From a virus, in IMG/VR virus record IMGVR_UViG_3300009104_001126, positions 1 to 55,930 of that record: a stretch of DNA of 55,930 bases. One strand, written 5' to 3'. The notes under the pieces are model-generated. The model saw only the letters and a list, made by a program, of their open reading frames with translations. It was not told the DNA's origin and did not search any database. The position numbers were made by a program, and so were the translations under genes. Numbering within the stretch: the first letter of the stretch is position 1; every line of letters starts with the position of its first letter. This document shows positions 1-55,930 of this stretch, one piece after another.

Positions 1-165
1 GCCGCGAAGAAAAAAGCTGAAGAGGCAAAACGCGCTGCAGAAGCAAAAGCAAAGGCCGCAGCAGATGCCGCAAAAGCAAAAGCTGAAGCAGCAAAGAAGG
101 CTGCAAAGAAAACTGCCAAGAAAGTAACCAGTGTTTTTAAAAAGAAAAAAAAGAAGAAAAGATAA
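1..165 (+). CDS. C-terminal end of an Ala/Lys-rich protein (5' truncated by window)
   Basis: Frame 1 is open from the window edge to TAA at 163-165. The 54 visible residues are almost entirely Ala, Lys and Glu (AAKKKAEEAKRAAEAKAK and similar), predicted as one long charged helix or coiled coil, ending in a run of Lys (VTSVFKKKKKKKR). The N-terminal domain lies outside the window, so no function can be assigned. Such tails occur on phage structural and nucleic-acid-binding proteins. The tail base composition (GC-rich GCN/AAR codons) differs from the AT-rich downstream genes, which follows from its low-complexity amino-acid content. Confidence 0.75.
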   Translation, partial: AAKKKAEEAKRAAEAKAKAAADAAKAKAEAAKKAAKKTAKKVTSVFKKKKKKKR

Positions 166-177
166 TGAAGGATATTA

Positions 178-804
178 ATGAGTTTGAGTGGCTATGAATA
201 TCAGTGGCGAGATGATGGACAAGGAAATAGAGTACATGAAACAGCAATAGTAAATTGGAATAGAGTAAGAATAGGTTCTGGAAATGAGATCGGTCCTGGT
301 GCATGTATCGGTACAGATGCACAACATCGGAATGAAGAATCTGTCGGAATGATTTATATTGGTGATAATAATGTTATTAGAGAATTTACAACAATACATT
401 TACCTACTAGATGGTCTGGAAAAACTATTATAGGGAATAATAATTATTTAATGGTTCTTTCACATATCGCGCATGACTGTGTTCTAGAAGATGATATTAC
501 ATTTTCAAATAACGTGACATTAGGTGGACATGTTTATATAATGAAAGGGAGCCAATTCGGATTCGGTACTATTATACATCAACATCAAGTTATTGGTTCT
601 CATTGTATGTTCGGGATGGGAACAATTATAACAAGTAAATCATTAGTAGGCCCAGGTGGATTATGGTATGGTAATCCAGGTAGATCTGATAGAAAGAATG
701 TAATTGGGTTAGAGAGAAATGAGATCGATGATAAGGAATTAAAATTAGAGCTTGTCAGACAGGAATTTATCAGGCAAGAAAGATCTAAATATAAGTATGA
801 ATGA
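178..804 (+). CDS. LpxA-like left-handed beta-helix acyltransferase
   Basis: The 208-aa product has hexapeptide-repeat character and the hallmarks of UDP-N-acetylglucosamine O-acyltransferase (LpxA), the first lipid A enzyme: HETAIV near residue 20, IGSGNEIGPGACIG, the active-site segment SHIAHDC (His96, His99), TLGGHV (His118) and HQHQVIG (His134/136), then GNPGRS...GLERN. In E. coli LpxA the matching histidines are 122, 125 (catalytic base), 144 and 160. The helical C-terminal domain is much shorter than in LpxA (about 262 aa), so trimerisation or acyl-chain choice may differ. It could acylate UDP-GlcNAc or another nucleotide sugar. It lies next to carbamoyltransferase and SGNH genes, consistent with glycan modification. 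The fold is confident; the substrate is inferred. Confidence 0.82.
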   Translation: MSLSGYEYQWRDDGQGNRVHETAIVNWNRVRIGSGNEIGPGACIGTDAQHRNEESVGMIYIGDNNVIREFTTIHLPTRWSGKTIIGNNNYLMVLSHIAHDCVLEDDITFSNNVTLGGHVYIMKGSQFGFGTIIHQHQVIGSHCMFGMGTIITSKSLVGPGGLWYGNPGRSDRKNVIGLERNEIDDKELKLELVRQEFIRQERSKYKYE

Positions 805-1033
805 AGCATTCCTCACTATTGTCGACGATAAATTATGTGTGGATAGGACTGTGTTTGAATTAGATGACCTTCGAGGTGTGAGACAATACTTTCAAGAGAA
901 CGGTTATACGTCTTCTCAATTTTATCCTGAAGGTGAAAACGATATAGATAAGTTACATAAAATAATTGAAAAGATGGGTGAACTTTCCCCTGAATGTCGC
1001 GAAGGCGATATGGATAGCTATTATTTGAATTAG
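797..1033 (+). CDS. Small conserved-type hypothetical protein (78 aa)
   Basis: ATG at 797 overlaps the upstream stop by 8 bases (ATGA-type coupling), so this start is preferred over in-frame upstream codons that would run inside the acyltransferase gene. The product begins MNEAFLTIVDDKLCVDR, is acidic, and contains a predicted helix (ELDDLRGVRQYFQENGY). No signal peptide, membrane segment or recognised motif is visible. It is translationally coupled to the LpxA-like gene. Function unknown. Confidence 0.65.
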   Translation: MNEAFLTIVDDKLCVDRTVFELDDLRGVRQYFQENGYTSSQFYPEGENDIDKLHKIIEKMGELSPECREGDMDSYYLN

Positions 1034-1042
1034 GAGAATTAA

Positions 1043-1780
1043 ATGGAAATTTTTGTCAACGGGCCAGGTGTATCTATAGTAGCCCAAGAAATAGATCAAG
1101 CGACCTATTCATATTGGAAAAATCGTGGACTAAAAGATCTATGGGATTATTCTTGGAATATACCAGATTTACGAGAAGACACTGTATTTGATGAAGATCA
1201 TCCCAGTCGCGTTAGTATGGCAGTTAACCGCGAAGCAGATTTCTTAGGAGATAAATCTTGGCAAGAACCTACGTTTGGAAAGTGGACTATAGCTGCTGCA
1301 GATTATGAAACAGCAACTGTATATGTAGAAGATAATGGAGTAATCGAAAAGTATCGACCACATGATATACCTCACGTAAAACATATTCTAAAACCGTTTG
1401 ATGTGGAAGATGAAAATAATCGAACTATCGATTATTTTTATACAGGATTTTCAACTGAAATAGGTAATTGGCAACATAAGCAATATAGTACTTCAGTTCC
1501 TCTTGGAAAATTTAGATTACAAATAATGGAGGTATCTCGTAGAAGATGGATTATAGGTTTGGAGACATCTCAAGAAGTTGATTATGATATGTACGAAGAA
1601 ACACATTTAGATTGGAGTTATAGACTTCACGTTAGAAATCGTATATTCTTAGAAGATTGGATGAAAGCAACAGGCTTGGAATTAGAGTATGATATGTTTA
1701 CGGGTAATCATGAAAGAGATTGTTCTAATTTTTTAATTCACGAACCTGATAGTAGAGAATACCCAAAAGACCCTGCTTAA
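1043..1780 (+). CDS. Hypothetical protein (245 aa)
   Basis: ATG is preceded by TAGGAG at a good distance. The protein is acidic and rich in Trp, Tyr and Asp (for example DYSWNIPD, ETHLDWSYRLHVRNRIF), with no membrane segment or signal peptide. I do not recognise a family. The aromatic, beta-rich look would fit a soluble enzyme or a sugar-binding protein. It sits in the leading surface-modification cluster, 9 bases after the preceding gene. Confidence 0.7.
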   Translation: MEIFVNGPGVSIVAQEIDQATYSYWKNRGLKDLWDYSWNIPDLREDTVFDEDHPSRVSMAVNREADFLGDKSWQEPTFGKWTIAAADYETATVYVEDNGVIEKYRPHDIPHVKHILKPFDVEDENNRTIDYFYTGFSTEIGNWQHKQYSTSVPLGKFRLQIMEVSRRRWIIGLETSQEVDYDMYEETHLDWSYRLHVRNRIFLEDWMKATGLELEYDMFTGNHERDCSNFLIHEPDSREYPKDPA

Positions 1781-1789
1781 AATTATATT

Positions 1790-2467
1790 ATGATAAGTAT
1801 TTTTGGGGATAGTTATGTTGATCCCTGTAGTGGTGATTTAGATCAAAGTAAAAGATGGTATAATAATCTTGGCGAACCAACTTTCGTTTACGGATTAGCA
1901 GGATCAAGTATAGATTGGTCCTTAGATATTTTTATTAGTGGTCATGTGGAAAGATCCGGCAAAATAATTTTTATAGAATCCATACCGCGTCGATTTCATT
2001 TTGAATTTTTAAGAACACCTAAACATGACGCTGCTGTAATGTGGGAGAATGATTGGGAAAATGATAAGTGGCTTTCAGAACCTGGAATGGAATATGTTCA
2101 TCGTCATAAAAGGTTCGTTGAGTATTTTCATAAAAATTATAAAGACTATCATAAAGCAACAAAAGCAAGATGCGTATTAAAAGCGTTATCCGATCAATAT
2201 GAAAAAGTATTATATTTTTCAACCTCTCGAAATGATAATCTTTATAGATCTCCTCACATACAATCAAATAATAATTTTGAAATAGCTGATGTAATGTTAA
2301 TGGATATTTCCAGAGGTGAAATTAAAAGCGACTATGATCCAGAGTTTAGAGATTCAAGATCGAATCATTTTAGTGAAACAAATCATATAATTTTTTCTTC
2401 ATATATAAAGAGAAAGTTTAATAATGAAAGTACTGAAGATATAATATTTGAAAAAAATTTGATATGA
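1790..2467 (+). CDS. SGNH/GDSL-hydrolase-like protein
   Basis: The 225-aa product opens MISIFGDSYVD, matching block I of SGNH hydrolases (GDS with the nucleophilic Ser8), followed by a block II-like Gly (VYGLAGSSIDW, residues 34-44) and a C-terminal His-containing segment (SNHFSETNH) where these enzymes place the DxxH pair. Members hydrolyse esters, often removing acetyl groups from polysaccharides. The stop overlaps the next start (ATGA). Blocks III and V are not clear-cut, so the hydrolase activity is tentative. It could act on O-acyl groups of a glycan modified by the neighbouring genes. Confidence 0.55.
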   Translation: MISIFGDSYVDPCSGDLDQSKRWYNNLGEPTFVYGLAGSSIDWSLDIFISGHVERSGKIIFIESIPRRFHFEFLRTPKHDAAVMWENDWENDKWLSEPGMEYVHRHKRFVEYFHKNYKDYHKATKARCVLKALSDQYEKVLYFSTSRNDNLYRSPHIQSNNNFEIADVMLMDISRGEIKSDYDPEFRDSRSNHFSETNHIIFSSYIKRKFNNESTEDIIFEKNLI

Positions 2468-3921
2468 TTTATTGGGGGATAACTTGCGGTTCGCATGATG
2501 GTGCTGTATCGGTATTTAATAATAGTGATTTATTATTTGCAACCGATGCAGAAAGATTTTCTAGAAAAAAGAACGATCCAGAAATTCCCGAAAATCTTTT
2601 TAGTTATATTTTTGAAGAATATGGAAAACCATCTAAAATTTATTTTTATGAAAATCCATATGTGAAGATGTCTCGACGTTGGTACGCGGGACAAAAGCCA
2701 GCCTGGAAACCACCTAAGCTTCCCCATTTTTATTCTGGAAGAGATTTTAAAGTTCATGATTATAAATTGCATTATACATCTCATCATTTATCACATGCGG
2801 CTTATGGATATTATACTTCACCGTTTGATAATGCTATGGTTTTGGTTATCGATGCAATTGGGGAATGGGAAACCTTAACTGTATGGAAAGCTAAAGGTAA
2901 AAAGTTAAAGAAGTTATGGAATTGGAAATATCCTAAATCTTTAGGTTTAATGTATTCCGCATTAACACAATATGCTGGATGGAAACCTAATGAAGAAGAA
3001 TATATTATGATGGGTGCGGCAGCTCGCCAGACACATCCATATGAACCAGTTTATAATAGAATATTGAATATTTGGGAAGAAGGAACATCCTGGCATAAAG
3101 GTTTAAATAAAGTATTAGCCTGGAAAGAAAGACCAGAAGTTCATCCTGAAGATGTCCCTACTGCAGCTCAAGCAGCATATGAAAAACTTTTTAAAGAGAT
3201 AGTAATAAATGTTAGTAAACATAAAGCTAATGAATCCGGTAACATTGTTTTTGTTGGAGGCTGTGCGTTAAATGTTAGTGCCAATAGATTTCTCAGCGAT
3301 AGTTTTACTCGCGTCCATATTCCTCCTAATCCAGGCGACTCTGGTTCTGCTGTGGGATGCATTCTTGCAAGGACAAGAAGGCATATTGATCCTACTCCTT
3401 ATCTTGGTTATGACATACAAGGACCATTTCCGTTCCAAGAAGTAATAGATGAATTAATGATTAAAAGAATAGCAGGGGTTGCTAATGGTAGATGTGAATT
3501 TGGACCGAGAGCATTAGGCAATAGAACTTTGTTTGGAGATCCTAGAGATCCCAAAATAAAAGATAAAATTAATCAAGTAAAGGGTAGAGAACCGTTTAGG
3601 CCATTTGCCCCAATGATATTAGAAGAAGATGTTTCAAAATATTTTAATGGCGGGTTCTTTTCACCATATATGAGTTGCGCGCTTCAAGCAACACAAGAAT
3701 TTAGAAATAATTATCCAGGTGTTGTTCATTTAGATGGAACTTCCAGATTACAAGTTGTTAAAGAAGATCCGCATAGAACATTATTACAAATTTGGAAAGA
3801 TATTACAAAATGTCCAGTGTTATTAAATACATCTTTAAATGTTAAAGGAGAACCGATTGTCAACACCAGAAAAGATGCCGAAGCTTTCACTGCGAAAACG
3901 GGTGTCAACGTATATTCTTAA
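2464..3921 (+). CDS. NodU/CmcH-family carbamoyltransferase
   Basis: The 485-aa product starts MIYWGITCGSHDGAVSVF and carries the N-terminal HHLSHAA motif (His107, His108, His111), the ATPase-like VIDAIGEWET stretch near residue 130, GGCALNVSANR, GDSGSAVGC, and the C-terminal YrdC-like FGPRALGNR near 345-353. These enzymes transfer the carbamoyl group from carbamoyl phosphate to hydroxyls of sugars (Nod factors) or antibiotics through a carbamoyl-adenylate. It is somewhat shorter than cellular NodU (about 560 aa), and the C-terminus stops soon after GEPIVNTRKDAEAF, where relatives usually continue some ten residues. Carbamoyltransferases are common accessory genes in T4-like marine phages. Confidence 0.9.
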   Translation: MIYWGITCGSHDGAVSVFNNSDLLFATDAERFSRKKNDPEIPENLFSYIFEEYGKPSKIYFYENPYVKMSRRWYAGQKPAWKPPKLPHFYSGRDFKVHDYKLHYTSHHLSHAAYGYYTSPFDNAMVLVIDAIGEWETLTVWKAKGKKLKKLWNWKYPKSLGLMYSALTQYAGWKPNEEEYIMMGAAARQTHPYEPVYNRILNIWEEGTSWHKGLNKVLAWKERPEVHPEDVPTAAQAAYEKLFKEIVINVSKHKANESGNIVFVGGCALNVSANRFLSDSFTRVHIPPNPGDSGSAVGCILARTRRHIDPTPYLGYDIQGPFPFQEVIDELMIKRIAGVANGRCEFGPRALGNRTLFGDPRDPKIKDKINQVKGREPFRPFAPMILEEDVSKYFNGGFFSPYMSCALQATQEFRNNYPGVVHLDGTSRLQVVKEDPHRTLLQIWKDITKCPVLLNTSLNVKGEPIVNTRKDAEAFTAKTGVNVYS

Positions 3922-3994
3922 ATATTATTTAAGGATTAAAGAAAAGATTTTTGGAAAAGATAAACAAGATTTAGACCCATTTATATATGAGTGA
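3875..3994 (+). CDS. Short basic protein overlapping the carbamoyltransferase 3' end (39 aa)
   Basis: An ORF below the usual length cut-off starts at ATG 3875 inside the last codons of the carbamoyltransferase and ends at TGA 3992-3994, overlapping the next gene by 8 bases. It would read MPKLSLRKRVSTYILKYYLR and end DLDPFIYE. It fills what would otherwise be an unexplained gap between two tightly packed genes. Tiny basic proteins ending in a PFIY-like tail often follow carbamoyltransferase genes in other genomes, as I recall; this one lacks their hydrophobic core. GTG at 3902 is an alternative start. Moderately supported by context only. Confidence 0.45.
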   Translation: MPKLSLRKRVSTYILKYYLRIKEKIFGKDKQDLDPFIYE

Positions 3995-4505
3995 ACTACC
4001 TCTCTCAATGATACATGATTCAATACCACACGTATTGATAGCACCTAAAAATAAATTACTTGATTTTCCCAGCCATGTAAATATTTTTGATGATCAAGGT
4101 TTCGGTTTTGATTATCAAGAACATTTAATTCGAAAGGTTTATAATGAAATGGGTTCCAACATATATCTTTATTTGATATATGAGGATTTTAAAAAGAGTG
4201 CTGGTTTTGCCGAGACAAAAATATATCCAAGAGATTCGGCAGAAGGATTAAAGACAAAGACGATTATATCCACAGATAAAATGAGTAAACATCAAAGAAA
4301 GAAGAAAGGTTTAAAACCTGGATCTGGAGGATCTGTTTATAGAAATTGTCATTGGGATCCTTTCTTAGAATTTTATTGTAAGAATAAATTTTGGAAAATA
4401 GAATATGAAAAATTTATTAAAACTTTAGAACATTATAAAAAAGCTTTTTATAGTTTTACTTATTATCATATACAAGATCAAGAACTGGTTAGAAACTTAT
4501 TATAA
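3987..4505 (+). CDS. Hypothetical protein (172 aa)
   Basis: This gene starts at ATG 3987 and its stop overlaps the following ATG by one base. The product has a hydrophilic N-terminal half, a basic linker (KMSKHQRKKKGLKPGSGGS) and an aromatic C-terminal half (CHWDPFLEFYCKNKFWKIEYE). No signal peptide, membrane helix or known catalytic motif is visible. It lies between the carbamoyltransferase and a 2OG-dependent oxygenase, so a role in the same modification pathway is possible but unproven. Confidence 0.65.
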   Translation: MSELPLSMIHDSIPHVLIAPKNKLLDFPSHVNIFDDQGFGFDYQEHLIRKVYNEMGSNIYLYLIYEDFKKSAGFAETKIYPRDSAEGLKTKTIISTDKMSKHQRKKKGLKPGSGGSVYRNCHWDPFLEFYCKNKFWKIEYEKFIKTLEHYKKAFYSFTYYHIQDQELVRNLL

Positions 4506-4951
4506 TGTATTCTATTCAAAATTTTTTAGATAAAGAGCACATCAATATTTTAAAAAGTTTTTGGAAAAGAAATACTGAAGATATTAAACGGAAAGATAGT
4601 CATTATAATTTACATAATATACAAATTTTGTATGGTAGAAAGTCAGATGAAGAATATAATAAAGTACTTAAAGTTTTTGATGACATTGCTGGCCGCGAAG
4701 CAGATAAACATTATTTTTTAAATTATGTTGAAGAATCATTTGCAAGAATTCATAATGATGCAACGGGTAATCAAACATTTGTTACATTAATTGAACAAAG
4801 TAATGTTTTACTAGGTGGTCAAACGTTAACGGGTGATCAACAATATATCGATTTGAAAGTTGGTCAGACGTTAGTATATGATCATGATTTCAAACATGGT
4901 GTCGCCAGAGTATCCCGAGGCAATCGAAAAGTTTTTATAGTTTGGTATTAA
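4505..4951 (+). CDS. 2-oxoglutarate/Fe(II)-dependent oxygenase (prolyl-hydroxylase-like)
   Basis: The 148-aa product is a compact double-stranded beta-helix dioxygenase of the type common in marine T4-like phages. The iron-binding HxD is visible in ARIHNDATG, and the distal His with a 2OG-binding Arg in KHGVARVSRGNRKVFIVWY. Enzymes of this family hydroxylate proline, lysine or small molecules using O2 and 2-oxoglutarate. The target cannot be read from sequence. The next gene starts directly at 4952 with no spacer. Confidence 0.75.
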   Translation: MYSIQNFLDKEHINILKSFWKRNTEDIKRKDSHYNLHNIQILYGRKSDEEYNKVLKVFDDIAGREADKHYFLNYVEESFARIHNDATGNQTFVTLIEQSNVLLGGQTLTGDQQYIDLKVGQTLVYDHDFKHGVARVSRGNRKVFIVWY

Positions 4952-5887
4952 ATGAAAATTGGAATAATAGGATGTAGTCATAGTGCAGGTGTTTCTGAAA
5001 GTGGACTATTAAAGAAGTCTGGTGGATTTAATGCTTGGAGGGGCTGGCCAAGAGAATTGGCGAAAGCCTATCCAGATCACGAAGTTCATTTATTTGCTTC
5101 TCCTGGTGGAGGACAGAATAATATGGAATCTGCTTTGAGGACATGTCTCATTGAAGATATTGATATGGTGCTTCTTCAATTTACAACACAGCGACAATTA
5201 TATCCAACCCAAATAGATCGATTTTCGAAAAAGAGCGATGGGTCTTTAGATTCATGGTATACCACACAACGAAAAAATAATTTTGTTTTACGGCAACAAA
5301 AAATGAGATCTCTTTCGATAAAGAATTATGTAGTAGAACGTAAATGCGTTATGGTGGGTAACCATTTTGACGCAAGGAATCGAATACAAGAATTAAAAGA
5401 TGTTGGTGTTAATGGATATGAATTACCACAAGTCTTATTAGAGATATTCATCGATAATGAATACTTTAATGAAATGGCTGAAACATTCTATGGCTGTAAT
5501 AAGTTATATAAAAAATTATTTAAACATTTTTATTCTATGTTATGGGTTCCAACACATAGTTATGGACCGAGCCACGGAGATCAATCTGTTGTAGAGATAA
5601 AAGATAAAGTGCCTCTTTTTATGTCTGAATTTCTAACAGGAAAGAATCTTGATAACAAAGTTGATTGGCCTAAAACAATATATGATTGGTTAGTTGAACA
5701 TTGGACCGAAACTCGTGGCTTGAGTTCAGAGGACGCGAAAAGGATGGTCTTTCATGAATATAAAAAATACAAAGGTCATTTAGGAGAAGAATCACAACAA
5801 GAAGTATTATTCAATTATATTTTAAAACATAGACGATTAAGGGAGGCTTTAGATTATGATAAAAAAGAAGGACCGGAAATTATATGA
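4952..5887 (+). CDS. Hypothetical protein, possibly SGNH-like (311 aa)
   Basis: It starts MKIGIIGCSHSAGVSESG, which resembles block I of SGNH-fold proteins with Gly-Cys-Ser in place of Gly-Asp-Ser, followed by a Gly/Asn-rich loop (FASPGGGQNN) near residues 49-58. The second half is helical and charged. No secretion signal is seen. The Asp-to-Cys change and absence of a clear DxxH suggest an atypical or inactive member, or a chance resemblance. The gene directly abuts the oxygenase gene. Confidence 0.5.
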   Translation: MKIGIIGCSHSAGVSESGLLKKSGGFNAWRGWPRELAKAYPDHEVHLFASPGGGQNNMESALRTCLIEDIDMVLLQFTTQRQLYPTQIDRFSKKSDGSLDSWYTTQRKNNFVLRQQKMRSLSIKNYVVERKCVMVGNHFDARNRIQELKDVGVNGYELPQVLLEIFIDNEYFNEMAETFYGCNKLYKKLFKHFYSMLWVPTHSYGPSHGDQSVVEIKDKVPLFMSEFLTGKNLDNKVDWPKTIYDWLVEHWTETRGLSSEDAKRMVFHEYKKYKGHLGEESQQEVLFNYILKHRRLREALDYDKKEGPEII

Positions 5888-5912
5888 TACTTGGAAATAT
5901 AAAAAAGGAGGT

Positions 5913-6353
5913 ATGATGGAATTTAATAACCCAGTGTTTCAGACAATATTAGGATTAGTGATATTTTATATTGGTCTTAAAATGTTTTCTGGTGGAATGA
6001 AGTCAATGGGAAAATTAGAACATTTAGAATATTTTATACATAATCCCTATTGGATGTTTTTTGGAGCAATTGGTTGTACTCTTCTTTGGCAATCAAGTTC
6101 TCTCTCAACAACCGCGATAATCGGATTAGTTGCTTCAGGTGCTTTACCACTACCTTCTGCAATCGCAGCAGTGCTCGGTGCAAATATAGGAACAACAGGA
6201 ACTATATGGTTAGCTGGTATAATGGTTTCTGATGGTATGCCACAGGGAATAACGAAACAAATAGCACTAGTGCATACAGGAGTAAATGCAGCAATGGCAA
6301 TTGCTTTACTTCCATTTTGTCAAGTCATAGCAAGGTTTGTGTCAAAATTTTAA
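5913..6353 (+). CDS. Half-length Na+/Pi cotransporter-like membrane protein
   Basis: Start chosen at ATG 5913 behind a strong AAAGGAGG; longer in-frame codons lie within the previous gene. The 146-aa product is an integral membrane protein with about four hydrophobic segments and two PNaS (NptA/YjbB, SLC34-type) signatures: LLWQSSSLSTTAIIGLVASG (the QSSS substrate motif) and AAVLGANIGTTGT. Full transporters contain two inverted copies of this unit; here only one is present, so a working carrier would need to be a dimer or pair with host subunits. It may raise phosphate uptake during infection of phosphate-poor marine hosts. Family assignment is firm; transport activity is inferred. Confidence 0.8.
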   Translation: MMEFNNPVFQTILGLVIFYIGLKMFSGGMKSMGKLEHLEYFIHNPYWMFFGAIGCTLLWQSSSLSTTAIIGLVASGALPLPSAIAAVLGANIGTTGTIWLAGIMVSDGMPQGITKQIALVHTGVNAAMAIALLPFCQVIARFVSKF

Positions 6354-6377
6354 ATTTATAAATATAAGTTTACAAAA

Positions 6378-6487
6378 TGGCTCTGGGGGTTGGATTCGAA
6401 CCAACACATCTTTGATCTAGATTTGATCGATCAATCAAAGATAATACGCAAACAACGTACCGCGTCTTCCTGTTTCGCCACCCCAGA
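6378..6487 (-). tRNA. tRNA with asparagine-type identity (anticodon GUU) and an oversized variable arm
   Basis: Reading the - strand from 6487, a full cloverleaf folds: acceptor TCTGGGG/CCCCAGA, U8-G9, a 3-bp D stem GCG/CGC with GG in its loop, anticodon stem GTACG/CGTAT with loop TTGTTTG (anticodon GUU), T arm GTTGG-TTCGAAT-CCAAC, G73 and an encoded CCA. U1-A72, G73 and GUU match known bacterial tRNA-Asn identity. Against this, the D arm looks class II (Leu-like), and the variable region is about 38 nt with a perfect 9-bp stem (ATCTTTGAT/ATCAAAGAT), longer than any ordinary class II arm. Position 37 is U rather than the usual purine. Directly downstream of an AsnRS-like gene. Confidence 0.8.
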
Positions 6488-6505
6488 GTAAATCCATCCC
6501 TCTGT

Positions 6506-7354
6506 TTAATTGTTCAATGCACTGATGAGTCTGGTTAGTCCTATTCCACCACCGTATCTTGGAAAAAAATCTAAATTTAAAAATTCTTCCAATTCTTTTT
6601 CTACTCTCTCTTCGCCAAATAATTTAAATAATAATTTAGCATATCCTCCGTCAGAAATAGTGTAGAATAGTTCTCTCATTTCCTCTACATCGGCAGATCT
6701 TTCTGCAGATCCAATTGTTTCCATTCCTCCTATAATAACATCACATTTGTTAGCTACATTGCCTTCTTTTTTCATATTCCAAAAGGGGGATGTGGAATAA
6801 GGAAATCGAGTTATAAATCCTACTCCGGTGGGATGTGAATCAGATATCATCTGTTCGTGCTCGTGGTCTAATTCTTCGCAATTAAATTCTGAACACCACT
6901 GGCGATAATCCTTTTCAGGAAACGGTCCAGCAATGCCCCCGACTTCTCCTATCAAACCCAAATGCTTAATCAGATCTCTTTCCATTTGTAACAAGTCTCG
7001 AAAATTACCTGGTGCTTCAAATTCAAACATAGGAAAGATGACTTCGTGTCTTCCTTCAACTATATTTGGTTCTTGTCTATAAGATGTTGAAACACAGAAA
7101 CAACCCGGTAGATCTGGATTGTTGAGTAATTCATATTCGAGCCACATCTGACCAGTTTGAGGAAGTGGCCATATGATATCATTATATGTGTACGTTGCGA
7201 CGGTTGTGGGATCTTCGCAAGCAGCTAATATGGATAATCTGTTTTGGGTATGAACTTCGAGAAAACCTCGGGAATGAAAAAAATCACGGAGACTAACGAC
7301 GACATTGTCAAAATCAGTCGGTGTGATTAGACTAGTCAGGTTGCTCCTTTCCAT
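6506..7354 (-). CDS. Minimal class IIb aminoacyl-tRNA synthetase, AsnRS-like catalytic core
   Basis: The 282-aa product is only a class II catalytic core. Features in order: a motif 1-like segment (HSRGFLEVHTQNRL, residues 27-40, without the invariant proline), LPQTGQMWLEYELL (63-77, like the AsnRS SGQLYLE stretch), motif 2 SYRQE...GRHEVIFPMFEFE (91-113, with Arg93, Glu95, Arg102-His103), GGMETIGSAER (209-219, like the AsnRS G-GEI-GGSQRE region), and motif 3 RYGGGIGLTRL (266-276, Arg275). No N-terminal OB-fold anticodon-binding domain is present. Archaeal AsnA-type asparagine synthetases have a similar truncated core and are the main alternative. The co-directional tRNA 18 bp downstream favours tRNA aminoacylation. 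The start ATG lies behind a late-type promoter. Confidence 0.8.
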   Translation of the reverse strand: MERSNLTSLITPTDFDNVVVSLRDFFHSRGFLEVHTQNRLSILAACEDPTTVATYTYNDIIWPLPQTGQMWLEYELLNNPDLPGCFCVSTSYRQEPNIVEGRHEVIFPMFEFEAPGNFRDLLQMERDLIKHLGLIGEVGGIAGPFPEKDYRQWCSEFNCEELDHEHEQMISDSHPTGVGFITRFPYSTSPFWNMKKEGNVANKCDVIIGGMETIGSAERSADVEEMRELFYTISDGGYAKLLFKLFGEERVEKELEEFLNLDFFPRYGGGIGLTRLISALNN

Positions 7355-7386
7355 GAAAAAGTGTTAAGTATTTTCCACAATTGGTT

Positions 7387-7394
7387 TATTTATA
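7387..7394 (-). promoter_or_regulatory. T4-late-type promoter TATAAATA for the synthetase-tRNA unit
   Basis: The exact T4 late -10 element TATAAATA lies on the - strand, 32 bases upstream of the synthetase start and followed by a leader. In T4 such elements are read by gp55-programmed RNA polymerase with gp33 and the sliding clamp. This suggests late expression of the synthetase and tRNA, opposite in timing to the sigma-70-type promoter facing the other way. The assignment is by motif and position only. Confidence 0.5.
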
Positions 7395-7436
7395 AAAAAA
7401 GATCCCTAATGATTTGAGCGCTCTACCTGTATCTCA

Positions 7437-7509
7437 TTGAAATCATTGATAATCTTTTTTCAGCAATGATTTCAACACGATATATGTAACTCCTTGAAAT
7501 CATTGATAA
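7437..7509. repeat. Alternating copies of TTGAAATCATTG (operator-like repeats)
   Basis: TTGAAATCATTGATAA occurs at 7437-7452 and again at 7494-7509, with the exact inverse CAATGATTTCAA at 7464-7475 between them. The middle copy can pair perfectly over 12 bp with either neighbour. Another direct copy sits upstream of the second promoter (10374-10389), and a partial TTGAAATCAAT lies at 10346-10356. Placement just upstream of the -35 boxes fits a protein-binding operator or activator site shared by the two + strand units. The region 7355-7595 otherwise holds only promoters and a leader. Confidence 0.65.
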
Positions 7510-7518
7510 ACAAAAGTG

Positions 7519-7547
7519 TTGACATTTTGGGCTAGTTGTTATATAAT
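7519..7547 (+). promoter_or_regulatory. Strong sigma-70-type promoter (copy 1)
   Basis: TTGACA at 7519-7524 and TATAAT at 7542-7547 are both perfect consensus, with the ideal 17-bp spacer. This would be read by host housekeeping RNA polymerase early in infection, driving the 55-aa gene and the VWA protein. The -35 region lies in a 47-bp block (7489-7535) repeated nearly identically before the CobS-like gene. Confidence 0.85.
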
Positions 7548-7595
7548 ATATATAAAGAATGAGAGAATTTTCGCCAACCTTCAACGAGAGAGATT

Positions 7596-7763
7596 ATGTG
7601 TAAATTGTATGTATATTATGAAAGTTGCTTCGAGGACAAGAAGCTGTGTTGCACAGAGATCATCGTTCCATATGATGAACAGATCCAGGATGCCATCAAA
7701 CATTATAAGACAGGTGGTAGAATTGTGATCACAGAACCCGTAACCGAATTATTGAGTGTATAA
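7596..7763 (+). CDS. Small Cys-containing protein (55 aa)
   Basis: This short ORF starts at ATG 7596 behind a GAGAGAG purine stretch and ends at TAA 7761-7763, sharing the A of the following ATG (TAATG), a strong sign of translational coupling. The product reads MCKLYVYYESCFEDKKLCCT and ends GGRIVITEPVTELLSV. It has four Cys (positions 2, 11, 18, 19) but no standard zinc-ribbon spacing. It is the first gene after the early promoter, so an early regulatory or partner protein for the VWA protein is possible. Function unknown. Confidence 0.65.
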   Translation: MCKLYVYYESCFEDKKLCCTEIIVPYDEQIQDAIKHYKTGGRIVITEPVTELLSV

Positions 7764-10327
7764 TGTACGATCAACTGAAAGAACAAAAAAGTATTTTAGC
7801 AAGACTAATGGCATCGGAGAACATTTCTGTTCGCCACGCTAAAGTTCCTACCGCAGGATTCAATCCAACAACCAGAACATTGGTTTTACCAATTCTCAAA
7901 GAGATGGAAGGTGATGTCTATGACTTATTCGTTTGTCACGAAGTAGGACATGCTTTATATACACCATCTCAAGGTTGGCATAGCGTCATCGAGAAGAAAG
8001 GTCCTAACTATAAAGGATTTTTGAATATCGTAGAAGATGCGAGGATTGAAAAATTAATCAAAAGAAAATTCGCAGGCGCTGCAAAAGCAATGCACAAGGG
8101 ATATAAAATATTGGTTCACGATAGAGATTTTTTCGGACTTAAGCAATATAATATTGATATCGATTCTGCATCGCTCATCGATAAACTTAATATCCATTTC
8201 AAAGGCGGACCTTTGGAGAATGTTAAATTCACTGAAGATGAAAAACCATTTATTGAGAAAATGGAAAAGCTGGAAACATGGGAAGATGTTGAAGAGCTGA
8301 CTGAAGAACTTTGGAAATATGCTGAAGAGAACGAAGAAGATCAAATGACATGTACCGACGATATGTCAATGGAAGAATCGATCGAATATGAAGATGATGA
8401 CGATGACGATGAAGAAGAGTGGGAAGATTTTCAAGATTCATATGATCGAGAATCCGATAATGATTGTGATGCTCCGGTTGATAAATGTGATAATTCAGAT
8501 CAACCAGAAAATAATACAGATGGAAATGATGAAGGTGGTTCATCTGAAGAAGAACAAGAAAAAGAGAATAGCGAAGGTGAAACAAAAGCTGAAGATTCTT
8601 CTGAGGGAAAAGAAGAAGAAAGTAAATCTGAAGGAGGTACAAGTTCAGGTGGAGGATATGATCAATGGTATGAAGATAATGCTTGGAAATCCGGCAGAGA
8701 ACCAAGATCGATAACCGATCAACACTTTCGTGAAAAAGAAGAAGAGTTAGTTCACGAAGACGCACTGGATTTAAAATATTATAATTCTCCGAAAATTAAT
8801 TTGAAACATGTAGGACCAGACGGCAGACCTTTAATCATAGGTTACAAAGAGCTTTTGAAAAGAACACAGAGTGCCTTAGATGCGCGCGAAAAACACTTAG
8901 TAGAAAGTAAGTTGACTTCCTTAGATTGGGAGAGAGAAAGTTCTGTTATGTTCGGATATGCGAAAGAATATTTGAAATATGTTGATAAAGAAAATAAGCC
9001 AGTTGTTAATTATCTCGTTAAAGAATTTGAGATGAAAAAGAAAGCGGCTGAATATAAAAGATCTGCGACAGCAAATTCAGGTGTTATATCACTTTCAGAT
9101 ATTCACAAGTACAAATATTCTGATAATATATTTAAAAAGATTACTATTGTTCCCGAAGGAAAAAATCACGGACTTTATTTTTTGATGGATTGGTCAGGTT
9201 CAATGAGTGAAAAAATAATGCCGACCTTAGTTCAGTTATTTCAATTAATAGATTTTTGTAGGAAGTGTAACATTTCTCATGAAGCATATGCTTTCGTTGA
9301 TTATAGTTATGATGAACAGGGACATTCATTAACTGAAGAAGGGACCTTCGGTTTTCCTTTCAAACCAGAAGCTAATTCATTAGCAGTAGGAGATATTGCA
9401 ACACAATTGGTTGAAATATTTTCACATAAAATGACTGCAAAGGAATTTAATGCTCAACGTGAATATCTTCTTTTATCGATCTTACGATGCGATAGAGATT
9501 TCACTGGTGCGCCTTGGTTAGATGAGAAAAAAGAAAGAGCTCATTGGAGAAACCAAATGAATGGTAACACCAGAGCTAGAGTTCCAAAAGATACAATTCC
9601 ATATTTAATTTATAAATCTTGGGGTCAAGAGAAGAAGTGTCAAACTAATTGGGAATGGAATTCAATAGGACGATTTGTTAAGTTCCCATTAGAAAGACTT
9701 TGTGGAACTCCTTTGAATGATGCGATCTTGGTCAGCACAGAAAATGTTAAAAGATTTAAAAGAGAAAATAATCTTGACATAGTTAATACAATTATTCTTT
9801 CAGATGGAGAATCAAATTCATCTCATAGATTTTATTCTGAAGAGAAAATGGCTGAAGCAGAAAAGACCGGTAACATGAAGGACATCACTGAAATGATAAG
9901 TTCAAGAGAATGTAAAATCAAATTAGTGGACAGAGAAACAAAGGATGTTTTTGAATGGACTGCTGTTCATGGAATGAGACAGACAAAAAACTTTCTTGAT
10001 TATTTTAAAGCAAAAACAGGTTCGAATGTTATAGGATTCTTCCTTACATCTTCAGCTGATGACGCTGGACGAGTTGTCGGTTGGCATGATTGGTCTACTG
10101 CAAAAGCAGAATATAATAGACTTGGTTATTTGATTAGGCAAGATCATGGTTACGATGAGCTCTATGTGATCAAATCTCATAGTTCTGTTCCTCTGGAAGA
10201 TGAGATCAAAGTGGATACTGATAAGAAAAATACAACCGCGACGTTAGCAAAGGCATTCAAGAATTTCCAAAAAGGCAAATTGGAAAAGAGAATAATGTTG
10301 CAAAGCTTCGCAGAAAAGGTTGCATAA
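7763..10327 (+). CDS. CobT-like VWA protein with N-terminal HExxH motif
   Basis: The 854-aa product has three parts. The N-terminal domain contains CHEVGHALYT (zinc-protease HEVGH at 59-63) and a downstream NIVEDARIEKL stretch. A highly acidic linker (about 190-300, many Asp/Glu/Ser/Gly) follows. The C-terminal von Willebrand A domain has a MIDAS site MDWSGSMS (Asp476, Ser478, Ser480). CobT, the partner of the AAA+ protein CobS in cobaltochelatase, shares the acidic linker plus VWA layout; the HExxH is also found in some VWA partners of MoxR-type ATPases. The downstream CobS-like gene makes a CobS/CobT-like complex likely. It may instead remodel a host protein rather than insert cobalt, since no CobN is seen. 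Confidence 0.8.
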   Translation: MYDQLKEQKSILARLMASENISVRHAKVPTAGFNPTTRTLVLPILKEMEGDVYDLFVCHEVGHALYTPSQGWHSVIEKKGPNYKGFLNIVEDARIEKLIKRKFAGAAKAMHKGYKILVHDRDFFGLKQYNIDIDSASLIDKLNIHFKGGPLENVKFTEDEKPFIEKMEKLETWEDVEELTEELWKYAEENEEDQMTCTDDMSMEESIEYEDDDDDDEEEWEDFQDSYDRESDNDCDAPVDKCDNSDQPENNTDGNDEGGSSEEEQEKENSEGETKAEDSSEGKEEESKSEGGTSSGGGYDQWYEDNAWKSGREPRSITDQHFREKEEELVHEDALDLKYYNSPKINLKHVGPDGRPLIIGYKELLKRTQSALDAREKHLVESKLTSLDWERESSVMFGYAKEYLKYVDKENKPVVNYLVKEFEMKKKAAEYKRSATANSGVISLSDIHKYKYSDNIFKKITIVPEGKNHGLYFLMDWSGSMSEKIMPTLVQLFQLIDFCRKCNISHEAYAFVDYSYDEQGHSLTEEGTFGFPFKPEANSLAVGDIATQLVEIFSHKMTAKEFNAQREYLLLSILRCDRDFTGAPWLDEKKERAHWRNQMNGNTRARVPKDTIPYLIYKSWGQEKKCQTNWEWNSIGRFVKFPLERLCGTPLNDAILVSTENVKRFKRENNLDIVNTIILSDGESNSSHRFYSEEKMAEAEKTGNMKDITEMISSRECKIKLVDRETKDVFEWTAVHGMRQTKNFLDYFKAKTGSNVIGFFLTSSADDAGRVVGWHDWSTAKAEYNRLGYLIRQDHGYDELYVIKSHSSVPLEDEIKVDTDKKNTTATLAKAFKNFQKGKLEKRIMLQSFAEKVA

Positions 10328-10368
10328 ATGCATTTTTGTTTTACATTGAAATCAATAGGTTATAAGGA

Positions 10369-10427
10369 ACTCGTTGAAATCATTGATAAACAAAAGTGTT
10401 GACATTTTGGACTAGATCAGTTATAAT
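10369..10427 (+). promoter_or_regulatory. Sigma-70-type promoter (copy 2) with duplicated upstream element
   Basis: TTGACA at 10399-10404 and TATAAT at 10422-10427, spacer 17 bp, both perfect. The segment 10369-10415 matches 7489-7535 with only two differences, including TTGAAATCATTGATAA, so the two promoters are probably controlled together. It drives the CobS-like gene at 10467. The 3' end of the preceding gene leaves a 139-bp spacer filled by this element. Confidence 0.85.
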
Positions 10428-10466
10428 ATATACATATTAAATAATAACATAAGCGAGAGAGGTTAT

Positions 10467-11648
10467 ATGATGGCAAATCGAGAAAAACTATTAGAAGCTT
10501 GGAAATCTGTACACGGTGAGAACACAGTGTTAGATCGTTCTCAGGTGAATGCAATGGCGGCAGCCAGTGATTTACCAGAACCAAATCAAAATTTCCTAGG
10601 TAAACTTAGAGTAGGACGAAATCAATTTTCAATTACAAATTACGGAACAAATATGGCAACACCAGCTGCAAAATGGGGTGACAAATTTCGTAAACCTAAA
10701 GCATTAAAAGATGTGAAGGTTGTCCAACACGAAACCACAATTAAGAAAGTAGACGAAGCGATCTCTTTCGTACCGGATAAAGATCCCAATTATATTAAAG
10801 CTGGATATTTTAAAGAGTTGGTTCAGATATTCAAGTCTGGAATGTTTGTACCATCCTTTATTACAGGTTTATCTGGAATGGGAAAAACCAAAGAAGTTTT
10901 CGAAGCAGCCGCAGCTACAAAGCGCGAATTGATTCGAGTTAATATTACCATCGAAACAGATGAAGATGATCTTCTCGGTCACTATGTTTTGAAAGACGGA
11001 GAAACTATCTGGGAAGACGGACCAGTCATTGTTGCGATGGAACGTGGTGCTATATTGCTTTTAGATGAGATTGATTTAGCATCAAATAAGATCATGTGTC
11101 TCCAACCCGTACTCGAAGGCGGAAATATCTTTTTGAAGAAGATTAATCGTCTCGTAAAACCCGCACCAGGATTTAACATCGTTGCAACTGCCAATACAAA
11201 AGGTAAAGGTAATGATGACGGAAGATTCATAGGAGCAAATATTCTTAATGAAGCTTTCCTTGATCGTTTTCCAATAACGTTCGAACAAGATTATCCACCA
11301 GCAACCATCGAAAAGAAAATCGTTTCCAGGATTCTTGAGAATGCAGGAATCAATGATTCAGATTTTGTTAATCATCTTACTCAATGGACAGATGTTATTC
11401 GTAGAACATTTGCTGATGGTGGAATTGATGAAATAATTTCCACACGTCGTTTGATTAACATCGCTACGTCTTATATGATCTTCGGAAACAAAGAAAAAGC
11501 GATCGAATATTCGATCAATCGTTTCGATGAAGATACCAAAACAGGCTTCATGGATCTTTGGACAAAAGTAGATCCTAGCGCCGCACCAGATGAAGAAGTA
11601 CAAGGTGAGGGTGAACCTGAAGAATCAAAAGAAGAAAAACTTTACTAA
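10467..11648 (+). CDS. cobS: CobS-like AAA+ ATPase (MoxR/CbbQ group)
   Basis: The 393-aa product contains the Walker A FITGLSGMGKT near residues 131-141, Walker B AILLLDEIDLA near 195-205, sensor 1 NIVATANTKG and an arginine-finger region (NEAFLDRF). This matches CobS, the AAA+ subunit of aerobic cobaltochelatase, a gene widespread in T4-like marine phages. An N-terminal helical extension carries a phage-type VGRNQFSI segment. Two ATGs (10467, 10470) follow a GAGAGAGG ribosome-binding site; either could be used. With the VWA/CobT-like protein it likely forms a ring complex. Whether it truly inserts cobalt or works as a protein-remodelling machine is open. Confidence 0.85.
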   Translation: MMANREKLLEAWKSVHGENTVLDRSQVNAMAAASDLPEPNQNFLGKLRVGRNQFSITNYGTNMATPAAKWGDKFRKPKALKDVKVVQHETTIKKVDEAISFVPDKDPNYIKAGYFKELVQIFKSGMFVPSFITGLSGMGKTKEVFEAAAATKRELIRVNITIETDEDDLLGHYVLKDGETIWEDGPVIVAMERGAILLLDEIDLASNKIMCLQPVLEGGNIFLKKINRLVKPAPGFNIVATANTKGKGNDDGRFIGANILNEAFLDRFPITFEQDYPPATIEKKIVSRILENAGINDSDFVNHLTQWTDVIRRTFADGGIDEIISTRRLINIATSYMIFGNKEKAIEYSINRFDEDTKTGFMDLWTKVDPSAAPDEEVQGEGEPEESKEEKLY

Positions 11649-11656
11649 TTTAATCC

Positions 11657-11710
11657 TTGACATTATATACATTATCAGCTATAATTACAACAATTAGTTG
11701 ATAATGTATA
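11657..11710 (+). promoter_or_regulatory. Sigma-70-type promoter overlapped by a 12-bp inverted repeat
   Basis: TTGACA 11657-11662 and TATAAT 11680-11685 (17-bp spacer) are perfect. A perfect inverted repeat TATACATTATCA (11666-11677) / TGATAATGTATA (11699-11710) brackets the -10 and start region, with a 21-nt centre. It could be a repressor operator or a leader hairpin. This promoter reads into the glycosyltransferase and probably on into the clamp operon. Confidence 0.75.
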
Positions 11711-11737
11711 TTTGTTGTTAATGAGAAAAAGGAATGT

Positions 11738-12751
11738 ATGCAAATTGAAGTACCTATATCTGATTTGAGAAAGAAAAAGATATTTGTTGCAACACCTATG
11801 TATGGAGGACAGTGTTCCGGAATGTATACAAAGGCTTGTTGTGATTTAGCAACTACTGCTACCAAATATCAAATTGATCTAAAATATTTTTATCTGTTTA
11901 ATGAATCTTTAATAACCAGAGCTCGAAATTATTGTGTAGATGAATTCTTGAGATCAGGTTATACTCACCTCATGTTTATAGATAGCGATATTTGTTTCGA
12001 TCCTAATTACGTTCTTACATTAGCAGCGTTATGCGATGAAACAAAACCAATCGTTGGAGGTATATATCCTAAGAAGTGTATTGCTTGGGAAAAGGTACGT
12101 AATGCAGTTGACAAAGGTCTGGCAGATGAAAATCCAATGCTTCTTGAAAAGTTCACTGGAGACTTTGTGTTTAATCCAACTGGCGGAACACAAACAATAT
12201 CATTATCAGAACCTGTTGAAGCTTTGGAAATAGGAACAGGCTTTATGATGATTCGAAGAGAAGCATTAGAAGAATTTGCAAAAGCTTATCCTAAATTTCG
12301 ATATAAACCCGATCATAATCGATCAGATCATTTTGATGGTTCTCGATATATTCATGCTTTCTTTGATACCATTATTGATAACGATCAATGGATGGGTGAG
12401 GGCAAATCGGAAGGGTCTGATCGATATCTTTCTGAAGATTATATGTTTTGTCAATTGTGTCAGAAGATAGGTATCAAAACTTATCTATGTCCTTGGATGA
12501 AATTACAGCATATTGGAACATATGTGTTTAATGGTAACTTACCGGATATGGGTGCATTGGAATATGCAGCACATGGATATGATACTGAGAGTAGACCTTT
12601 CTTGGAAGACCGGAAAGCAAAGTTAGCATCAAAGGGAATGAGCAGGAAAGATAGACGAGCTCTTGCTAAAGAAAAGCGAAAAGAGTCTAAAAAGAAACTT
12701 AAACAACCTGAAGAAAATTCAGAGGAACATAAGAGTCCTAACCACCTATAG
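11738..12751 (+). CDS. GT-A type glycosyltransferase-like protein
   Basis: The 337-aa product begins with a beta-alpha-beta core (KKIFVATPMYGGQCSGMYT), followed by LITRARNYCVDEFL and THLMFIDSDICFDP, where DSD is the metal-binding DxD of GT-A nucleotide-sugar transferases, then IGTGFMMIRREAL and SEDYMFCQLCQKIG. The C-terminal 50 residues are a lysine/glutamate-rich tail (SRKDRRALAKEKRKESKK) that overlaps nothing downstream. No signal peptide is present, so it acts in the cytoplasm. The sugar and acceptor are unknown. Similar proteins occur near replication genes in marine T4-like phages. Confidence 0.75.
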   Translation: MQIEVPISDLRKKKIFVATPMYGGQCSGMYTKACCDLATTATKYQIDLKYFYLFNESLITRARNYCVDEFLRSGYTHLMFIDSDICFDPNYVLTLAALCDETKPIVGGIYPKKCIAWEKVRNAVDKGLADENPMLLEKFTGDFVFNPTGGTQTISLSEPVEALEIGTGFMMIRREALEEFAKAYPKFRYKPDHNRSDHFDGSRYIHAFFDTIIDNDQWMGEGKSEGSDRYLSEDYMFCQLCQKIGIKTYLCPWMKLQHIGTYVFNGNLPDMGALEYAAHGYDTESRPFLEDRKAKLASKGMSRKDRRALAKEKRKESKKKLKQPEENSEEHKSPNHL

Positions 12752-12758
12752 AGATAAA

Positions 12759-13442
12759 ATGATTATACATAATGAGACCATTGAGTATTTAAAAAACTTT
12801 GCTGAAATCAATCAAAGCTTGGTCATTGAAAAAGGCGATGTAATCAAAACAATTAGTGAACAGACAAACGTAATGGCAAGGGCTGGTTTGAAACAAGACT
12901 TTCCACAAGACTTTGCGATTTACGATCTTAATAAGTTCTTAGGTGTTCTGTCTTTATTCGCTGAACCTGAATTTAAATTTAGAGAAAAATCTATAACAAT
13001 TCAATCAAGTGTTGATGCAAATAATTTTACAGCCGGTGATTCTGTGGCTGAATATCAATTTGCGAATATGTCTTTATTTGAAAATGAAAGAAAGATCCTA
13101 GCAAAGGATATTGAGTTACCTTCTGAAGATGCTTCGTTTAAATTAGAAGAAAAATATCTTATATCTATTATGAGGGCAGCGTCAGTTATGAGTCTCCCTG
13201 AGATCGCAGTTGTAGCATCTGAAGGAAAGATTAAATTACAAGCAATCGATTCTAAAACATCTGTTGATAGTTACGCAGTTGAATTAGGACAAACAGATTC
13301 TAATTTTAAAATGATTTTTAAGATAGAAAATCTTAAAATGATGAAAGGATCTTATGATGTAAAAATATCAAATAAAGGTCTAGGACATTTTAGAAATTGT
13401 GAGAAAGATCTTCAATATTGGATAGCAACTGAACAGGCGTAA
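12759..13442 (+). CDS. 45: Sliding clamp (T4 gp45-like)
   Basis: ATG 12759 was chosen because the longer frame begins inside the upstream gene; the start reads MIIHNETIEYLKNFAEINQS. At 227 aa the product matches T4 gp45 (228 aa), the trimeric processivity clamp for gp43 that also activates late transcription. The N-terminal helix with NQSL and the second domain (SFKLEEKYLISIMRAASVMS...PEIAVV) are typical. Its stop overlaps gp44 by one base. The gene order 45-44-62-regA-43 is the standard T4 arrangement, with a few insertions before 43. Confidence 0.93.
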   Translation: MIIHNETIEYLKNFAEINQSLVIEKGDVIKTISEQTNVMARAGLKQDFPQDFAIYDLNKFLGVLSLFAEPEFKFREKSITIQSSVDANNFTAGDSVAEYQFANMSLFENERKILAKDIELPSEDASFKLEEKYLISIMRAASVMSLPEIAVVASEGKIKLQAIDSKTSVDSYAVELGQTDSNFKMIFKIENLKMMKGSYDVKISNKGLGHFRNCEKDLQYWIATEQA

Positions 13443-14380
13443 TGACAGATAATATATTATGGGTTGAAAAATACAGACCACAAAAAGTTTCAGAATGTAT
13501 TCTACCAGATCATTTAAAAGAACCATTTGAATCTTATGTAGCTTCAGGCAACATACCGAATCTTCTTTTATGTGGAGGTCCTGGTATGGGGAAGACTACA
13601 ATTGCGAAAGCAATGTGTAAAGAGATTGGTTTAGACTATTTGGTTATTAACGGTTCTCAAGAATCTGGTATTGATTTATTAAGAGTAAAGTTAGAAAATT
13701 ATTGTAGTAGTGTTTCACTGATTGGTGGTCGTAAGGTTGTTATTATAGATGAGGCTGATTATTTAAATCCTCAATCTACGCAGCCAGCAATGAGAGGGTT
13801 TATTGAGCGATTCGCTGATAATTGTAGTTTCATTTTTACATGTAATTATCTTAATAGAATTATCGATCCTATTCATTCTCGATGTTCGGTAGTTGAATTT
13901 AAAGTAGATAAGAAAGAATCTCCTAAAATAGCTCAACAGTTATTAGAAAGAATTATTGTAATTCTTAATGAGAATAAAGTCGAGTTCAATGAGAAAGTCA
14001 TTGTTGAACTCATTATGAAATATTATCCAGATTTTAGAAGAACATTAAATGAATTACAACGTTATAGTAGTAGTGGACAGATTGATAGTGGTATTCTCAG
14101 TCTACTCTCAGATAGCGATTTTAATGCGCTTATAAACGCGTTAAAAGAAAAGAACTTTACAAAGGTTCGTAAATGGGTTGTTGATACAAGCCATACAGAT
14201 GCTAGGACGATATATAGAAAATTATACGATAATTTACACGAACATTTAACACAGAATGCATTACCGCCAATTATTTTACTATTGGCTGATTATCAATATA
14301 AAAGTGCATTTGCAGCAGATCAAGATATAAATCTTACAGCATGTTTAATTGAGATCATGATAGAAGGACAATGGCAATGA
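13442..14380 (+). CDS. 44: Clamp loader large subunit (T4 gp44-like AAA+ ATPase)
   Basis: The 312-aa AAA+ protein opens NILWVEKYRPQKVSECI and contains Walker A CGGPGMGKTTIA (about 43-54), Walker B KVVIIDEADYL (about 98-108), a sensor 1 FIFTCNYLNRI and the SRC arginine-finger motif IHSRCSVVEF. It loads gp45 onto primer-template ends, as a gp44(4)-gp62(1) complex. Length matches T4 gp44 (319 aa). Its end overlaps gp62 by 10 bases, keeping subunit synthesis coupled. Confidence 0.95.
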   Translation: MTDNILWVEKYRPQKVSECILPDHLKEPFESYVASGNIPNLLLCGGPGMGKTTIAKAMCKEIGLDYLVINGSQESGIDLLRVKLENYCSSVSLIGGRKVVIIDEADYLNPQSTQPAMRGFIERFADNCSFIFTCNYLNRIIDPIHSRCSVVEFKVDKKESPKIAQQLLERIIVILNENKVEFNEKVIVELIMKYYPDFRRTLNELQRYSSSGQIDSGILSLLSDSDFNALINALKEKNFTKVRKWVVDTSHTDARTIYRKLYDNLHEHLTQNALPPIILLLADYQYKSAFAADQDINLTACLIEIMIEGQWQ

Positions 14381-14796
14381 ATCCATTCGATTTTGTAAAT
14401 GATATTAATTATAAGAAGAAAGATTTATTGAAAGACGATATAGATAATCAAAAAGAAAGCGATTATAAACCATTTCTTGTTAATCGATCTTTAAGTTTTA
14501 ATTTTGATACTATCCTTCAATCTAATGAAATGAACATTAGAACACACCTAGATAATAAGCTTCAATACCACTATTTGCTAAATATTATCAGACCCAAGAA
14601 TAGATTTGGTCGATGGTTAAAAGCTGAGAAGTATGAAGCCATAGATCTTATTGTTGAATATTATGGATACAGCCTTCAGAAAGCGAGAGAGGTTGTTGAT
14701 ATTTTCAGTGATGAGGATTTGAATACTCTTAGGCAAGAATTATTTACAGGTGGTTTGAAGGAGAACAATGAGCGTAGAGATAGATTCTCTCGTTGA
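14371..14796 (+). CDS. 62: Clamp loader small subunit (T4 gp62-like)
   Basis: The 141-aa product lies between gp44 and RegA as in T4 and has the expected features: NPFDFVNDINYKKKDL near the start, then a central NRSLSFNFDTIL and HYLLNIIRPKNRFGRWLK motif typical of gp62 of T4-like marine phages. It is shorter than T4 gp62 (187 aa), as in cyanophages. It is the non-ATPase adaptor of the clamp loader. Overlaps of 10 bases with gp44 and 29 with RegA indicate translational coupling. Confidence 0.9.
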   Translation: MAMNPFDFVNDINYKKKDLLKDDIDNQKESDYKPFLVNRSLSFNFDTILQSNEMNIRTHLDNKLQYHYLLNIIRPKNRFGRWLKAEKYEAIDLIVEYYGYSLQKAREVVDIFSDEDLNTLRQELFTGGLKENNERRDRFSR

Positions 14797-15196
14797 AATC
14801 AAGTTAAAACAACCCGATGATTTTTTAAAAGTAAAGGAAACATTAACAAGGATAGGTGTAGCTTCAAAGAAAGATAAGATATTATATCAATCTTGTCATA
14901 TTCTCCATAAGCAAGCCAGGTACTATATTGTTCATTTTAAAGAATTGTTTATGTTGGATGGAAAGCCTTCCAACTTTTCGGATAACGATGCAGCGAGAAG
15001 AAATACTATAGTTAATTTATTAGCTGAATGGGATTTAATTGAAAAGGTCGATAATGCTAAAATCGATGATGATAATGTGGTTCCTATTAATCAATTAAAG
15101 ATTATATCTTTCAAAAAGAAAGATGAGTGGGAACTTGTGGCGAAATATAATATAGGTAATAAAAAGAATGACGATGCTAAAATTGAGGGCTCATAA
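14768..15196 (+). CDS. regA: RegA translational repressor
   Basis: The 142-aa product sits directly after gp62 and shows the RegA pattern: a short N-terminal strand (DSLVEIKLKQPDDFLKVKETL), TRIGVASKKDKILYQSCHILHK, YYIVHFKELFMLDGK and RNTIVNLLAEWDL. RegA binds start regions of early mRNAs and blocks ribosome loading, including its own operon in T4. It is about 20 residues longer than T4 RegA (122 aa) at the C-terminus. The end overlaps the dUTPase start by 29 bases. Confidence 0.92.
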   Translation: MSVEIDSLVEIKLKQPDDFLKVKETLTRIGVASKKDKILYQSCHILHKQARYYIVHFKELFMLDGKPSNFSDNDAARRNTIVNLLAEWDLIEKVDNAKIDDDNVVPINQLKIISFKKKDEWELVAKYNIGNKKNDDAKIEGS

Positions 15197-15677
15197 GATA
15201 TATTCTGATGTAAAGCTTCCAACATTTTCAACCCGCGGTTCTGCATGTTTTGATATATGTGCATATTATACACCTGAATTGGGTTATGATATTTGGAATG
15301 ACGCCAGAAAAGATTTTGTTAAAAGACACGACCCTAATATAACAATACATCCTTTTCAAAGAGTCCTAGTACCAACGGGATTAATTTTAGATATCCCCGC
15401 AGGACACTCGGTAAGAATACATCCGAGATCTGGTAATGCAATTAAAAAAGGTTTAAGTTTTATTAATTGTGAAGGAATAGTTGATTCTGATTATATCGAT
15501 CCGTTAATGGTTCCGGTAATAAATTTATCAGATGTTCAGACAATTGTTATAAATAACAATGATCGAATTGCACAGGGTGAATTAATTAAAGATTTAAGTT
15601 ATAATATAGAAGAAATTAGTTCACCTCCCGAACAAAAAACCGACCGTGAAGGTGGTTTTGGGAGTACTGGCGCATGA
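15168..15677 (+). CDS. dut: dUTP diphosphatase (trimeric dUTPase)
   Basis: All five trimeric dUTPase motifs are visible: GSACFDICAY (motif 1), HPRSGNAIKKGL (2), EGIVDSDYID (3), NNDRIAQGEL (4) and DREGGFGSTGA (5, C-terminal P-loop-like lid). The enzyme converts dUTP to dUMP plus pyrophosphate, protecting phage DNA from uracil and feeding ThyX. A roughly 20-residue insert follows motif 1 (YTPELGYDIWNDARKDFVKR), longer than in E. coli Dut. The alternative start at 15174 (MLKLRAHK) is equally possible. Confidence 0.93.
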   Translation: MTMLKLRAHKIYSDVKLPTFSTRGSACFDICAYYTPELGYDIWNDARKDFVKRHDPNITIHPFQRVLVPTGLILDIPAGHSVRIHPRSGNAIKKGLSFINCEGIVDSDYIDPLMVPVINLSDVQTIVINNNDRIAQGELIKDLSYNIEEISSPPEQKTDREGGFGSTGA

Positions 15678-15868
15678 GTAAATTTAAAGTTGTCGGGCAC
15701 AGTTTCGACTTAGAAGTATATAACGAAGTTTTAACTGATCCCGAAAAAGGCACTACAGAGTTCGACGAGGTCGGAGTATATAGTGCCAATTCCATAATGC
15801 ATTTATTATGGATTGTGTTCAAACATAGGTTTGAACATTTTTTAGCAGGAGAAGGTTGGAGAGATTGA
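15674..15868 (+). CDS. Small hypothetical protein (64 aa)
   Basis: ATG 15674 overlaps the dUTPase stop (ATGA), so it is translated by coupling. The product reads MSKFKVVGHSFDLEVYNEVL and continues with a helical, His/Phe-rich C-terminus (HLLWIVFKHRFEHFLAGEGW). No known motif. It is followed by a hairpin that may end this operon. Confidence 0.6.
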   Translation: MSKFKVVGHSFDLEVYNEVLTDPEKGTTEFDEVGVYSANSIMHLLWIVFKHRFEHFLAGEGWRD

Positions 15869-15886
15869 TCTTCCCCTTAACATACC

Positions 15887-15917
15887 ATTAAGAATTGCTT
15901 GCGTAAGGGTTCTTAAT
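15887..15917 (+). terminator. Hairpin with perfect 8-bp arms after the dUTPase operon
   Basis: ATTAAGAA (15887-15894) and TTCTTAAT (15910-15917) form a stem with a 15-nt loop. The run of T afterwards is short (GTTTCTT), so termination would be weak; an mRNA-processing or stabilising hairpin is also possible. It separates the replication operon from the Hsp20 gene. Confidence 0.4.
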
Positions 15918-15954
15918 GTTTCTTATTAACGTCTTTGCTTAAAGAAGGAGGACT

Positions 15955-16398
15955 ATGTTAACAACTAACGCACTTTCCATGTTTCCCACCCAAAAACAGT
16001 TAGAACAAGCATTTGGTCGATCAGTAGGGTTTGATACTCTATTTGATAGATTTTTTGAAGTTAATTCAGCACAACAAAATTCGGGATATCCACCTTATAA
16101 TCTCAAAAAGGATGGAGAGCATTATACTCTTGAACTTGCTGTTGCGGGATTATCCGAAAAGGATCTTTCGGTGCATGTGGAAGATGGGACTTTGACTGTC
16201 TCCAGTCAAACAGATAAATCTGAAGAAGAATTTCTTCATCAGGGAATCGCCAGGCGCTCTTTTAAAAGGTCTTGGACACTCGCTGATGACATGATAGTTA
16301 ATGACGCTAAATTAGAAAGCGGAATGTTATCAATTTCCTTAGAAAAAATTGTTCCTGAGGAAAAGAAAGCGAAACAGATTCCTATTGTTACGAAGTAG
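15955..16398 (+). CDS. Small heat-shock protein (Hsp20/alpha-crystallin)
   Basis: The 147-aa product has an N-terminal arm (FGRSVGFDTLFDRFF), an alpha-crystallin domain with YTLELAVAGLSEKDLSVHVE and the conserved L-x-SGMLSISL stretch (AKLESGMLSISLEK), and a C-terminal I-x-I motif (KQIPIVTK). It is an ATP-independent holdase. T4-like marine phages carry such genes, probably to help virion assembly. AAGGAGG precedes the start. Confidence 0.93.
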   Translation: MLTTNALSMFPTQKQLEQAFGRSVGFDTLFDRFFEVNSAQQNSGYPPYNLKKDGEHYTLELAVAGLSEKDLSVHVEDGTLTVSSQTDKSEEEFLHQGIARRSFKRSWTLADDMIVNDAKLESGMLSISLEKIVPEEKKAKQIPIVTK

Positions 16399-16406
16399 TT
16401 TCGTAA

Positions 16407-16432
16407 ACCCTTTAGAGGGTGCGTTATAAATA
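16407..16432 (+). promoter_or_regulatory. Short hairpin followed by T4-late-type promoter
   Basis: ACCCT-TTAG-AGGGT (16407-16420) forms a small stem after the Hsp20 stop. It is followed by an exact TATAAATA at 16425-16432, 40 bases before the M15 peptidase start. A late promoter fits the expected late timing of a lytic enzyme. Confidence 0.6.
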
Positions 16433-16472
16433 TGATATTAAAATATGTTAACAAACCCTCTTTAGGATTATT

Positions 16473-16970
16473 ATGATAGATTTATTAAATACAGATGAAG
16501 ATATTAGAGTAGCACAAAATTTTACTCTACCTGAACTTGTGAAGAGTTCGACCGCGGATAGATTAGGAATAAGTAATATGCCTGCCAATGCGCAGATATT
16601 AGTTAATCTCGTAAACACTGCAAATCATATTTTACAACCAGTAAGAGATCAATTCGGACCAATTCGAGTTAATAGTGGATATAGGGGACCGGCTTTGAAT
16701 AAAGCAGTTGGAGGGTCTAAGACCAGTCAACATTGTAAAGGAGAGGCCGCAGACTTTGAAAGTTCCAGAATAGGCAATTATAAATTAGCCTGCTGGGTTA
16801 AAGATAATTTAGAATTTGACCAATTAATTTTAGAATTTTATACACAAGGCGAGCCGAGTAGTGGATGGGTTCATTGTTCTTATAGAACAGATGGACAAAA
16901 TCGAGGAAAGATAAACACTGCTTTAAGAATAAAAGGAAAAACAGTATATAAGGACGGATTAATTCAATGA
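16473..16970 (+). CDS. M15-family peptidase (candidate endolysin/tail peptidase)
   Basis: The 165-aa product has an N-terminal FTLPELVKSSTADRLG lead typical of Peptidase_M15_3 proteins, then VNSGYRGPALNKAVGGSKTS, and the zinc ligands in QHCKGEAADFE (His and Asp) and GWVHCSY (third His). Such D,D- or L,D-endopeptidases cut peptidoglycan cross-bridges. No signal peptide is present, so export would need a holin, or the protein may be part of the virion. The stop overlaps a small membrane protein gene (ATGA), and a late-type promoter lies upstream. Confidence 0.88.
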   Translation: MIDLLNTDEDIRVAQNFTLPELVKSSTADRLGISNMPANAQILVNLVNTANHILQPVRDQFGPIRVNSGYRGPALNKAVGGSKTSQHCKGEAADFESSRIGNYKLACWVKDNLEFDQLILEFYTQGEPSSGWVHCSYRTDGQNRGKINTALRIKGKTVYKDGLIQ

Positions 16971-17128
16971 AACAATTTAAGATATTTCCAATGTTATTAT
17001 ATCTTCAATTTTTATATTTTATCGGTGCATTCATGGCCAGGAGTTGGGTTGATGATCAAATATTATGGGTCTATGGGAAATTGGATTCTTGGGGACATAA
17101 GGTACATTACAATCATTTGGATAAATGA
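16967..17128 (+). CDS. Small single-span membrane protein after the peptidase (53 aa)
   Basis: This short ORF overlaps the peptidase stop by 4 bases and the polymerase start by 4 bases, filling the space exactly. The product starts MKQFKIFPMLLYLQFLYFIG, giving one hydrophobic segment (about residues 7-23), and then a soluble tail rich in Trp, Asp, His and Lys. Its position right after a peptidoglycan peptidase suggests a lysis accessory (pinholin- or spanin-like), but no family motif is visible. Confidence 0.65.
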   Translation: MKQFKIFPMLLYLQFLYFIGAFMARSWVDDQILWVYGKLDSWGHKVHYNHLDK

Positions 17129-19629
17129 AATTTTATACGAACGTTCATCAAATAGGTGATCATGTTTTAGTAAGGGGATATGAAAACGGTCAACGCTTTG
17201 ATGATCGTATTGAGTATCATCCTACAGTTTATATTCCTACCAAAGATAAATCAAAATATAAATCTATTGATGGAAAATCTCTGGCTCCTGTTAAACCAGG
17301 GACTATTAAAGAGACAAGAGAGTTTATTCGAAAATATGATGGAGTAGAAAATTTCCAAATCTACGGAATGACTGCTTGGAGGTATGGTTATATTTACGAA
17401 AATTATCCCAAAGATAGAGGAATAGATTATGACTATTCTCAATTGTGTGTTGCAAGTATTGATATAGAGGTTGCATCAGAACATGGGTTTCCCGATCCAA
17501 TTTCTGCTTCAGAAGAAATTCAAGCCATAACCGTTGGAGCAAATAAAAAATATTATGTATTTGGATGTGGTGAATATAATAATACAAATCCAGAAGTTGA
17601 ATATTTTCAATGTGCAGATGAGAATCATTTAGTTCAAGAGTTTCTTTCTTTTTGGGAAAAGTTAGCACCAGATATTATTACAGGCTGGAATATTCAAGGA
17701 TTTGATATTCCTTATTTGGTTAATAGAATTTCCAGATTGTTCGATAAAAAGATGGTTAAAAGATTATCTCCTTGGAGATTGGTTAATGAGAGATCAACAA
17801 CCTTCAGGGGAAGAGAAACAATCTTTCATGATATTATCGGAATGTCTGTGATCGATTATATCGATGTATACAGAAGAAATTCACCACCAGCTGAAAGTTA
17901 TAGGTTAGATTATATTGCATCTGTTGAATTGGGTGAAAAGAAATTATCCTTTGAAGAATATGGAAACCTTCATACTTTGTATAAAGAAAATTATCAATTG
18001 TTTATTGATTATAATATTAAGGATGCTCAGCTCGTAGATCGATTAGAAGAAAAGAAAAAATTGATAGAGATGGTAGTTGCTTTGGCTTATGAAGCAAAAG
18101 TAAATTATCAAGATACATTTGGAATGGTTATGATGTGGGAGGTTATTCTCGCGAACGATCTCATGAATAGAAACATCATTGTCCCACCTAAAAAAGACAA
18201 TACAAAAAATGCTGCATATACCGGAGCCTATGTAAAAGAAGTTCAAGCAGGGTTGCATAATTGGGTTGTTAGCTTTGATTTAAATAGTCTATATCCTCAC
18301 TTAATCATGCAATACAATGTTAGCCCTGATACAATTTTAACAGGTGTTACAGAGCAATGTCGAGTCGATTCTTTATTGAATAAGCAAGTTGATTTACAGA
18401 AATATTATGATAAAGATATTGTTATTGCACCTAATGGTCAGGGATTCAGAAAAGATATTCAAGGATTCTTACCTAGGTTAATGCAGGAGAAATATGATAA
18501 TCGAGTTATCTTCAAAAAGAAGATGATTGATGCTAAAAAGAAATTAGAGAAAGCAACTGATCCAGATGAGATAGAAAGATTAAAGAAAGAAGCAGATTCG
18601 TTTGGTAATAAACAGACTGCTATGAAGTTAATGCTTAATAGTGTTTATGGAGCATTTGGGAATCCATATTTTAGATTTTATGATCTAAGAATTTCTGAGG
18701 CTATTACATTAGGAGGGCAGCTCAGTATTCGCTGGGCAGAAACTGTGGTCAATAATTATCTTAATCAAGTTATGGAGACAGAAGAAGAAGATTATGTTCT
18801 TGCATCGGATACTGACTCCCTCTATATTACTTTAGAAAAATTAGTAACCAAAGTGTTTCCAGAAAAACCAGATGTTGATAAAGTTATTAATTTTTTAGAT
18901 AAGGCATGTGAAGATAAGCTTCAAGAAGTAATCGATAATGGATATTCAGACTTAGCGAAATATATGAATGCATATGATCAGAAGATGTTTATGAAAAGAG
19001 AATGTCTTGCTGATAAAGGTATTTGGACAGGCAAGAAACATTATATTCTCAATGTTCATGATAATGAGGGAGTAAGGTATACTAATCCACGACTCAAAGT
19101 TATGGGCATTGAATCTGTTAAATCTTCAACACCAACATCTTGTAGGGACAAGTTGAAAAAATCTTTTGATATTATTATCAATAAAGATGAATCTGCCATA
19201 CAAGAATTTATTGCAGATTTTAGAGAACAGTTTGAAAAAGAACCTATCGAGAATATTGCCTTTCCTAGATCTGTTAAAGGAATTGAGAAATATAACGGAG
19301 GTACAACTTTATATGCCAAGGGAACACCGGTGCATGTAAAAGCAACTCGTTTATATAATCATTATCTAAAAGAAAAGAAATTACATAATAAACATCCTTT
19401 TATTCAAGAGGGTGAGAAAATCAAATTTGTTTATTTAAAACAACCAAATCCTATCAGGGATAGCGTTATAGCTATGATGGAAGGTCTACCTGAAGAATTC
19501 GGATTACATGATTACATTGATTATGATAAACAATTTGAAAAGTCATTCAGGGGACCTTTGAATGAAATATTGAAAGTAATTGGATGGTCTCCGGAGAAGA
19601 AAAGCTCTTTGGAAGCCTTTTTTATATGA
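17125..19629 (+). CDS. 43: Family B DNA polymerase (T4 gp43-like)
   Basis: The 834-aa product has a 3'-5' exonuclease domain with ExoI SIDIEVAS (about 111-118), ExoII ITGWNIQGFDIPYL and ExoIII YNIKDAQLVDRL, and polymerase motifs A SFDLNSLYPHLI (about 383-394), B KLMLNSVYGAFGN and C ASDTDSLYI (about 559-567). A C-terminal clamp-binding tail (SSLEAFFI) resembles T4's. Length is slightly below T4 gp43 (898 aa), as in cyanophages. Replicates the phage genome with gp45, 44/62 and helicase/primase. Confidence 0.97.
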   Translation: MKFYTNVHQIGDHVLVRGYENGQRFDDRIEYHPTVYIPTKDKSKYKSIDGKSLAPVKPGTIKETREFIRKYDGVENFQIYGMTAWRYGYIYENYPKDRGIDYDYSQLCVASIDIEVASEHGFPDPISASEEIQAITVGANKKYYVFGCGEYNNTNPEVEYFQCADENHLVQEFLSFWEKLAPDIITGWNIQGFDIPYLVNRISRLFDKKMVKRLSPWRLVNERSTTFRGRETIFHDIIGMSVIDYIDVYRRNSPPAESYRLDYIASVELGEKKLSFEEYGNLHTLYKENYQLFIDYNIKDAQLVDRLEEKKKLIEMVVALAYEAKVNYQDTFGMVMMWEVILANDLMNRNIIVPPKKDNTKNAAYTGAYVKEVQAGLHNWVVSFDLNSLYPHLIMQYNVSPDTILTGVTEQCRVDSLLNKQVDLQKYYDKDIVIAPNGQGFRKDIQGFLPRLMQEKYDNRVIFKKKMIDAKKKLEKATDPDEIERLKKEADSFGNKQTAMKLMLNSVYGAFGNPYFRFYDLRISEAITLGGQLSIRWAETVVNNYLNQVMETEEEDYVLASDTDSLYITLEKLVTKVFPEKPDVDKVINFLDKACEDKLQEVIDNGYSDLAKYMNAYDQKMFMKRECLADKGIWTGKKHYILNVHDNEGVRYTNPRLKVMGIESVKSSTPTSCRDKLKKSFDIIINKDESAIQEFIADFREQFEKEPIENIAFPRSVKGIEKYNGGTTLYAKGTPVHVKATRLYNHYLKEKKLHNKHPFIQEGEKIKFVYLKQPNPIRDSVIAMMEGLPEEFGLHDYIDYDKQFEKSFRGPLNEILKVIGWSPEKKSSLEAFFI

Positions 19630-19654
19630 TAAATATGTAATAAGGTTATTCGTT

Positions 19655-20140
19655 ATGAAAGATATGAAAAAATTATGGTATAGCTGGCAGGATATGTGTT
19701 CGGATGTAAATCAACTCTGTCGTGATATTGTATTGGATAATTTTAAGCCCGATGTAATTGTCGGTCTTTCCCGTGGCGGGTTAACGCCCGGTGTTATGAT
19801 GTCTCATTGGTTGAAGAAACCATTTAAGCCTGTGAAAAGCGCTCTCCGTGATTTTCCTGAATGGGAAGACTATTTGCCACGGAAGACAGATAAGAGAGTG
19901 TTAATACTAGATGATATATGTGACAGTGGTGAAACATTTGAACGTATATCAGAACATATCAAAAGGCCTCGAGAGAACATGCCTTTACAACTTCAGTGTG
20001 ACGTAAGATTTGCATCACTCTGGTGGAACAATGAGGTAAAATTTAAACCTCATTATTACGTTAGGGAAGAAGCCAAAGATGCTAATAATCTTTGGGTAGT
20101 TTTTCCATGGGAATCATGGTGGAACGCTCCTAACAATTAA
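19655..20140 (+). CDS. Type I phosphoribosyltransferase
   Basis: ATG 19655 is preferred; the longer frame runs inside gp43 and lacks a ribosome-binding site. The 161-aa product has the PRPP-binding motif VLILDDICDSGET (about 82-94), preceded by VIVGLSRGGLTPG (about 39-51), as in xanthine/hypoxanthine phosphoribosyltransferases. It would salvage purine bases using PRPP. The C-terminus is Trp-rich (VVFPWESWW), like Gpt-type enzymes. Substrate not determined. Confidence 0.85.
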   Translation: MKDMKKLWYSWQDMCSDVNQLCRDIVLDNFKPDVIVGLSRGGLTPGVMMSHWLKKPFKPVKSALRDFPEWEDYLPRKTDKRVLILDDICDSGETFERISEHIKRPRENMPLQLQCDVRFASLWWNNEVKFKPHYYVREEAKDANNLWVVFPWESWWNAPNN

Positions 20141-20170
20141 TCAAGTATAACCATACTAACGAGGAGTTAA

Positions 20171-20389
20171 ATGTTAGATACCGTACTTGGATGGATTAAA
20201 TCCGTCACAGAACTTGGTTTAGCAGTTATTGCCCTTGGCGTGGTTCTTCAGATCATTTTTGGAGCAGCAGTACCATTCATCGGAATTGATATCGTGGGTT
20301 CAGTTGTTACACTCGTAAAATCACTAGGAAGTGAAGGACTAGTTGGACTAGTCGCAATATGGGTGCTCTGGGGAATTTATTCCAAGTAA
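20171..20389 (+). CDS. Small membrane protein (72 aa)
   Basis: GAGGAG precedes the start. The product has two or three hydrophobic stretches (GLAVIALGVVLQIIFGAAVPF, residues about 16-36, and GLVGLVAIWVLWGIY near the C-terminus) and few charges. It is followed directly by a strong terminator, so it has its own transcript end. Similar tiny membrane proteins are common in T4-like marine phages; the function is unknown. A holin role cannot be excluded. Confidence 0.75.
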   Translation: MLDTVLGWIKSVTELGLAVIALGVVLQIIFGAAVPFIGIDIVGSVVTLVKSLGSEGLVGLVAIWVLWGIYSK

Positions 20390-20400
20390 CTTAACCATGT

Positions 20401-20430
20401 AAAGGGAGTTCTTTAAGGACTCCCTTTTTA
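20401..20430 (+). terminator. Rho-independent terminator
   Basis: AAAGGGAGT (20401-20409) and ACTCCCTTT (20419-20427) form a perfect 9-bp stem with a 9-nt loop, ending in a T run. It ends the transcript containing the small membrane protein gene. Confidence 0.85.
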
Positions 20431-20458
20431 CTATTTAAATATTGAATTAAGGAATATT

Positions 20459-20770
20459 ATGGGCCCATTAGCAATTGGATTATTTAATGTCCTAACTGGA
20501 TTAGTAGTTGACAAAGCCACAGACTTAGCGAAAGAACATGTGGAAAAGATGATAGATGATGTCCTACCAAAAGATACAAAAAAACAATTAGATGAAATTA
20601 TAAAAAAAGATCCCGCGCATACATTTAAAAACGCGAAAGATGCACTTAAAGGTGCAGTAGAAGGCAAATTACCTATTATTAAAGCAGACGGTTCAATTTT
20701 GCCAATAGAGTTTACAGTAAAAGTTTCATATGATCCGGCCACAGGTAAAATTGACGTTAAAAAGTCTTGA
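20459..20770 (+). CDS. Hypothetical protein (103 aa)
   Basis: The start ATG lies 29 bases after the terminator, behind AAGGAA. The product has a short hydrophobic N-terminus (MGPLAIGLFNVLTGLVV), then a charged helix (DLAKEHVEKMIDDVLPKD) and a beta-rich end (PIEFTVKVSYDPATGKIDV). It could be a membrane-anchored or virion protein. No homologous family is recognised. A uvsX promoter overlaps its 3' end. Confidence 0.65.
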   Translation: MGPLAIGLFNVLTGLVVDKATDLAKEHVEKMIDDVLPKDTKKQLDEIIKKDPAHTFKNAKDALKGAVEGKLPIIKADGSILPIEFTVKVSYDPATGKIDVKKS

Positions 20771-20795
20771 TTATTTTATTTGTTTATATTATAAT
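20767..20795 (+). promoter_or_regulatory. Sigma-70-type promoter for uvsX
   Basis: TTGATT (20767-20772) and TATAAT (20790-20795) are separated by 17 bp, in a strongly AT-rich leader 31 bp before uvsX. The -35 overlaps the stop codon of the previous gene. Confidence 0.7.
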
Positions 20796-20828
20796 ATATT
20801 TTTATGATGATAAATTGAAAAGGTGATG

Positions 20829-21881
20829 ATGAGTGATTATTTTGGAGAAATGTTACAGGTAACCAAAAATGAATTTGGTTCAAAAGTAAGTGATGGTGTT
20901 GAGGCTGGAGATGTAGAAAGTTTTATTGATACTGGTTCTTATATTTTAAACGGATTATTATCTGGAAGCATCTACGGTGGATTGCCTTCAAATAAAATTA
21001 CCGCATTTGCCGGTGAAAGTTCTACGGGTAAAACTTTTTTCGTTTTGGGTTGTGTTAGACAGTTTCTTTCAGATAATCCTACTGGCGGTGTTATATACTT
21101 TGAGTCTGAATCAGCTTTAACAAAAGAGATGATCGAATCAAGAGGGATAGATTCTACGAGAATGATTATTCTTCCTGTAGCTACCGTTCAAGAATTTAGA
21201 ACACAGGCAACAAAAGTTTTAGAAAAACATTTAGAAGAACCTGAAAAGGGCAGACCACCAATGATGATATGTTTAGATTCATTAGGTAATCTTTCTACTT
21301 CTAAAGAGATGGAAGATGTTAGTGATGGTAAAGATACCAGAGATATGACCAGAGCTCAAATGGTTAAAGGAACATTTAGAGTTCTTACTTTATTAGGAGG
21401 AAAAGCAAAAGTTCCCCTTGTTGTTACTAATCACACATATGATCAAATAGGTACATTGTTTCCTCAAAAGATTATGGGTGGTGGAACTGGTCTTCATTAT
21501 GCTGCGTCTAGCATTGTATTCCTGTCTAAGAAGAAAGAAAAAGATGGGACGGAAGTAATTGGTAATATAGTACATTGTAGAAATTATAAATCTCGTCTCA
21601 CTAAGGAGAATAAGATGGTCGATGTCCTTCTTACGTATAAAGAAGGATTAAATCGATATTATGGTTTAGCAGAGCTAGCTGAAAAATATGGTATATTTAA
21701 AAAAGTTTCTACCAGATTAGAAATGCCAGATGGAGAAAAAGTTTTTCTAAAATCTATTCTCAAAAATCCGGATAAGTATTTCACTAAAGAAATTTTAGAT
21801 AAGATAGACGAAGTCGCTCATAAAGAGTTTCTTTACGGTCAGGTTGGTATTGAGGATGAAGCAACAGAAGAAGAAGTCTGA
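20829..21881 (+). CDS. uvsX: UvsX recombinase (RecA-like)
   Basis: Three start codons stand in a row (GTG 20823, ATG 20826, ATG 20829) after AAAAGG; the last gives the best spacing. The 350-aa product contains Walker [10 protein letters not shown] (about 60-68), a Walker B-like [11 protein letters not shown] and [10 protein letters not shown]. It matches UvsX, the strand-exchange protein used for recombination-dependent replication and repair. The C-terminus is acidic (EDEATEEEV), as in UvsX. The next gene starts inside its last codons. Confidence 0.94.
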
Positions 21882-22056
21882 AGATTTAATAATACAAAAA
21901 GTTAAGATAGTGGAATTAACATTAGAAGATGGTTCAAAATTTCTTTGCCGAGCAGGAGAAGCGGCTGTAGCGAGAGCATGGAAAAATTATCCAGTTGTTT
22001 CTGCTGAGTATACAGGAAAAGAAGAAATAATGCAATATTGGGATCCGAATGAGTAA
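21856..22056 (+). CDS. Small hypothetical protein (66 aa)
   Basis: The start was taken at ATG 21856, overlapping uvsX by 26 bases. The product has a basic N-terminus ([11 protein letters not shown]), a beta-hairpin-like middle ([18 protein letters not shown]) and ends IMQYWDPNE. It is encoded between uvsX and the helicase gene, as are small conserved proteins in related phages. No function can be assigned. Confidence 0.6.
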
Positions 22057-22465
22057 TGAATTAACGAAAGAAGATTATGATAGGATTGATGGATATTATT
22101 CTTTAGTACCTCATCCTGAACATCCTGAGGATGTTTCACAAATGTGTGTGCAAATAAACACTGGCCCTTTTGAAGGAACTGTTATAAAATATGGAAAGTT
22201 TCAAATTGCACCTCCGGATTATGAAGGAGAAAGTACTGCAAAATATGAATACGATATTGTTACAGTTCCACCAGAATTAAAAGATGTGGAACATTCCGAT
22301 GAAGAAGGAGAAAAATTTGAATTTATGATTGGAGAAATTTTAATTAAATTATTATGGGACAGACATATCGAAACCTTAAAAGAAGAGCAGAAGGAGATCA
22401 AAACTAATGACGGCATCATTGGAGAGGATAGAGAGACTGATATTATCACATTTAATACACAATGA
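22049..22465 (+). CDS. Hypothetical protein upstream of helicase (138 aa)
   Basis: The ATG overlaps the previous gene by 8 bases. The product is acidic with a beta-rich core (GTVIKYGKFQIAPPDYEG...AKYEYDIVTVPPEL), then a helical segment (FEFMIGEILIKLLWDRHIE). Proteins of this type are found between uvsX and gene 41 in T4-like marine phages, but I do not know a function. Its end overlaps the gp41 start by 59 bases, an unusually long overlap for this window. Confidence 0.7.
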   Translation: MSNELTKEDYDRIDGYYSLVPHPEHPEDVSQMCVQINTGPFEGTVIKYGKFQIAPPDYEGESTAKYEYDIVTVPPELKDVEHSDEEGEKFEFMIGEILIKLLWDRHIETLKEEQKEIKTNDGIIGEDRETDIITFNTQ

Positions 22466-23822
22466 AAATTTTTCACGTAAAGTTGTCCCCTACGTAAAAG
22501 CTGAATATTTTGAAGACTCATCTGAAAAGTTGGTTTTTAAATTAATTCAAGAATATATTTTAAAACATAACGACTTACCTACCAAACAAAGTTTAGCGAT
22601 AGATTTAGATCAATTAGATGGCATTCATGAAAATGAATATTCCAAATCAAGTCAAATAATTGATTCTTTAGATAAGCCTGAAAGCACAGATATCACACCT
22701 TGGCTTTTAGAACAATCAGAAACATTTTGTCAGGATAAAGCAATATATAACGCAGTTGTTGATGCGATTGCTATTTTAGAAGGTAATGATAAGAAAACTC
22801 ATTTATCTAAAGGAGCAATTCCAACTGTCTTATCAGATGCCTTAGCCGTTTCTTTTGATCCACACATTGGTCACGATTTTATTGAAGACGCAGAAAACAG
22901 ATTTGACTTTTATCATAGAATAGAAGAAAAGCTTGAATTTGATTTAGAGATGTTTAATAAAATTACGAAAGGTGGTTTACCAAAGAAAACTTTAAATATA
23001 TGTCTAGCGGGCACTGGAGTAGGTAAATCATTATTCATGTGTCATCAAGCGGCTGCAGCACTTTCTGTTAATAAAAATGTATTATATGTTACATTAGAGA
23101 TGGCTGAAGAAAGGATCGCTGAAAGAATAGATGCAAATCTTTTAGATATTCCCATTAGTCAATTAGAAGAAATTCCCAGAGACATGTATAAAAAGAAAAT
23201 TGATAAACTCAAAGGGAAAACTAAAGGAAAAATAATTATTAAAGAATATCCCACAGCATCTGCAAGTGCAATGCATTTTAAAAATTTATTAGGCGAATTA
23301 AAGTTGAAACGTAACTTTTCTCCTGATATAATATTCATAGATTATTTAAACATATGTACTTCTTCAAGGATAAGAGCAGGAGCAAATGTTAATTCATATA
23401 CCTATATTAAATCCATTGCGGAAGAATTAAGAGGACTAGCAGTTGAATATGATGTTCCAATTGTTTCCGCAACACAAACAACAAGAACAGGATTTACAAG
23501 TACGGATATTGGATTAGAAGATACTTCTGAGAGTTTTGGTTTACCGGCAACAGCTGATTTTATGTTTGCACTTATATCTTCTGAAGAAATGGAAGAATTA
23601 AATCAAATGCTTGTAAAACAATTAAAAAACAGATATAATGATCCTACATCATATAGAAAGTTTATTGTTGGAGTAGATAGAAGTAAAATGAGACTTTATG
23701 ATGTAGAACAAAAAGCTCAAGAGGATATAGCAGATAGTGGACAAGATGAACCATTGTTTGATGTATCAACTGGTAATAGAATGCGAAATAAAGCCGACTT
23801 CGGTACTTTTCAATATGAATGA
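22407..23822 (+). CDS. 41: Replicative DNA helicase (T4 gp41-like)
   Basis: The 471-aa product has a DnaB-type N-terminal domain (LERIERLILSHLIHNENF...) and a RecA-like C-terminal domain with Walker A CLAGTGVGKSLFMCH (about 198-212), LYVTLEMAEERIAERIDANL, Walker B DIIFIDYLNICTSS and SATQTTRTGF. This is the hexameric 5'-3' helicase that works with primase gp61. An ATG within the previous gene gives the full N-terminal domain, supporting the overlap. Confidence 0.95.
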   Translation: MTASLERIERLILSHLIHNENFSRKVVPYVKAEYFEDSSEKLVFKLIQEYILKHNDLPTKQSLAIDLDQLDGIHENEYSKSSQIIDSLDKPESTDITPWLLEQSETFCQDKAIYNAVVDAIAILEGNDKKTHLSKGAIPTVLSDALAVSFDPHIGHDFIEDAENRFDFYHRIEEKLEFDLEMFNKITKGGLPKKTLNICLAGTGVGKSLFMCHQAAAALSVNKNVLYVTLEMAEERIAERIDANLLDIPISQLEEIPRDMYKKKIDKLKGKTKGKIIIKEYPTASASAMHFKNLLGELKLKRNFSPDIIFIDYLNICTSSRIRAGANVNSYTYIKSIAEELRGLAVEYDVPIVSATQTTRTGFTSTDIGLEDTSESFGLPATADFMFALISSEEMEELNQMLVKQLKNRYNDPTSYRKFIVGVDRSKMRLYDVEQKAQEDIADSGQDEPLFDVSTGNRMRNKADFGTFQYE

Positions 23823-24432
23823 TTTAGATTTTGTTAAAAATTCATTAGGATGTATAAACGAAGCCTTTAGAGATTTTAAAGATTCTTATAATACATTAAA
23901 ATTCGGCTTCAGGAAACCCATATCTCATTGGCATGCATGCGCCAACAGAATGGAAGAAATATTAGAAGAAGAATTAGGATTTTCATGTTATGTTAATGTA
24001 CGGAAAGATAGAAGCCATGCTTTATATGAAGTGACTTTTGATGGGGCGGCAAATGTTCCTGAAGAACATATCGCAGAGTCTGAATTAGAAATTACAATTA
24101 ATATATCACCTGAATTTTATACACAACAATTATATATACCAGATGAAACCTGGGAACAATATAAAGAACAACTCACCCTCACATTTATTCATGAATTAAC
24201 ACATTCTTTACAATTAGATGATGGTCGCAAGACTAAATATGATGATTATTTTTCAAACCCATTTGAAATAGATGCGTATAGTTCGGAACTCGCCTTTGAT
24301 ATGTTTCTTTATAATAAAGCAGAAAAAACTTGCGAATCGTACGCAAGGTATGCTACAATAGATAACAAGATACAAAAACAGATGATTTCTTTAGCAAGAA
24401 AGAAATACAGTTATCTTAAAAACAATAAATAA
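23815..24432 (+). CDS. HExxH metalloprotease-like protein
   Basis: ATG 23815 overlaps the helicase stop by 8 bases. The 205-aa product has a zinc-binding motif IHELTHSLQ (HELTH at 126-130) and a downstream EIDAYSSELAFD segment where a third ligand (Glu) could lie. No signal peptide. The substrate is unknown; phage-encoded zincins of this kind may process virion proteins or cut host proteins. Confidence 0.7.
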   Translation: MNDLDFVKNSLGCINEAFRDFKDSYNTLKFGFRKPISHWHACANRMEEILEEELGFSCYVNVRKDRSHALYEVTFDGAANVPEEHIAESELEITINISPEFYTQQLYIPDETWEQYKEQLTLTFIHELTHSLQLDDGRKTKYDDYFSNPFEIDAYSSELAFDMFLYNKAEKTCESYARYATIDNKIQKQMISLARKKYSYLKNNK

Positions 24433-24460
24433 GATTATAAAACTATTTTGAGGGGTAACT

Positions 24461-24724
24461 ATGCAAAAAGTTCATGATCTACACGAATCGGCTAAGGAAG
24501 TTTTAGAAAGAGTCGTGATAAGCAAATTAGCCGTGATGAAGATGGAAGAAGTAGCTAAACGCGCAAATCAAATTGCGAAATGGGCCCGAAAGAATGCTGA
24601 AATGAATAGCGATTCTGCTCAAGCAGTTAAAGATTTAGCTAAAGAAATTCACCAAGTTATGGATACATACACAAAGGGTTCTAAGAATCCTGATTTAACT
24701 AATAACCCAATGAAGAAACTGTAA
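24461..24724 (+). CDS. Helical hypothetical protein (87 aa)
   Basis: GAGGGG precedes the ATG. The product is almost entirely helical and charged (VHDLHESAKEVLERVVISK, MEEVAKRANQIAKWARKNAE), with no Cys and no membrane segment. The sequence looks like a small coiled-coil assembly factor. It begins the run of genes with unusual N-termini and directly abuts the next gene (24725). Confidence 0.65.
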   Translation: MQKVHDLHESAKEVLERVVISKLAVMKMEEVAKRANQIAKWARKNAEMNSDSAQAVKDLAKEIHQVMDTYTKGSKNPDLTNNPMKKL

Positions 24725-26233
24725 ATGAAAACATACAGATCTTTTATGGCGCCTGGTTATACTAGGAGCGAAATTCATACTCTTTTAGAAAAAGTTTCAC
24801 CAGATCTCAAAAAACAAGTTCTTGATCAAATCGAGTTGGTTGATACGGACGAGGTGTTAAAGAATGTTTTGGAAGCGATTCAAAAAGATGTAATGGCGCG
24901 GATGCTAAAAGAAAAAGCAGATGATGCTAAAATTACAATGAATCAAGATTTGTTTATAGATTCTATGATATCTATAATTAATAAAACACAAGAGAGTGCC
25001 GAAGATCAAGTTAATTTCCTTACGGACTTACTTAATGGTAAGGTGATTGATTGTATTAAATTAGTTAAAGATAGTGTAAATAAAGTAGTAAAAATGGATT
25101 CTTATGTTAAGACAAAGAGTCCGTTATGGGGAAAAGTTAAAGACAAGTTGACTGCCCTAGATATAAAAATAGATAATCAAAACATTGGACCTGGTGAAAT
25201 TCTTTATATTGTATCAACTCCTGGAGCTAAAAAAGGAGATGAAGAAAATAAAGGTGATGCTTGGTTAGCACAAGGTGTTAATGTTGAACTAAAGAAAGAT
25301 GGTGGAACTTTTTCAAAGCCAACAAAATTTGCAGATGCTCGATTAGAATGGATTAATGCATTTAAAGCTTTAGGTAGAGATTTATCCGGAGAAGAAACAG
25401 ATACTATGGGCCTTGGTGGAACCAGCGTATACGGAGAATCAAATAGAGGTGGTGGTATAGCTAATGCATTGTCAATAGGAAGTAAAGAATATACAGCATT
25501 ATATATGGCAAAGAACGAACGAGCTAGTCAAAGAGTAGCAGATAAAGAATGTGAAAAATTATATCAAAAGGTTTGCCAGATAGCAATGCCTAATAATGGA
25601 GTTATTCCATATAATTTTAGTGGTACAGTAAAGAATGGTTTAACAGATCCTAACGAATTTATAAGACAATGGAATGCTAATGCTCTTCATGATTATAAAT
25701 CACACGGTTGGGATTATTTGACCTTATTTAATTCTGATTCCGGCGATACAATTTCATTTACAAATGCCCAGGATTTATATAAGTCAAAACAATGGAATGT
25801 TGGTACTGAATGGATGTTGAGATGGACCGGCGGTGGAGGTTTTGGTGGTACTGGATCATCAACAAGAGTATATGCCGGGACATTTAAAAATGTCGCAACA
25901 TTCGATCCAGGTGATACCGAATTTGAGAAGAAATTACAAACTCAAAATGATTTGAGAAAAATTTTAATGCATACCTTCGGACAATTACAAAAAGGTAAAG
26001 TAACCACAAAGATTAAAGATGCTTTTGCATCAGCAAAGAAATTAAAAGGTCCGGTAAATGATGTAACTCAAAATAATGATCCAAAAGATTTGAAACCTGT
26101 AGTTAGAGATATTGGTACAAAAATACAAGACTATTTTAAAGCGAAAAAAGATCTCGGATTCGGAACAGATAAAGCCGATAGAGAAATCGGAATGAGTTAT
26201 AAAGCCATGAAACAAAAATTGGGTATTAGATGA
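24725..26233 (+). CDS. Large hypothetical protein with capsid-targeting-like N-terminus (502 aa)
   Basis: The protein begins MKTYRSFMAPGYT, close to the T4 internal-protein capsid-targeting sequence (MKTYQEFIAE), although no L/I-x-E cleavage site follows. Residues 30-165 are helical. The middle contains Gly-rich segments (DTMGLGGTSVYGESNRGGG) and DYLTLFNSDSGDTISF, and the C-terminus is basic and helical. No enzyme motif is recognised. The 3' end overlaps the ligase-like gene by 4 bases. It may be a packaged head protein, by analogy only. Confidence 0.6.
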   Translation: MKTYRSFMAPGYTRSEIHTLLEKVSPDLKKQVLDQIELVDTDEVLKNVLEAIQKDVMARMLKEKADDAKITMNQDLFIDSMISIINKTQESAEDQVNFLTDLLNGKVIDCIKLVKDSVNKVVKMDSYVKTKSPLWGKVKDKLTALDIKIDNQNIGPGEILYIVSTPGAKKGDEENKGDAWLAQGVNVELKKDGGTFSKPTKFADARLEWINAFKALGRDLSGEETDTMGLGGTSVYGESNRGGGIANALSIGSKEYTALYMAKNERASQRVADKECEKLYQKVCQIAMPNNGVIPYNFSGTVKNGLTDPNEFIRQWNANALHDYKSHGWDYLTLFNSDSGDTISFTNAQDLYKSKQWNVGTEWMLRWTGGGGFGGTGSSTRVYAGTFKNVATFDPGDTEFEKKLQTQNDLRKILMHTFGQLQKGKVTTKIKDAFASAKKLKGPVNDVTQNNDPKDLKPVVRDIGTKIQDYFKAKKDLGFGTDKADREIGMSYKAMKQKLGIR

Positions 26234-27462
26234 AATCTTATAAACAGTTTCTAACAGAAGCATCAGGTAAGAATCTTCATATGGAACATCTCGAAGATGA
26301 GGTGTTAAATGGAGGGGTTAATGGTACTAGAGGTGCTATTAATTTTTTAAGATCTCTTAGAGATATGTTAGCGGGTAATAATAAAGAAGCCGTTAATGTT
26401 ACAGTAAAATGGGACGGCGCTCCAGCTATATGTGCTGGCATACATCCTAATGGAAAATTCTTTGTTGATTATAAATCAATGAGACGACCATGTTTTACTC
26501 AATCAGATGTAGATGAACATTTCAGTGGTGGCCCTCTTCATTCTAAAATGAGTGCTTTGTTAGAACATTTACCTAAGTTAAAGATTCCAGGTAATATTTT
26601 TCAAGGCGATGTTCTTTGGACGGAAAATAAAGATAAAAAAATTAAAACAATAGATGATGAAAAGAGTATTACGTTTACACCTAATACTATAACTTATGCA
26701 GTTCCGTTAAATACCGAACTGGCTAAAAAAATTATTGAAGCTCAAGTTGGGATTGTTTTTCATACAACATATAGAACATCCGGTGCGGAAGACCTTACCG
26801 ATCTTAAAGCTGAATTTGGTGCCGATATAAATTTATGGTCTTCTCATAAAGATGTATGGGCTGTAAATGCTGATTTCACCGATTTAAGTGGTTCAGCAAC
26901 ATTTACTAAAGCAGATACTACTAAAGTAACCAGAATGCTTTCTGAGTTAGGAAAAGATTTTAATAAGGTCAATGGAAGATTCCTTGATAATATATCAAAA
27001 GATAATATTATTAGAACACATATTAAAACCTTTATGAATACAAAAGTTAGAGAAGGTGAATTTGTTGATAATTATAAAAGGTCGGCTAAAGAATGTGTTA
27101 AATGGATTGAAAATAAAATGCAAAAAGAAGTTGCGAAATTAAAGTCTGAAAGAGGAAGACAAAGAAAACAAATGACTGTTGATGGATATATGAAAACTTT
27201 AAATGGTTCTATGGATCAAATAGAGATCATATTTCGATTAATGTCATTAATAAACAATATAAAACTTTTTATAGTTGAGAAGTTGGAAGAAGTCAAAGGT
27301 ATAACAAACACCTTTATAAGAACACCAAGTGGATATAAAGTAACTAAACCAGAAGGTTTTGTTGCTATTGATACTTTTGATAATCAAAAAGGTTTAAAAC
27401 TAGTTAACAGAATGGAATTTAGTAGAATAAATTTCACCGCAGAAAAGGAGTGGGACCAATGA
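26230..27462 (+). CDS. Nucleic-acid-ligase-like (covalent nucleotidyltransferase) with capsid-targeting-like N-terminus
   Basis: The 410-aa product starts MKSYKQFLTEASG; LTE-A matches the T4 gp21 prohead-protease rule (L/I-x-E). Residues 56-66 (NVTVKWDGAPA) carry the KxDG motif I of ATP/NAD-dependent ligases and capping enzymes, with Lys60 as the candidate adenylated residue. A later GNIFQGDVLW fits motif III. The C-terminal half is helical and basic. Similar proteins occur in many T4-like marine phages. It could seal DNA or RNA after injection, but motifs IV and V are not certain, so substrate and activity are inferred. Confidence 0.7.
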   Translation: MKSYKQFLTEASGKNLHMEHLEDEVLNGGVNGTRGAINFLRSLRDMLAGNNKEAVNVTVKWDGAPAICAGIHPNGKFFVDYKSMRRPCFTQSDVDEHFSGGPLHSKMSALLEHLPKLKIPGNIFQGDVLWTENKDKKIKTIDDEKSITFTPNTITYAVPLNTELAKKIIEAQVGIVFHTTYRTSGAEDLTDLKAEFGADINLWSSHKDVWAVNADFTDLSGSATFTKADTTKVTRMLSELGKDFNKVNGRFLDNISKDNIIRTHIKTFMNTKVREGEFVDNYKRSAKECVKWIENKMQKEVAKLKSERGRQRKQMTVDGYMKTLNGSMDQIEIIFRLMSLINNIKLFIVEKLEEVKGITNTFIRTPSGYKVTKPEGFVAIDTFDNQKGLKLVNRMEFSRINFTAEKEWDQ

Positions 27463-27725
27463 GACCTATTTTCATGAATGAAAAAGAAAATTTACACGAA
27501 TCTAAGTATTCTGATAAACTAATTGATGCACTACGTGATTGTATTGATGCGGCCCCTTCGCGAAACAAAGATAAATTGGCTCAGATTTATGAAGACTATG
27601 TACATAAGTTTATGAGAAGGCCACAGAAATTACCATATATGTTACAAGGGTTTTTAGATGCAATAGAAGAAGCTTCCGATGCAAGAATAGAATGGAAAGG
27701 CGCCGGAGATAGGGAAGACTGGTGA
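27459..27725 (+). CDS. Small hypothetical protein (88 aa)
   Basis: ATG 27459 overlaps the ligase-like gene stop (ATGA) and follows AAAAGGAG. The product begins MRPIFMNEKENLHESKYSDK and continues with two helices (LIDALRDCIDAAPSRNKDKL, PYMLQGFLDAIEEASDARI). No catalytic motif is visible. It is coupled to the ligase-like gene and the next small gene. Confidence 0.65.
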   Translation: MRPIFMNEKENLHESKYSDKLIDALRDCIDAAPSRNKDKLAQIYEDYVHKFMRRPQKLPYMLQGFLDAIEEASDARIEWKGAGDREDW

Positions 27726-27970
27726 AAACATTTAAAGAATGGAGTTTAGATGATAAACTCGACAAATATGTCAGTAACGAAATCAAAAAGAGGAGACTCG
27801 CTAGATTTCCGGTAAATGCTACTGATGACTATAAGATGAAAAAAGGTAAACCAGCTTTTACCTTCCCTTCACCAACTGGCGAAATGGTTATTCATGTTTG
27901 GTTAAGGCCTATGGCAAAGCCAGCAAAAAGTCATACAAAAGCTTTTAACTATGAGTTAGACGATAAATGA
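27722..27970 (+). CDS. Small hypothetical protein with MKTF N-terminus (82 aa)
   Basis: The start is GTG 27722, overlapping the previous stop (GTGA). The product reads MKTFKEWSLDDKLDKYVSNE, sharing the MK(S/T)-aromatic start with neighbouring proteins but lacking an L/I-x-E site. The rest is basic and beta-rich (KPAFTFPSPTGEMVIHVWLR). Function unknown. Its stop overlaps the HAD gene by 4 bases. Confidence 0.6.
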   Translation: MKTFKEWSLDDKLDKYVSNEIKKRRLARFPVNATDDYKMKKGKPAFTFPSPTGEMVIHVWLRPMAKPAKSHTKAFNYELDDK

Positions 27971-28575
27971 AATCCTTTTTACAATATCTAGAAGAGGCGG
28001 CCAATAAAGGGTTGACAATTTTTGATATTGATGATACTCTTTTTCATACACAAGCAAAAGTGTATGTAAAGAAAGACGGTAAAGTTGTACAAACATTAAA
28101 CAACCAAGAGTTTAATACATATAAACTCAAGGATGGTGAAGAGTTTGATTTTGGAGAGTTTAGATCAGCAAAGCTATTCCAACAAACATCAACACCTATT
28201 GGAAAAATGATTAAAAGGGCCAAGGCTATAATTAAAAAAGCTATTCCGAGAGGCTCTAAGGTTATCATGGCTACTGCGAGAGCAGATTTTGACGATAGAG
28301 ATACGTTTTTAGATACTTTCAAATCACATGGAATTGATGTTGATAAAATTTATATTGAAAGAGCAGGAAATTTAGATTTAGGATCTTCTGCAAAAAACAA
28401 GAGATATATATTCCATAAGTATTTAAGATCGGGACTTTATAAAAGAATTAGATTATTTGATGATTCTAAAGAAAATTTAAACACCTTTATGTCACTCGCA
28501 AAAAAATATCCAGATGTTGATTTCGAGGCATATTTGGTAAAAAATAACGGAAACGTTTCGGGTTTTAAAATATAA
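27967..28575 (+). CDS. HAD-family phosphatase with capsid-targeting-like N-terminus
   Basis: The 202-aa product starts MKSFLQYLEEAANK; LEE-A fits the T4 prohead-protease cleavage rule. It then shows HAD motif I LTIFDIDDTLF (Asp20, Asp22), motif II MATARAD (near 101), and motif IV LFDDSKEN (near 160). T4 polynucleotide kinase carries a HAD domain that removes 3' phosphates from nucleic-acid ends; this one could do so, though HAD phosphatases are diverse. Neighbours encode a ligase-like protein and a nucleotidyltransferase, consistent with nucleic-acid end processing. Confidence 0.75.
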   Translation: MKSFLQYLEEAANKGLTIFDIDDTLFHTQAKVYVKKDGKVVQTLNNQEFNTYKLKDGEEFDFGEFRSAKLFQQTSTPIGKMIKRAKAIIKKAIPRGSKVIMATARADFDDRDTFLDTFKSHGIDVDKIYIERAGNLDLGSSAKNKRYIFHKYLRSGLYKRIRLFDDSKENLNTFMSLAKKYPDVDFEAYLVKNNGNVSGFKI

Positions 28576-28587
28576 AGGAAAATAACA

Positions 28588-28830
28588 ATGGCATCAATGT
28601 GGGAAAAGTTTAAAGCATGGGTTTCGGGGTGGCCTATAAGTGATTCAGCAGGTGATATGGATGAACCTGAATTGATTGAATGGGCGGAAGAAGAATCTAA
28701 TGATCCCCCTAAGTTAGAATCCATGACCAAAAAAGAATTAGAAGCCTATGGTAGGACTATTGGTATAGAACTAGATAGGCGAAAATCCAAAGCAAAGTTA
28801 ATTGCAGAACTAGGAGAACATAGTGGCTGA
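28588..28830 (+). CDS. Small protein with C-terminal HeH/LEM-like domain (80 aa)
   Basis: AAGGAAAA precedes the ATG. The N-terminus is acidic and Trp-rich (MWEKFKAWVSGWPISDSAGD). The C-terminus, MTKKELEAYGRTIGIELDRR followed by KSKAKLIAEL, has the helix-extended-loop-helix pattern of HeH/LEM or SAP-like modules found at ends of phage proteins, often nucleic-acid or virion associated. Its stop overlaps the next start. Confidence 0.65.
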   Translation: MASMWEKFKAWVSGWPISDSAGDMDEPELIEWAEEESNDPPKLESMTKKELEAYGRTIGIELDRRKSKAKLIAELGEHSG

Positions 28831-29053
28831 TAAAAAAAATGAATATTTCGGTGGTGGCCCCTTTTCAAGAGATTATGATGATTTAGCACAATCTGTAAAA
28901 AGAATTGCAGATAAAAAAGCTAAAGGATTCATGGCCGGATGGACTCAAGAACAAGTTACTGATGTATCGGAACAAATGGCAAATAAATCTGTTCAGGATA
29001 CTTATATGGAAAAAATTATTAATCCAGCTCGAGAGCTTGAAGAGGATAAATGA
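28823..29053 (+). CDS. Small hypothetical protein (76 aa)
   Basis: The start is GTG 28823 (after TAGGAG), overlapping the previous gene by 8 bases. The product is charged and helical (YDDLAQSVKRIADKKAKGF, WTQEQVTDVSEQMANKSVQD), with a Gly-rich N-terminus (NEYFGGGPFSRD). It overlaps the following gene by 4 bases. It could be a small structural or assembly protein. Confidence 0.6.
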   Translation: MADKKNEYFGGGPFSRDYDDLAQSVKRIADKKAKGFMAGWTQEQVTDVSEQMANKSVQDTYMEKIINPARELEEDK

Positions 29054-30459
29054 CATCATTTTCTGAATTACGTGAAGGAAATATAAAGACTGCTGTTTTT
29101 ACATTTGGGAGATTTAATCCCCCGACAATAGGACACGAAGTTTTAGTTGATAAAATTGAAACTGTGGCTAGCCGAAATCGAGCAGACGCCTTTGTTTTTG
29201 TAAGTTCATCACAAGATTCAAAAAAGAATCCATTAGATTATAGAGATAAAATCAAATGGATGAAAAAAATGTTTAAAGTAAGAGGCCAAAATATTTTCAA
29301 ATATTCTAAAGATAAACCTGAAAATATTATGAAGATCGCTTCATTATTACATGATAAAGGATATGAGCAAATTATTATGGTTGTTGGAAGTGATAGGATA
29401 AATGAATTTAAAAAGCTCTTAACTCAATATAATGGTGTCGAAGATAAGCCACATGGCTTTTATAATTTTAAAAATATAGATATAGAAAGTGCCGGAGAAC
29501 GCGATCCAGATGCAGATGATGCTACTGGTATGTCAGCATCTAAATTAAGATCTCTTGCTGTAGACGGTGATTTCGAGACATTTAAAACCGGATTACCTGA
29601 TGCTTTAAGTGAAAGAGATCAAAGAAGCCTATATCAATTGCTGAGGAAACAAATGAAACTTAGTGTGATGGAAAAGCAAAGGACAAATAAACTTACGGAA
29701 ATTGGAAAATTGCCTCCATATAAGAAGAAAACAATAAAAAGCCCATCTAAGGATCAACAGAAAAAAAGTACTGATGATTTCATTAGTAATATGACGCCAG
29801 ATCATAAGCCAGCCAAATATGACGATGATGAGACGGCACTTAAAAAAGCTAAGGCTTCCATCGGATATGAACCAACTGTTAAAGAGTGTTTATATATGGA
29901 AAAAATTGAATTTGAAGGAGATTCTTACGATATAGATTCAAGAGCAGTGAAAATATTTGAATATATAAAAACATTACCTTATAATTCAACTGAAATTGCT
30001 TATATTAAGGGATGCCTAAAAGAATGCGAAGGATTTTTTAACGAATATACATTAATAACTAAAAAAGTTAGACTTTGGGAAATTTCAAAATTAAGAGGTT
30101 TTATTAAAAAGACAAATGATTATATTATGGTATTGGATGAAAACTCCGGAATGATTGATTTTGATAAAACAGATTTTACATATTTACATGAAATGGTTGA
30201 CGATCTTCCTAAAGATGAAAGTAATTTACAAGATCCTGTTAGTAATAAATTACAAAATCTTCTTGGATTAAAAGAATGGAGCAAAGATCGCGCTGGAGAA
30301 GGCCGTCAGTTAGAATTCGGAACCGATAAATATAGACAGTATACTGTAGATTTAACTCCTGAAGAAGAGTTTAACCAAGAACAGGATAAAAAAAGATTTC
30401 AACAATCAGAAAGATATAATAAGATTCTTTCGAAAATACTTGCAAGTAGGAGCAAATAA
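29050..30459 (+). CDS. Nucleotidyltransferase (HxGH/cytidylyltransferase-like) with helical C-terminal extension
   Basis: The 469-aa product starts MTSFSELREGNIK; LRE-G fits the prohead-protease rule. The catalytic domain shows TFGRFNPPTIGHEVL (TxGH at 26-29), IIMVVGSDRINEF and MSASKLRSLA (near 160), as in NMN/nicotinate adenylyltransferases and related cytidylyltransferases. A roughly 280-residue C-terminal extension is charged, with no known motif. Such enzymes make NAD or activated head groups. NadM- or NadR-like activity would be of interest beside a ligase-like protein, but the nucleotide and acceptor cannot be read from sequence. Confidence 0.7.
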   Translation: MTSFSELREGNIKTAVFTFGRFNPPTIGHEVLVDKIETVASRNRADAFVFVSSSQDSKKNPLDYRDKIKWMKKMFKVRGQNIFKYSKDKPENIMKIASLLHDKGYEQIIMVVGSDRINEFKKLLTQYNGVEDKPHGFYNFKNIDIESAGERDPDADDATGMSASKLRSLAVDGDFETFKTGLPDALSERDQRSLYQLLRKQMKLSVMEKQRTNKLTEIGKLPPYKKKTIKSPSKDQQKKSTDDFISNMTPDHKPAKYDDDETALKKAKASIGYEPTVKECLYMEKIEFEGDSYDIDSRAVKIFEYIKTLPYNSTEIAYIKGCLKECEGFFNEYTLITKKVRLWEISKLRGFIKKTNDYIMVLDENSGMIDFDKTDFTYLHEMVDDLPKDESNLQDPVSNKLQNLLGLKEWSKDRAGEGRQLEFGTDKYRQYTVDLTPEEEFNQEQDKKRFQQSERYNKILSKILASRSK

Positions 30460-32534
30460 TGGACTGGTCAAAATATTATCCCGCAAATTACACTGCGATT
30501 ACCGCCGACGATGTTAAGATGATTCAAGAATTGAAACGGGCCCAGGCTGAAGATAACACCAATGATAAGTCAGATGATGGTGAAGGATTGGATAAAGTCC
30601 AGCCAAAGGCTCTGAAAAAGAAATTTGATAAACGTAAAGATACAGATATCGACAATGACGGAGATACTGACGATTCTGATGAGTTTATTCATACTAAAAG
30701 AAAAGCCATTAGTAAGGCCATTGATGATGAAGAAGAGGAAGAGGAAGAGGAAGAAGAGTCTAAAAAAGAAGCCGTAGTCAAAGAAAAGAAAAAGAAAAAA
30801 GAAGACAAATGGCAAGAGACTGATTTTTCAAAAAGCCAAGATACAGTAACGAATATGGAAATGGCTAAAAACATAATTCACAAATATCATAAAATAGATG
30901 AACATTGTGGATGGTGTGAGCAAGGAATAACAAGTGAAAAAGAAGCCTTACAAGAATTATCTACATCAAAAGATATAGCCAAGCAAATTAAAGAATTAGC
31001 TAAAGCCGTTCGAGGAAAAGATAGAATTTCCTTAGAAGGCGCTTCAAAATTTGTAGAGAAAAAACAATATGAAAAATTAGCTGCTTATCTAGATAGCATG
31101 GCTGAAGAAGCCCGCCAAAGTGTTTTGATGGTTCTAATGAATGATCAAAAAATTGCTAATATGGTAATGAAGAAAATGAAAACAGAAGAATATGATACTT
31201 GTGAAATCCCTTCTCATAAGTTTATTCTTAGTGAAATGCATAAAAAATATCAAGGTCTAACATGGGGAGAAATTGGTGAAAGGTTAATTAAAAATACAGA
31301 GCGCAGATTAGTTTCTCTTGCTTATGCTACTAAATTAGGAACAATTGATGCCCCTTCACCTGAAGTTCAAAAATTAGCCGATGAGTGTGAATTAGAAGAT
31401 TTGGAAAATGCTTCGAAACAATTCATTGAAGATGATTCTGATTTAAAAGAAGATGCTGCCAGTGTAGCTTCAGGAATTGGTGGTGCTATAAAATCGGCTG
31501 CAGGTTATTTAACGAAACAAGGTAGGACACAAAAAGCCCTTGATAGAACTAAGGCAAAAGCGGATAAGATACAAAAGCATAAGGATAACTTAGGAGCTCT
31601 TAGTAAAGAAAAAACACGATTAAAAAAATTACAACAAACAAAAAATACACCTTCAAGGCCCAGAACCGCAAAACCGGATGCGCCGGCAACAGCTAAACCA
31701 GCTAAGCCGCCAAAATCTGGTGCACCAAAACCTAAGACAACGAAACCCGCAGCTGGAGGCGCTTCTTCGGGAAGTCAATATGCGGCAGGAGGTTCAGGAT
31801 CGCCAAAACCTAAGACAACAACGCCAGCAAAGACAAAGCCAACTAAAAAGTTACCTGATATGGATAAACACGGAACTCCGACTACGAAAAAAGGATCTGC
31901 GCTTGGTGCGATTGGTCAAGCAGTGCTCGGAGCAAGTTATGATCCACCGGGTACTCCTTTAATAGAAGAAGTAGATATTGAAGTTCCAGAAACACTTGAT
32001 GCCAGACGTAAAATCTTTAGAGAAAAAATCAAAAAATTGGCCTATGAAAAAGCTAAAGAAATTTTAGGTAGAAGGAACTCAGTAGACGCAGTGAAAGAAA
32101 CTAAAGATGATGAAGAAGATTCTTCTAAAGTAAAAGAGACTGGTAAAGTCAATAATAAAGTAAAAATGAATCCAGAGGAGGATAGTGTGAAAGAAAGTAC
32201 GGGATTAGCTTTTGTTCGCAAATATAAAAACAAGGTAAATGAATTAAACAAAGAAGGTGAAACTTCATTGCAGGATCAAATTTTAGAATTGTTCCGAAGT
32301 TCTTTTGCTAGCACTGATGGGCAACCAGCCGGAGCTGAATTTGCAGTTGATGATGAACCAGCTTCTGCTTCAAGTATTGCAAGAATGTTAAGATGTAGTC
32401 CAACAGAAGTACAAAAACTTTTAGATGATATGGTCGAAGCGGGTCAAATCACAAGAGTTGGAGATGCTTATTCATATGCTTCTCCAAGAGCCGCAGAACC
32501 AATGGGAGTGCAGGTACACGGACCAGCCGCTTAA
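30459..32534 (+). CDS. Large low-complexity acidic/basic protein with dockerin-like motif and winged-helix-like C-terminus (691 aa)
   Basis: The start overlaps the previous gene by one base. Residues about 60-75 (DTDIDNDGDTDDSDEF) resemble a calcium-binding EF-hand/dockerin loop. It is followed by a run of Glu, a helical domain (about 130-330), a Lys/Pro/Ala-rich linker (KPAKPPKSGAPKPKTTKPAA), and a C-terminal segment (SASSIARMLRCSPTEVQKLL and following) resembling a winged helix. Similar modular proteins of T4-like marine phages are probably virion or core proteins. It could be a scaffold or DNA-binding head protein; no enzymatic motif is visible. Confidence 0.65.
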   Translation: MDWSKYYPANYTAITADDVKMIQELKRAQAEDNTNDKSDDGEGLDKVQPKALKKKFDKRKDTDIDNDGDTDDSDEFIHTKRKAISKAIDDEEEEEEEEEESKKEAVVKEKKKKKEDKWQETDFSKSQDTVTNMEMAKNIIHKYHKIDEHCGWCEQGITSEKEALQELSTSKDIAKQIKELAKAVRGKDRISLEGASKFVEKKQYEKLAAYLDSMAEEARQSVLMVLMNDQKIANMVMKKMKTEEYDTCEIPSHKFILSEMHKKYQGLTWGEIGERLIKNTERRLVSLAYATKLGTIDAPSPEVQKLADECELEDLENASKQFIEDDSDLKEDAASVASGIGGAIKSAAGYLTKQGRTQKALDRTKAKADKIQKHKDNLGALSKEKTRLKKLQQTKNTPSRPRTAKPDAPATAKPAKPPKSGAPKPKTTKPAAGGASSGSQYAAGGSGSPKPKTTTPAKTKPTKKLPDMDKHGTPTTKKGSALGAIGQAVLGASYDPPGTPLIEEVDIEVPETLDARRKIFREKIKKLAYEKAKEILGRRNSVDAVKETKDDEEDSSKVKETGKVNNKVKMNPEEDSVKESTGLAFVRKYKNKVNELNKEGETSLQDQILELFRSSFASTDGQPAGAEFAVDDEPASASSIARMLRCSPTEVQKLLDDMVEAGQITRVGDAYSYASPRAAEPMGVQVHGPAA

Positions 32535-32541
32535 ATTAAAC

Positions 32542-33285
32542 ATGTATGTAGTGATTGGAAACGGTGAAAGTCGTAAAGACTTTGACCTAAATTTATTATT
32601 AGAACATACGACTTATGGTTGTAATGCAATGTACAGAGATTGGACACCTTCTCATCTCATTTGCATTGACAATAAGATGTTACATGAAATAGTATCATCA
32701 CAATATCCGAAGTCGAATCATTGTTGGTTTAGAAATTTTGCATTACTGGAACCTCAGATGTATCCAGTTTTTAGATCAACAATAACACCTGGAATAGAAG
32801 TAGTAGAGAATAAAAATACAGGTTATAGATTCGCTTATTATGGGCAAGAAATAAGTAGAGTTTTTCATGATGATACCCATACGATGGATTTAGAACAAAA
32901 ACCATGTCATTGGTTTACATGGGTATCTGAAGATGATAAAATAGATGTAGTAGATGAATTAAAACATATACCTATGTTAGATTCAGGGCCACTTGCAACT
33001 TGGTTATGTTGTGAGAAAGAAAAACCCGACAAGGTATATTTAATGGGCTTTGATTTTAACATAAATAATGGAAAAGTAAACAACGTATATAAAGACACTG
33101 ATTGTTATGCTCCGAGTTATGCTTTACCTGTTCAGGCAAAAGGATGGATTCAGAATTTTGAAGTAATGTTTACAGATTATTTTCCTGAAGTTGAATTTAT
33201 ACATGTTCAGGAAGAACAGTGCTTTAATAAAGAAATTCCTAATATAGATACAATTTCTATAAGTGAATTTAAAAAATTGTTATAA
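32542..33285 (+). CDS. Conserved-type phage protein, sugar- or nucleotide-binding fold suspected (247 aa)
   Basis: ATG 32542 is chosen because the longer frame lies inside the previous gene. The product begins MYVVIGNGESRKDFDLNLLL, a Rossmann-like start, followed by TYGCNAMYRDWTPSHLICID and LMGFDFNINNGKVNNVYKDT. This pattern recalls the 6-hydroxymethylpterin pyrophosphokinase-like (DUF115) or sialyltransferase-like families seen near glycosylation genes. Assignment is tentative. A late-type promoter overlaps its last codon and serves the next gene. Confidence 0.55.
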   Translation: MYVVIGNGESRKDFDLNLLLEHTTYGCNAMYRDWTPSHLICIDNKMLHEIVSSQYPKSNHCWFRNFALLEPQMYPVFRSTITPGIEVVENKNTGYRFAYYGQEISRVFHDDTHTMDLEQKPCHWFTWVSEDDKIDVVDELKHIPMLDSGPLATWLCCEKEKPDKVYLMGFDFNINNGKVNNVYKDTDCYAPSYALPVQAKGWIQNFEVMFTDYFPEVEFIHVQEEQCFNKEIPNIDTISISEFKKLL

Positions 33286-33288
33286 ATA
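33281..33288 (+). promoter_or_regulatory. T4-late-type promoter TATAAATA
   Basis: Exact TATAAATA, overlapping the stop of the previous gene and 26 bases before the virion-like gene at 33314, whose ATG follows TAAGGAGAAG. This is the expected arrangement for structural genes. Confidence 0.65.
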
Positions 33289-33313
33289 TTTTATAAACTA
33301 ATAAGGAGAAGTA

Positions 33314-33889
33314 ATGCCTTTATGGGGAAAAGCCGCAGCTGGTACGCAGGCGCAAAAACCAAAATGGATAGGTACCACAGAAGGTGCTCAGTATAATAAA
33401 ATGGATGTCTATGCGACTAACGAAGGGTGGGCCATTAATACAAAAGCAAGTAAAAATGCTTCTGCGGCCCCCGAGATTTTAGTTGCAATGGGAAGTCTTG
33501 GAACTACACTTGCTGCACCAACTGTTACATCAATGAGATTTACAGCATCCGCAATTACAGGTGGATCGAGAACAATAGCTGTTCAGATTACTTGGGATGA
33601 AAGAGTTACAGTTGTCGGAACTCCACAAGTTGCTATTGCAAATGGTAACCAAGGATCCGGATCAGGTCGAGGACCACACACTGCTTCATATGCATCTGGT
33701 TCTGGAACAAACAGACTCACTTTTAGTGTAGCGAGCCAAACAGTTGCAACAGACGATGTTCTTACATTAGGTGGATCTAATGTGTCACTAAATAGTGGTA
33801 CAATTTCTGATACAACCGCCGGTGGAACTTCTGTTGCTGCATCATTAGTTCTTTCAGGATTAACTGCGGTAACATTAACAGTAACTTAA
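33314..33889 (+). CDS. Virion-like protein with Ig-like/beta-rich domain (191 aa)
   Basis: AAGGAG precedes the start. The product reads MPLWGKAAAGTQAQKPKWIG followed by EGAQYNKMDVYATNEGWAI, an N-terminus common in marine T4-like structural proteins. It continues with a Ser/Thr/Gly/Val-rich, probably Ig-like beta domain (PTVTSMRFTASAITGGSRTI, QITWDERVTVVGTPQVAIA). It has no Cys, suits a fibre or decoration protein, and is preceded by a late-type promoter. Surface display of Ig-like domains is known for phage heads and tails; this is by analogy. Confidence 0.7.
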   Translation: MPLWGKAAAGTQAQKPKWIGTTEGAQYNKMDVYATNEGWAINTKASKNASAAPEILVAMGSLGTTLAAPTVTSMRFTASAITGGSRTIAVQITWDERVTVVGTPQVAIANGNQGSGSGRGPHTASYASGSGTNRLTFSVASQTVATDDVLTLGGSNVSLNSGTISDTTAGGTSVAASLVLSGLTAVTLTVT

Positions 33890-33904
33890 TAATTAAATAA
33901 TATT

Positions 33905-34147
33905 ATGGAATATGTGGAAAATATAAATGTGAGCGCGATTATTGAAAAACGCGCCGGACACGTAGCTGCGAAAGCTGAATTAGAAAGAAGGCTTTCGCAA
34001 CTACAACATGATCTTGAGTTAACAAGAAATAATATACATGCCTATAACGGTGCGATTAGTGCTTGTGATGATATCTTATCAACGGCTGAATCAACGGACG
34101 TTGACGTACCTGAACTGAAAGAACTTGAAACGGAATCGAAGAAATAA
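33905..34147 (+). CDS. Small coiled-coil protein (copy A, 80 aa)
   Basis: The product is a single long helix (ELERRLSQLQHDLELTRNNI, then AISACDDIL) with a short acidic tail. It resembles the coil protein encoded at 35836-36090, which shares the helix plus acidic tail and similar length, indicating a duplicated module. It directly abuts the following fibre-like gene and may act as a fibre partner or chaperone. Confidence 0.65.
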   Translation: MEYVENINVSAIIEKRAGHVAAKAELERRLSQLQHDLELTRNNIHAYNGAISACDDILSTAESTDVDVPELKELETESKK

Positions 34148-34990
34148 ATGGCAGATAAAACGATACCAGCTTTAGATACTCATGCTACACCTACCGCTGA
34201 AGATTTATTAATTATAGTAGATGATCCGATTGGTAATCCGGTCAATAAAAAGATTAGATTAGATAATTTACTATCAGCATTATCCACAGATACAACTACC
34301 AGAAGCGTTACTAATAAAGTACAATCACGAGCTGATACAAATGTTGCTAGAGATATAAATCTAAGAAACTCTCCGACTGTATTACAACCCGAAATATTAA
34401 AAGGTGAACAAGATGATCTAACGGTTGTTTTGGGAACCTTAGACTTAGCAGAAAATTCAGTATGGCATGTTGAAATTGACGGAACATCCGCGACTGCTAA
34501 CGATACTTTTAAATGGTGGAGAGATGGGGATACTTCCTCCGGTGCAGCAACTATTGATATCGACGGCACCGATCAAGCACTAGCAAATGGTATAAGTATT
34601 AGATTTGATTCAGTCACCGGACATAAGGCAACTGATCGATGGCAGATTGTCGGTTTAATAGAATCAAGAATTGACTTTCAGGGTAGCTTATTAATAGAAG
34701 ACAACATACCAGAGAATGGTTCTTTTACTAGCAAATTTTCTGAAACTGGAAATATGCAATTAGAATCTGGTATGGATATGGCTTTAGAAGATGGTGTTGA
34801 GAAAGATATGTATATTTCGGCCAATACTACGGTAATGAGATTTAGAGGCGCTATGCAAATAGGAAGCGCTACAGATACAGTGGGTTTTTATGGTACTGCC
34901 CCTGTATCACAAAATACTTCGTTTGTATCTGGTGCTAGTACAGCAGCACACATAATTACGGAGTTAACCCGCTTAGGATTAGTATCATAA
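34148..34990 (+). CDS. Tail-fibre-like protein (copy A, 280 aa)
   Basis: The N-terminus MADKTIPALDTHATPTAEDL continues LIIVDDPIGNPVNKK. The start and the DDP-G-PVNKK pattern recur in the protein at 35091-35810. The rest is beta-rich with Asp/Thr/Gly repeats (DIDGTDQALANGISIRFD). No transmembrane or enzyme motif. Such proteins in marine T4-like phages are predicted fibre or neck components; the N-terminal module probably anchors them to the virion. Confidence 0.7.
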   Translation: MADKTIPALDTHATPTAEDLLIIVDDPIGNPVNKKIRLDNLLSALSTDTTTRSVTNKVQSRADTNVARDINLRNSPTVLQPEILKGEQDDLTVVLGTLDLAENSVWHVEIDGTSATANDTFKWWRDGDTSSGAATIDIDGTDQALANGISIRFDSVTGHKATDRWQIVGLIESRIDFQGSLLIEDNIPENGSFTSKFSETGNMQLESGMDMALEDGVEKDMYISANTTVMRFRGAMQIGSATDTVGFYGTAPVSQNTSFVSGASTAAHIITELTRLGLVS

Positions 34991-35090
34991 ATATTTGGAT
35001 GTCTGAGAAGGACCCTTCGCGCAAGTGAGCGATTCTCAGCATAAATTAAACTGGTGGTGAGTCCCACCTACATAGCCAGCAAGGAGAAAA
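34991..35090 (+). promoter_or_regulatory. Structured leader before the second fibre-like gene
   Basis: Between the two fibre-like genes lies 100 bp without an ORF. It has CATAAATA (34986-34993, one base from the T4 late consensus), an inverted repeat CTGAGAA (35003-35009) / TTCTCAG (35033-35039), and a second hairpin, GGTGG paired to CCACC, within an outer CTGG/CCAG pair around 35051-35079. AAGGAG precedes the ATG. It is GC-richer than its surroundings and may fold into an mRNA structure controlling expression of the downstream gene. Confidence 0.45.
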
Positions 35091-35810
35091 ATGGCAGATA
35101 AGAAAATAACCGCGTTAACGCCCGCGTCAGAAGCGGCGTCAGAAGATCTACTTCATATAATTGATGACCCGAGTGGATCCCCTGTGAACAAAAAGCTCAC
35201 AGTAAAAGATTTCTTAGCAAACGTTACACATACTATTACAGGTACTGCGGCTGCTACAGAAGAAATCGTTCATAAAACTACACACACCGCTAATATCACA
35301 CCTTCATCTACTGATGTTTTTGATAACATCACTACATCACAAATTATCGTTGATGCAAAAGGTGCAGGAGCAACACAAGCTAATGTTGGAACTTTAACGG
35401 CTTCATCCTCAAAAGTTTTAATTCATGATGCTAACGTTGCATTTACTGCGGAAACATCAGCCCTTAAAGGAACACTTGATTTAAACACATGGGATAGTGC
35501 CGATTCCGGTAATTCATATGTCATGGTTTTATCTCATGCTAATTCCGCGGCCGCACCAAGTGCTTCACCAACAGCATTCATTAAATTTGATGTTGCAAGT
35601 ACATTAACAGGAGCATCACAAAATGTTTCTTTTGCTTGGGACGCAACACCAGGTGGTGGATATGGAGCAGCTGCTGCTTCTAATGTTGGACCATTTTTTA
35701 CTACCGGAGCAAATACCGTTAGTACACATACAGGACCCGCGAATGGCGCTATAAAAGTTTGCGTTTCCGGTGTAACCAAGTACGTATTACTTTGGGATGA
35801 TATTGCGTAA
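35091..35810 (+). CDS. Tail-fibre-like protein (copy B, 239 aa)
   Basis: The N-terminus [20 protein letters not shown] and following [20 protein letters not shown] parallels copy A at 34148. The rest is Ala/Ser/Thr-rich and beta-like ([39 protein letters not shown]), without Cys-rich motifs. The shared anchor with divergent tips suggests alternative or combined receptor-binding proteins. GC content is higher than in the flanking replication genes. Confidence 0.7.
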
Positions 35811-35835
35811 TTAATTTTTAACTAATGGATATATT

Positions 35836-36090
35836 ATGAGTATTGTTGAAAAAGCGGAAATTGAAACGCAGTTAGAGTTCCTCCAAAAGGACAGAGAACA
35901 AGTCCAAACAAGATTAGATCAAGTGATCGAAGAGACGGAAACGTTAAAACGAACACTTGGTCATCTTGATGGAGCGATTCAAGTTTCAAATCATTATTTA
36001 AATATTGCGACCGGTAAGGAAGAACCACCGGAAGATAATGGAACTGAAGAAAAAGACAGTTCAAAAAGTGAGAAAAAAGATAAAAAGTGA
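35836..36090 (+). CDS. Small coiled-coil protein (copy B, 84 aa)
   Basis: The product is a helix (EIETQLEFLQKDREQVQTRL, then EETETLKRTLGHLDGAIQV) with an acidic/Lys-rich tail (EEKDSSKSEKKDKK). It parallels copy A at 33905. It lies after the second fibre-like gene, so the pair of modules runs coil, fibre, fibre, coil. Its stop overlaps the next start (GTGA). Confidence 0.65.
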   Translation: MSIVEKAEIETQLEFLQKDREQVQTRLDQVIEETETLKRTLGHLDGAIQVSNHYLNIATGKEEPPEDNGTEEKDSSKSEKKDKK

Positions 36091-36479
36091 ATTTTGATGA
36101 TATAAATGAAAATAACATAGAATTATATTGCATGAAATATTATGATAATCCTCAATGTATTGGTACTGAGGATTTCAGAGATGATATGAAAAGGTTTAAA
36201 TATTTAAAAAGACTTTTAAATCATTATCTGGTTACTCATGAATTAAAGCAAAGATTAATTCTTAACCACTTAATTATGATATATAATCTATTCGATAACG
36301 AAGCTGCTACTCGAATATTGTTTTATAAAATAGACGAAAATAGTTGGCAAGTATTAAAGCCTTTTTTAATATATTTAAAAAGAATGCCAAAAATTGTTCG
36401 TGGAATTAAAAGTAAAGACATTCGAGATAGCGATATAACTCTAGACCAACATGTAGTAAAGCAATTACGATGCCTATAG
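36087..36479 (+). CDS. Conserved-type phage protein (130 aa)
   Basis: The start is GTG 36087, overlapping the previous stop. The protein is helical with a D/N-rich N-terminus (MNFDDINENNIELYCMKYYD) and basic middle (DMKRFKYLKRLLNHYLVTHE). Proteins of this size and pattern are found in T4-like marine phages near head/neck genes. No function is known to me. Its end overlaps the next gene by 10 bases. Confidence 0.7.
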   Translation: MNFDDINENNIELYCMKYYDNPQCIGTEDFRDDMKRFKYLKRLLNHYLVTHELKQRLILNHLIMIYNLFDNEAATRILFYKIDENSWQVLKPFLIYLKRMPKIVRGIKSKDIRDSDITLDQHVVKQLRCL

Positions 36480-37177
36480 GATTAAAAAACGCACTTATAC
36501 AAGGTTCAGAATTATATTTTCTATATTCCTTCCTAAAACGATTAGTTACCAAATTTGAAAAAACAGATGCTTATAAGTTAGGCATTATTGATAAGAATGG
36601 TAAAGTTCTTATTAAGAAAAGAGACTTTACTACTATAGAGCAAAAAAATGCCTACACTATGATGGATACCCTTATCTTCAATTTAAAGAAATTGTTAGGT
36701 AAGTTACCTTTCGGAAAAACAACACTCGCTTCTTACGCCGCGGCTTTACTGCTTCTTCGCGAAGAAAAAAATTTAAAATTGATGACAGATGAAAAAGAAT
36801 TAGAAAAAGAATTTCTAATTCTATATGAAGACATGCTTTATGAATTTGGAGAAGATAGAAGCCTATTAATAGAAGGAGATATTGAGTCTGATAAAAAAGC
36901 GGGTATTAAATGGGCAGATGATCCAGATTGGAAAAAACTTCACGATATGGATCTTCAAATGGTAAAAGATTTTATTAAGCATAAAGAAGATGTTAAAGAA
37001 GATGCACCCGCTATGTCCATGGGAGCTGGTGGAATAGCCGGAAGTGCAGAAGCAGGAGACGACCCACCTGTAAGAAAGAAAAAGAAAAAGGGAGAAATTT
37101 TAAGAAGACTTGAACCAATGGGAATTAAGGAACAACACAGAATATTCCCTTCTCATTCCTCAACTGACAACTTATAG
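36470..37177 (+). CDS. Conserved-type phage protein, structural candidate (235 aa)
   Basis: The first 40 residues are basic and aromatic (MPIGLKNALIQGSELYFLYS, then FLKRLVTKFEK). The middle is helical and acidic. The C-terminal 70 residues are low complexity (EDAPAMSMGAGGIAGSAEAG and then DDPPVRKKKKKGEI), with a lysine cluster, a layout common in virion proteins of T4-like marine phages. No enzyme motif. It is coupled to the preceding gene. Confidence 0.65.
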   Translation: MPIGLKNALIQGSELYFLYSFLKRLVTKFEKTDAYKLGIIDKNGKVLIKKRDFTTIEQKNAYTMMDTLIFNLKKLLGKLPFGKTTLASYAAALLLLREEKNLKLMTDEKELEKEFLILYEDMLYEFGEDRSLLIEGDIESDKKAGIKWADDPDWKKLHDMDLQMVKDFIKHKEDVKEDAPAMSMGAGGIAGSAEAGDDPPVRKKKKKGEILRRLEPMGIKEQHRIFPSHSSTDNL

Positions 37178-37187
37178 AAAGGTAATT

Positions 37188-37523
37188 ATGGCAGGAATAC
37201 AAGAAACAAAAGATGTATTAGCTTTTGTTTTTTCATTAGGTAAGGCGACTGCTTCCGCAATGGAAGATGGTGATATTGGATGGTCAGATGCAATGAAGTT
37301 CATTGATCCTTTGAAAAGGTTAGGACCGGCAATTGAAAATATTGAAGATGTTTTGGTTGAACTACAAGATTTAGACGATGAAGAATTTATGGAATTAGTA
37401 CAATTTGCTAAAGATGAATTTGGATTAGAAGATCTTGCAGACGATCTTGAAGTACAAGTTGAAGAGGCATTAAATGCTGGAGTTGAGGTAATGAAAATTA
37501 TAAGGATGTTTAGCAAACCTTAA
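37188..37523 (+). CDS. Hypothetical acidic protein (111 aa)
   Basis: The start was set at ATG 37188 behind AGAAAGG, the longer frame being inside the previous gene. The product is acidic, helical and rich in Leu/Asp/Glu (LVELQDLDDEEFMELVQFAK, DEFGLEDLADDLEVQVEEAL). It is the last gene before a strong terminator. No function recognised. Confidence 0.65.
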   Translation: MAGIQETKDVLAFVFSLGKATASAMEDGDIGWSDAMKFIDPLKRLGPAIENIEDVLVELQDLDDEEFMELVQFAKDEFGLEDLADDLEVQVEEALNAGVEVMKIIRMFSKP

Positions 37524-37544
37524 CAATATCCTCGGCGGATAAAG

Positions 37545-37571
37545 AAGGGACCATGTGTCCCTTTTTTTTTC
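37545..37571 (+). terminator. Rho-independent terminator
   Basis: AAGGGAC (37545-37551) pairs with GTCCCTT (37557-37563) around a 5-nt loop and is followed by a T tract of about ten. It ends the structural-candidate operon just before the primase promoter. Confidence 0.85.
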
Positions 37572-37600
37572 TTGATTTTCCTAGCGAATCATATTATAAT
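37572..37600 (+). promoter_or_regulatory. Sigma-70-type promoter for primase and nucleotide genes
   Basis: TTGATT (37572-37577) and TATAAT (37595-37600) with a 17-bp spacer lie directly behind the terminator, 37 bases upstream of gp61. It probably transcribes gp61, ThyX and the ribonucleotide reductase early in infection. Confidence 0.75.
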
Positions 37601-37637
37601 ACCTAATTATGAAATTAAACCCTTTCTATAGAGCACA

Positions 37638-38639
37638 ATGAGTTTATATATTGACCACAAATATACCAATTTAATTTCTTCCCGATTATCTCGTTTCGCT
37701 CGCAAGTCCAGAGAATTATATAATTTCAGGTGTCCATTATGTGGAGATTCTCAAAAAAATCAATATAAGGCGAGAGGTTATCTTTATAACAAAAAAAATA
37801 ATTTAATTTTTAAATGTCACAATTGTGGAGCCGGTGGCGCATTAAAATTTTTATTAGATAAAATCGATCCTGTTATATCAAGACAATATTCATTTGAAAA
37901 ATATAAAGAAGAAAATGGAACTCCTATAGAGACAGAACAAAAAGTCCCTATTTTTAGAAAACCCAAATTTACAAAAATAGAAGCACCAAAAATTTCTGAA
38001 TTAGATTCAGATCATCCAGCTGTAAAATTTTGCGATGTAAGAAAGTTACCTAAAGTTCGATATAATGATATGTATTTTGCAGATTGTTTTAAAAGTTGGG
38101 TGAGTAAATATGATACAGAATTAGCAGCGCGGCTAAAAGAAAAAGATCCAAGAATAATAATTCCATTTTTTAATAAAGAGAAGAAGCTAGTAGCCGCACA
38201 GGGGAGAAGTTTAGAAAATAATACATTAAGATATTTTACTATTAAAATAGATAAAGAAGCTCCGAAAATATTTGGTTTAGAAAGAAACGATCCAGCGCAA
38301 TTAACTTATATTGTCGAAGGACCATTTGATAGTATGTTCCTTCCAAATTCTCTTGCAATGGCAGGTAGTGACTTAGATGATGTTAGTATGTTTTATGCAA
38401 GAGACGTCGTTTTTGTGTATGATAATGAACCGAGAAATAATGAAATTGTTCATAAGATTGAAAAATGTATTAAAAAAGGCTTCGCGATTTGCATCTGGCC
38501 CGACACGGTTAAATTTAAAGATATTAATGATATGGTCTTAGGTGATATGGACATTTTGGAAATTATTGATATAATAAATACCAATACATTCCGCGGCCTT
38601 CCCGCAAGATTAAAATTTAACCAGTGGAAAAGAACATGA
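37638..38639 (+). CDS. 61: DNA primase (T4 gp61-like)
   Basis: The 333-aa product has a zinc-binding N-terminus: CPLC (Cys32, Cys35) and CHNC (Cys60, Cys63) around ARGYLYNKKNNLIFK. A Toprim-like catalytic region follows (IVEGPFDSMFLPNSLAMAGS, VFVYDNEPRN, GFAICIWPDTVKFKDINDM). It makes RNA primers on the lagging strand, with helicase gp41. Length is close to T4 gp61 (342 aa). Its stop overlaps the ThyX ATG. Confidence 0.95.
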   Translation: MSLYIDHKYTNLISSRLSRFARKSRELYNFRCPLCGDSQKNQYKARGYLYNKKNNLIFKCHNCGAGGALKFLLDKIDPVISRQYSFEKYKEENGTPIETEQKVPIFRKPKFTKIEAPKISELDSDHPAVKFCDVRKLPKVRYNDMYFADCFKSWVSKYDTELAARLKEKDPRIIIPFFNKEKKLVAAQGRSLENNTLRYFTIKIDKEAPKIFGLERNDPAQLTYIVEGPFDSMFLPNSLAMAGSDLDDVSMFYARDVVFVYDNEPRNNEIVHKIEKCIKKGFAICIWPDTVKFKDINDMVLGDMDILEIIDIINTNTFRGLPARLKFNQWKRT

Positions 38640-39424
38640 ATGAAGAGGTGAAGGTCCATGAATTTGGACTAGTTAGATTATTAGATATTATGGGAAGTGA
38701 CGACGACGTAGTTGATGCAGCACGGATAAGTTACGGTAAAGGTACAAAAAAAGTTAGTGAAACCCGTAATTTAATTCGGTATTTAATGAGACATAAACAC
38801 ACATCACCTTTTGAGATGTGTGAAGTTAAGTTTTATTTAAAATTACCCATCTTTATTATGAGACAAATAGTTCGTCATCGGACGGCGAATTTAAATGAGT
38901 ATTCAGGACGTTATTCAGTAATGAGTGAAGATTTTTATCTTCCTCATGATGACGATATTCAAAAGCAATCAACCCAAAACAATCAGGGTAGGGGTGAAGA
39001 AATTGAACAAAAAGGCCTTGTTAAATTTGAATTCAATCGCATATATGATAATGCCATTCATTCCTATCATAATTTATTAGAACTTGATGTAGCTCGAGAA
39101 TTATCTCGTTCTGTACTCCCTGTAGGGAATTACACTGAAGTTATATGGAAAATTGATCTACATAATTTTTTCCATTTTTGTAAATTAAGAACAGATAAAC
39201 ACGCGCAGAAAGAAATTCGAGATTATGCAGAGGCAATGTATAAATTGATCAAACCCGAATTTCCCTTATGCTGTGAAGCTTACGAAGATTATATTCAAAA
39301 TGGGGTGATGTTTTCTGCTCAGGAAATGAAAATAATTAAAAGAGAATTATCTGGAAGAAGTTGGTCATTAGATCAAGTATTATCAAAACGAGAACAAAAC
39401 GAATTTTTAGAAAAACTACTTTAG
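38636..39424 (+). CDS. thyX: Flavin-dependent thymidylate synthase (ThyX)
   Basis: ATG 38636 overlaps the primase stop (ATGA); an upstream in-frame GTG (38624) is possible. The 262-aa product carries the ThyX signature RHRTANLNEYSGRYS (residues 80-94, with Arg80, Arg82, Ser90 and Arg92) and a preceding HTSPFEMCEVKFYLKLP. It makes dTMP from dUMP using FAD, NADPH and methylene-tetrahydrofolate. It follows dUTPase in logic: dUMP from Dut feeds this enzyme. Confidence 0.96.
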   Translation: MNEEVKVHEFGLVRLLDIMGSDDDVVDAARISYGKGTKKVSETRNLIRYLMRHKHTSPFEMCEVKFYLKLPIFIMRQIVRHRTANLNEYSGRYSVMSEDFYLPHDDDIQKQSTQNNQGRGEEIEQKGLVKFEFNRIYDNAIHSYHNLLELDVARELSRSVLPVGNYTEVIWKIDLHNFFHFCKLRTDKHAQKEIRDYAEAMYKLIKPEFPLCCEAYEDYIQNGVMFSAQEMKIIKRELSGRSWSLDQVLSKREQNEFLEKLL

Positions 39425-39438
39425 CATAAGGAACATGA

Positions 39439-41403
39439 ATGAATTTACCCACAGAATATCAATCATTTATCCATCTTTCAAGATACGCCAGATGGAGATA
39501 TGATGCAGAGAGAAGAGAAAATTGGTCTGAAACAATTGGTAGATATTTTGATTTTTTTAAGGAAGACCTAAAAGAAAAATGTAGTTATGAATTAGTTGAA
39601 GATATTAGAAAAGAATTAGAAGAATCGGTTTTAAATTTAGAGGTCATGCCGTCTATGAGATGCTTAATGACAGCCGGCGATCCTCTCAAAAAAGAAAATG
39701 TGGCTGGGTATAATTGTTCATATTTAAAATGTGATAATCAAAGAACGTTTGATGAAATCATGTATATTTTAATGAACGGAACTGGTGTGGGATTTTCCGT
39801 TGAAGAAAAATATACCAAACAAATGCCAACTATTGCTGAAGAATTTTATCCAACAGATACTACTATTGTAGTTGCGGATAGTAAATTAGGTTGGTGCAAA
39901 GCTTATAAAGAATTAGTATCACTATTATATCAAGGACTTATTCCTAAATGGGATGTGACCAGAGTTCGACCAGCAGGTGCACCATTAAAAACTTTTGGAG
40001 GACGAGCTTCAGGTCCAGATCCATTAGTAGATTTATTTAATTTTGTAACAGGAATAATTTCAAATGCCGCGGGAAGAAAACTCAAACCAATCGAATGTCA
40101 TGACATTATATGTAAGACTGCAGAAGTGGTTGTGGTCGGCGGTGTACGTCGCTCTGCTCTTATTAGTCTCAGTGATCTTAATGATAGAGAGATGCGATTC
40201 GCAAAGCACGGAGAATGGTATAAGTTTAATGTGCAACGTGCTCTAGCAAATAATTCCGTTAATTATAAAGAACGGCCAGATATTGGAACTTTTATGAGAG
40301 AATGGTTATCTCTTTATGATTCAAAGTCTGGTGAACGTGGAATATATAATGGAAATTCGGCTCAACGTCAAGTACAAAAGTTAAATGAAAGGGAACAAGA
40401 TGGAAACGGAAATCATATACGAAGACGAATTGCCAGAGATGATTTTGGTACAAATCCGTGCAGCGAGATCATTTTACGGTCCCGAGAGTTTTGCAACTTA
40501 TCTGAAGTCGTTGTCCGAGGACGGGACACTCGCGAGTCTCTTAAAAGCAAAGTGCGCAATGCAACCATTCTTGGAACGTTCCAATCTACCCTTACCAACT
40601 TCAAATACATTACCAGAGAGTGGTCCAATAATTGTAGAGAAGAACGACTTTTGGGAGTTTCTCTTACCGGAATAATGGATAATGAATTAACAAATGGTAA
40701 AAAAGGAAAAGATAAAACTGGTAAGCTTTTAGAGGAACTTAGAAATGTTGCTATTGAAACAAATAAAGAATGGGCTGAAAAACTTGGTATTCCGAGATCA
40801 GCCGCCATTACGTGTGTCAAACCTAGTGGTACTGTATCTCAGCTTGTTGATAGTGCTTCTGGTATTCATGCCCGTCATAATCCTTATTATATTAGGACAG
40901 TAAGAGCAGATAATAAAGATCCATTGTGTAGGTTTATGAAAGACGCAGGTTTTCCTAATGAGCCCGATGTAACCAAACCAACACATACAACTGTGTTTTC
41001 ATTTCCTATGCAGAGCCCAAAGAACGCAGTATTCAGACAAGATATGACTGCTATTGAACAACTTGAATTGTGGAAAATTTATCAAGATCATTGGTGTGAA
41101 CATAAGCCTTCTATTACAGTATCAGTTAAAGAGCATGAATGGATGGGCGTAGGTAATTGGGTATGGGATAATTTTAATAACATTAGTGGCATTTCATTTT
41201 TACCTTTTAGTGAACATACATATCAACAAGCACCTTATCAAGATTGTGAAGAAAAAGAATATAAAGAATTATTAGCAAAGATGCCAAAAAATGTAATGTG
41301 GGATAAATTAAGTGATTATGAAAAAGAAGATCATACAGCCGGTGCGCAAAATGCAGCATGTGGTGCAGATGGTGGTGGCTGTGAAGTTGTAGATTTGGTT
41401 TAA
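39439..41403 (+). CDS. nrdJ: Class II (adenosylcobalamin-dependent) ribonucleotide reductase, monomeric type
   Basis: The 654-aa product matches the monomeric B12-dependent ribonucleoside-triphosphate reductase group. Visible features: GYNCSYLKC (Cys93, candidate redox Cys), GTGVGFSVEE, VRRSALISLSDL, the active-site N-x-C-x-E as TNPCSEIIL (about 338-346), REFCNLSEVV (second redox Cys), KPSGTVSQLVDSASGIHARH, and the C-terminal CGADGGGCE pair that re-reduces the active site. It converts ribonucleotides to deoxynucleotides without oxygen. Its need for cobalamin fits the CobS/CobT-like genes earlier in the window. Slightly shorter than the lactobacillus enzyme (739 aa). Confidence 0.93.
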   Translation: MNLPTEYQSFIHLSRYARWRYDAERRENWSETIGRYFDFFKEDLKEKCSYELVEDIRKELEESVLNLEVMPSMRCLMTAGDPLKKENVAGYNCSYLKCDNQRTFDEIMYILMNGTGVGFSVEEKYTKQMPTIAEEFYPTDTTIVVADSKLGWCKAYKELVSLLYQGLIPKWDVTRVRPAGAPLKTFGGRASGPDPLVDLFNFVTGIISNAAGRKLKPIECHDIICKTAEVVVVGGVRRSALISLSDLNDREMRFAKHGEWYKFNVQRALANNSVNYKERPDIGTFMREWLSLYDSKSGERGIYNGNSAQRQVQKLNEREQDGNGNHIRRRIARDDFGTNPCSEIILRSREFCNLSEVVVRGRDTRESLKSKVRNATILGTFQSTLTNFKYITREWSNNCREERLLGVSLTGIMDNELTNGKKGKDKTGKLLEELRNVAIETNKEWAEKLGIPRSAAITCVKPSGTVSQLVDSASGIHARHNPYYIRTVRADNKDPLCRFMKDAGFPNEPDVTKPTHTTVFSFPMQSPKNAVFRQDMTAIEQLELWKIYQDHWCEHKPSITVSVKEHEWMGVGNWVWDNFNNISGISFLPFSEHTYQQAPYQDCEEKEYKELLAKMPKNVMWDKLSDYEKEDHTAGAQNAACGADGGGCEVVDLV

Positions 41404-41413
41404 TATTTTTTCG

Positions 41414-41442
41414 TTGATATTTGCATATCAATGTAATATAAT
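41414..41442 (+). promoter_or_regulatory. Sigma-70-type promoter
   Basis: TTGATA (41414-41419) and TATAAT (41437-41442), 17-bp spacer, within an AT-rich stretch after the reductase stop. It faces the 70-aa gene at 41452, whose start lies very close downstream, so the leader would be short. Confidence 0.6.
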
Positions 41443-41451
41443 AAGGATAAT

Positions 41452-41664
41452 ATGAAAACACCATTTGAAAAATATACTGAAGATTGTGTTCGACTTCTTG
41501 AGAAACACACTGAGTCATTAGGCGTTACCGCAATTCAAGAATTGTGGAAAGATATTGAGAATGCTCCGGCCTTTACAGGCAAATTATGGTTGGAAGATAT
41601 TCTCGATAAACAATTTAAAGAAAAAGTACAACTCGAAGGAGATACGAATTTCGTATATGATTGA
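41452..41664 (+). CDS. Small hypothetical protein (70 aa)
   Basis: AAGGATAAT precedes the ATG. The product is MKTPFEKYTEDCVRLLEKHT and then IQELWKDIENAPAFTGKLWL, mainly helical and acidic. No motif recognised. Its stop lies just before the nucleotidase start. Confidence 0.6.
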   Translation: MKTPFEKYTEDCVRLLEKHTESLGVTAIQELWKDIENAPAFTGKLWLEDILDKQFKEKVQLEGDTNFVYD

Positions 41665-41666
41665 TT

Positions 41667-42131
41667 ATGAAAGTATTTCTTGATATGGATGGAGTCTTAG
41701 CAGACTTTGACAAACCTATTCTTGACAAATTTGGCACTAAGGAAAAGTGGAATAATAGATGGGAACTTCTCCCTAAAGACTTTTTTAGAAAACTTCCTAA
41801 AATGCCAGATGCAGACGATTTGACAGATTATGTTGGCGGACAATTTGATTGGCATGTATTAACCGCTATTCCTACACAAAATGAATTTGCTAATTCACGT
41901 TTACAAAAAATGCAATGGCTTTTTGAACATTATAAAATATACCCCGCGAGGATTCATTGTGTCTTCAGAAGTGAAAAGCAATATTTTGCAGCCGAAGAAA
42001 ACTTATCTCCAAATCTTTTAGTCGATGATAATTTAGATAATATAGCTGAATTTAAAGCTAAAGGTGGAATTGCAATTCATCATACTTCCGCAGAAAATAG
42101 TATAAGAGAATTGCAACAGTTAGGATTTTAA
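41667..42131 (+). CDS. 5'(3')-deoxyribonucleotidase-like HAD phosphatase
   Basis: ATG 41667 is preferred to the upstream TTG (41661). The 154-aa product begins MKVFLDMDGVLADFDKPILD (HAD motif I with Asp6 and Asp8), followed by FDWHVLTAIPTQNE (motif II Thr), ARIHCVFRSEKQYFA and NLLVDDNLDNI (motif IV Asp). This is the NT5C-like group that dephosphorylates deoxynucleoside monophosphates. In T4-like phages such enzymes help balance dNTP pools or degrade host nucleotides. Confidence 0.85.
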   Translation: MKVFLDMDGVLADFDKPILDKFGTKEKWNNRWELLPKDFFRKLPKMPDADDLTDYVGGQFDWHVLTAIPTQNEFANSRLQKMQWLFEHYKIYPARIHCVFRSEKQYFAAEENLSPNLLVDDNLDNIAEFKAKGGIAIHHTSAENSIRELQQLGF

Positions 42132-42671
42132 TTGATATGTGCAGGAATTGATTATTCAACTCTCAGCCCAAGTATTTGCGTATATAAAAAAGATGGACCA
42201 GTTAATCCTTCTAATTGTAATTTTAGTTTTTTTGCTTTGGATAAGTGGAGGCCTAGGTGGGCCGCCCTTCAAAATGTAAACGTGTATAAGTTTCCTAAAG
42301 AAATAAAAGATATAGATAGATATCTATTTTTAGCGGATTGGACTATCGAACAAATACGTTGGTATACAGGAAGAGTGCAGAAAGTTATATTAGAAGATTA
42401 TTCTTTTGGATCTACAGGCAGAGTTTTTCATATAGCGGAAAATGTTGGTATTTTAAAATCGTTTTTAAAAAAGAACGGTTTCCGCTATGAAACAATTGCA
42501 CCAACAACTATTAAGAAGTTCGCTACAGGTAAGGGAAATTCTAATAAAGAAGCAATGTTAGAAGCCTGGAAAGCGGAACCCGGTACTTTTGAATTAGTCC
42601 AGGAAAATGGGAATCCTTCTACCGATATTGTTGATTCCTACTTCCTTTGTAAATATGGAGTTACTCAGTGA
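42132..42671 (+). CDS. RuvC-like (RNase H fold) nuclease
   Basis: The start is a TTG (42132); the only nearby ATG is out of frame. The 179-aa product shows a RuvC-type core: CAGIDYSTLSPSICVYKK (first Asp), VILEDYSFGSTGRVFHIAEN (Glu), ETIAPTTIKKFATGKGNSNK and STDIVDSYFLCK (final Asp). RuvC-like enzymes resolve four-way junctions. T4 itself uses gp49 for this, and T4-like marine phages often carry this other type. It converges with a - strand gene, overlapping by 11 bases. Confidence 0.82.
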   Translation: MICAGIDYSTLSPSICVYKKDGPVNPSNCNFSFFALDKWRPRWAALQNVNVYKFPKEIKDIDRYLFLADWTIEQIRWYTGRVQKVILEDYSFGSTGRVFHIAENVGILKSFLKKNGFRYETIAPTTIKKFATGKGNSNKEAMLEAWKAEPGTFELVQENGNPSTDIVDSYFLCKYGVTQ

Positions 42672-43047
42672 ATATATTTACGTCGCGAGTATGCGCAGTA
42701 ATTTTCTCAATTTGTGCTTCTAAAATCTCTCGCCTATTAGGCCAATATATGTATTCATTAGTAGAAGATTTTGCTAAGTTATTTAACAATGGAACTATTA
42801 AGTCTTCAACTTCTTTCATTTGTCGTTCATATTCTTTATTCAGTTTGTCTTTATGTTTATCAATATCTTCGTAATGATAATCCAACAAATTCCAGATCTT
42901 CTTACACGTTGCTTCAACTTCTTTAATTTGTCCAGATTTAGCTTTTTCAACCGCAGCGGAAACTACTTCCTCTTCGGGTGCTTTTGCTTGCGCGGTAAAA
43001 TCAGATTCGCTTACCGTACTAAATCCAAAATCATTTAAATCCTGCAT
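42661..43047 (-). CDS. Coiled-coil conserved-type phage protein on the opposite strand (128 aa)
   Basis: ATG at 43047 has the best spacing to AAAGG; an ATG at 43053 is too close. The product has an acidic N-terminus (MQDLNDFGFSTVSESDFTAQ), then a long charged coil (KIWNLLDYHYEDIDKHKDKL, KEYERQMKEVEDLIVPLLN) and ends YIYWPNRREILEAQIEKITA. The YWPNR stretch recalls conserved proteins of T4-like marine phages. It is one of only two - strand loci, nested between convergent and divergent + genes. Function unknown. Confidence 0.75.
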   Translation of the reverse strand: MQDLNDFGFSTVSESDFTAQAKAPEEEVVSAAVEKAKSGQIKEVEATCKKIWNLLDYHYEDIDKHKDKLNKEYERQMKEVEDLIVPLLNNLAKSSTNEYIYWPNRREILEAQIEKITAHTRDVNIFTE

Positions 43048-43062
43048 GATCATACCTTTCTT

Positions 43063-43926
43063 ATGGAATTACAGTTTACCAATATATTTAGGACAGACGA
43101 GACTAACATAGGCGATTCTTATAGTACTCCAACAAGATATTTTGATTTACCCGGAAATCAAAAAGATATCTATAAAATGGAGTATGATTATAAACCCCCA
43201 CATGAAAATGTTATCTATGGAGGCGGAGGTCTTATAGGACAATTTAGACCAATGTCTCATGTTATAAAATTTCAAAAAAATACTAATCATAGAATATACG
43301 GTTGGGGATTAGGAGAACATACATATGTTTGTTTAGATGAACAAACCCAATGTATTCCCCCAATGAATATAACGTATCCAGCCTATATAAGAGCATTTGA
43401 TTTAATGGGTATACGAGATCATCATTCTCATTTATATCATGCAATTCCTCATGCAAGATGGGTTCCGTGTGCTAGTTGTATGCACGAAGCTTTTGATAAA
43501 GAATATGAAGTAAAACATGATATTGTGTTTTTTACACATGCTCAACTTCCAATGAATATTATTCACGGTATGCCAAAAGAAACTTGGGATTATCCACATA
43601 AGGCAAACAGTGAAATGAATTTTGAAGAAACAATAGAATTTTTAGGTAGTGGTGATATTATAATTACAAATTCTTTTCATGGAGCTTACTGGGCAACATT
43701 ATTAGGAAAAGTAGTTTGTTGTTTTCCTTGGTCTTCTAAATTTTATGGTTTAAAACATCAACCTTTATATTGTCCTACAACAGATTGGTGGAAAACTATT
43801 AATGAGAAGGAACAAAGACAATATAAAAGTTCACTAGAAGAATGTAGAGAAGCGAATAAAAAATTTCATATAGAATTAATAGAACATGCACAGAACTCAC
43901 CAAGAACATTTAAGGTTGAAATATGA
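43063..43926 (+). CDS. Polysaccharide pyruvyl transferase family protein
   Basis: The 287-aa product shows the family pattern: ETNIGDSYSTPTRYFDL, VIYGGGGLIGQF, YGWGLGEHTY, DLMGIRDHHSHL and DIIITNSFHGAYWATLLGKV, the last being the conserved substrate-binding block with SFH. These enzymes add pyruvate ketals to sugars in capsules, colanic acid and cell walls (WcaK/CsaB type). It stands at the head of a sugar cluster. The acceptor is unknown. Confidence 0.85.
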   Translation: MELQFTNIFRTDETNIGDSYSTPTRYFDLPGNQKDIYKMEYDYKPPHENVIYGGGGLIGQFRPMSHVIKFQKNTNHRIYGWGLGEHTYVCLDEQTQCIPPMNITYPAYIRAFDLMGIRDHHSHLYHAIPHARWVPCASCMHEAFDKEYEVKHDIVFFTHAQLPMNIIHGMPKETWDYPHKANSEMNFEETIEFLGSGDIIITNSFHGAYWATLLGKVVCCFPWSSKFYGLKHQPLYCPTTDWWKTINEKEQRQYKSSLEECREANKKFHIELIEHAQNSPRTFKVEI

Positions 43927-44948
43927 AAGACATTTATAAAGATAAAACAATACCTCAAAGAGGTGAAAAAAATATAGCTAGGAATTCTTTTGGAGGAACT
44001 GAATTAACAACATTAGAATTATGGTCGCATTTACCTAAAAAATATAAAACAGATTATCATTGGGTAATTTCAAGATTATATCCTGAAGATCTACAATCCG
44101 TTTTACCTAAAATTTGGTGGTTCCATGACCTAGCAAAAGATCCATGCCATGAATATTTAAAAGTCAGAGGTCAAGTCAATGAATTTGATAGATTAATTTT
44201 TTCAAGTTATTGGCAAATGCATAGTTTTATGGAAATATATGATTTGCCAATGGATCGATGTGAAGTTCAAAAAACAGCAATATTTCCGCACGAACATTAT
44301 GATAAACCCAAAGACGGTAAAATTAATTTAATATATGCTTCTACTCCTCAAAGAGGTTTACACATATTATGTAATGCGTTACATTTACTTGAAAGAGATG
44401 ATTTTCATTTACATGTTTATTCAAGTTTTAGTGTATATGGTTGGAAAGAAAATGATCAACCTTATAAAGAATTATTTGATCATATTGAACAAAATCCTAA
44501 TATGACGTTACATCCTAGTGTTGTAGGAAGACCTTTAAGAGAAGAATGGAAAGACATGCATATTTGGGCTTATCCATGTATATGGGAAGAAACATCTTGT
44601 AGGACTGCTATGGAAGCAATGTCTTCTCGAACATTGATGCTAACGAATAGTTTAGGTGCATTACCTGAAACTTGCTCTGATCATGCTATTATGTATCCTT
44701 ATATTAAAGACGAAGTCCAGCATGCTGATAGAATGGCAGATGAATTAGATAAATTATTAGATAATTATTGGGACGATGAAAATCAGGAAATGTTGTCAAC
44801 AGCCAAAGCTCATGCAGACAAATATTATAGTTGGGAATATAGAGCTCCAAGATGGTTAGATATGTTTCATTATATGGATATTGAAGATGAACTCGAAGAA
44901 ACCGTCGAAACTACTGACGAAGAAAAAATAGCAACCGCGATATCATGA
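43923..44948 (+). CDS. GT4-family glycosyltransferase
   Basis: The 341-aa product overlaps the preceding gene by 4 bases. Its C-terminal Rossmann domain contains NLIYASTPQRGLHILCNALH, AYPCIWEETSCRTAMEAMSS and RTLMLTNSLGALPETCSDHA, the nucleotide-sugar-binding EX7E-type region (GT-B fold). The N-terminal half has NIARNSFGGTELTTLELWSH. Retaining transfer from a nucleotide sugar to a glycan is expected. Substrate unknown, but its place beside heptose genes suggests heptosyl transfer. Confidence 0.85.
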   Translation: MKDIYKDKTIPQRGEKNIARNSFGGTELTTLELWSHLPKKYKTDYHWVISRLYPEDLQSVLPKIWWFHDLAKDPCHEYLKVRGQVNEFDRLIFSSYWQMHSFMEIYDLPMDRCEVQKTAIFPHEHYDKPKDGKINLIYASTPQRGLHILCNALHLLERDDFHLHVYSSFSVYGWKENDQPYKELFDHIEQNPNMTLHPSVVGRPLREEWKDMHIWAYPCIWEETSCRTAMEAMSSRTLMLTNSLGALPETCSDHAIMYPYIKDEVQHADRMADELDKLLDNYWDDENQEMLSTAKAHADKYYSWEYRAPRWLDMFHYMDIEDELEETVETTDEEKIATAIS

Positions 44949-45364
44949 TAAAAGGATTTACAGCATCTGCTTTTGATTTATTACATGTAGGACACATTGT
45001 AATGTTAGAAGAAGCAAGAAAAAATTGTGATTATTTAATCGTTGGACTCCATACTCATCCTGCCCATAAGAAAAATTTAGTTCAAACTGTTTTTGAACGA
45101 TATATTCAATTAAAAGGCTGTAAATATGTTGATGAGATTATTCCTTATGAATCAGAAGATGATCTTAAAAATTTATTACAAACCTTAGATATAGATATTA
45201 GATTTTTGGGTGAAGATTATTTGCGTGACAATAAACCCATTACAGGTTATAATACGTGTACGTTACGAAAAATCCATCTTCATTATTGTGGAAGATTTCA
45301 CCCTTATTCATCAACTGAACTGAAAAAAAGAATTGTTAGTATGTCAGACACCCTTACGGATTAG
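44945..45364 (+). CDS. Cytidylyl-/adenylyltransferase-like enzyme (TagD/HldE-C type)
   Basis: The 139-aa product begins MIKGFTASAFDLLHVGHIVM, with the HxGH motif (His14-His17), then NCDYLIVGLHTHP, and ends with YSSTELKKRIV, the conserved S/TxxR-type block. It groups with glycerol-3-phosphate cytidylyltransferase and the adenylyltransferase half of HldE (ADP-heptose synthase). Beside a heptose kinase and isomerase, it is the natural nucleotide-activation step. Which nucleotide it uses is not determinable. It overlaps the kinase gene by 32 bases in another frame. Confidence 0.78.
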   Translation: MIKGFTASAFDLLHVGHIVMLEEARKNCDYLIVGLHTHPAHKKNLVQTVFERYIQLKGCKYVDEIIPYESEDDLKNLLQTLDIDIRFLGEDYLRDNKPITGYNTCTLRKIHLHYCGRFHPYSSTELKKRIVSMSDTLTD

Positions 45365-46292
45365 CTTTTTCGGGGGTGGAACCGATATTCCAGAATATTA
45401 TACTTCACGGCCTCACGGAGGCCAGGTCATAAGTGCCGCTATTGATAAATCTACTTATATTATATTAAATAGATTATATCGAGATCAATTCGTTTGTAAT
45501 TATACCAAAAAAGAAACAGTTAATTATATTGATGATATCGAACATGAATATATTCGCGAAGTTCTCAGGCATTTTAATGTAAAGCCAGGTCTTGAAATTA
45601 CAACATTGGCGGACATTCCTTCTGAGGGTTCTGGCTTAGCTTCTTCTTCAAGTATATTAGTTGGTTTAATAAATGCTATAAGTACTTGGATTGGAGAGCC
45701 GATGAATCGCGTCGATATAGCGCATCTAGCATGTCATATTGAGCTTGAAATCCTAGATAAGCCAATTGGGAAACAAGATCAATTTGCTGTTAGCTACGGC
45801 GGTTTTAACCACTTTCAATTTCTTGAAAATGGTACTGTGAAAATTAAAGAATTACCATATAGTAAAAAATTTGAAGAAAAGTTCGTTTTAGTCAATACTG
45901 GGCTACATAGACAATCATCTTCAATTCTCTCTTCTCAAAAAAAATCCATTGATAAAAAAATTGATAATTACGATTCAATATATAAATTTTGTACTAAAGC
46001 TTTAGAACATTATAAAAATAAAGAATATGATGAATTTGGTATGGATATGAGTAGGTCCATGCAAATTAAAAGCACACTCGCTAAAGGAATTACTAATAAA
46101 GCAATTAATAATATAGTTAAATCTTCAATTCCATGGTCATATGGTTATAAAATATGTGGTGCAGGTGGTGGAGGATATTTACTTTTTATGACAGATAATG
46201 CAAATGAGATACATATGAGAAATAGAGTTTTGAATACATTTGATGTTAAATTTGATAAATTAGGAACTAGAATAGTATTTTATAATGAATAA
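45333..46292 (+). CDS. hddA: GHMP-family sugar kinase (D-glycero-D-manno-heptose 7-phosphate kinase-like)
   Basis: The only plausible start is TTG 45333, inside the upstream gene; the frame reads VCQTPLRISFFGGGTDIPEY, the typical HddA opening. GHMP motif 2 is GSGLASSSSILVGLIN, followed by ELEILDKPIGKQDQFAVSYG, and motif 3 GYKICGAGGGGYLLFM near the C-terminus. Such kinases phosphorylate heptose 7-phosphate at C-1 for GDP- or ADP-heptose synthesis. The 319-aa length fits. With GmhA next door, assignment to heptose metabolism is reasonable; galacto- or fucokinase activity is less likely. Confidence 0.85.
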   Translation: MLVCQTPLRISFFGGGTDIPEYYTSRPHGGQVISAAIDKSTYIILNRLYRDQFVCNYTKKETVNYIDDIEHEYIREVLRHFNVKPGLEITTLADIPSEGSGLASSSSILVGLINAISTWIGEPMNRVDIAHLACHIELEILDKPIGKQDQFAVSYGGFNHFQFLENGTVKIKELPYSKKFEEKFVLVNTGLHRQSSSILSSQKKSIDKKIDNYDSIYKFCTKALEHYKNKEYDEFGMDMSRSMQIKSTLAKGITNKAINNIVKSSIPWSYGYKICGAGGGGYLLFMTDNANEIHMRNRVLNTFDVKFDKLGTRIVFYNE

Positions 46293-46971
46293 AAATATAG
46301 GTATAAACTGGAATCGAAAAATCGAAGAAAATAAAATGTTCGCAATAACAGCGGGTTCTTACATAGAAATAAAGGATAAGACAGGATGGCTAGGACACGC
46401 GACTTCTGTGTATAATTCCTTACAAGAAGTTGAGGAAAGCTCTATAAAATACCTAATAGAATGTATTTGGAGCATATATATAAACGAAAAACAATTTTTT
46501 ATATGTGGGAATGGTGGCAGTGCGTGCAACTCTAATCATTTTGCGCAAGATTTAACAAAAGGAACAATTGGAAATGGAATTTCAAGACCTAGGATTAAAG
46601 CTATATCTCTTTGTAACGATATCGGCTTCATTACTGCTACATCTAACGATGATTCATACGATAATATATTTAAGCACCAACTTGTAGCTCATGCTAACGA
46701 AGGTGATGGATTATTCGTTATAAGTGGTAGTGGCAATAGTAAAAATCTCATAGAGGCCGTTGAATGGTCAAATTCAAACGGGATAGAAACTTATGGGATT
46801 TTGGGTTATGATGGTGGAAAAATAAAAGACAAACTCTCAAGTTATATACATATTAATTTAAATCACATGGAAAAGTGTGAAGGCATAATGTCGATCATTT
46901 TACATTATGTTATGTGTCAACTAAAAGATATGATTGAAAATAAACATGGCTTTTCAAAAAAGATCACTTGA
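46285..46971 (+). CDS. gmhA: SIS-domain phosphoheptose isomerase-like protein
   Basis: The 228-aa product has the SIS/GmhA signature: QFFICGNGGSACNSNHFAQD near residues 71-90, GFITATSNDDSYDNIF, DGLFVISGSGNSKNLIEAVE and a long C-terminal helix. GmhA turns sedoheptulose 7-phosphate into heptose 7-phosphate, the first heptose step. It overlaps the kinase gene by 8 bases. An N-terminal extension of about 40 residues precedes the domain. The gmhB phosphatase step is not seen here. Confidence 0.85.
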   Translation: MNKNIGINWNRKIEENKMFAITAGSYIEIKDKTGWLGHATSVYNSLQEVEESSIKYLIECIWSIYINEKQFFICGNGGSACNSNHFAQDLTKGTIGNGISRPRIKAISLCNDIGFITATSNDDSYDNIFKHQLVAHANEGDGLFVISGSGNSKNLIEAVEWSNSNGIETYGILGYDGGKIKDKLSSYIHINLNHMEKCEGIMSIILHYVMCQLKDMIENKHGFSKKIT

Positions 46972-47704
46972 AGCAAAACATATGGGAGAAGAACCTGATC
47001 CTAGAGATTGGGAAGGGTTTGATGATGCTCAATTGCAAGAAGCAATATATGAAGCCTTTAGGTGGTATTATAAATTTTTTGATTTTAAAGAGAGTATGGG
47101 CTTTGTTCAAGAATATTATAAAAAGAACAAAGTAAAAAGTAAATCTCCTGGTAAAATTAAAATTACCGATCTCGCTCAAGTTGGTAACCATGTTGGATAT
47201 CTTGCGCGATTAAAAACAAGAGGATGTAATTTTTTACCAGAAAAGTTCGAAACTCTTTTTATTGATAAGTTAAAAAAGATTGAAGAATTGGCTTCTGTGC
47301 GTAAATCCCAAGAAGCTGCTAAGCCGGATAAAATAAAACCAGATATTCAAAAAAGAATTCGAGAAGCCGCGAGGAAATTAAGGTATGATATAGAAGATGT
47401 TGTTGATGAACAACTCGAAGAAGATTTTAAAAAGAAATTTAATTTTAAACTTTTTTTAGAACGTAATAAAGTTTCAAAACCGGTCGCTAAACATTTAAAA
47501 CCTGAAATCGAAGATTTGGCTAATGAGATAAAATTAGCTAAAGATGGAGATCCAGATTTTAAAGAGGCTTATAGTCATATGAGTGGCCATTTACAAAATA
47601 GACTAATAAAATTTTATGATAAAATGATAGAGGAATGTGATGTGATAATTACAACAAAGAAGGTAAAGGTTAAAAAAGCAGCGAGATACAAACGAAAAAA
47701 ATAA
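46946..47704 (+). CDS. Hypothetical protein (252 aa)
   Basis: ATG 46946 was chosen; the upstream in-frame ATG lies further inside the isomerase gene. The product is MAFQKRSLEAKHMGEEPDPR, then a helical, very basic chain (DIQKRIREAARKLRYDIEDV, ending KKVKVKKAARYKRKK). It has no known motif. A nucleic-acid-binding role is plausible from the basic tail, and its gene directly precedes RNase H. Confidence 0.65.
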   Translation: MAFQKRSLEAKHMGEEPDPRDWEGFDDAQLQEAIYEAFRWYYKFFDFKESMGFVQEYYKKNKVKSKSPGKIKITDLAQVGNHVGYLARLKTRGCNFLPEKFETLFIDKLKKIEELASVRKSQEAAKPDKIKPDIQKRIREAARKLRYDIEDVVDEQLEEDFKKKFNFKLFLERNKVSKPVAKHLKPEIEDLANEIKLAKDGDPDFKEAYSHMSGHLQNRLIKFYDKMIEECDVIITTKKVKVKKAARYKRKK

Positions 47705-47705
47705 C

Positions 47706-48563
47706 ATGATATTAATTGATTATAATCAGATGATAATTGCAAATTTCATGCAATTTCGAAAACAGTTTGAACCAGGTAAAGAAGATTCCATAATGAGGCA
47801 CATGGTTCTGAACAATATTAAAATGATTAAAAATAAATTTAGTGCCAAATATGGAAAAGATATAGTTTTTTGTTGTGATAGCAAAAAGAATTGGCGTAAA
47901 GATGTTTTTCCTTATTATAAAGCCAATAGAAAAAAAGTAAGAGAAGAGAATAAACAAAATGTAGACTGGGAAGCTCTGTTTAATATTCTTGATGGCATTC
48001 GAGATGAAATTGCTGAAAATATGCCTTATAGAGTAGTTGCATTAGACGGATGTGAAGCAGATGACATTATTGGTGTTATTTGTAAAAATTATTCTCATAA
48101 AGATTATAATATATTAATAGTTTCCTCAGATAAAGATTTTATTCAATTGCAACGATATCCTAATGTATTTCAATGGTCACCTCGAACCAAAAAATTCATT
48201 AAAGAGTCAGATCCGGAAAAACAATTGCGTGCCTTAATAGTAAAAGGCGATAGAAGTGACGGGATACCTAATATTCTTTCAAACGATACTTGTTTAGTAG
48301 AAGGAATGAGACAAAAGCCAATGTCTAAGCGGAAGATCCTAGATTGGCTAAATATAATACCGGAAAAGGCATTCGAGGGGGAGATCTTACGTAACTTCAA
48401 ACGCAATGAAACCTTAATAGATTTGGGGCGTATCCCAGATAAAATAGAGATAAATATAAAAACACGATATGAAAGTGAACAATATCTAGGTCGTGAAAGG
48501 ATGCTTAATTATTTCATTAAGCACCGCCTTAAAGATATGACTGAATCGATACAGGAGTTTTAG
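47706..48563 (+). CDS. rnh: RNase H / 5'-3' exonuclease (T4 Rnh-like, FEN family)
   Basis: The 285-aa product has the FEN/5'-nuclease acidic pattern: MILIDYNQMIIANFM, DIVFCCDSKKNWRKDVFPYY and KANRKK, LDGCEADDIIGVICK, LIVSSDKDFIQL and IVKGDRSDGIPNI. T4 RNase H (305 aa) removes RNA primers on the lagging strand. The acidic metal ligands of the core (Asp in IDYN, CDS, EADD, SSDKD, GDRSDG) are all visible. Confidence 0.93.
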   Translation: MILIDYNQMIIANFMQFRKQFEPGKEDSIMRHMVLNNIKMIKNKFSAKYGKDIVFCCDSKKNWRKDVFPYYKANRKKVREENKQNVDWEALFNILDGIRDEIAENMPYRVVALDGCEADDIIGVICKNYSHKDYNILIVSSDKDFIQLQRYPNVFQWSPRTKKFIKESDPEKQLRALIVKGDRSDGIPNILSNDTCLVEGMRQKPMSKRKILDWLNIIPEKAFEGEILRNFKRNETLIDLGRIPDKIEINIKTRYESEQYLGRERMLNYFIKHRLKDMTESIQEF

Positions 48564-48566
48564 ATT

Positions 48567-49034
48567 ATGGCTAGATCACTATTAGAATTATTGGAATTAG
48601 TAGACAAGGCAAAAAGCCAAAAGGAGCGAGGAGAGCTACTTAAACAAAATCATACAGATCATCTGGAGAACTTATTGTGGTACACGTTCCATCCGGATGT
48701 AAAATTTTTGTTGCCAGAGGGGAAGCCGCCGTTTAACGCTGGTGCCGAAGATCCGAGTTCAACAATGATGTTTCAACAAATACGTAAATTACGTTATTTT
48801 GTAGAAGGACCCGGAGGAGAAGCTTTTTGTGTGGGAAACAATATTAATCCAATTAAAAGAGAAACGATGTACATAGGAATGTTAGAGAGCGTTACACCAA
48901 GAGAAGCCGAGTTTCTTGTAAATATAAAAAAGAAAGATCTCGGAATAAAAGGCCTAACTTACAAACTCGTAAGTGAAACTTTTCCCCATCTGTTACCACC
49001 AATGCAAACAGCTAAAGAATCTAGCAACACTTAG
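48567..49034 (+). CDS. Conserved T4-like marine phage protein after RNase H (155 aa)
   Basis: The product, MARSLLELLELVDKAKSQKE then FHPDVKFLLPEGKPPFNAG, IRKLRYFVEGPG and RETMYIGMLESVTPREAEFL, follows the pattern of a conserved protein encoded after RNase H in many T4-like cyanophages (I believe the DUF6433 family). No enzymatic motif is seen. It may be a replication or recombination accessory protein. Four bases separate it from rnh. Confidence 0.75.
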   Translation: MARSLLELLELVDKAKSQKERGELLKQNHTDHLENLLWYTFHPDVKFLLPEGKPPFNAGAEDPSSTMMFQQIRKLRYFVEGPGGEAFCVGNNINPIKRETMYIGMLESVTPREAEFLVNIKKKDLGIKGLTYKLVSETFPHLLPPMQTAKESSNT

Positions 49035-49091
49035 AATAGATAAACATATCATAATAATGGAAATGTGACTTAACATTTCGGAGCAAGTTAT

Positions 49092-49700
49092 ATGAAATTT
49101 TTATTAGCTTTGGTTATAGCTGTGGGAGTTCTTACTTACCCAGCAAAAATAGTTATACAGGATAAGGAAGCCGTGGCGGCGAAGACAAATATGCCAGGCG
49201 TCCATCAACCAACAGATCTCCTGTTAACTGAAAATACTTCACTTATTGGTCCAACTGGTTCACCGAGGATGGACGCAATGATATCAGTAGACCAAAAAGA
49301 AGTCGCCTGTCTGGCAAAAAATATATATTTTGAAGCCGCAGTAGAAAGTACTGCTGGGAAATTGGCCGTAGCGCACGTTACTTATAATAGAGTTCGAAGC
49401 GGGCATTTTCCTAATACTTATTGTGAAGTAATTTTTCAAGGAGCTCATACCAGTACCGGTTTTCCAGTACGAGATCGATGTCAATTTAGTTGGTATTGTG
49501 ATGGGGTTCATGATACACCGTATCCAGGAAAAACTTGGCAAAAAGTACAAGATTTAGCAGAGTATTTTTATACACACGAAAACCTTAGAGATATAACAGA
49601 TGGTGCTACTCATTATCACGCTGATTATATTAATAATCCTAGGTGGACTACATATAAAAAGAAAACGGTTAAAATAGATACACACATTTTTTATAGGTAA
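49092..49700 (+). CDS. SleB-type cell-wall hydrolase with N-terminal signal/anchor
   Basis: The 202-aa product starts MKFLLALVIAVGVLTYPAKI, a hydrophobic signal or SAR-type anchor. The SleB (Hydrolase_2) domain follows: VACLAKNIYFEAAVESTAGK, VAHVTYNRVRSGHFPNTYC, CQFSWYCDG and TDGATHYHADYINNP, with the conserved catalytic Glu in IYFEA. These lytic enzymes cut the glycan strand of peptidoglycan. Together with the M15 peptidase, this gives two different wall-cutting activities. A 7-bp hairpin (GAAATGT/ACATTTC, 49060-49079) lies in the short leader. Confidence 0.88.
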   Translation: MKFLLALVIAVGVLTYPAKIVIQDKEAVAAKTNMPGVHQPTDLLLTENTSLIGPTGSPRMDAMISVDQKEVACLAKNIYFEAAVESTAGKLAVAHVTYNRVRSGHFPNTYCEVIFQGAHTSTGFPVRDRCQFSWYCDGVHDTPYPGKTWQKVQDLAEYFYTHENLRDITDGATHYHADYINNPRWTTYKKKTVKIDTHIFYR

Positions 49701-49703
49701 ATT

Positions 49704-49967
49704 ATGCCAACATATGATTATGGTTGCGTGGAATGTGATTACGAAGTTGAAGAGATTCTTCCCATTGCAAGAAGGCATGAGCCTTTGGAAAGCCCTTGCC
49801 CGAAGTGCAATGGAAGAATTGAACAGAAAATTGCATGTCCGGGATTTGTATATGATAACATTTCGGGTACGACCGCTAAGGGTCATAAGAAAAAGCCAGA
49901 CCAAGCTTTTACAGATCACCTGAAACAAATAAAGCGAAATTATCCTGGAGCAACAATGAATGTTTGA
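49704..49967 (+). CDS. FmdB-type zinc-ribbon protein (87 aa)
   Basis: The product begins MPTYDYGCVECDYEVEEILP and contains CPKCNGRIEQKIACPGFVYD, giving the CxxC...CxxC pattern (Cys8, Cys11, Cys32, Cys35) of FmdB-like putative regulatory zinc ribbons, which are common in marine phages. The basic C-terminus (AKGHKKKPDQ) could contact nucleic acid. It overlaps the exonuclease gene by 8 bases. Confidence 0.8.
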   Translation: MPTYDYGCVECDYEVEEILPIARRHEPLESPCPKCNGRIEQKIACPGFVYDNISGTTAKGHKKKPDQAFTDHLKQIKRNYPGATMNV

Positions 49968-50604
49968 TCATGTAGACCTTGAGTTTGAAGAATTAAATTC
50001 AATCACAAAAAATGGTTCTAGAGTTTATGATACTCCTGACGGAACCTTTCCATCAATTACAACAGTATTAGGTAGAAAAAAAGCTCAATTCTTTAAAGAA
50101 TGGAGAGCTAGAATTGGTGAAGAAGAAGCCAATAAAATAACAACTCAAGCGACCCGCCGTGGAACAAAAGTCCACAAAGTTATAGAAAATTATATTTTTA
50201 ATAAAGAAGATTATTTCGAAAATTCATTACCGAATGTTCGAGAGATGTTTAATACTGTTAAACCCCATTTAGATGATAAGCTCGCTAATATTGCAGGTAT
50301 AGAAATTCCACTATGGAGTAAACATTTAGGAGTTGCTGGTCGTTGTGATTGTGTAGCCGATTGGAAAGGGCAGAAAGCAATTATAGATTGGAAAACATCT
50401 TCGAAGCCCAAAAAGAAAGAATGGGTTGAAGAATATTTTCTCCAGGCTACAGCTTATTCCATAATGTTTGAAGAAAGAACAGAAATTCCAATAAATAATA
50501 TTGTAATAGTAATTGCTGTTGAAAATGAAGAACCTCAAATTTTTGAAGAAAAATCTTTTGATTATTGGAAGTTGCTTGAATCAACATTAAAGGAGTGGCT
50601 ATGA
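49960..50604 (+). CDS. PD-(D/E)XK exonuclease (MGME1/Cas4-like group)
   Basis: The 214-aa product has TFPSITTVLGRKKAQFFKEW, RGTKVHKVIENYIF and the catalytic GVAGRCDCVADW...KAIIDWKTS (Asp, then D-x-K). The DWKTS motif and a preceding acidic residue are the PD-(D/E)XK core. Such nucleases degrade DNA ends or host DNA and are found in many T4-like marine phages. It has no ATPase domain. It shares 4 bases with the epimerase start. Confidence 0.85.
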   Translation: MFDHVDLEFEELNSITKNGSRVYDTPDGTFPSITTVLGRKKAQFFKEWRARIGEEEANKITTQATRRGTKVHKVIENYIFNKEDYFENSLPNVREMFNTVKPHLDDKLANIAGIEIPLWSKHLGVAGRCDCVADWKGQKAIIDWKTSSKPKKKEWVEEYFLQATAYSIMFEERTEIPINNIVIVIAVENEEPQIFEEKSFDYWKLLESTLKEWL

Positions 50605-51389
50605 AAGTATTAATTACCGGAGTTAAGGGATTTATTGGTCATCACTTATATAATTTTTTATCTGAAGAGGGACATGAAGTTTATGGTATCGATAATTGTT
50701 CAGGATTAGGTTGGGATAGTCGAGATGTTCCTCACGAAGATTGTGATATTACTAAAGATGAACTACCACATACCGATGCAGATGCAGTAGTTCATTTAGC
50801 AGGGAAAGCTGGTGTTCGCGATAGCTGGAAACCAAAATATTTAAAAAAATATTATGATATTAATGTTACCGGAACTAAACGAATTTTTGATACCTACGCA
50901 AATTCTAGAATTTATTATGCATCGAGTTCATCTGTTAAAGATTTAAAAAGCCCTTATGCGATGACAAAAGCTATGTGTGAAGTCATGGCACCTATACATG
51001 CTATAGGGATGAGATTTTTTACTGTATGGGGGCCTCAATCTCGACCCGATATGTTTTATAGACAATTGCAAGAAGGAAAAATTGGATATTTAACAACCCA
51101 TACAAGAGATTGGTTGCATGTAACAGATTGTGTAAAAGCAATCTATTTAATTATGACAGAAACTTTTATATCTCTTCAACATTTTCCAAGAGTATATGAC
51201 ATTGGATATGGCACACCTAAATCTGTTTACGATTTTGCTAAAGAAAATGCTCCCGAAGATTTTGATATTGATTCAATTGATTTTAAAAATGTAACTGGCG
51301 AAAGTGAAGAAACTTGTGCTGATCCTACCGAAATTAAAAAGTTGGGTTGGAAACCGGGTTTGCCTAGTGATGATTTCTATGTAGAATAA
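50601..51389 (+). CDS. NAD-dependent nucleotide-sugar epimerase/dehydratase
   Basis: ATG 50601 follows AAGGAGT. The 262-aa extended-SDR protein has the Rossmann NAD motif TGVKGFIGHH (GxxGxxG, about 7-16), DAVVHLAGKAGVR, YASSSSVKD and the catalytic YAMTKAMCE (YxxxK), then GMRFFTVWGP. It is closest to UDP-glucuronate 4-epimerase or related enzymes. It supplies a modified sugar nucleotide. It overlaps the following radical SAM gene by one base. Confidence 0.87.
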   Translation: MKVLITGVKGFIGHHLYNFLSEEGHEVYGIDNCSGLGWDSRDVPHEDCDITKDELPHTDADAVVHLAGKAGVRDSWKPKYLKKYYDINVTGTKRIFDTYANSRIYYASSSSVKDLKSPYAMTKAMCEVMAPIHAIGMRFFTVWGPQSRPDMFYRQLQEGKIGYLTTHTRDWLHVTDCVKAIYLIMTETFISLQHFPRVYDIGYGTPKSVYDFAKENAPEDFDIDSIDFKNVTGESEETCADPTEIKKLGWKPGLPSDDFYVE

Positions 51390-52534
51390 TGTTATGCAGT
51401 TATCCTTTTAAACAAATAACTTTAAGAGATTGGGATGGTGATAGAATTAAGTGGTTCCATCCTTGTTGTAATATGTCTCGGCCAGATTGGGAAGATCCAA
51501 TGGAATGGCTCGATACAGACCTTTCCCCCGAAGAAGCTTTTAATTCAAAACAATTTAAAGAACTACGAGAAGCTTTATCCAATAATATAAAACATCCGTT
51601 TTGTAAAACATGTTGGGATATGGAAGATAGAGGTATCGAATCTTTCAGAATCCATAATGATGATACTAAGCCCAGAGGAAAATTAGATGTAGTAGATTTT
51701 ATTGCTTCTAATAAATGTAATCTTGCTTGTAGAATGTGCGATCCTCAAACAAGTCATAGATTAATGTTAGACTTTGAATTTTTTAGTAGAGAACATTTAC
51801 TTCACGAAGTTGAAGAAGCCACATGCGGCAAATTCAGAGGAAGAATTACAATTCCAAGGACTTCTAATTCAAAGCAATATCAATGGTTGTTAAATAATCC
51901 AGTAAAGGAACTTAGATTTAGTGGAGGAGAACCATTTTTCGATGCTCAAATTTTAAAACTCCTTGACAGATATATTGAAAAAGGTTGGGCTAAAGACACG
52001 ATCCTTGCGTATCATTCCAATGGTACGATGTTTAATACTCATCTGATAAATAAATTAAATAAGTTTAAGAAACAACATCCCAAATTAAGTATCGATGGTG
52101 TTGAAGAATGTTATGAATATATAAGATATCCCCAATCGTTTGATGAGTTGGATAGATCTATAAGATTATTTCTAAAAACATCCACAAATTTGGGAAGAGT
52201 AAATATTGCAGTTGTTGTTTCTGCTTTAAATATTTTAGATTTACACGAACATTGGCAATGGTGTTGTTCTTTACCAAAGAAAGTTTATATTTCATATTGT
52301 GAAGTATATCCAGATTCTCGCGGTATAAGTCCAATACATTTAAATGTAGATTTATTGAAAAAAGTTCCATGGTTAGATTCAAAGAAATTTAATCAGATAT
52401 GTAAATCATATGTTAAAAGAAATGCAGAGAATAAAAATTTAATGCTTAAAGAAATAACATTATTTGATTATTCCCGAAATCAAAAATTTCAAGATTTTTT
52501 GCATCCACATTTAACTCAATGGTTAATTAAATAA
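51389..52534 (+). CDS. Radical SAM protein (SPASM/twitch-type)
   Basis: The 381-aa product has an N-terminal Cys-containing auxiliary region (MLCSYPFKQI, WFHPCCNMSR, HPFCKTCWDM) and the radical SAM CxxxCxxC motif as ASNKCNLACRMCDPQ (Cys at about 111, 115, 118). GGEPFFDAQ fits the SAM-binding GGE motif. Such enzymes reductively cleave SAM to make a 5'-deoxyadenosyl radical and often modify peptides or sugars. Similar proteins are encoded in T4-like cyanophages. The substrate is unknown. Confidence 0.85.
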   Translation: MLCSYPFKQITLRDWDGDRIKWFHPCCNMSRPDWEDPMEWLDTDLSPEEAFNSKQFKELREALSNNIKHPFCKTCWDMEDRGIESFRIHNDDTKPRGKLDVVDFIASNKCNLACRMCDPQTSHRLMLDFEFFSREHLLHEVEEATCGKFRGRITIPRTSNSKQYQWLLNNPVKELRFSGGEPFFDAQILKLLDRYIEKGWAKDTILAYHSNGTMFNTHLINKLNKFKKQHPKLSIDGVEECYEYIRYPQSFDELDRSIRLFLKTSTNLGRVNIAVVVSALNILDLHEHWQWCCSLPKKVYISYCEVYPDSRGISPIHLNVDLLKKVPWLDSKKFNQICKSYVKRNAENKNLMLKEITLFDYSRNQKFQDFLHPHLTQWLIK

Positions 52535-52544
52535 GGGGAAATGA

Positions 52545-52964
52545 ATGTCACATATGAATTTTAAAATGGTCGGAACGAAAACGAAAGAAGGCGGCTGGGA
52601 TGATATAAGAGAATTTAAACGTGAACATCTTATAGATACTCCGGGTTATGTTGATGACACAGGACTCTTGGTTCAATTCGAAGACAAATTAACTAATTCA
52701 GTTATAACTTGTAATGAATGTTTTGTTCCCTCAGAAAATGCATCATATCATAAATTAGAAATTGATACTGACGCTGACGATTTAATAAACAATCTTAAAA
52801 CTGCAATAGATGCTACTTCTAGTTGGAATCTCGTAAATGTTTCTTATATAACTGATGAAGAATTTAATACAGCGAGTACGGGACAAACTTTAATGGCTTG
52901 TTGTGGTAATTGTGCGACGGGAACTGAATTAATTGCTGTTTGTTTAGCGAGTCGTGCTGGATAA
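52545..52964 (+). CDS. Hypothetical Cys-containing protein (139 aa)
   Basis: AGGGGAA precedes the ATG. The product is MSHMNFKMVGTKTKEGGWDD then ITCNECFVPSENASYHK, with a C-terminal MACCGNCATGTELIAVCLA. Two close Cys clusters (TCNEC, CCGNC) might bind iron or zinc. It lies between a radical SAM protein and a transferase, so it could be a modified peptide substrate or carrier; this is speculative. Confidence 0.6.
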   Translation: MSHMNFKMVGTKTKEGGWDDIREFKREHLIDTPGYVDDTGLLVQFEDKLTNSVITCNECFVPSENASYHKLEIDTDADDLINNLKTAIDATSSWNLVNVSYITDEEFNTASTGQTLMACCGNCATGTELIAVCLASRAG

Positions 52965-52979
52965 AATAAAATGGAATAA

Positions 52980-54032
52980 GTGATAATTGAAATTGATAGA
53001 ATTAAATATCAAACTATTCAAGATTTGTTATTAGATTATGATCTCATAAAATATCCCACTTCAGAACGAATTGTATTTTTGGATTTGAATGAGGCCGGCC
53101 ATTATTATCCCTACTCTACCACTCAATTATGGAAATTCAATAGTTTATATCATATCTACAAAAATCTTCACATAAAAAATTATAAGAATACTTATTTTTA
53201 TAATAATGATATTAATTTAAATCATAATCACAATCAAGTAAAAAAATTAATGCAAATAAAGGAAGGTATTAATGTTAAGAGCTTTCCGTGGTATACTGTT
53301 TGTAGAGGGTTTAAAAGGGGCGATTTTGCGCATGAAAATGTTAATAAGGGTTTACTATATAATGTTATCTTTATGTGCGGTGAGCAGAGATTAAACAGGC
53401 TTATGATACTAAATGAACTACATGAGTTCGACAACTTTGCTTATTCTAATAGGGTTCCTAGAATAGTTGACCCCGAGCCCATTACTTCATTAGATTTTTT
53501 AAATGATGATAATCTTTTAGTGAACGGAATAAAAACAAATTCCGATGTAATAACTCCTTCGTTTGTATTCAAAAAAGGTTCTTGGTGCACATCTATTAAA
53601 AAAGAATTAACAGATAGAAAAAATATAAACATATTAGGAGATGTTCCTGAGGAATATCTTTATTCGGCGATTGAATTAGTCGGAGAAAGTTATACAGATA
53701 AGGGTTGTTGTTTAACTGAGAAAGTTTTGAAACCACTATATTATAAAAAGCCCTTTATTTCTATGGCGAGTAAAGGTTATCACACATTTCTCAAAAATCA
53801 AGGATTTTATTTGTATGATGAACTTTTTGATTATAGTTTTGATAATAGTTCCTTCAAGGTCAGATTTAATTCAATTATGGATCAAATAAAAAATATTTTA
53901 AGCCAACCAACAGAAAAATTGAAAAATGAAATAAATAATATTAAATCTAAATTAAAACACAATCATAAATTGATCAAGCAAAAAATAGAAGAAAATAATT
54001 ATTGCCTAGATGTGAAAAATATACATGATTAA
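52980..54032 (+). CDS. Glycosyltransferase-like protein (350 aa), tentative
   Basis: The start is GTG 52980. The first half has no clear motif and is rich in Asn/Tyr/Lys. The second half contains ELVGESYTDKGCCLTEKVLK then PLYYKKPFISMASKGYHTFL, a pattern like the C-terminal nucleotide-sugar domain of fucosyltransferase (GT10)-like proteins, with E-K-x-x-K-P. The C-terminus is a basic helix. It overlaps the next gene by 8 bases. The substrate is unknown, and the family assignment is weak. Confidence 0.5.
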   Translation: MIIEIDRIKYQTIQDLLLDYDLIKYPTSERIVFLDLNEAGHYYPYSTTQLWKFNSLYHIYKNLHIKNYKNTYFYNNDINLNHNHNQVKKLMQIKEGINVKSFPWYTVCRGFKRGDFAHENVNKGLLYNVIFMCGEQRLNRLMILNELHEFDNFAYSNRVPRIVDPEPITSLDFLNDDNLLVNGIKTNSDVITPSFVFKKGSWCTSIKKELTDRKNINILGDVPEEYLYSAIELVGESYTDKGCCLTEKVLKPLYYKKPFISMASKGYHTFLKNQGFYLYDELFDYSFDNSSFKVRFNSIMDQIKNILSQPTEKLKNEINNIKSKLKHNHKLIKQKIEENNYCLDVKNIHD

Positions 54033-55080
54033 AATAGATACTACCATTACGATTCCTGATAAGAATTTTGATTCTAAAAAAGATTGGAAAGATTATTGTG
54101 TTTCTAATTTTGTTCCGGAAAAGACTGATCCCTTACGAATTTATAATTTCGAACTTATGGAAAAATATGGTGATGGATTTTTCTATTTAATATTTCATAA
54201 ACCAAATAAAGGTATATTAAATCATATCTATCAAACATATGATGAGTATGAAAAAAGTATAAAATTAAGAAATGATCAAAAGAAATTATTAGAATCTAAT
54301 AATATAGTTTATAATGTTTCTGAACCTTATGAAATTAATGATAGTGTACTAACGAAAAAACAATATTATAATTTGCATACTGCTAATTTAGTTCCGTTAG
54401 ATATTAAAATTAATGTTGATTCTTTTTTATTAGAAATTGAAAGATATAAGGATAATTTTTTTAGATGGGGTGATAGGTATAAAGAATATCCAAGATATGC
54501 AATACCGTTGATTAATTTAAATGGAAAATTAGATAATGATTCTGAACCAGCATGTTATCCTTTAGATAGGTGGAATTTTTTACAAACCGGTTTAGAAGAT
54601 AATGCTGAAAATTTTACTGATTATGTATTCAATATGAGTCATTTTGAAAAAAATGATATTTTATTTGAAACAAGTTTTAAAGAGCAAACAGAGTTAATGG
54701 AGTTTAGAAGTTTAAAAGCTTTGGAACCTATTAAAGAATATATGGTTCGTTCCTGTATTTTTAAATGGCATTCAATGGGCCATCTTTTACCACATTTTGA
54801 TACTTGGCATCCTACAAAATGGTTGAGACTTTGGGGTACAACAGATCCTGAAAAAATGAAAATAAGATATAAGGTTAGTGGTGAGGGCTTTGTTGAAAAT
54901 AAATTAACTAATAAATTTGAAAAATATATACCTGAAAAAAATATTGAACCAGGAAGATTATATTTACATGATAGTTTAAAATGGCATGATGCATTTGCAT
55001 TTGATGATGAAGTTTATCAATTCTTTATTGCATTAAATGTTGATAGTTATGATTGTATTAAAAAATTAAAATTATGTTAG
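54025..55080 (+). CDS. 2-oxoglutarate/Fe(II)-dependent oxygenase-like protein (351 aa)
   Basis: The C-terminal third contains MGHLLPHFDTWHPTKWLRLW, with the HxD iron motif (HFD), and GRLYLHDSLKWHDAFAFDDE, giving a distal His, as in aspartyl/asparaginyl beta-hydroxylase-like cupins. The N-terminal part is unrelated, long and charged, with Asn/Lys-rich composition. The 2OG-binding Arg is not certain. With the oxygenase at 4505-4951 this makes two such enzymes in the window. Its stop overlaps the next gene. Confidence 0.6.
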   Translation: MIKIDTTITIPDKNFDSKKDWKDYCVSNFVPEKTDPLRIYNFELMEKYGDGFFYLIFHKPNKGILNHIYQTYDEYEKSIKLRNDQKKLLESNNIVYNVSEPYEINDSVLTKKQYYNLHTANLVPLDIKINVDSFLLEIERYKDNFFRWGDRYKEYPRYAIPLINLNGKLDNDSEPACYPLDRWNFLQTGLEDNAENFTDYVFNMSHFEKNDILFETSFKEQTELMEFRSLKALEPIKEYMVRSCIFKWHSMGHLLPHFDTWHPTKWLRLWGTTDPEKMKIRYKVSGEGFVENKLTNKFEKYIPEKNIEPGRLYLHDSLKWHDAFAFDDEVYQFFIALNVDSYDCIKKLKLC

Positions 55081-55930
55081 ATAAAGATCCTGATAATTTA
55101 CCATCAGAAACTTTTTGTGCGTTACCTTGGATGCATATTTCTACTCGACCTTCTGGTCATATGAGAGTGTGTTGTACGGCGAATGCATCTGCAGTACAGG
55201 ATAAAAATTCAACAAATAAAACAATTTCAGAAGCAGGTGTTCTCAGAAGGGATGATGGCAAGCCTGCTAATTTAGCAACAACACGTCTACTCGATGCATG
55301 GAATAATGAGTATATGAAATCCGTGCGCAGAATGATGCTTAAAGGTGAGCGTCCTGCATCTTGTTTAAAGTGTTTTAAGGAGGAAGATGCCGGACATAGA
55401 AGTAAAAGACAATGGGAAACTGCCAAGTGGATCAATGAACTCGGATTGGATGATATTCTCAGTGGAACAGGAGAAGACGGTACCATTCCGCCAAGAGTAC
55501 GGTACATTGATCTTCGGCTTGGTAGTAAGTGTAATCTTGCATGCGTCATGTGTAGCCCTCATGATTCATCAAAATGGGTAAAAGAATATAAACAAATTTG
55601 GCCCACTCTGGAAAACAGAAGACTCAAGTCTAGTATGGAGTGGGAAAAGGAATCTGGAAAATTAGCATGGTCGGGTGGTTCATATGCATGGCATAAAAAG
55701 AATCCAGAATTTTGGGAAGATTTTTATAAACAAGTACCTACACTAAGGCAATTATATTGGGCTGGTGGTGAAGCCCTTATAATGAATGAACATTATGAAG
55801 TTCTTGAAAAAATTATTGAAATGGGATTTGCTAAAAATATAGAAGTGAGATACAATTCAAATGGTATAGAATGGCAACCTCAATTATTTGATTTATGGAA
55901 AGAATTTAAAAACGTAATCTTTCATTTTAG
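55074..55930 (+). CDS. Radical SAM protein (3' truncated by window)
   Basis: ATG 55074 overlaps the previous stop and the frame stays open to the window end (285 codons). It starts MLDKDPDNLPSETFCALPWM and contains RVCCTANASA, SCLKCFKEED and the core RLGSKCNLACVMCSPHDS (CxxxCxxC). YWAGGEALIMNEHYEVLE gives the GGE motif. The CALPWMHISTRPSG start and auxiliary Cys pairs resemble the twitch-type radical SAM proteins of T4-like marine phages, and the protein at 51389. The last residues, and possibly a second domain, lie outside the window. Confidence 0.85.
   Translation, partial: MLDKDPDNLPSETFCALPWMHISTRPSGHMRVCCTANASAVQDKNSTNKTISEAGVLRRDDGKPANLATTRLLDAWNNEYMKSVRRMMLKGERPASCLKCFKEEDAGHRSKRQWETAKWINELGLDDILSGTGEDGTIPPRVRYIDLRLGSKCNLACVMCSPHDSSKWVKEYKQIWPTLENRRLKSSMEWEKESGKLAWSGGSYAWHKKNPEFWEDFYKQVPTLRQLYWAGGEALIMNEHYEVLEKIIEMGFAKNIEVRYNSNGIEWQPQLFDLWKEFKNVIFHF

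Follow-up and report, generated by a model that had tools for sequence, protein, structure and literature searches.

A phage gene pair of an AsnRS-like enzyme and a tRNA, linked to pyrimidine synthesis, and a possible route from asparagine to dihydroorotate

De novo pyrimidine synthesis is usually presented with a single entry, from carbamoyl phosphate and aspartate. Asparaginyl-tRNA synthetase (AsnRS), a class IIb enzyme, belongs to translation, where it binds the side-chain amide of asparagine through Glu-233 and Arg-377 (PMC7387524). Bacterial Asn identity consists of the anticodon and G73, and the U1-A72 pair is the determinant that GatCAB uses in converting Asp-tRNA to Asn-tRNA (PMC9976931, PMC4206432). 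Here we analyze a viral locus that carries elements of both systems, an AsnRS-like enzyme followed by a tRNA with the full Asn identity set, in IMG/VR record IMGVR_UViG_3300009104_001126 (55,930 nt, hereafter the window). The window is a T4-like fragment whose other genes include ThyX, ribonucleotide reductase, dUTPase and a family B DNA polymerase. A Na+/phosphate cotransporter domain (PF02690, 5856-6353) adjoins the pair and may be an auxiliary metabolic gene, and a phosphoribosyltransferase-domain protein (PF00156, E 8e-13) lies at 19580-20140.

The enzyme and the tRNA in the window

The enzyme gene occupies positions 6506..7354 of the minus strand and encodes 282 amino acids, for which we propose an asparagine-dependent, dihydroorotate-forming activity. 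Pfam tRNA-synt_2 (PF00152, the core of the class II D, K and N synthetases) covers residues 17–280 (E 6e-17), and neither Pfam nor the predicted structure contains a domain outside this catalytic core; the N-terminal OB-fold anticodon-binding domain of AsnRS is absent from both. The AlphaFold2 model (pLDDT 90.2, pTM 0.89) has AsnRS 1x54 with Asn-AMP as its closest solved PDB fold (E 6e-18), with AspRS and LysRS ranking next. The PHROGs match, phrog_29758 (E 1e-111), is a family of unknown function.

Alignments and the fold match both recover the class IIb motifs. Motif 2 (R93 to E113; RQE...GRHEVIFPMFEFE; SYRQE…RHEVIFPMFEFE) lies at 7016..7078 and motif 3 (G268 to R275, GGGIGLTR) at 6530..6553, both on the minus strand, with the ATP-binding arginines and glutamates of the two motifs retained and a Thr in place of the usual Glu before the Arg in motif 3. 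Profile alignments against AsnRS (PMC7387524) put E73 (QTGQMWLE, minus-strand codon 7136..7138) and R219 (ETIGSAER, minus-strand codon 6698..6700) in the columns of the amide-binding Glu and Arg, so that both amide-pocket residues are present; the Asp-binding Lys of AspRS is missing. The minus-strand codons 7211..7219 encode C46-E47-D48 (...SILAACEDP...), where E47 falls in the column of the AsnRS EGG-motif Glu, C46 is invariant across the enzyme family and D48 nearly so. Sequence, fold and amide pocket all mark the core as AsnRS-like.

The enzyme falls short of the cut-off of each curated model compared. It scores 27.5 bits against the AsnRS model TIGR00457 (curated cut-off 342.6), 19 bits against the asparagine synthetase A model NF005055 (NCBIfam cut-off 389), and far under every cut-off for AspRS, LysRS and EpmA. 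All asparagine synthetase models fell far below cut-off; membership of the AS-AR/AsnA family was rejected on these scores, and grouping with AsnA-type enzymes, which the preliminary description of this DNA had raised against its own reading, was not seen. In a quick tree whose deep order is not firm, all members of the family cluster together, set off by a very long branch from AsnRS and from the outgroups AspRS, LysRS and EpmA; most tRNA-bearing phages fall into one group, which also includes Pasteurella atlantica and a Rhodospirillaceae.

The tRNA begins 18 nt after the enzyme stop codon and spans 6381..6487 of the minus strand (107 nt), with an encoded CCA end read from the sequence at 6378..6380 of the same strand. 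Rfam RF00005 scores it at 38.3 bits (cut-off 29), and our model R1, which has the window's tRNA among its building sequences, scores the identical locus L006 at 85.1 bits; ARAGORN, run on the window, missed the tRNA at 6381–6487. Its fold beats all 200 of 200 shuffles (z −3.3). The anticodon GUU (6451..6453, minus strand) is followed by U37 at 6450, and the identity positions are U1 at 6487, A72 at 6382 and G73 at 6381. The D arm (TGGCGAAA..GG….GACGCG) is of the tRNA-Leu type, and a variable region of about 38 nt (6406..6443, minus strand), highly variable among homologues, folds into a long hairpin. The molecule combines a Leu-type D arm and a class II variable arm with G73 and GUU, not the A73 and Leu anticodon of tRNA-Leu. 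It keeps U33, but its U37 and 38-nt variable region depart from the elongator tRNA-Asn pattern of A37 and a short variable loop. We propose that it is a dedicated Asn carrier.

Much of the preliminary description holds at this level. The window sequence, Pfam and Rfam agree with it on the coordinates of the unit, the strand and the 18-nt gap; the catalytic core lacking an anticodon-binding domain, its likeness to AsnRS and the Asn determinants of the tRNA were all read correctly, as was a late-type promoter, a T4-type element (TATAAATA, 7387..7394, minus strand) that lies 32 nt upstream of the ATG and is the sole minus-strand copy in the window. As corrections, position 37 is U in place of A, and the D arm belongs to the tRNA-Leu type.

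A conserved pair in viruses

The enzyme has relatives in P-SSM2, P-SSM5 and P-SSM7, where the annotation reads 'tRNA ligase'; others come from uncultured phages of 484 and 735 kb and from several hundred IMG/VR contigs at the least. Narrow viral scans with two huge-phage proteins as queries returned 2 and 0 loci, and none of the plasmid records searched carries the gene. We collapsed 302 viral loci into 157 groups at 95% identity and used the 146 with at least 400 nt of downstream sequence for the tRNA count. A same-strand tRNA lies 3' of the enzyme in 128 of these 146 non-redundant loci, at a median gap of 7 nt. The enzyme and tRNA genes are thus a conserved pair, in line with the dedicated pairing proposed earlier. 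Homologues that stand without the tRNA, which the preliminary description had likewise named as counting against its reading, do occur in bacteria and in one huge-phage group, whose members have no adjacent special tRNA.

The Asn identity elements are nearly fixed among 119 distinct tRNAs. The anticodon is GUU in 117 and GUC in 2, U1-A72 is kept in 117 and G73 in 118. The anticodon loop is looser: position 33 is U in 96 (81%), A in 11, C in 11 and G in 1, so that U33 is lost in 23 (19%), and position 37 is U in 93 (78%), A in 13 (11%), G in 10 and C in 3. Four-base decoding by a GUUU tRNA was also weighed and set aside, given the variation at position 37 and at U33. In an alignment of 30 homologous tRNAs, 585 of 585 stem cells are paired and 17 of 20 pairs covary. 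Model R1 also picks up tRNA-Leu genes of phages and bacteria, with lower scores. Judged by sequence, the tRNA body of the family is of the tRNA-Leu type, with a variable arm that is short in some homologues: total length runs from 74 to 108 nt, and the arm from almost none (in the 74–76-nt tRNAs) to 38 nt, against a constant background of GUU, U1-A72 and G73. Since arm length is not conserved, the arm is not a shared recognition element, and the earlier suggestion that it takes over from anticodon recognition was rejected.

Several loci show further features. The two related phage tRNAs with the Asp anticodon GUC (L070, L229) retain U1-A72 and G73, and because they keep U1-A72, amidation to Asn after aspartylation would still be allowed. 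At L091 the tRNA directly after the enzyme has shrunk to two fused acceptor halves, by deletion or assembly error. The enzyme and tRNA genes are often separated by a small ORF (L015, L016, L022, L028-L038); these ORFs share a repeated IPxYxxGxGIH segment, several have a CxxC...H zinc-finger-like stretch, and the product is possibly an accessory protein. GenBank places tRNA-Asn PSSM2_199 of P-SSM2 (AY939844.2; L002:3814-3899) at 164094-164179, whereas its actual place is 162083-162168, immediately 3' of the enzyme gene. Outside the phages, a Pithovirus LCPAC304 protein (BFVD A0A481Z9R2), named aspartyl/asparaginyl-tRNA synthetase, is 43% identical with a TM-score of 0.89.

The enzyme is linked to pyrD, pyrE and pyrF and replaces PyrB

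Pyrimidine genes recur around the enzyme in phages. The fetched flanks, many of them short, contain pyrD, pyrE or pyrF in 18 of the 157 viral clusters, and of 22 pyr gene matches, 18 are no more than 1.5 kb away from the enzyme (binomial p 2e-5). One locus reads pyrD–enzyme–pyrE (L295), two have pyrD 65 bp upstream of the enzyme (L250, L253), and two have pyrF and pyrE directly after the tRNA (L020, L192), in L020 convergent to the enzyme-tRNA pair. Pfam matches confirm the pyrF genes of L017 and L049 as well as the pyrD genes of L115 and L295; pyrE in the viral loci is short and was identified mainly by similarity to bacterial operon copies. The genomes of P-SSM2 and P-SSM7 also encode a pyrE that exceeds the cut-off, at a site away from the enzyme.

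The same association extends to cells. Scanning the genomes of bacteria and archaea yielded at least 125 relatives, a few of which are phage contigs binned into MAGs; the bacterial ones are 52–61% identical, come from more than 100 bacterial genomes and often lie next to pyrD, pyrE or pyrF, with a pyr gene inside the fetched flanks at 27 of 80 genome-contig loci. Pfam-confirmed arrangements include pyrD / enzyme–pyrF–pyrE on the complete chromosome of Pasteurella atlantica, enzyme–pyrF–pyrE–pyrD–prs in Bandiella and Midichloriaceae, and enzyme–pyrEF–pyrD in a Myxococcota member; in Bacteroidota, pyrD–enzyme adjoins pyrEF.

The first steps of the classical pathway are largely missing from these genomes, many of which are draft MAGs in which gene absence can reflect assembly gaps. 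PyrB exceeds its curated cut-off in 1 of 29 enzyme-bearing genomes versus 14 of 14 controls, and the lone case (G015) is an incomplete copy at the end of a contig from a possibly mixed MAG. CarB is found in 3 of 29 versus 14 of 14, PyrC_multi in 1 of 29 versus 11 of 14, and PyrC_dimer in 0 of 29 versus 1 of 14. Both PyrC models fail to detect PyrC in most enzyme-bearing genomes, including the complete Pasteurella atlantica and Midichloriaceae; several Bacteroidota and a Myxococcota have PyrC-like matches below cut-off (198-261 bits), so PyrC loss is not certain there. The later steps persist, with PyrE in 26, PyrF in 22 and PyrD in 18 of the 29; all three are present in 16 of 18 non-Patescibacteria genomes versus 1 of 11 Patescibacteria (G008 only). 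Patescibacteria loci such as L140, L104 and L118 have the enzyme mostly without a recognizable pyrD/E/F set. Within Saprospiraceae (120 genomes), PyrB exceeds its cut-off in 106 of the 117 genomes that lack the enzyme and in 0 of the 3 that carry it (Fisher p 0.0013). The enzyme is hence linked to pyrD/E/F and replaces PyrB and usually CarB, and we are highly confident that it belongs to pyrimidine synthesis.

A full-length AsnRS is encoded separately in many of the bacteria that carry the enzyme. The enzyme therefore does not act as their AsnRS, and the idea that it is the cell's only AsnRS was rejected. Nor does the special tRNA have a bacterial counterpart adjacent to the enzyme: R1 found none at bacterial loci, where the three or four high scores are phage-like contigs binned into MAGs, and its top genome-wide bacterial matches (at most 72 bits) resemble ordinary tRNA-Leu genes. 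With no linked tRNA in bacteria or huge phages, the enzyme there may need none, or may use cellular tRNA-Asn.

A candidate route from asparagine to dihydroorotate

Asparagine already supplies five of the six ring atoms and the carboxylate of dihydroorotate. The formulas agree as well: Asn (C4H8N2O3) plus CO2 minus H2O gives C5H6N2O4, dihydroorotate. Aminoacyl adenylates react with HCO3- to N-carboxyanhydrides without an enzyme (PMC4262824). Given the formula match and this adenylate chemistry, an AsnRS core, making Asn-AMP or holding the Asn of Asn-tRNA, is a plausible ancestor of a dihydroorotate synthase. We infer asparagine as the substrate and dihydroorotate as the product, an origin from Asn that we consider somewhat probable. 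The AsnRS-derived core would bind asparagine and ATP and form L-dihydroorotate from asparagine and bicarbonate, a single enzyme replacing CarAB, PyrB and PyrC, after which PyrD, PyrE and PyrF would lead to UMP. The alpha-carboxylate of Asn would be activated first, the alpha-amine would capture CO2 in an N-carboxyanhydride-like manner, and the side-chain amide nitrogen would then attack the carbamate carbonyl, so that the six-membered ring closes and the carboxylate is released. Such an attack by an amide nitrogen is chemically unusual.

In phages the activated form would probably be Asn carried by the adjacent tRNA, a tRNA-Leu body fitted with the complete Asn identity set and a poor decoding loop. 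A37 is the t6A site in tRNAs reading ANN codons; with A37 nearly always missing and U33 lost in a fifth, the ribosome is a doubtful reader of GUU, and the enzyme, having no anticodon-binding domain, is an unlikely one. We infer that GUU is read by a host synthetase: because the phage enzyme has no domain for this, the tRNA would probably be charged by host AsnRS, or by AspRS plus GatCAB. The carrier role itself we regard as finely balanced, at or just short of an even chance. That the two genes form a pyrimidine-synthesis module, in which the enzyme makes dihydroorotate and the phage tRNA is probably the Asn carrier, seems to us an even call. Slightly more tentative is the broadest reading, that phages and bacteria share a second widespread dihydroorotate route, in which an AsnRS-derived enzyme uses Asn (in phages, Asn-tRNA) and bicarbonate and the dedicated phage tRNA no longer serves mainly translation.

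The enzyme could serve the same pathway independently of tRNA, forming Asn-AMP and closing the ring on free Asn and CO2, with the phage tRNA serving otherwise, for example standing in for tRNA-Asn that the pathway drains, or sparing it. The bacterial and huge-phage members without a linked tRNA, the intact ATP-binding motifs 2 and 3 and the unaided reaction of CO2 with aminoacyl adenylates (PMC4262824) all fit; the tight viral linkage with its fixed Asn identity elements does not, and the odd positions 33 and 37 suit a carrier better than a decoder, which leaves this version unlikely, if a serious contender. Alternatively, the enzyme might act at another point of the pathway, for example by converting Asn or Asn-tRNA to an equivalent of carbamoyl-aspartate, with dihydroorotase still required. 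The sub-cut-off PyrC-like matches in several Bacteroidota and a Myxococcota genome speak for this, but most enzyme-bearing genomes have no PyrC detectable by either model, and we think this quite improbable.

Two further readings keep the enzyme closer to its relatives. A private AsnRS-tRNA pair, charging Asn for late phage translation or for escape from tRNA-cutting defenses, is what the preliminary description favored, and the AsnRS-like core and pocket, the GUU/G73/U1-A72 tRNA and the late promoter are all consistent with it; the 81% of tRNAs that retain U33 may still decode. GUU is fixed, however, although the enzyme has no anticodon-binding domain, the t6A site A37 is present in only 11%, homologues sit beside pyrD/E/F in place of PyrB, and many enzyme-bearing bacteria keep a full AsnRS. 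Simple decoding and cleavage evasion are accordingly improbable, and what survives of that description is its further suggestion that the charged tRNA is used outside the ribosome. An asparagine synthetase of the AS-AR/AsnA kind, raising Asn supply with the pyrimidine linkage secondary, has in its favor that AS-AR is likewise an AsnRS paralogue without an anticodon-binding domain and that the enzyme matches AS-AR models weakly. The distance to the NCBIfam cut-off, a pocket with the AsnRS Glu and without the Asp-binding Lys, and a loss of PyrB and CarB that extra asparagine would leave unexplained make it very improbable.

If the module reading is true, a start from asparagine with one enzyme would amount to a new pyrimidine pathway and would explain UMP synthesis in genomes that have PyrD/E/F and lack CarAB, PyrB and PyrC. 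It would add a case of an aminoacyl-tRNA synthetase, perhaps with its tRNA, recruited from translation to metabolism, and would give hundreds of marine contigs a phage auxiliary metabolic module that makes pyrimidines independently of the host's first steps. Our literature search, which covered open papers in PMC, found nothing relevant on tRNA-dependent or AsnRS-linked pyrimidine synthesis.

Among described systems, the enzyme shares with AsnRS the catalytic fold, motifs 2 and 3, the amide-binding Glu and Arg and the best fold match. It differs in lacking the anticodon-binding domain, in having CEDP for the EGG loop and Thr for Glu in motif 3, and in its linkage to pyrimidine genes and very long branch apart from the aminoacyl-tRNA synthetases. 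Archaeal AS-AR and bacterial AsnA are likewise stand-alone class IIb cores at work in metabolism, but the enzyme is far under their family cut-offs, has an AsnRS-type pocket and is linked to a tRNA and pyrimidine genes. EpmA (PoxA/GenX) is another class IIb core that stands alone and has no tRNA-charging role; it is derived from LysRS, modifies EF-P and is only weakly similar to the enzyme. CarAB-PyrB-PyrC would share with it the product, dihydroorotate, and the place before PyrD/E/F, whereas the enzyme is an unrelated single protein whose proposed sources are Asn and bicarbonate instead of carbamoyl phosphate and Asp. With Glu-tRNA reductase (HemA) and GatCAB transamidation it would have in common the use of an aminoacyl-tRNA as an activated metabolic substrate, with a different amino acid, fold and product, and with phages that bring their own tRNA.

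Follow-up and report, generated by a model that had tools for sequence, protein, structure and literature searches.

Relatives of the locus

Amino acids are known to be donated by tRNA outside translation in tetrapyrrole synthesis, where the donor is tRNA-Glu, and in the staphylococcal cell wall, where it is a non-proteinogenic tRNA-Gly. These known donors feed products other than pyrimidines, and to our knowledge no amino-acid-donor tRNA for pyrimidines has been described. The catalytic domain of a synthetase can also stand alone and turn metabolic, as in archaeal asparagine synthetase A (PRK06462), a paralog of AsnRS. More closely related to the locus studied here is a gene pair in the cyanophages P-SSM2, P-SSM5, and P-SSM7, the members of which are annotated separately as 'tRNA ligase' (T4-GC 194) and tRNA-Asn. 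In P-SSM2, this tRNA is the sole tRNA counted (PMC3037559, Table 1), and the accessible part of that article tabulates the gene and discusses neither the pair nor its function. A literature search returned nothing relevant on the pair or on a synthetase-like pyrimidine enzyme, a weak result given that few subscription journals were covered.

The same pair was found in a viral sequence of 55,930 nucleotides (IMG/VR record IMGVR_UViG_3300009104_001126, positions 1 to 55,930; this whole stretch is hereafter called the window). Here, a gene for a small AsnRS-like protein, which we term mini-RS, lies upstream of a type II-like tRNA gene on the same strand, with 18 nt between the mini-RS stop codon and the tRNA (Table 1). 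Both genes are on the minus strand, whereas almost all other genes in the window are on the plus strand. The mini-RS proteins of the three cyanophages are 60%–61% identical to that of the window and are likewise followed directly by the tRNA, although, unlike in the window, CCA is not encoded.

Table 1. Positions in the window of the tRNA, its parts, its partner gene, and other genes mentioned in the text
Feature	Position	Strand	Details and evidence
tRNA gene, anticodon GUU, type II-like, G73, U1-A72	6381..6487	-	RF00005, 38.3 bits; homolog-built model, 84 bits (window tRNA among the model-building sequences); parse
Encoded CCA end	6378..6380	-	Sequence
Anticodon GUU	6451..6453	-	U37 = 6450, U33 = 6454; sequence
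Variable region, 38 nt	6406..6443	-	Stem arms 6434-6442 and 6408-6416 (9 bp), loop 17 nt; sequence; homologs differ in stem sequence but retain the pairing
mini-RS, 282 aa, AsnRS-like class II catalytic domain, anticodon-binding domain absent	6506..7354	-	PF00152, 6e-17; PHROG 29758, 1e-111; AlphaFold pLDDT 91; human AsnRS Z 27.2
Small membrane protein resembling half of a Na/Pi cotransporter	5856..6353		By eye; no PHROG match
dUTPase-like ORF	15168..15677		By eye
ThyX-like ORF	38624..39424		By eye
Ribonucleotide reductase-like ORF	39439..41403		By eye

The tRNA gene in the window

The tRNA gene in the window is real and beyond chance. When searched alone, the stretch scored 38.3 bits against Rfam RF00005 (gathering threshold of 29) with a complete cloverleaf, and its fold had a z-score of -2.56 relative to dinucleotide shuffles. 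A covariance model built from homologs, with the window tRNA itself among the model-building sequences, gave 84 bits (E = 1.9e-19). Neither ARAGORN nor a fast whole-window Rfam scan called the gene, and the long variable arm is probably the cause of both misses.

A sequence-only reading of this DNA had described a tRNA with an Asn anticodon, an extreme class II-like variable arm, a 3-bp D stem, U37 beside GUU, and intact invariant bases, and the parse bears this anatomy out. The acceptor (UCUGGGG/CCCCAGA, 7 bp, with U1-A72) is followed by G73 and the encoded CCA. U8 is kept, the D stem is GCG/CGC (3 bp), and the D loop, AAACAGGAAGA, includes A14 and G18G19. The anticodon stem (GUACG/CGUAU) closes a loop, UUGUUUG, that comprises U33, GUU, and U37, and the T arm is GUUGG UUCGAAU CCAAC. 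Between the anticodon and T arms, the 38-nt variable region reads U-AUCUUUGAU-(17 nt)-AUCAAAGAU-GU and forms a perfect 9-bp stem. A Sec-type 8-bp acceptor was also considered; its eighth pair would join the base preceding the gene to G73, and a parse into 7 acceptor pairs followed by G73 is simpler. In terms of identity, GUU and G73 are as expected of tRNA-Asn, whereas the variable loop is not the short one of class I, and the t6A position of the anticodon loop has U37 instead of A37. Both the D arm and the long variable arm are similar to those of bacterial tRNA-Leu, which scores up to 69 bits with the family-built model, although the phage tRNA differs in having G73 instead of A73 and the anticodon GUU. 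A tRNA-Leu with merely an altered anticodon is excluded by G73 and U1-A72.

mini-RS is an AsnRS-like catalytic domain

The protein encoded upstream of the tRNA matches Pfam tRNA-synt_2 (PF00152) and a PHROG to which no function is assigned (Table 1). Human AsnRS was the top structural match (2.4 Å over 250 residues) to an AlphaFold model computed from 65 homologs, followed by AspRS, and archaeal asparagine synthetase A was matched with a Z of about 24. The alignment to human AsnRS spans residues 227–529, that is, the catalytic domain alone, and the N-terminal anticodon-binding domain is absent. Like AsnRS (class IIb), mini-RS has class II motifs 2 and 3 and an Asn-type pocket; unlike AsnRS, it has Gln for Pro in motif 1 and TR for ER in motif 3. 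The pocket is composed of TGQxxxE and an Arg in the GGxxR strand, rather than the SPQxxKQ of AspRS, and Q69, E73, and R219 are invariant in the 65 homologs (G68 nearly so). AspRS-like specificity is not favored, because the pocket lacks the KQ signature. Against the NCBIfam families AsnRS, AspRS, and asparagine synthetase A, mini-RS scored far under the cut-off each time (e.g., 27.5 bits for AsnRS TIGR00457, cut-off 342.6; 19 bits for asparagine synthetase A PRK06462, cut-off 389). Its genomic context also sets it apart from archaeal asparagine synthetase A: phage mini-RS is linked to a tRNA, and cellular mini-RS to pyrimidine genes. Among the residues that split phage from cellular mini-RS, no active-site difference was seen.

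Conservation of the pair in phages

We assembled 147 distinct phage mini-RS proteins from viral contigs and a phage collection, many of the loci being metagenomic fragments, and tested pairing on the 132 distinct phage loci for which 400 nt or more of sequence downstream was available. A paired tRNA was present at no fewer than 121 of these (115 identified by a strict parser and 6 more by the covariance model), mostly starting 5 to 12 nt past the mini-RS stop codon, although up to 227 nt past it in some loci. The tRNA is the main neighbor shared by phage mini-RS genes, any protein neighbor being found at 19 or fewer of the 147 loci. Because the pair is conserved in this way, comparison across loci shows the tRNA and mini-RS to be one functional unit in marine T4-like phages.

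The T4-like phage mini-RS proteins group in one clade that lies within the cellular homologs. A few huge-phage copies fall elsewhere on the tree, and the tRNA was apparently gained once, at the base of the T4-like clade. No paired tRNA was found in the available sequence of a few phage loci (e.g., L035, L047, L060, and the huge phages L085 and L086). Diverged mini-RS proteins without a paired tRNA, placed outside the T4-like clade, are encoded by these two huge phages (735 and 484 kb, respectively) and by L168. A search with the L086 protein as query yielded no further loci.

What the tRNA family keeps and loses

In bacteria, the elements for Asn charging are the anticodon and G73, and U1-A72 is the element that permits amidation of Asp-tRNA-Asn (PMC9976931). 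Across 108 distinct tRNAs from phage loci, G73 was found in all, U1-A72 in 107, G34 and U35 in all, and U36 in 106, the remaining two having C36 (i.e., 106 GUU and 2 GUC anticodons). Compared with this, U33 was kept in only 80 (lost in 28), U37 occurred in 90, and A37 in 11 (absent from 97), whereas other tRNAs at the same loci, used as a control, had U33 in 64 of 65 cases and a purine at position 37 in 63 of 65. On a tree of 123 loci, changes numbered at least 19 at position 33 and at least 17 at position 37, relative to two at position 36 and zero at positions 34 and 35. Since the identity elements are fixed and U33 and purine-37 were lost many times, the substitution pattern shows a family constrained for Asn loading and, on this comparison, without a hold from ribosomal decoding. 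The sequence-only reading had overlooked both the family-wide loss of U33 and A37 and the partner gene just upstream, each of which points away from ordinary decoding. The two paired tRNAs with GUC, an Asp anticodon (L065 and L178), retain U1-A72 and G73; such variants would presumably be chargeable by AspRS and, in translation, would misread Asp codons.

Structural bases are retained across the 108 tRNAs, and all five helices are kept in the homolog alignment (97.6% of cells paired, with two-sided changes at 22 of 24 pairs). A decayed tRNA pseudogene, which the earlier reading had doubted, is excluded: all helices are retained with compensatory changes, and the fold, G73, U1-A72, and GUU are kept across the 108 distinct homologs. 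The variable region is 13–39 nt long in 102 of the 108 and 5–7 nt in the other 6, and its stem, represented by 64 distinct sequences, averages 6.5 bp compared with 3.6 bp in shuffles. The conserved, compensated pairing of the variable arm that the sequence-only reading had named as a check was thus recovered, but the arm did not hold up as the defining trait of this tRNA, as homolog lengths range from 5 to 39 nt. Paired, yet unconstrained in sequence and length, it is unlikely to be a recognition element.

Association with pyrimidine genes

Several phage loci place mini-RS and its tRNA among genes of pyrimidine synthesis. L374 and L375 have the order DHODH–mini-RS–tRNA–OPRT, all on the same strand, L113 and L350–L354 have DHODH–mini-RS–tRNA, and L044/L360 has OMPDC…OPRT–mini-RS–tRNA. 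Of the 19 DHODH loci and 9 OMPDC loci that these queries found in phages, 7 and 2, respectively, have mini-RS within 8 kb. DHODH, OMPDC, and OPRT are absent near mini-RS at most phage loci, and none was found in the 55.9-kb window fragment.

Cellular homologs of mini-RS occur in CPR bacteria, Bacteroidota, Pasteurella atlantica, Midichloriaceae, and others. OPRT/OMPDC or DHODH is located near mini-RS at 26 genome-contig loci, or 24 cellular loci once the phage-like contigs L087 and L113 are subtracted. These homologs have no adjacent partner tRNA, and no phage-like partner tRNA was found in 13 cellular genomes, in each of which the best model match fetched was tRNA-Leu or, in one genome, tRNA-Ser. 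The same 13 genomes, many of which are MAGs of parasitic lineages, small and possibly incomplete, in which single absences are weak evidence, contained CarA in 1, PyrB in 1, PyrC in 0, and DHODH in 9 when counted above family cut-offs; an amidohydrolase related to PyrC, under the PyrC cut-off, was present in 3. Parasitic lineages with small genomes often have no pyrimidine genes. In the complete genome of Pasteurella atlantica (G001), mini-RS, OMPDC, a phosphoribosyltransferase, and DHODH adjoin one another, and none of CarA, PyrB, and PyrC was detected above cut-off. Cellular mini-RS (L165, L107, L108, L163, and about 20 others) is therefore a candidate for a missing pyrimidine-synthesis enzyme, without any phage tRNA.

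A putative Asn carrier for pyrimidine synthesis

We tentatively favor, with somewhat less than even confidence, the explanation that the phage tRNA carries Asn not for the ribosome but for a pyrimidine route independent of carbamoyl phosphate, and that it would thus, like the known amino-acid donors, deliver an amino acid to metabolism. Charging by host enzymes, either AsnRS or a non-discriminating AspRS together with GatCAB, is probable because GUU and G73 are Asn charging elements and U1-A72 is an amidation element. The host would also be expected to charge the tRNA because mini-RS has no anticodon-reading domain and the ribosome seems not to impose a conserved anticodon. mini-RS, judging by its pocket, would bind Asn and ATP. 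As decoding needs are not binding on the tRNA, mini-RS would likely take the asparagine it carries, whether on the tRNA or after release, into a pyrimidine-forming reaction away from the ribosome. Of the six atoms in the dihydroorotate ring, Asn could supply five (N1, C6, C5, C4, and N3), the C2 carbonyl being the one that is missing. A CO2-derived carbonyl and ATP might then close the ring, by which CarAB, PyrB, and PyrC would be bypassed, and UMP could be completed by the DHODH, OPRT, and OMPDC of host or phage. It is doubtful that the reaction takes exactly this form, with an AsnRS-derived enzyme making dihydroorotate from CO2, ATP, and Asn carried by the non-decoding phage tRNA (in cells, by ordinary tRNA-Asn) and standing in for carbamoyl-phosphate synthetase, aspartate carbamoyltransferase, and dihydroorotase. 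We know of no precedent for such ring-closing chemistry. Further points count against a carrier role in pyrimidine synthesis: most phage loci, that of the window among them, show none of the three pyrimidine genes nearby; the gene absences in cells come largely from small MAGs of lineages in which such losses are frequent; cellular mini-RS has no dedicated tRNA, and hence the reaction may not require one; and the tRNA of the window keeps U33 and could thus decode.

The chief rival to a carrier role is an orthogonal translation pair, in which mini-RS would be a phage AsnRS that charges the tRNA via G73 and U1-A72 in the acceptor end, and the tRNA would read AAC and AAU, keeping Asn-tRNA beyond the reach of host enzymes or tRNA-cleaving defenses. 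This is consistent with the AsnRS-like fold and Asn-type pocket, the strict adjacency of the two genes, the retention of GUU, and the presence of the tRNA as the only one counted in P-SSM2 (PMC3037559, Table 1). We nonetheless consider it somewhat unlikely, as it accounts for adjacency and GUU but not for the losses at U33 and A37, which set the family apart from neighboring phage tRNAs, for the GUC variants, which would place Asn at Asp codons, or for the pyrimidine operons that hold cellular homologs and several phage copies. Moreover, no active-site difference was seen relative to cellular homologs that have no tRNA partner.

Alternatively, mini-RS could be a metabolic enzyme that makes asparagine or dihydroorotate without a tRNA, and the tRNA beside it an unrelated passenger that aids phage codon use. 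Cellular homologs that function without a linked tRNA would fit such an arrangement, as would the few phage loci noted above with no such tRNA in the available sequence. It appears improbable, however, given that nearly all testable loci retain one tRNA type beside mini-RS despite varied genome positions and neighbors, and that a decoding passenger would be expected to keep U33 and purine-37. Some synthetases bind their own mRNA, and a tRNA-like fold in the mini-RS transcript, bound by mini-RS or a host synthetase, might in the same manner control expression or processing. The usually short spacing after the mini-RS stop codon agrees with a cis-acting structure of this kind, but the wider spacing in some loci does not, and the full tRNA anatomy, including the T loop, the acceptor, and a CCA or CCA-addable G73 end, makes it very improbable.

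If the tRNA is an Asn carrier, pyrimidines would join the very few primary metabolites derived from aminoacyl-tRNA, and the pair would explain a possible bypass, by abundant marine phages, of the feedback-regulated first steps of pyrimidine synthesis. The cellular homologs turn the question of a possible route to UMP in genomes without CarAB, PyrB, and PyrC into one that can be tested directly on a single small enzyme. If translation were instead the function, a compact synthetase–tRNA pair present across at least 120 distinct phage loci would be useful for orthogonal translation.

Other genes near mini-RS and in the window

The gene for the small membrane protein (Table 1) is convergent with the tRNA in the window, and its relatives recur near mini-RS in 18 loci. 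In CPR bacteria, mini-RS has a neighbor resembling dihydrouridine synthase by eye (a truncated piece without a Pfam match) at ten loci (L092, L093, L095, L101, L102, L110, L111, L121, L129, and L140), and a DnaX-like gene is found near mini-RS at eleven. The dUTPase-like, ThyX-like, and ribonucleotide reductase-like ORFs of the window, all recognized by eye, suggest that this phage invests in nucleotide metabolism.
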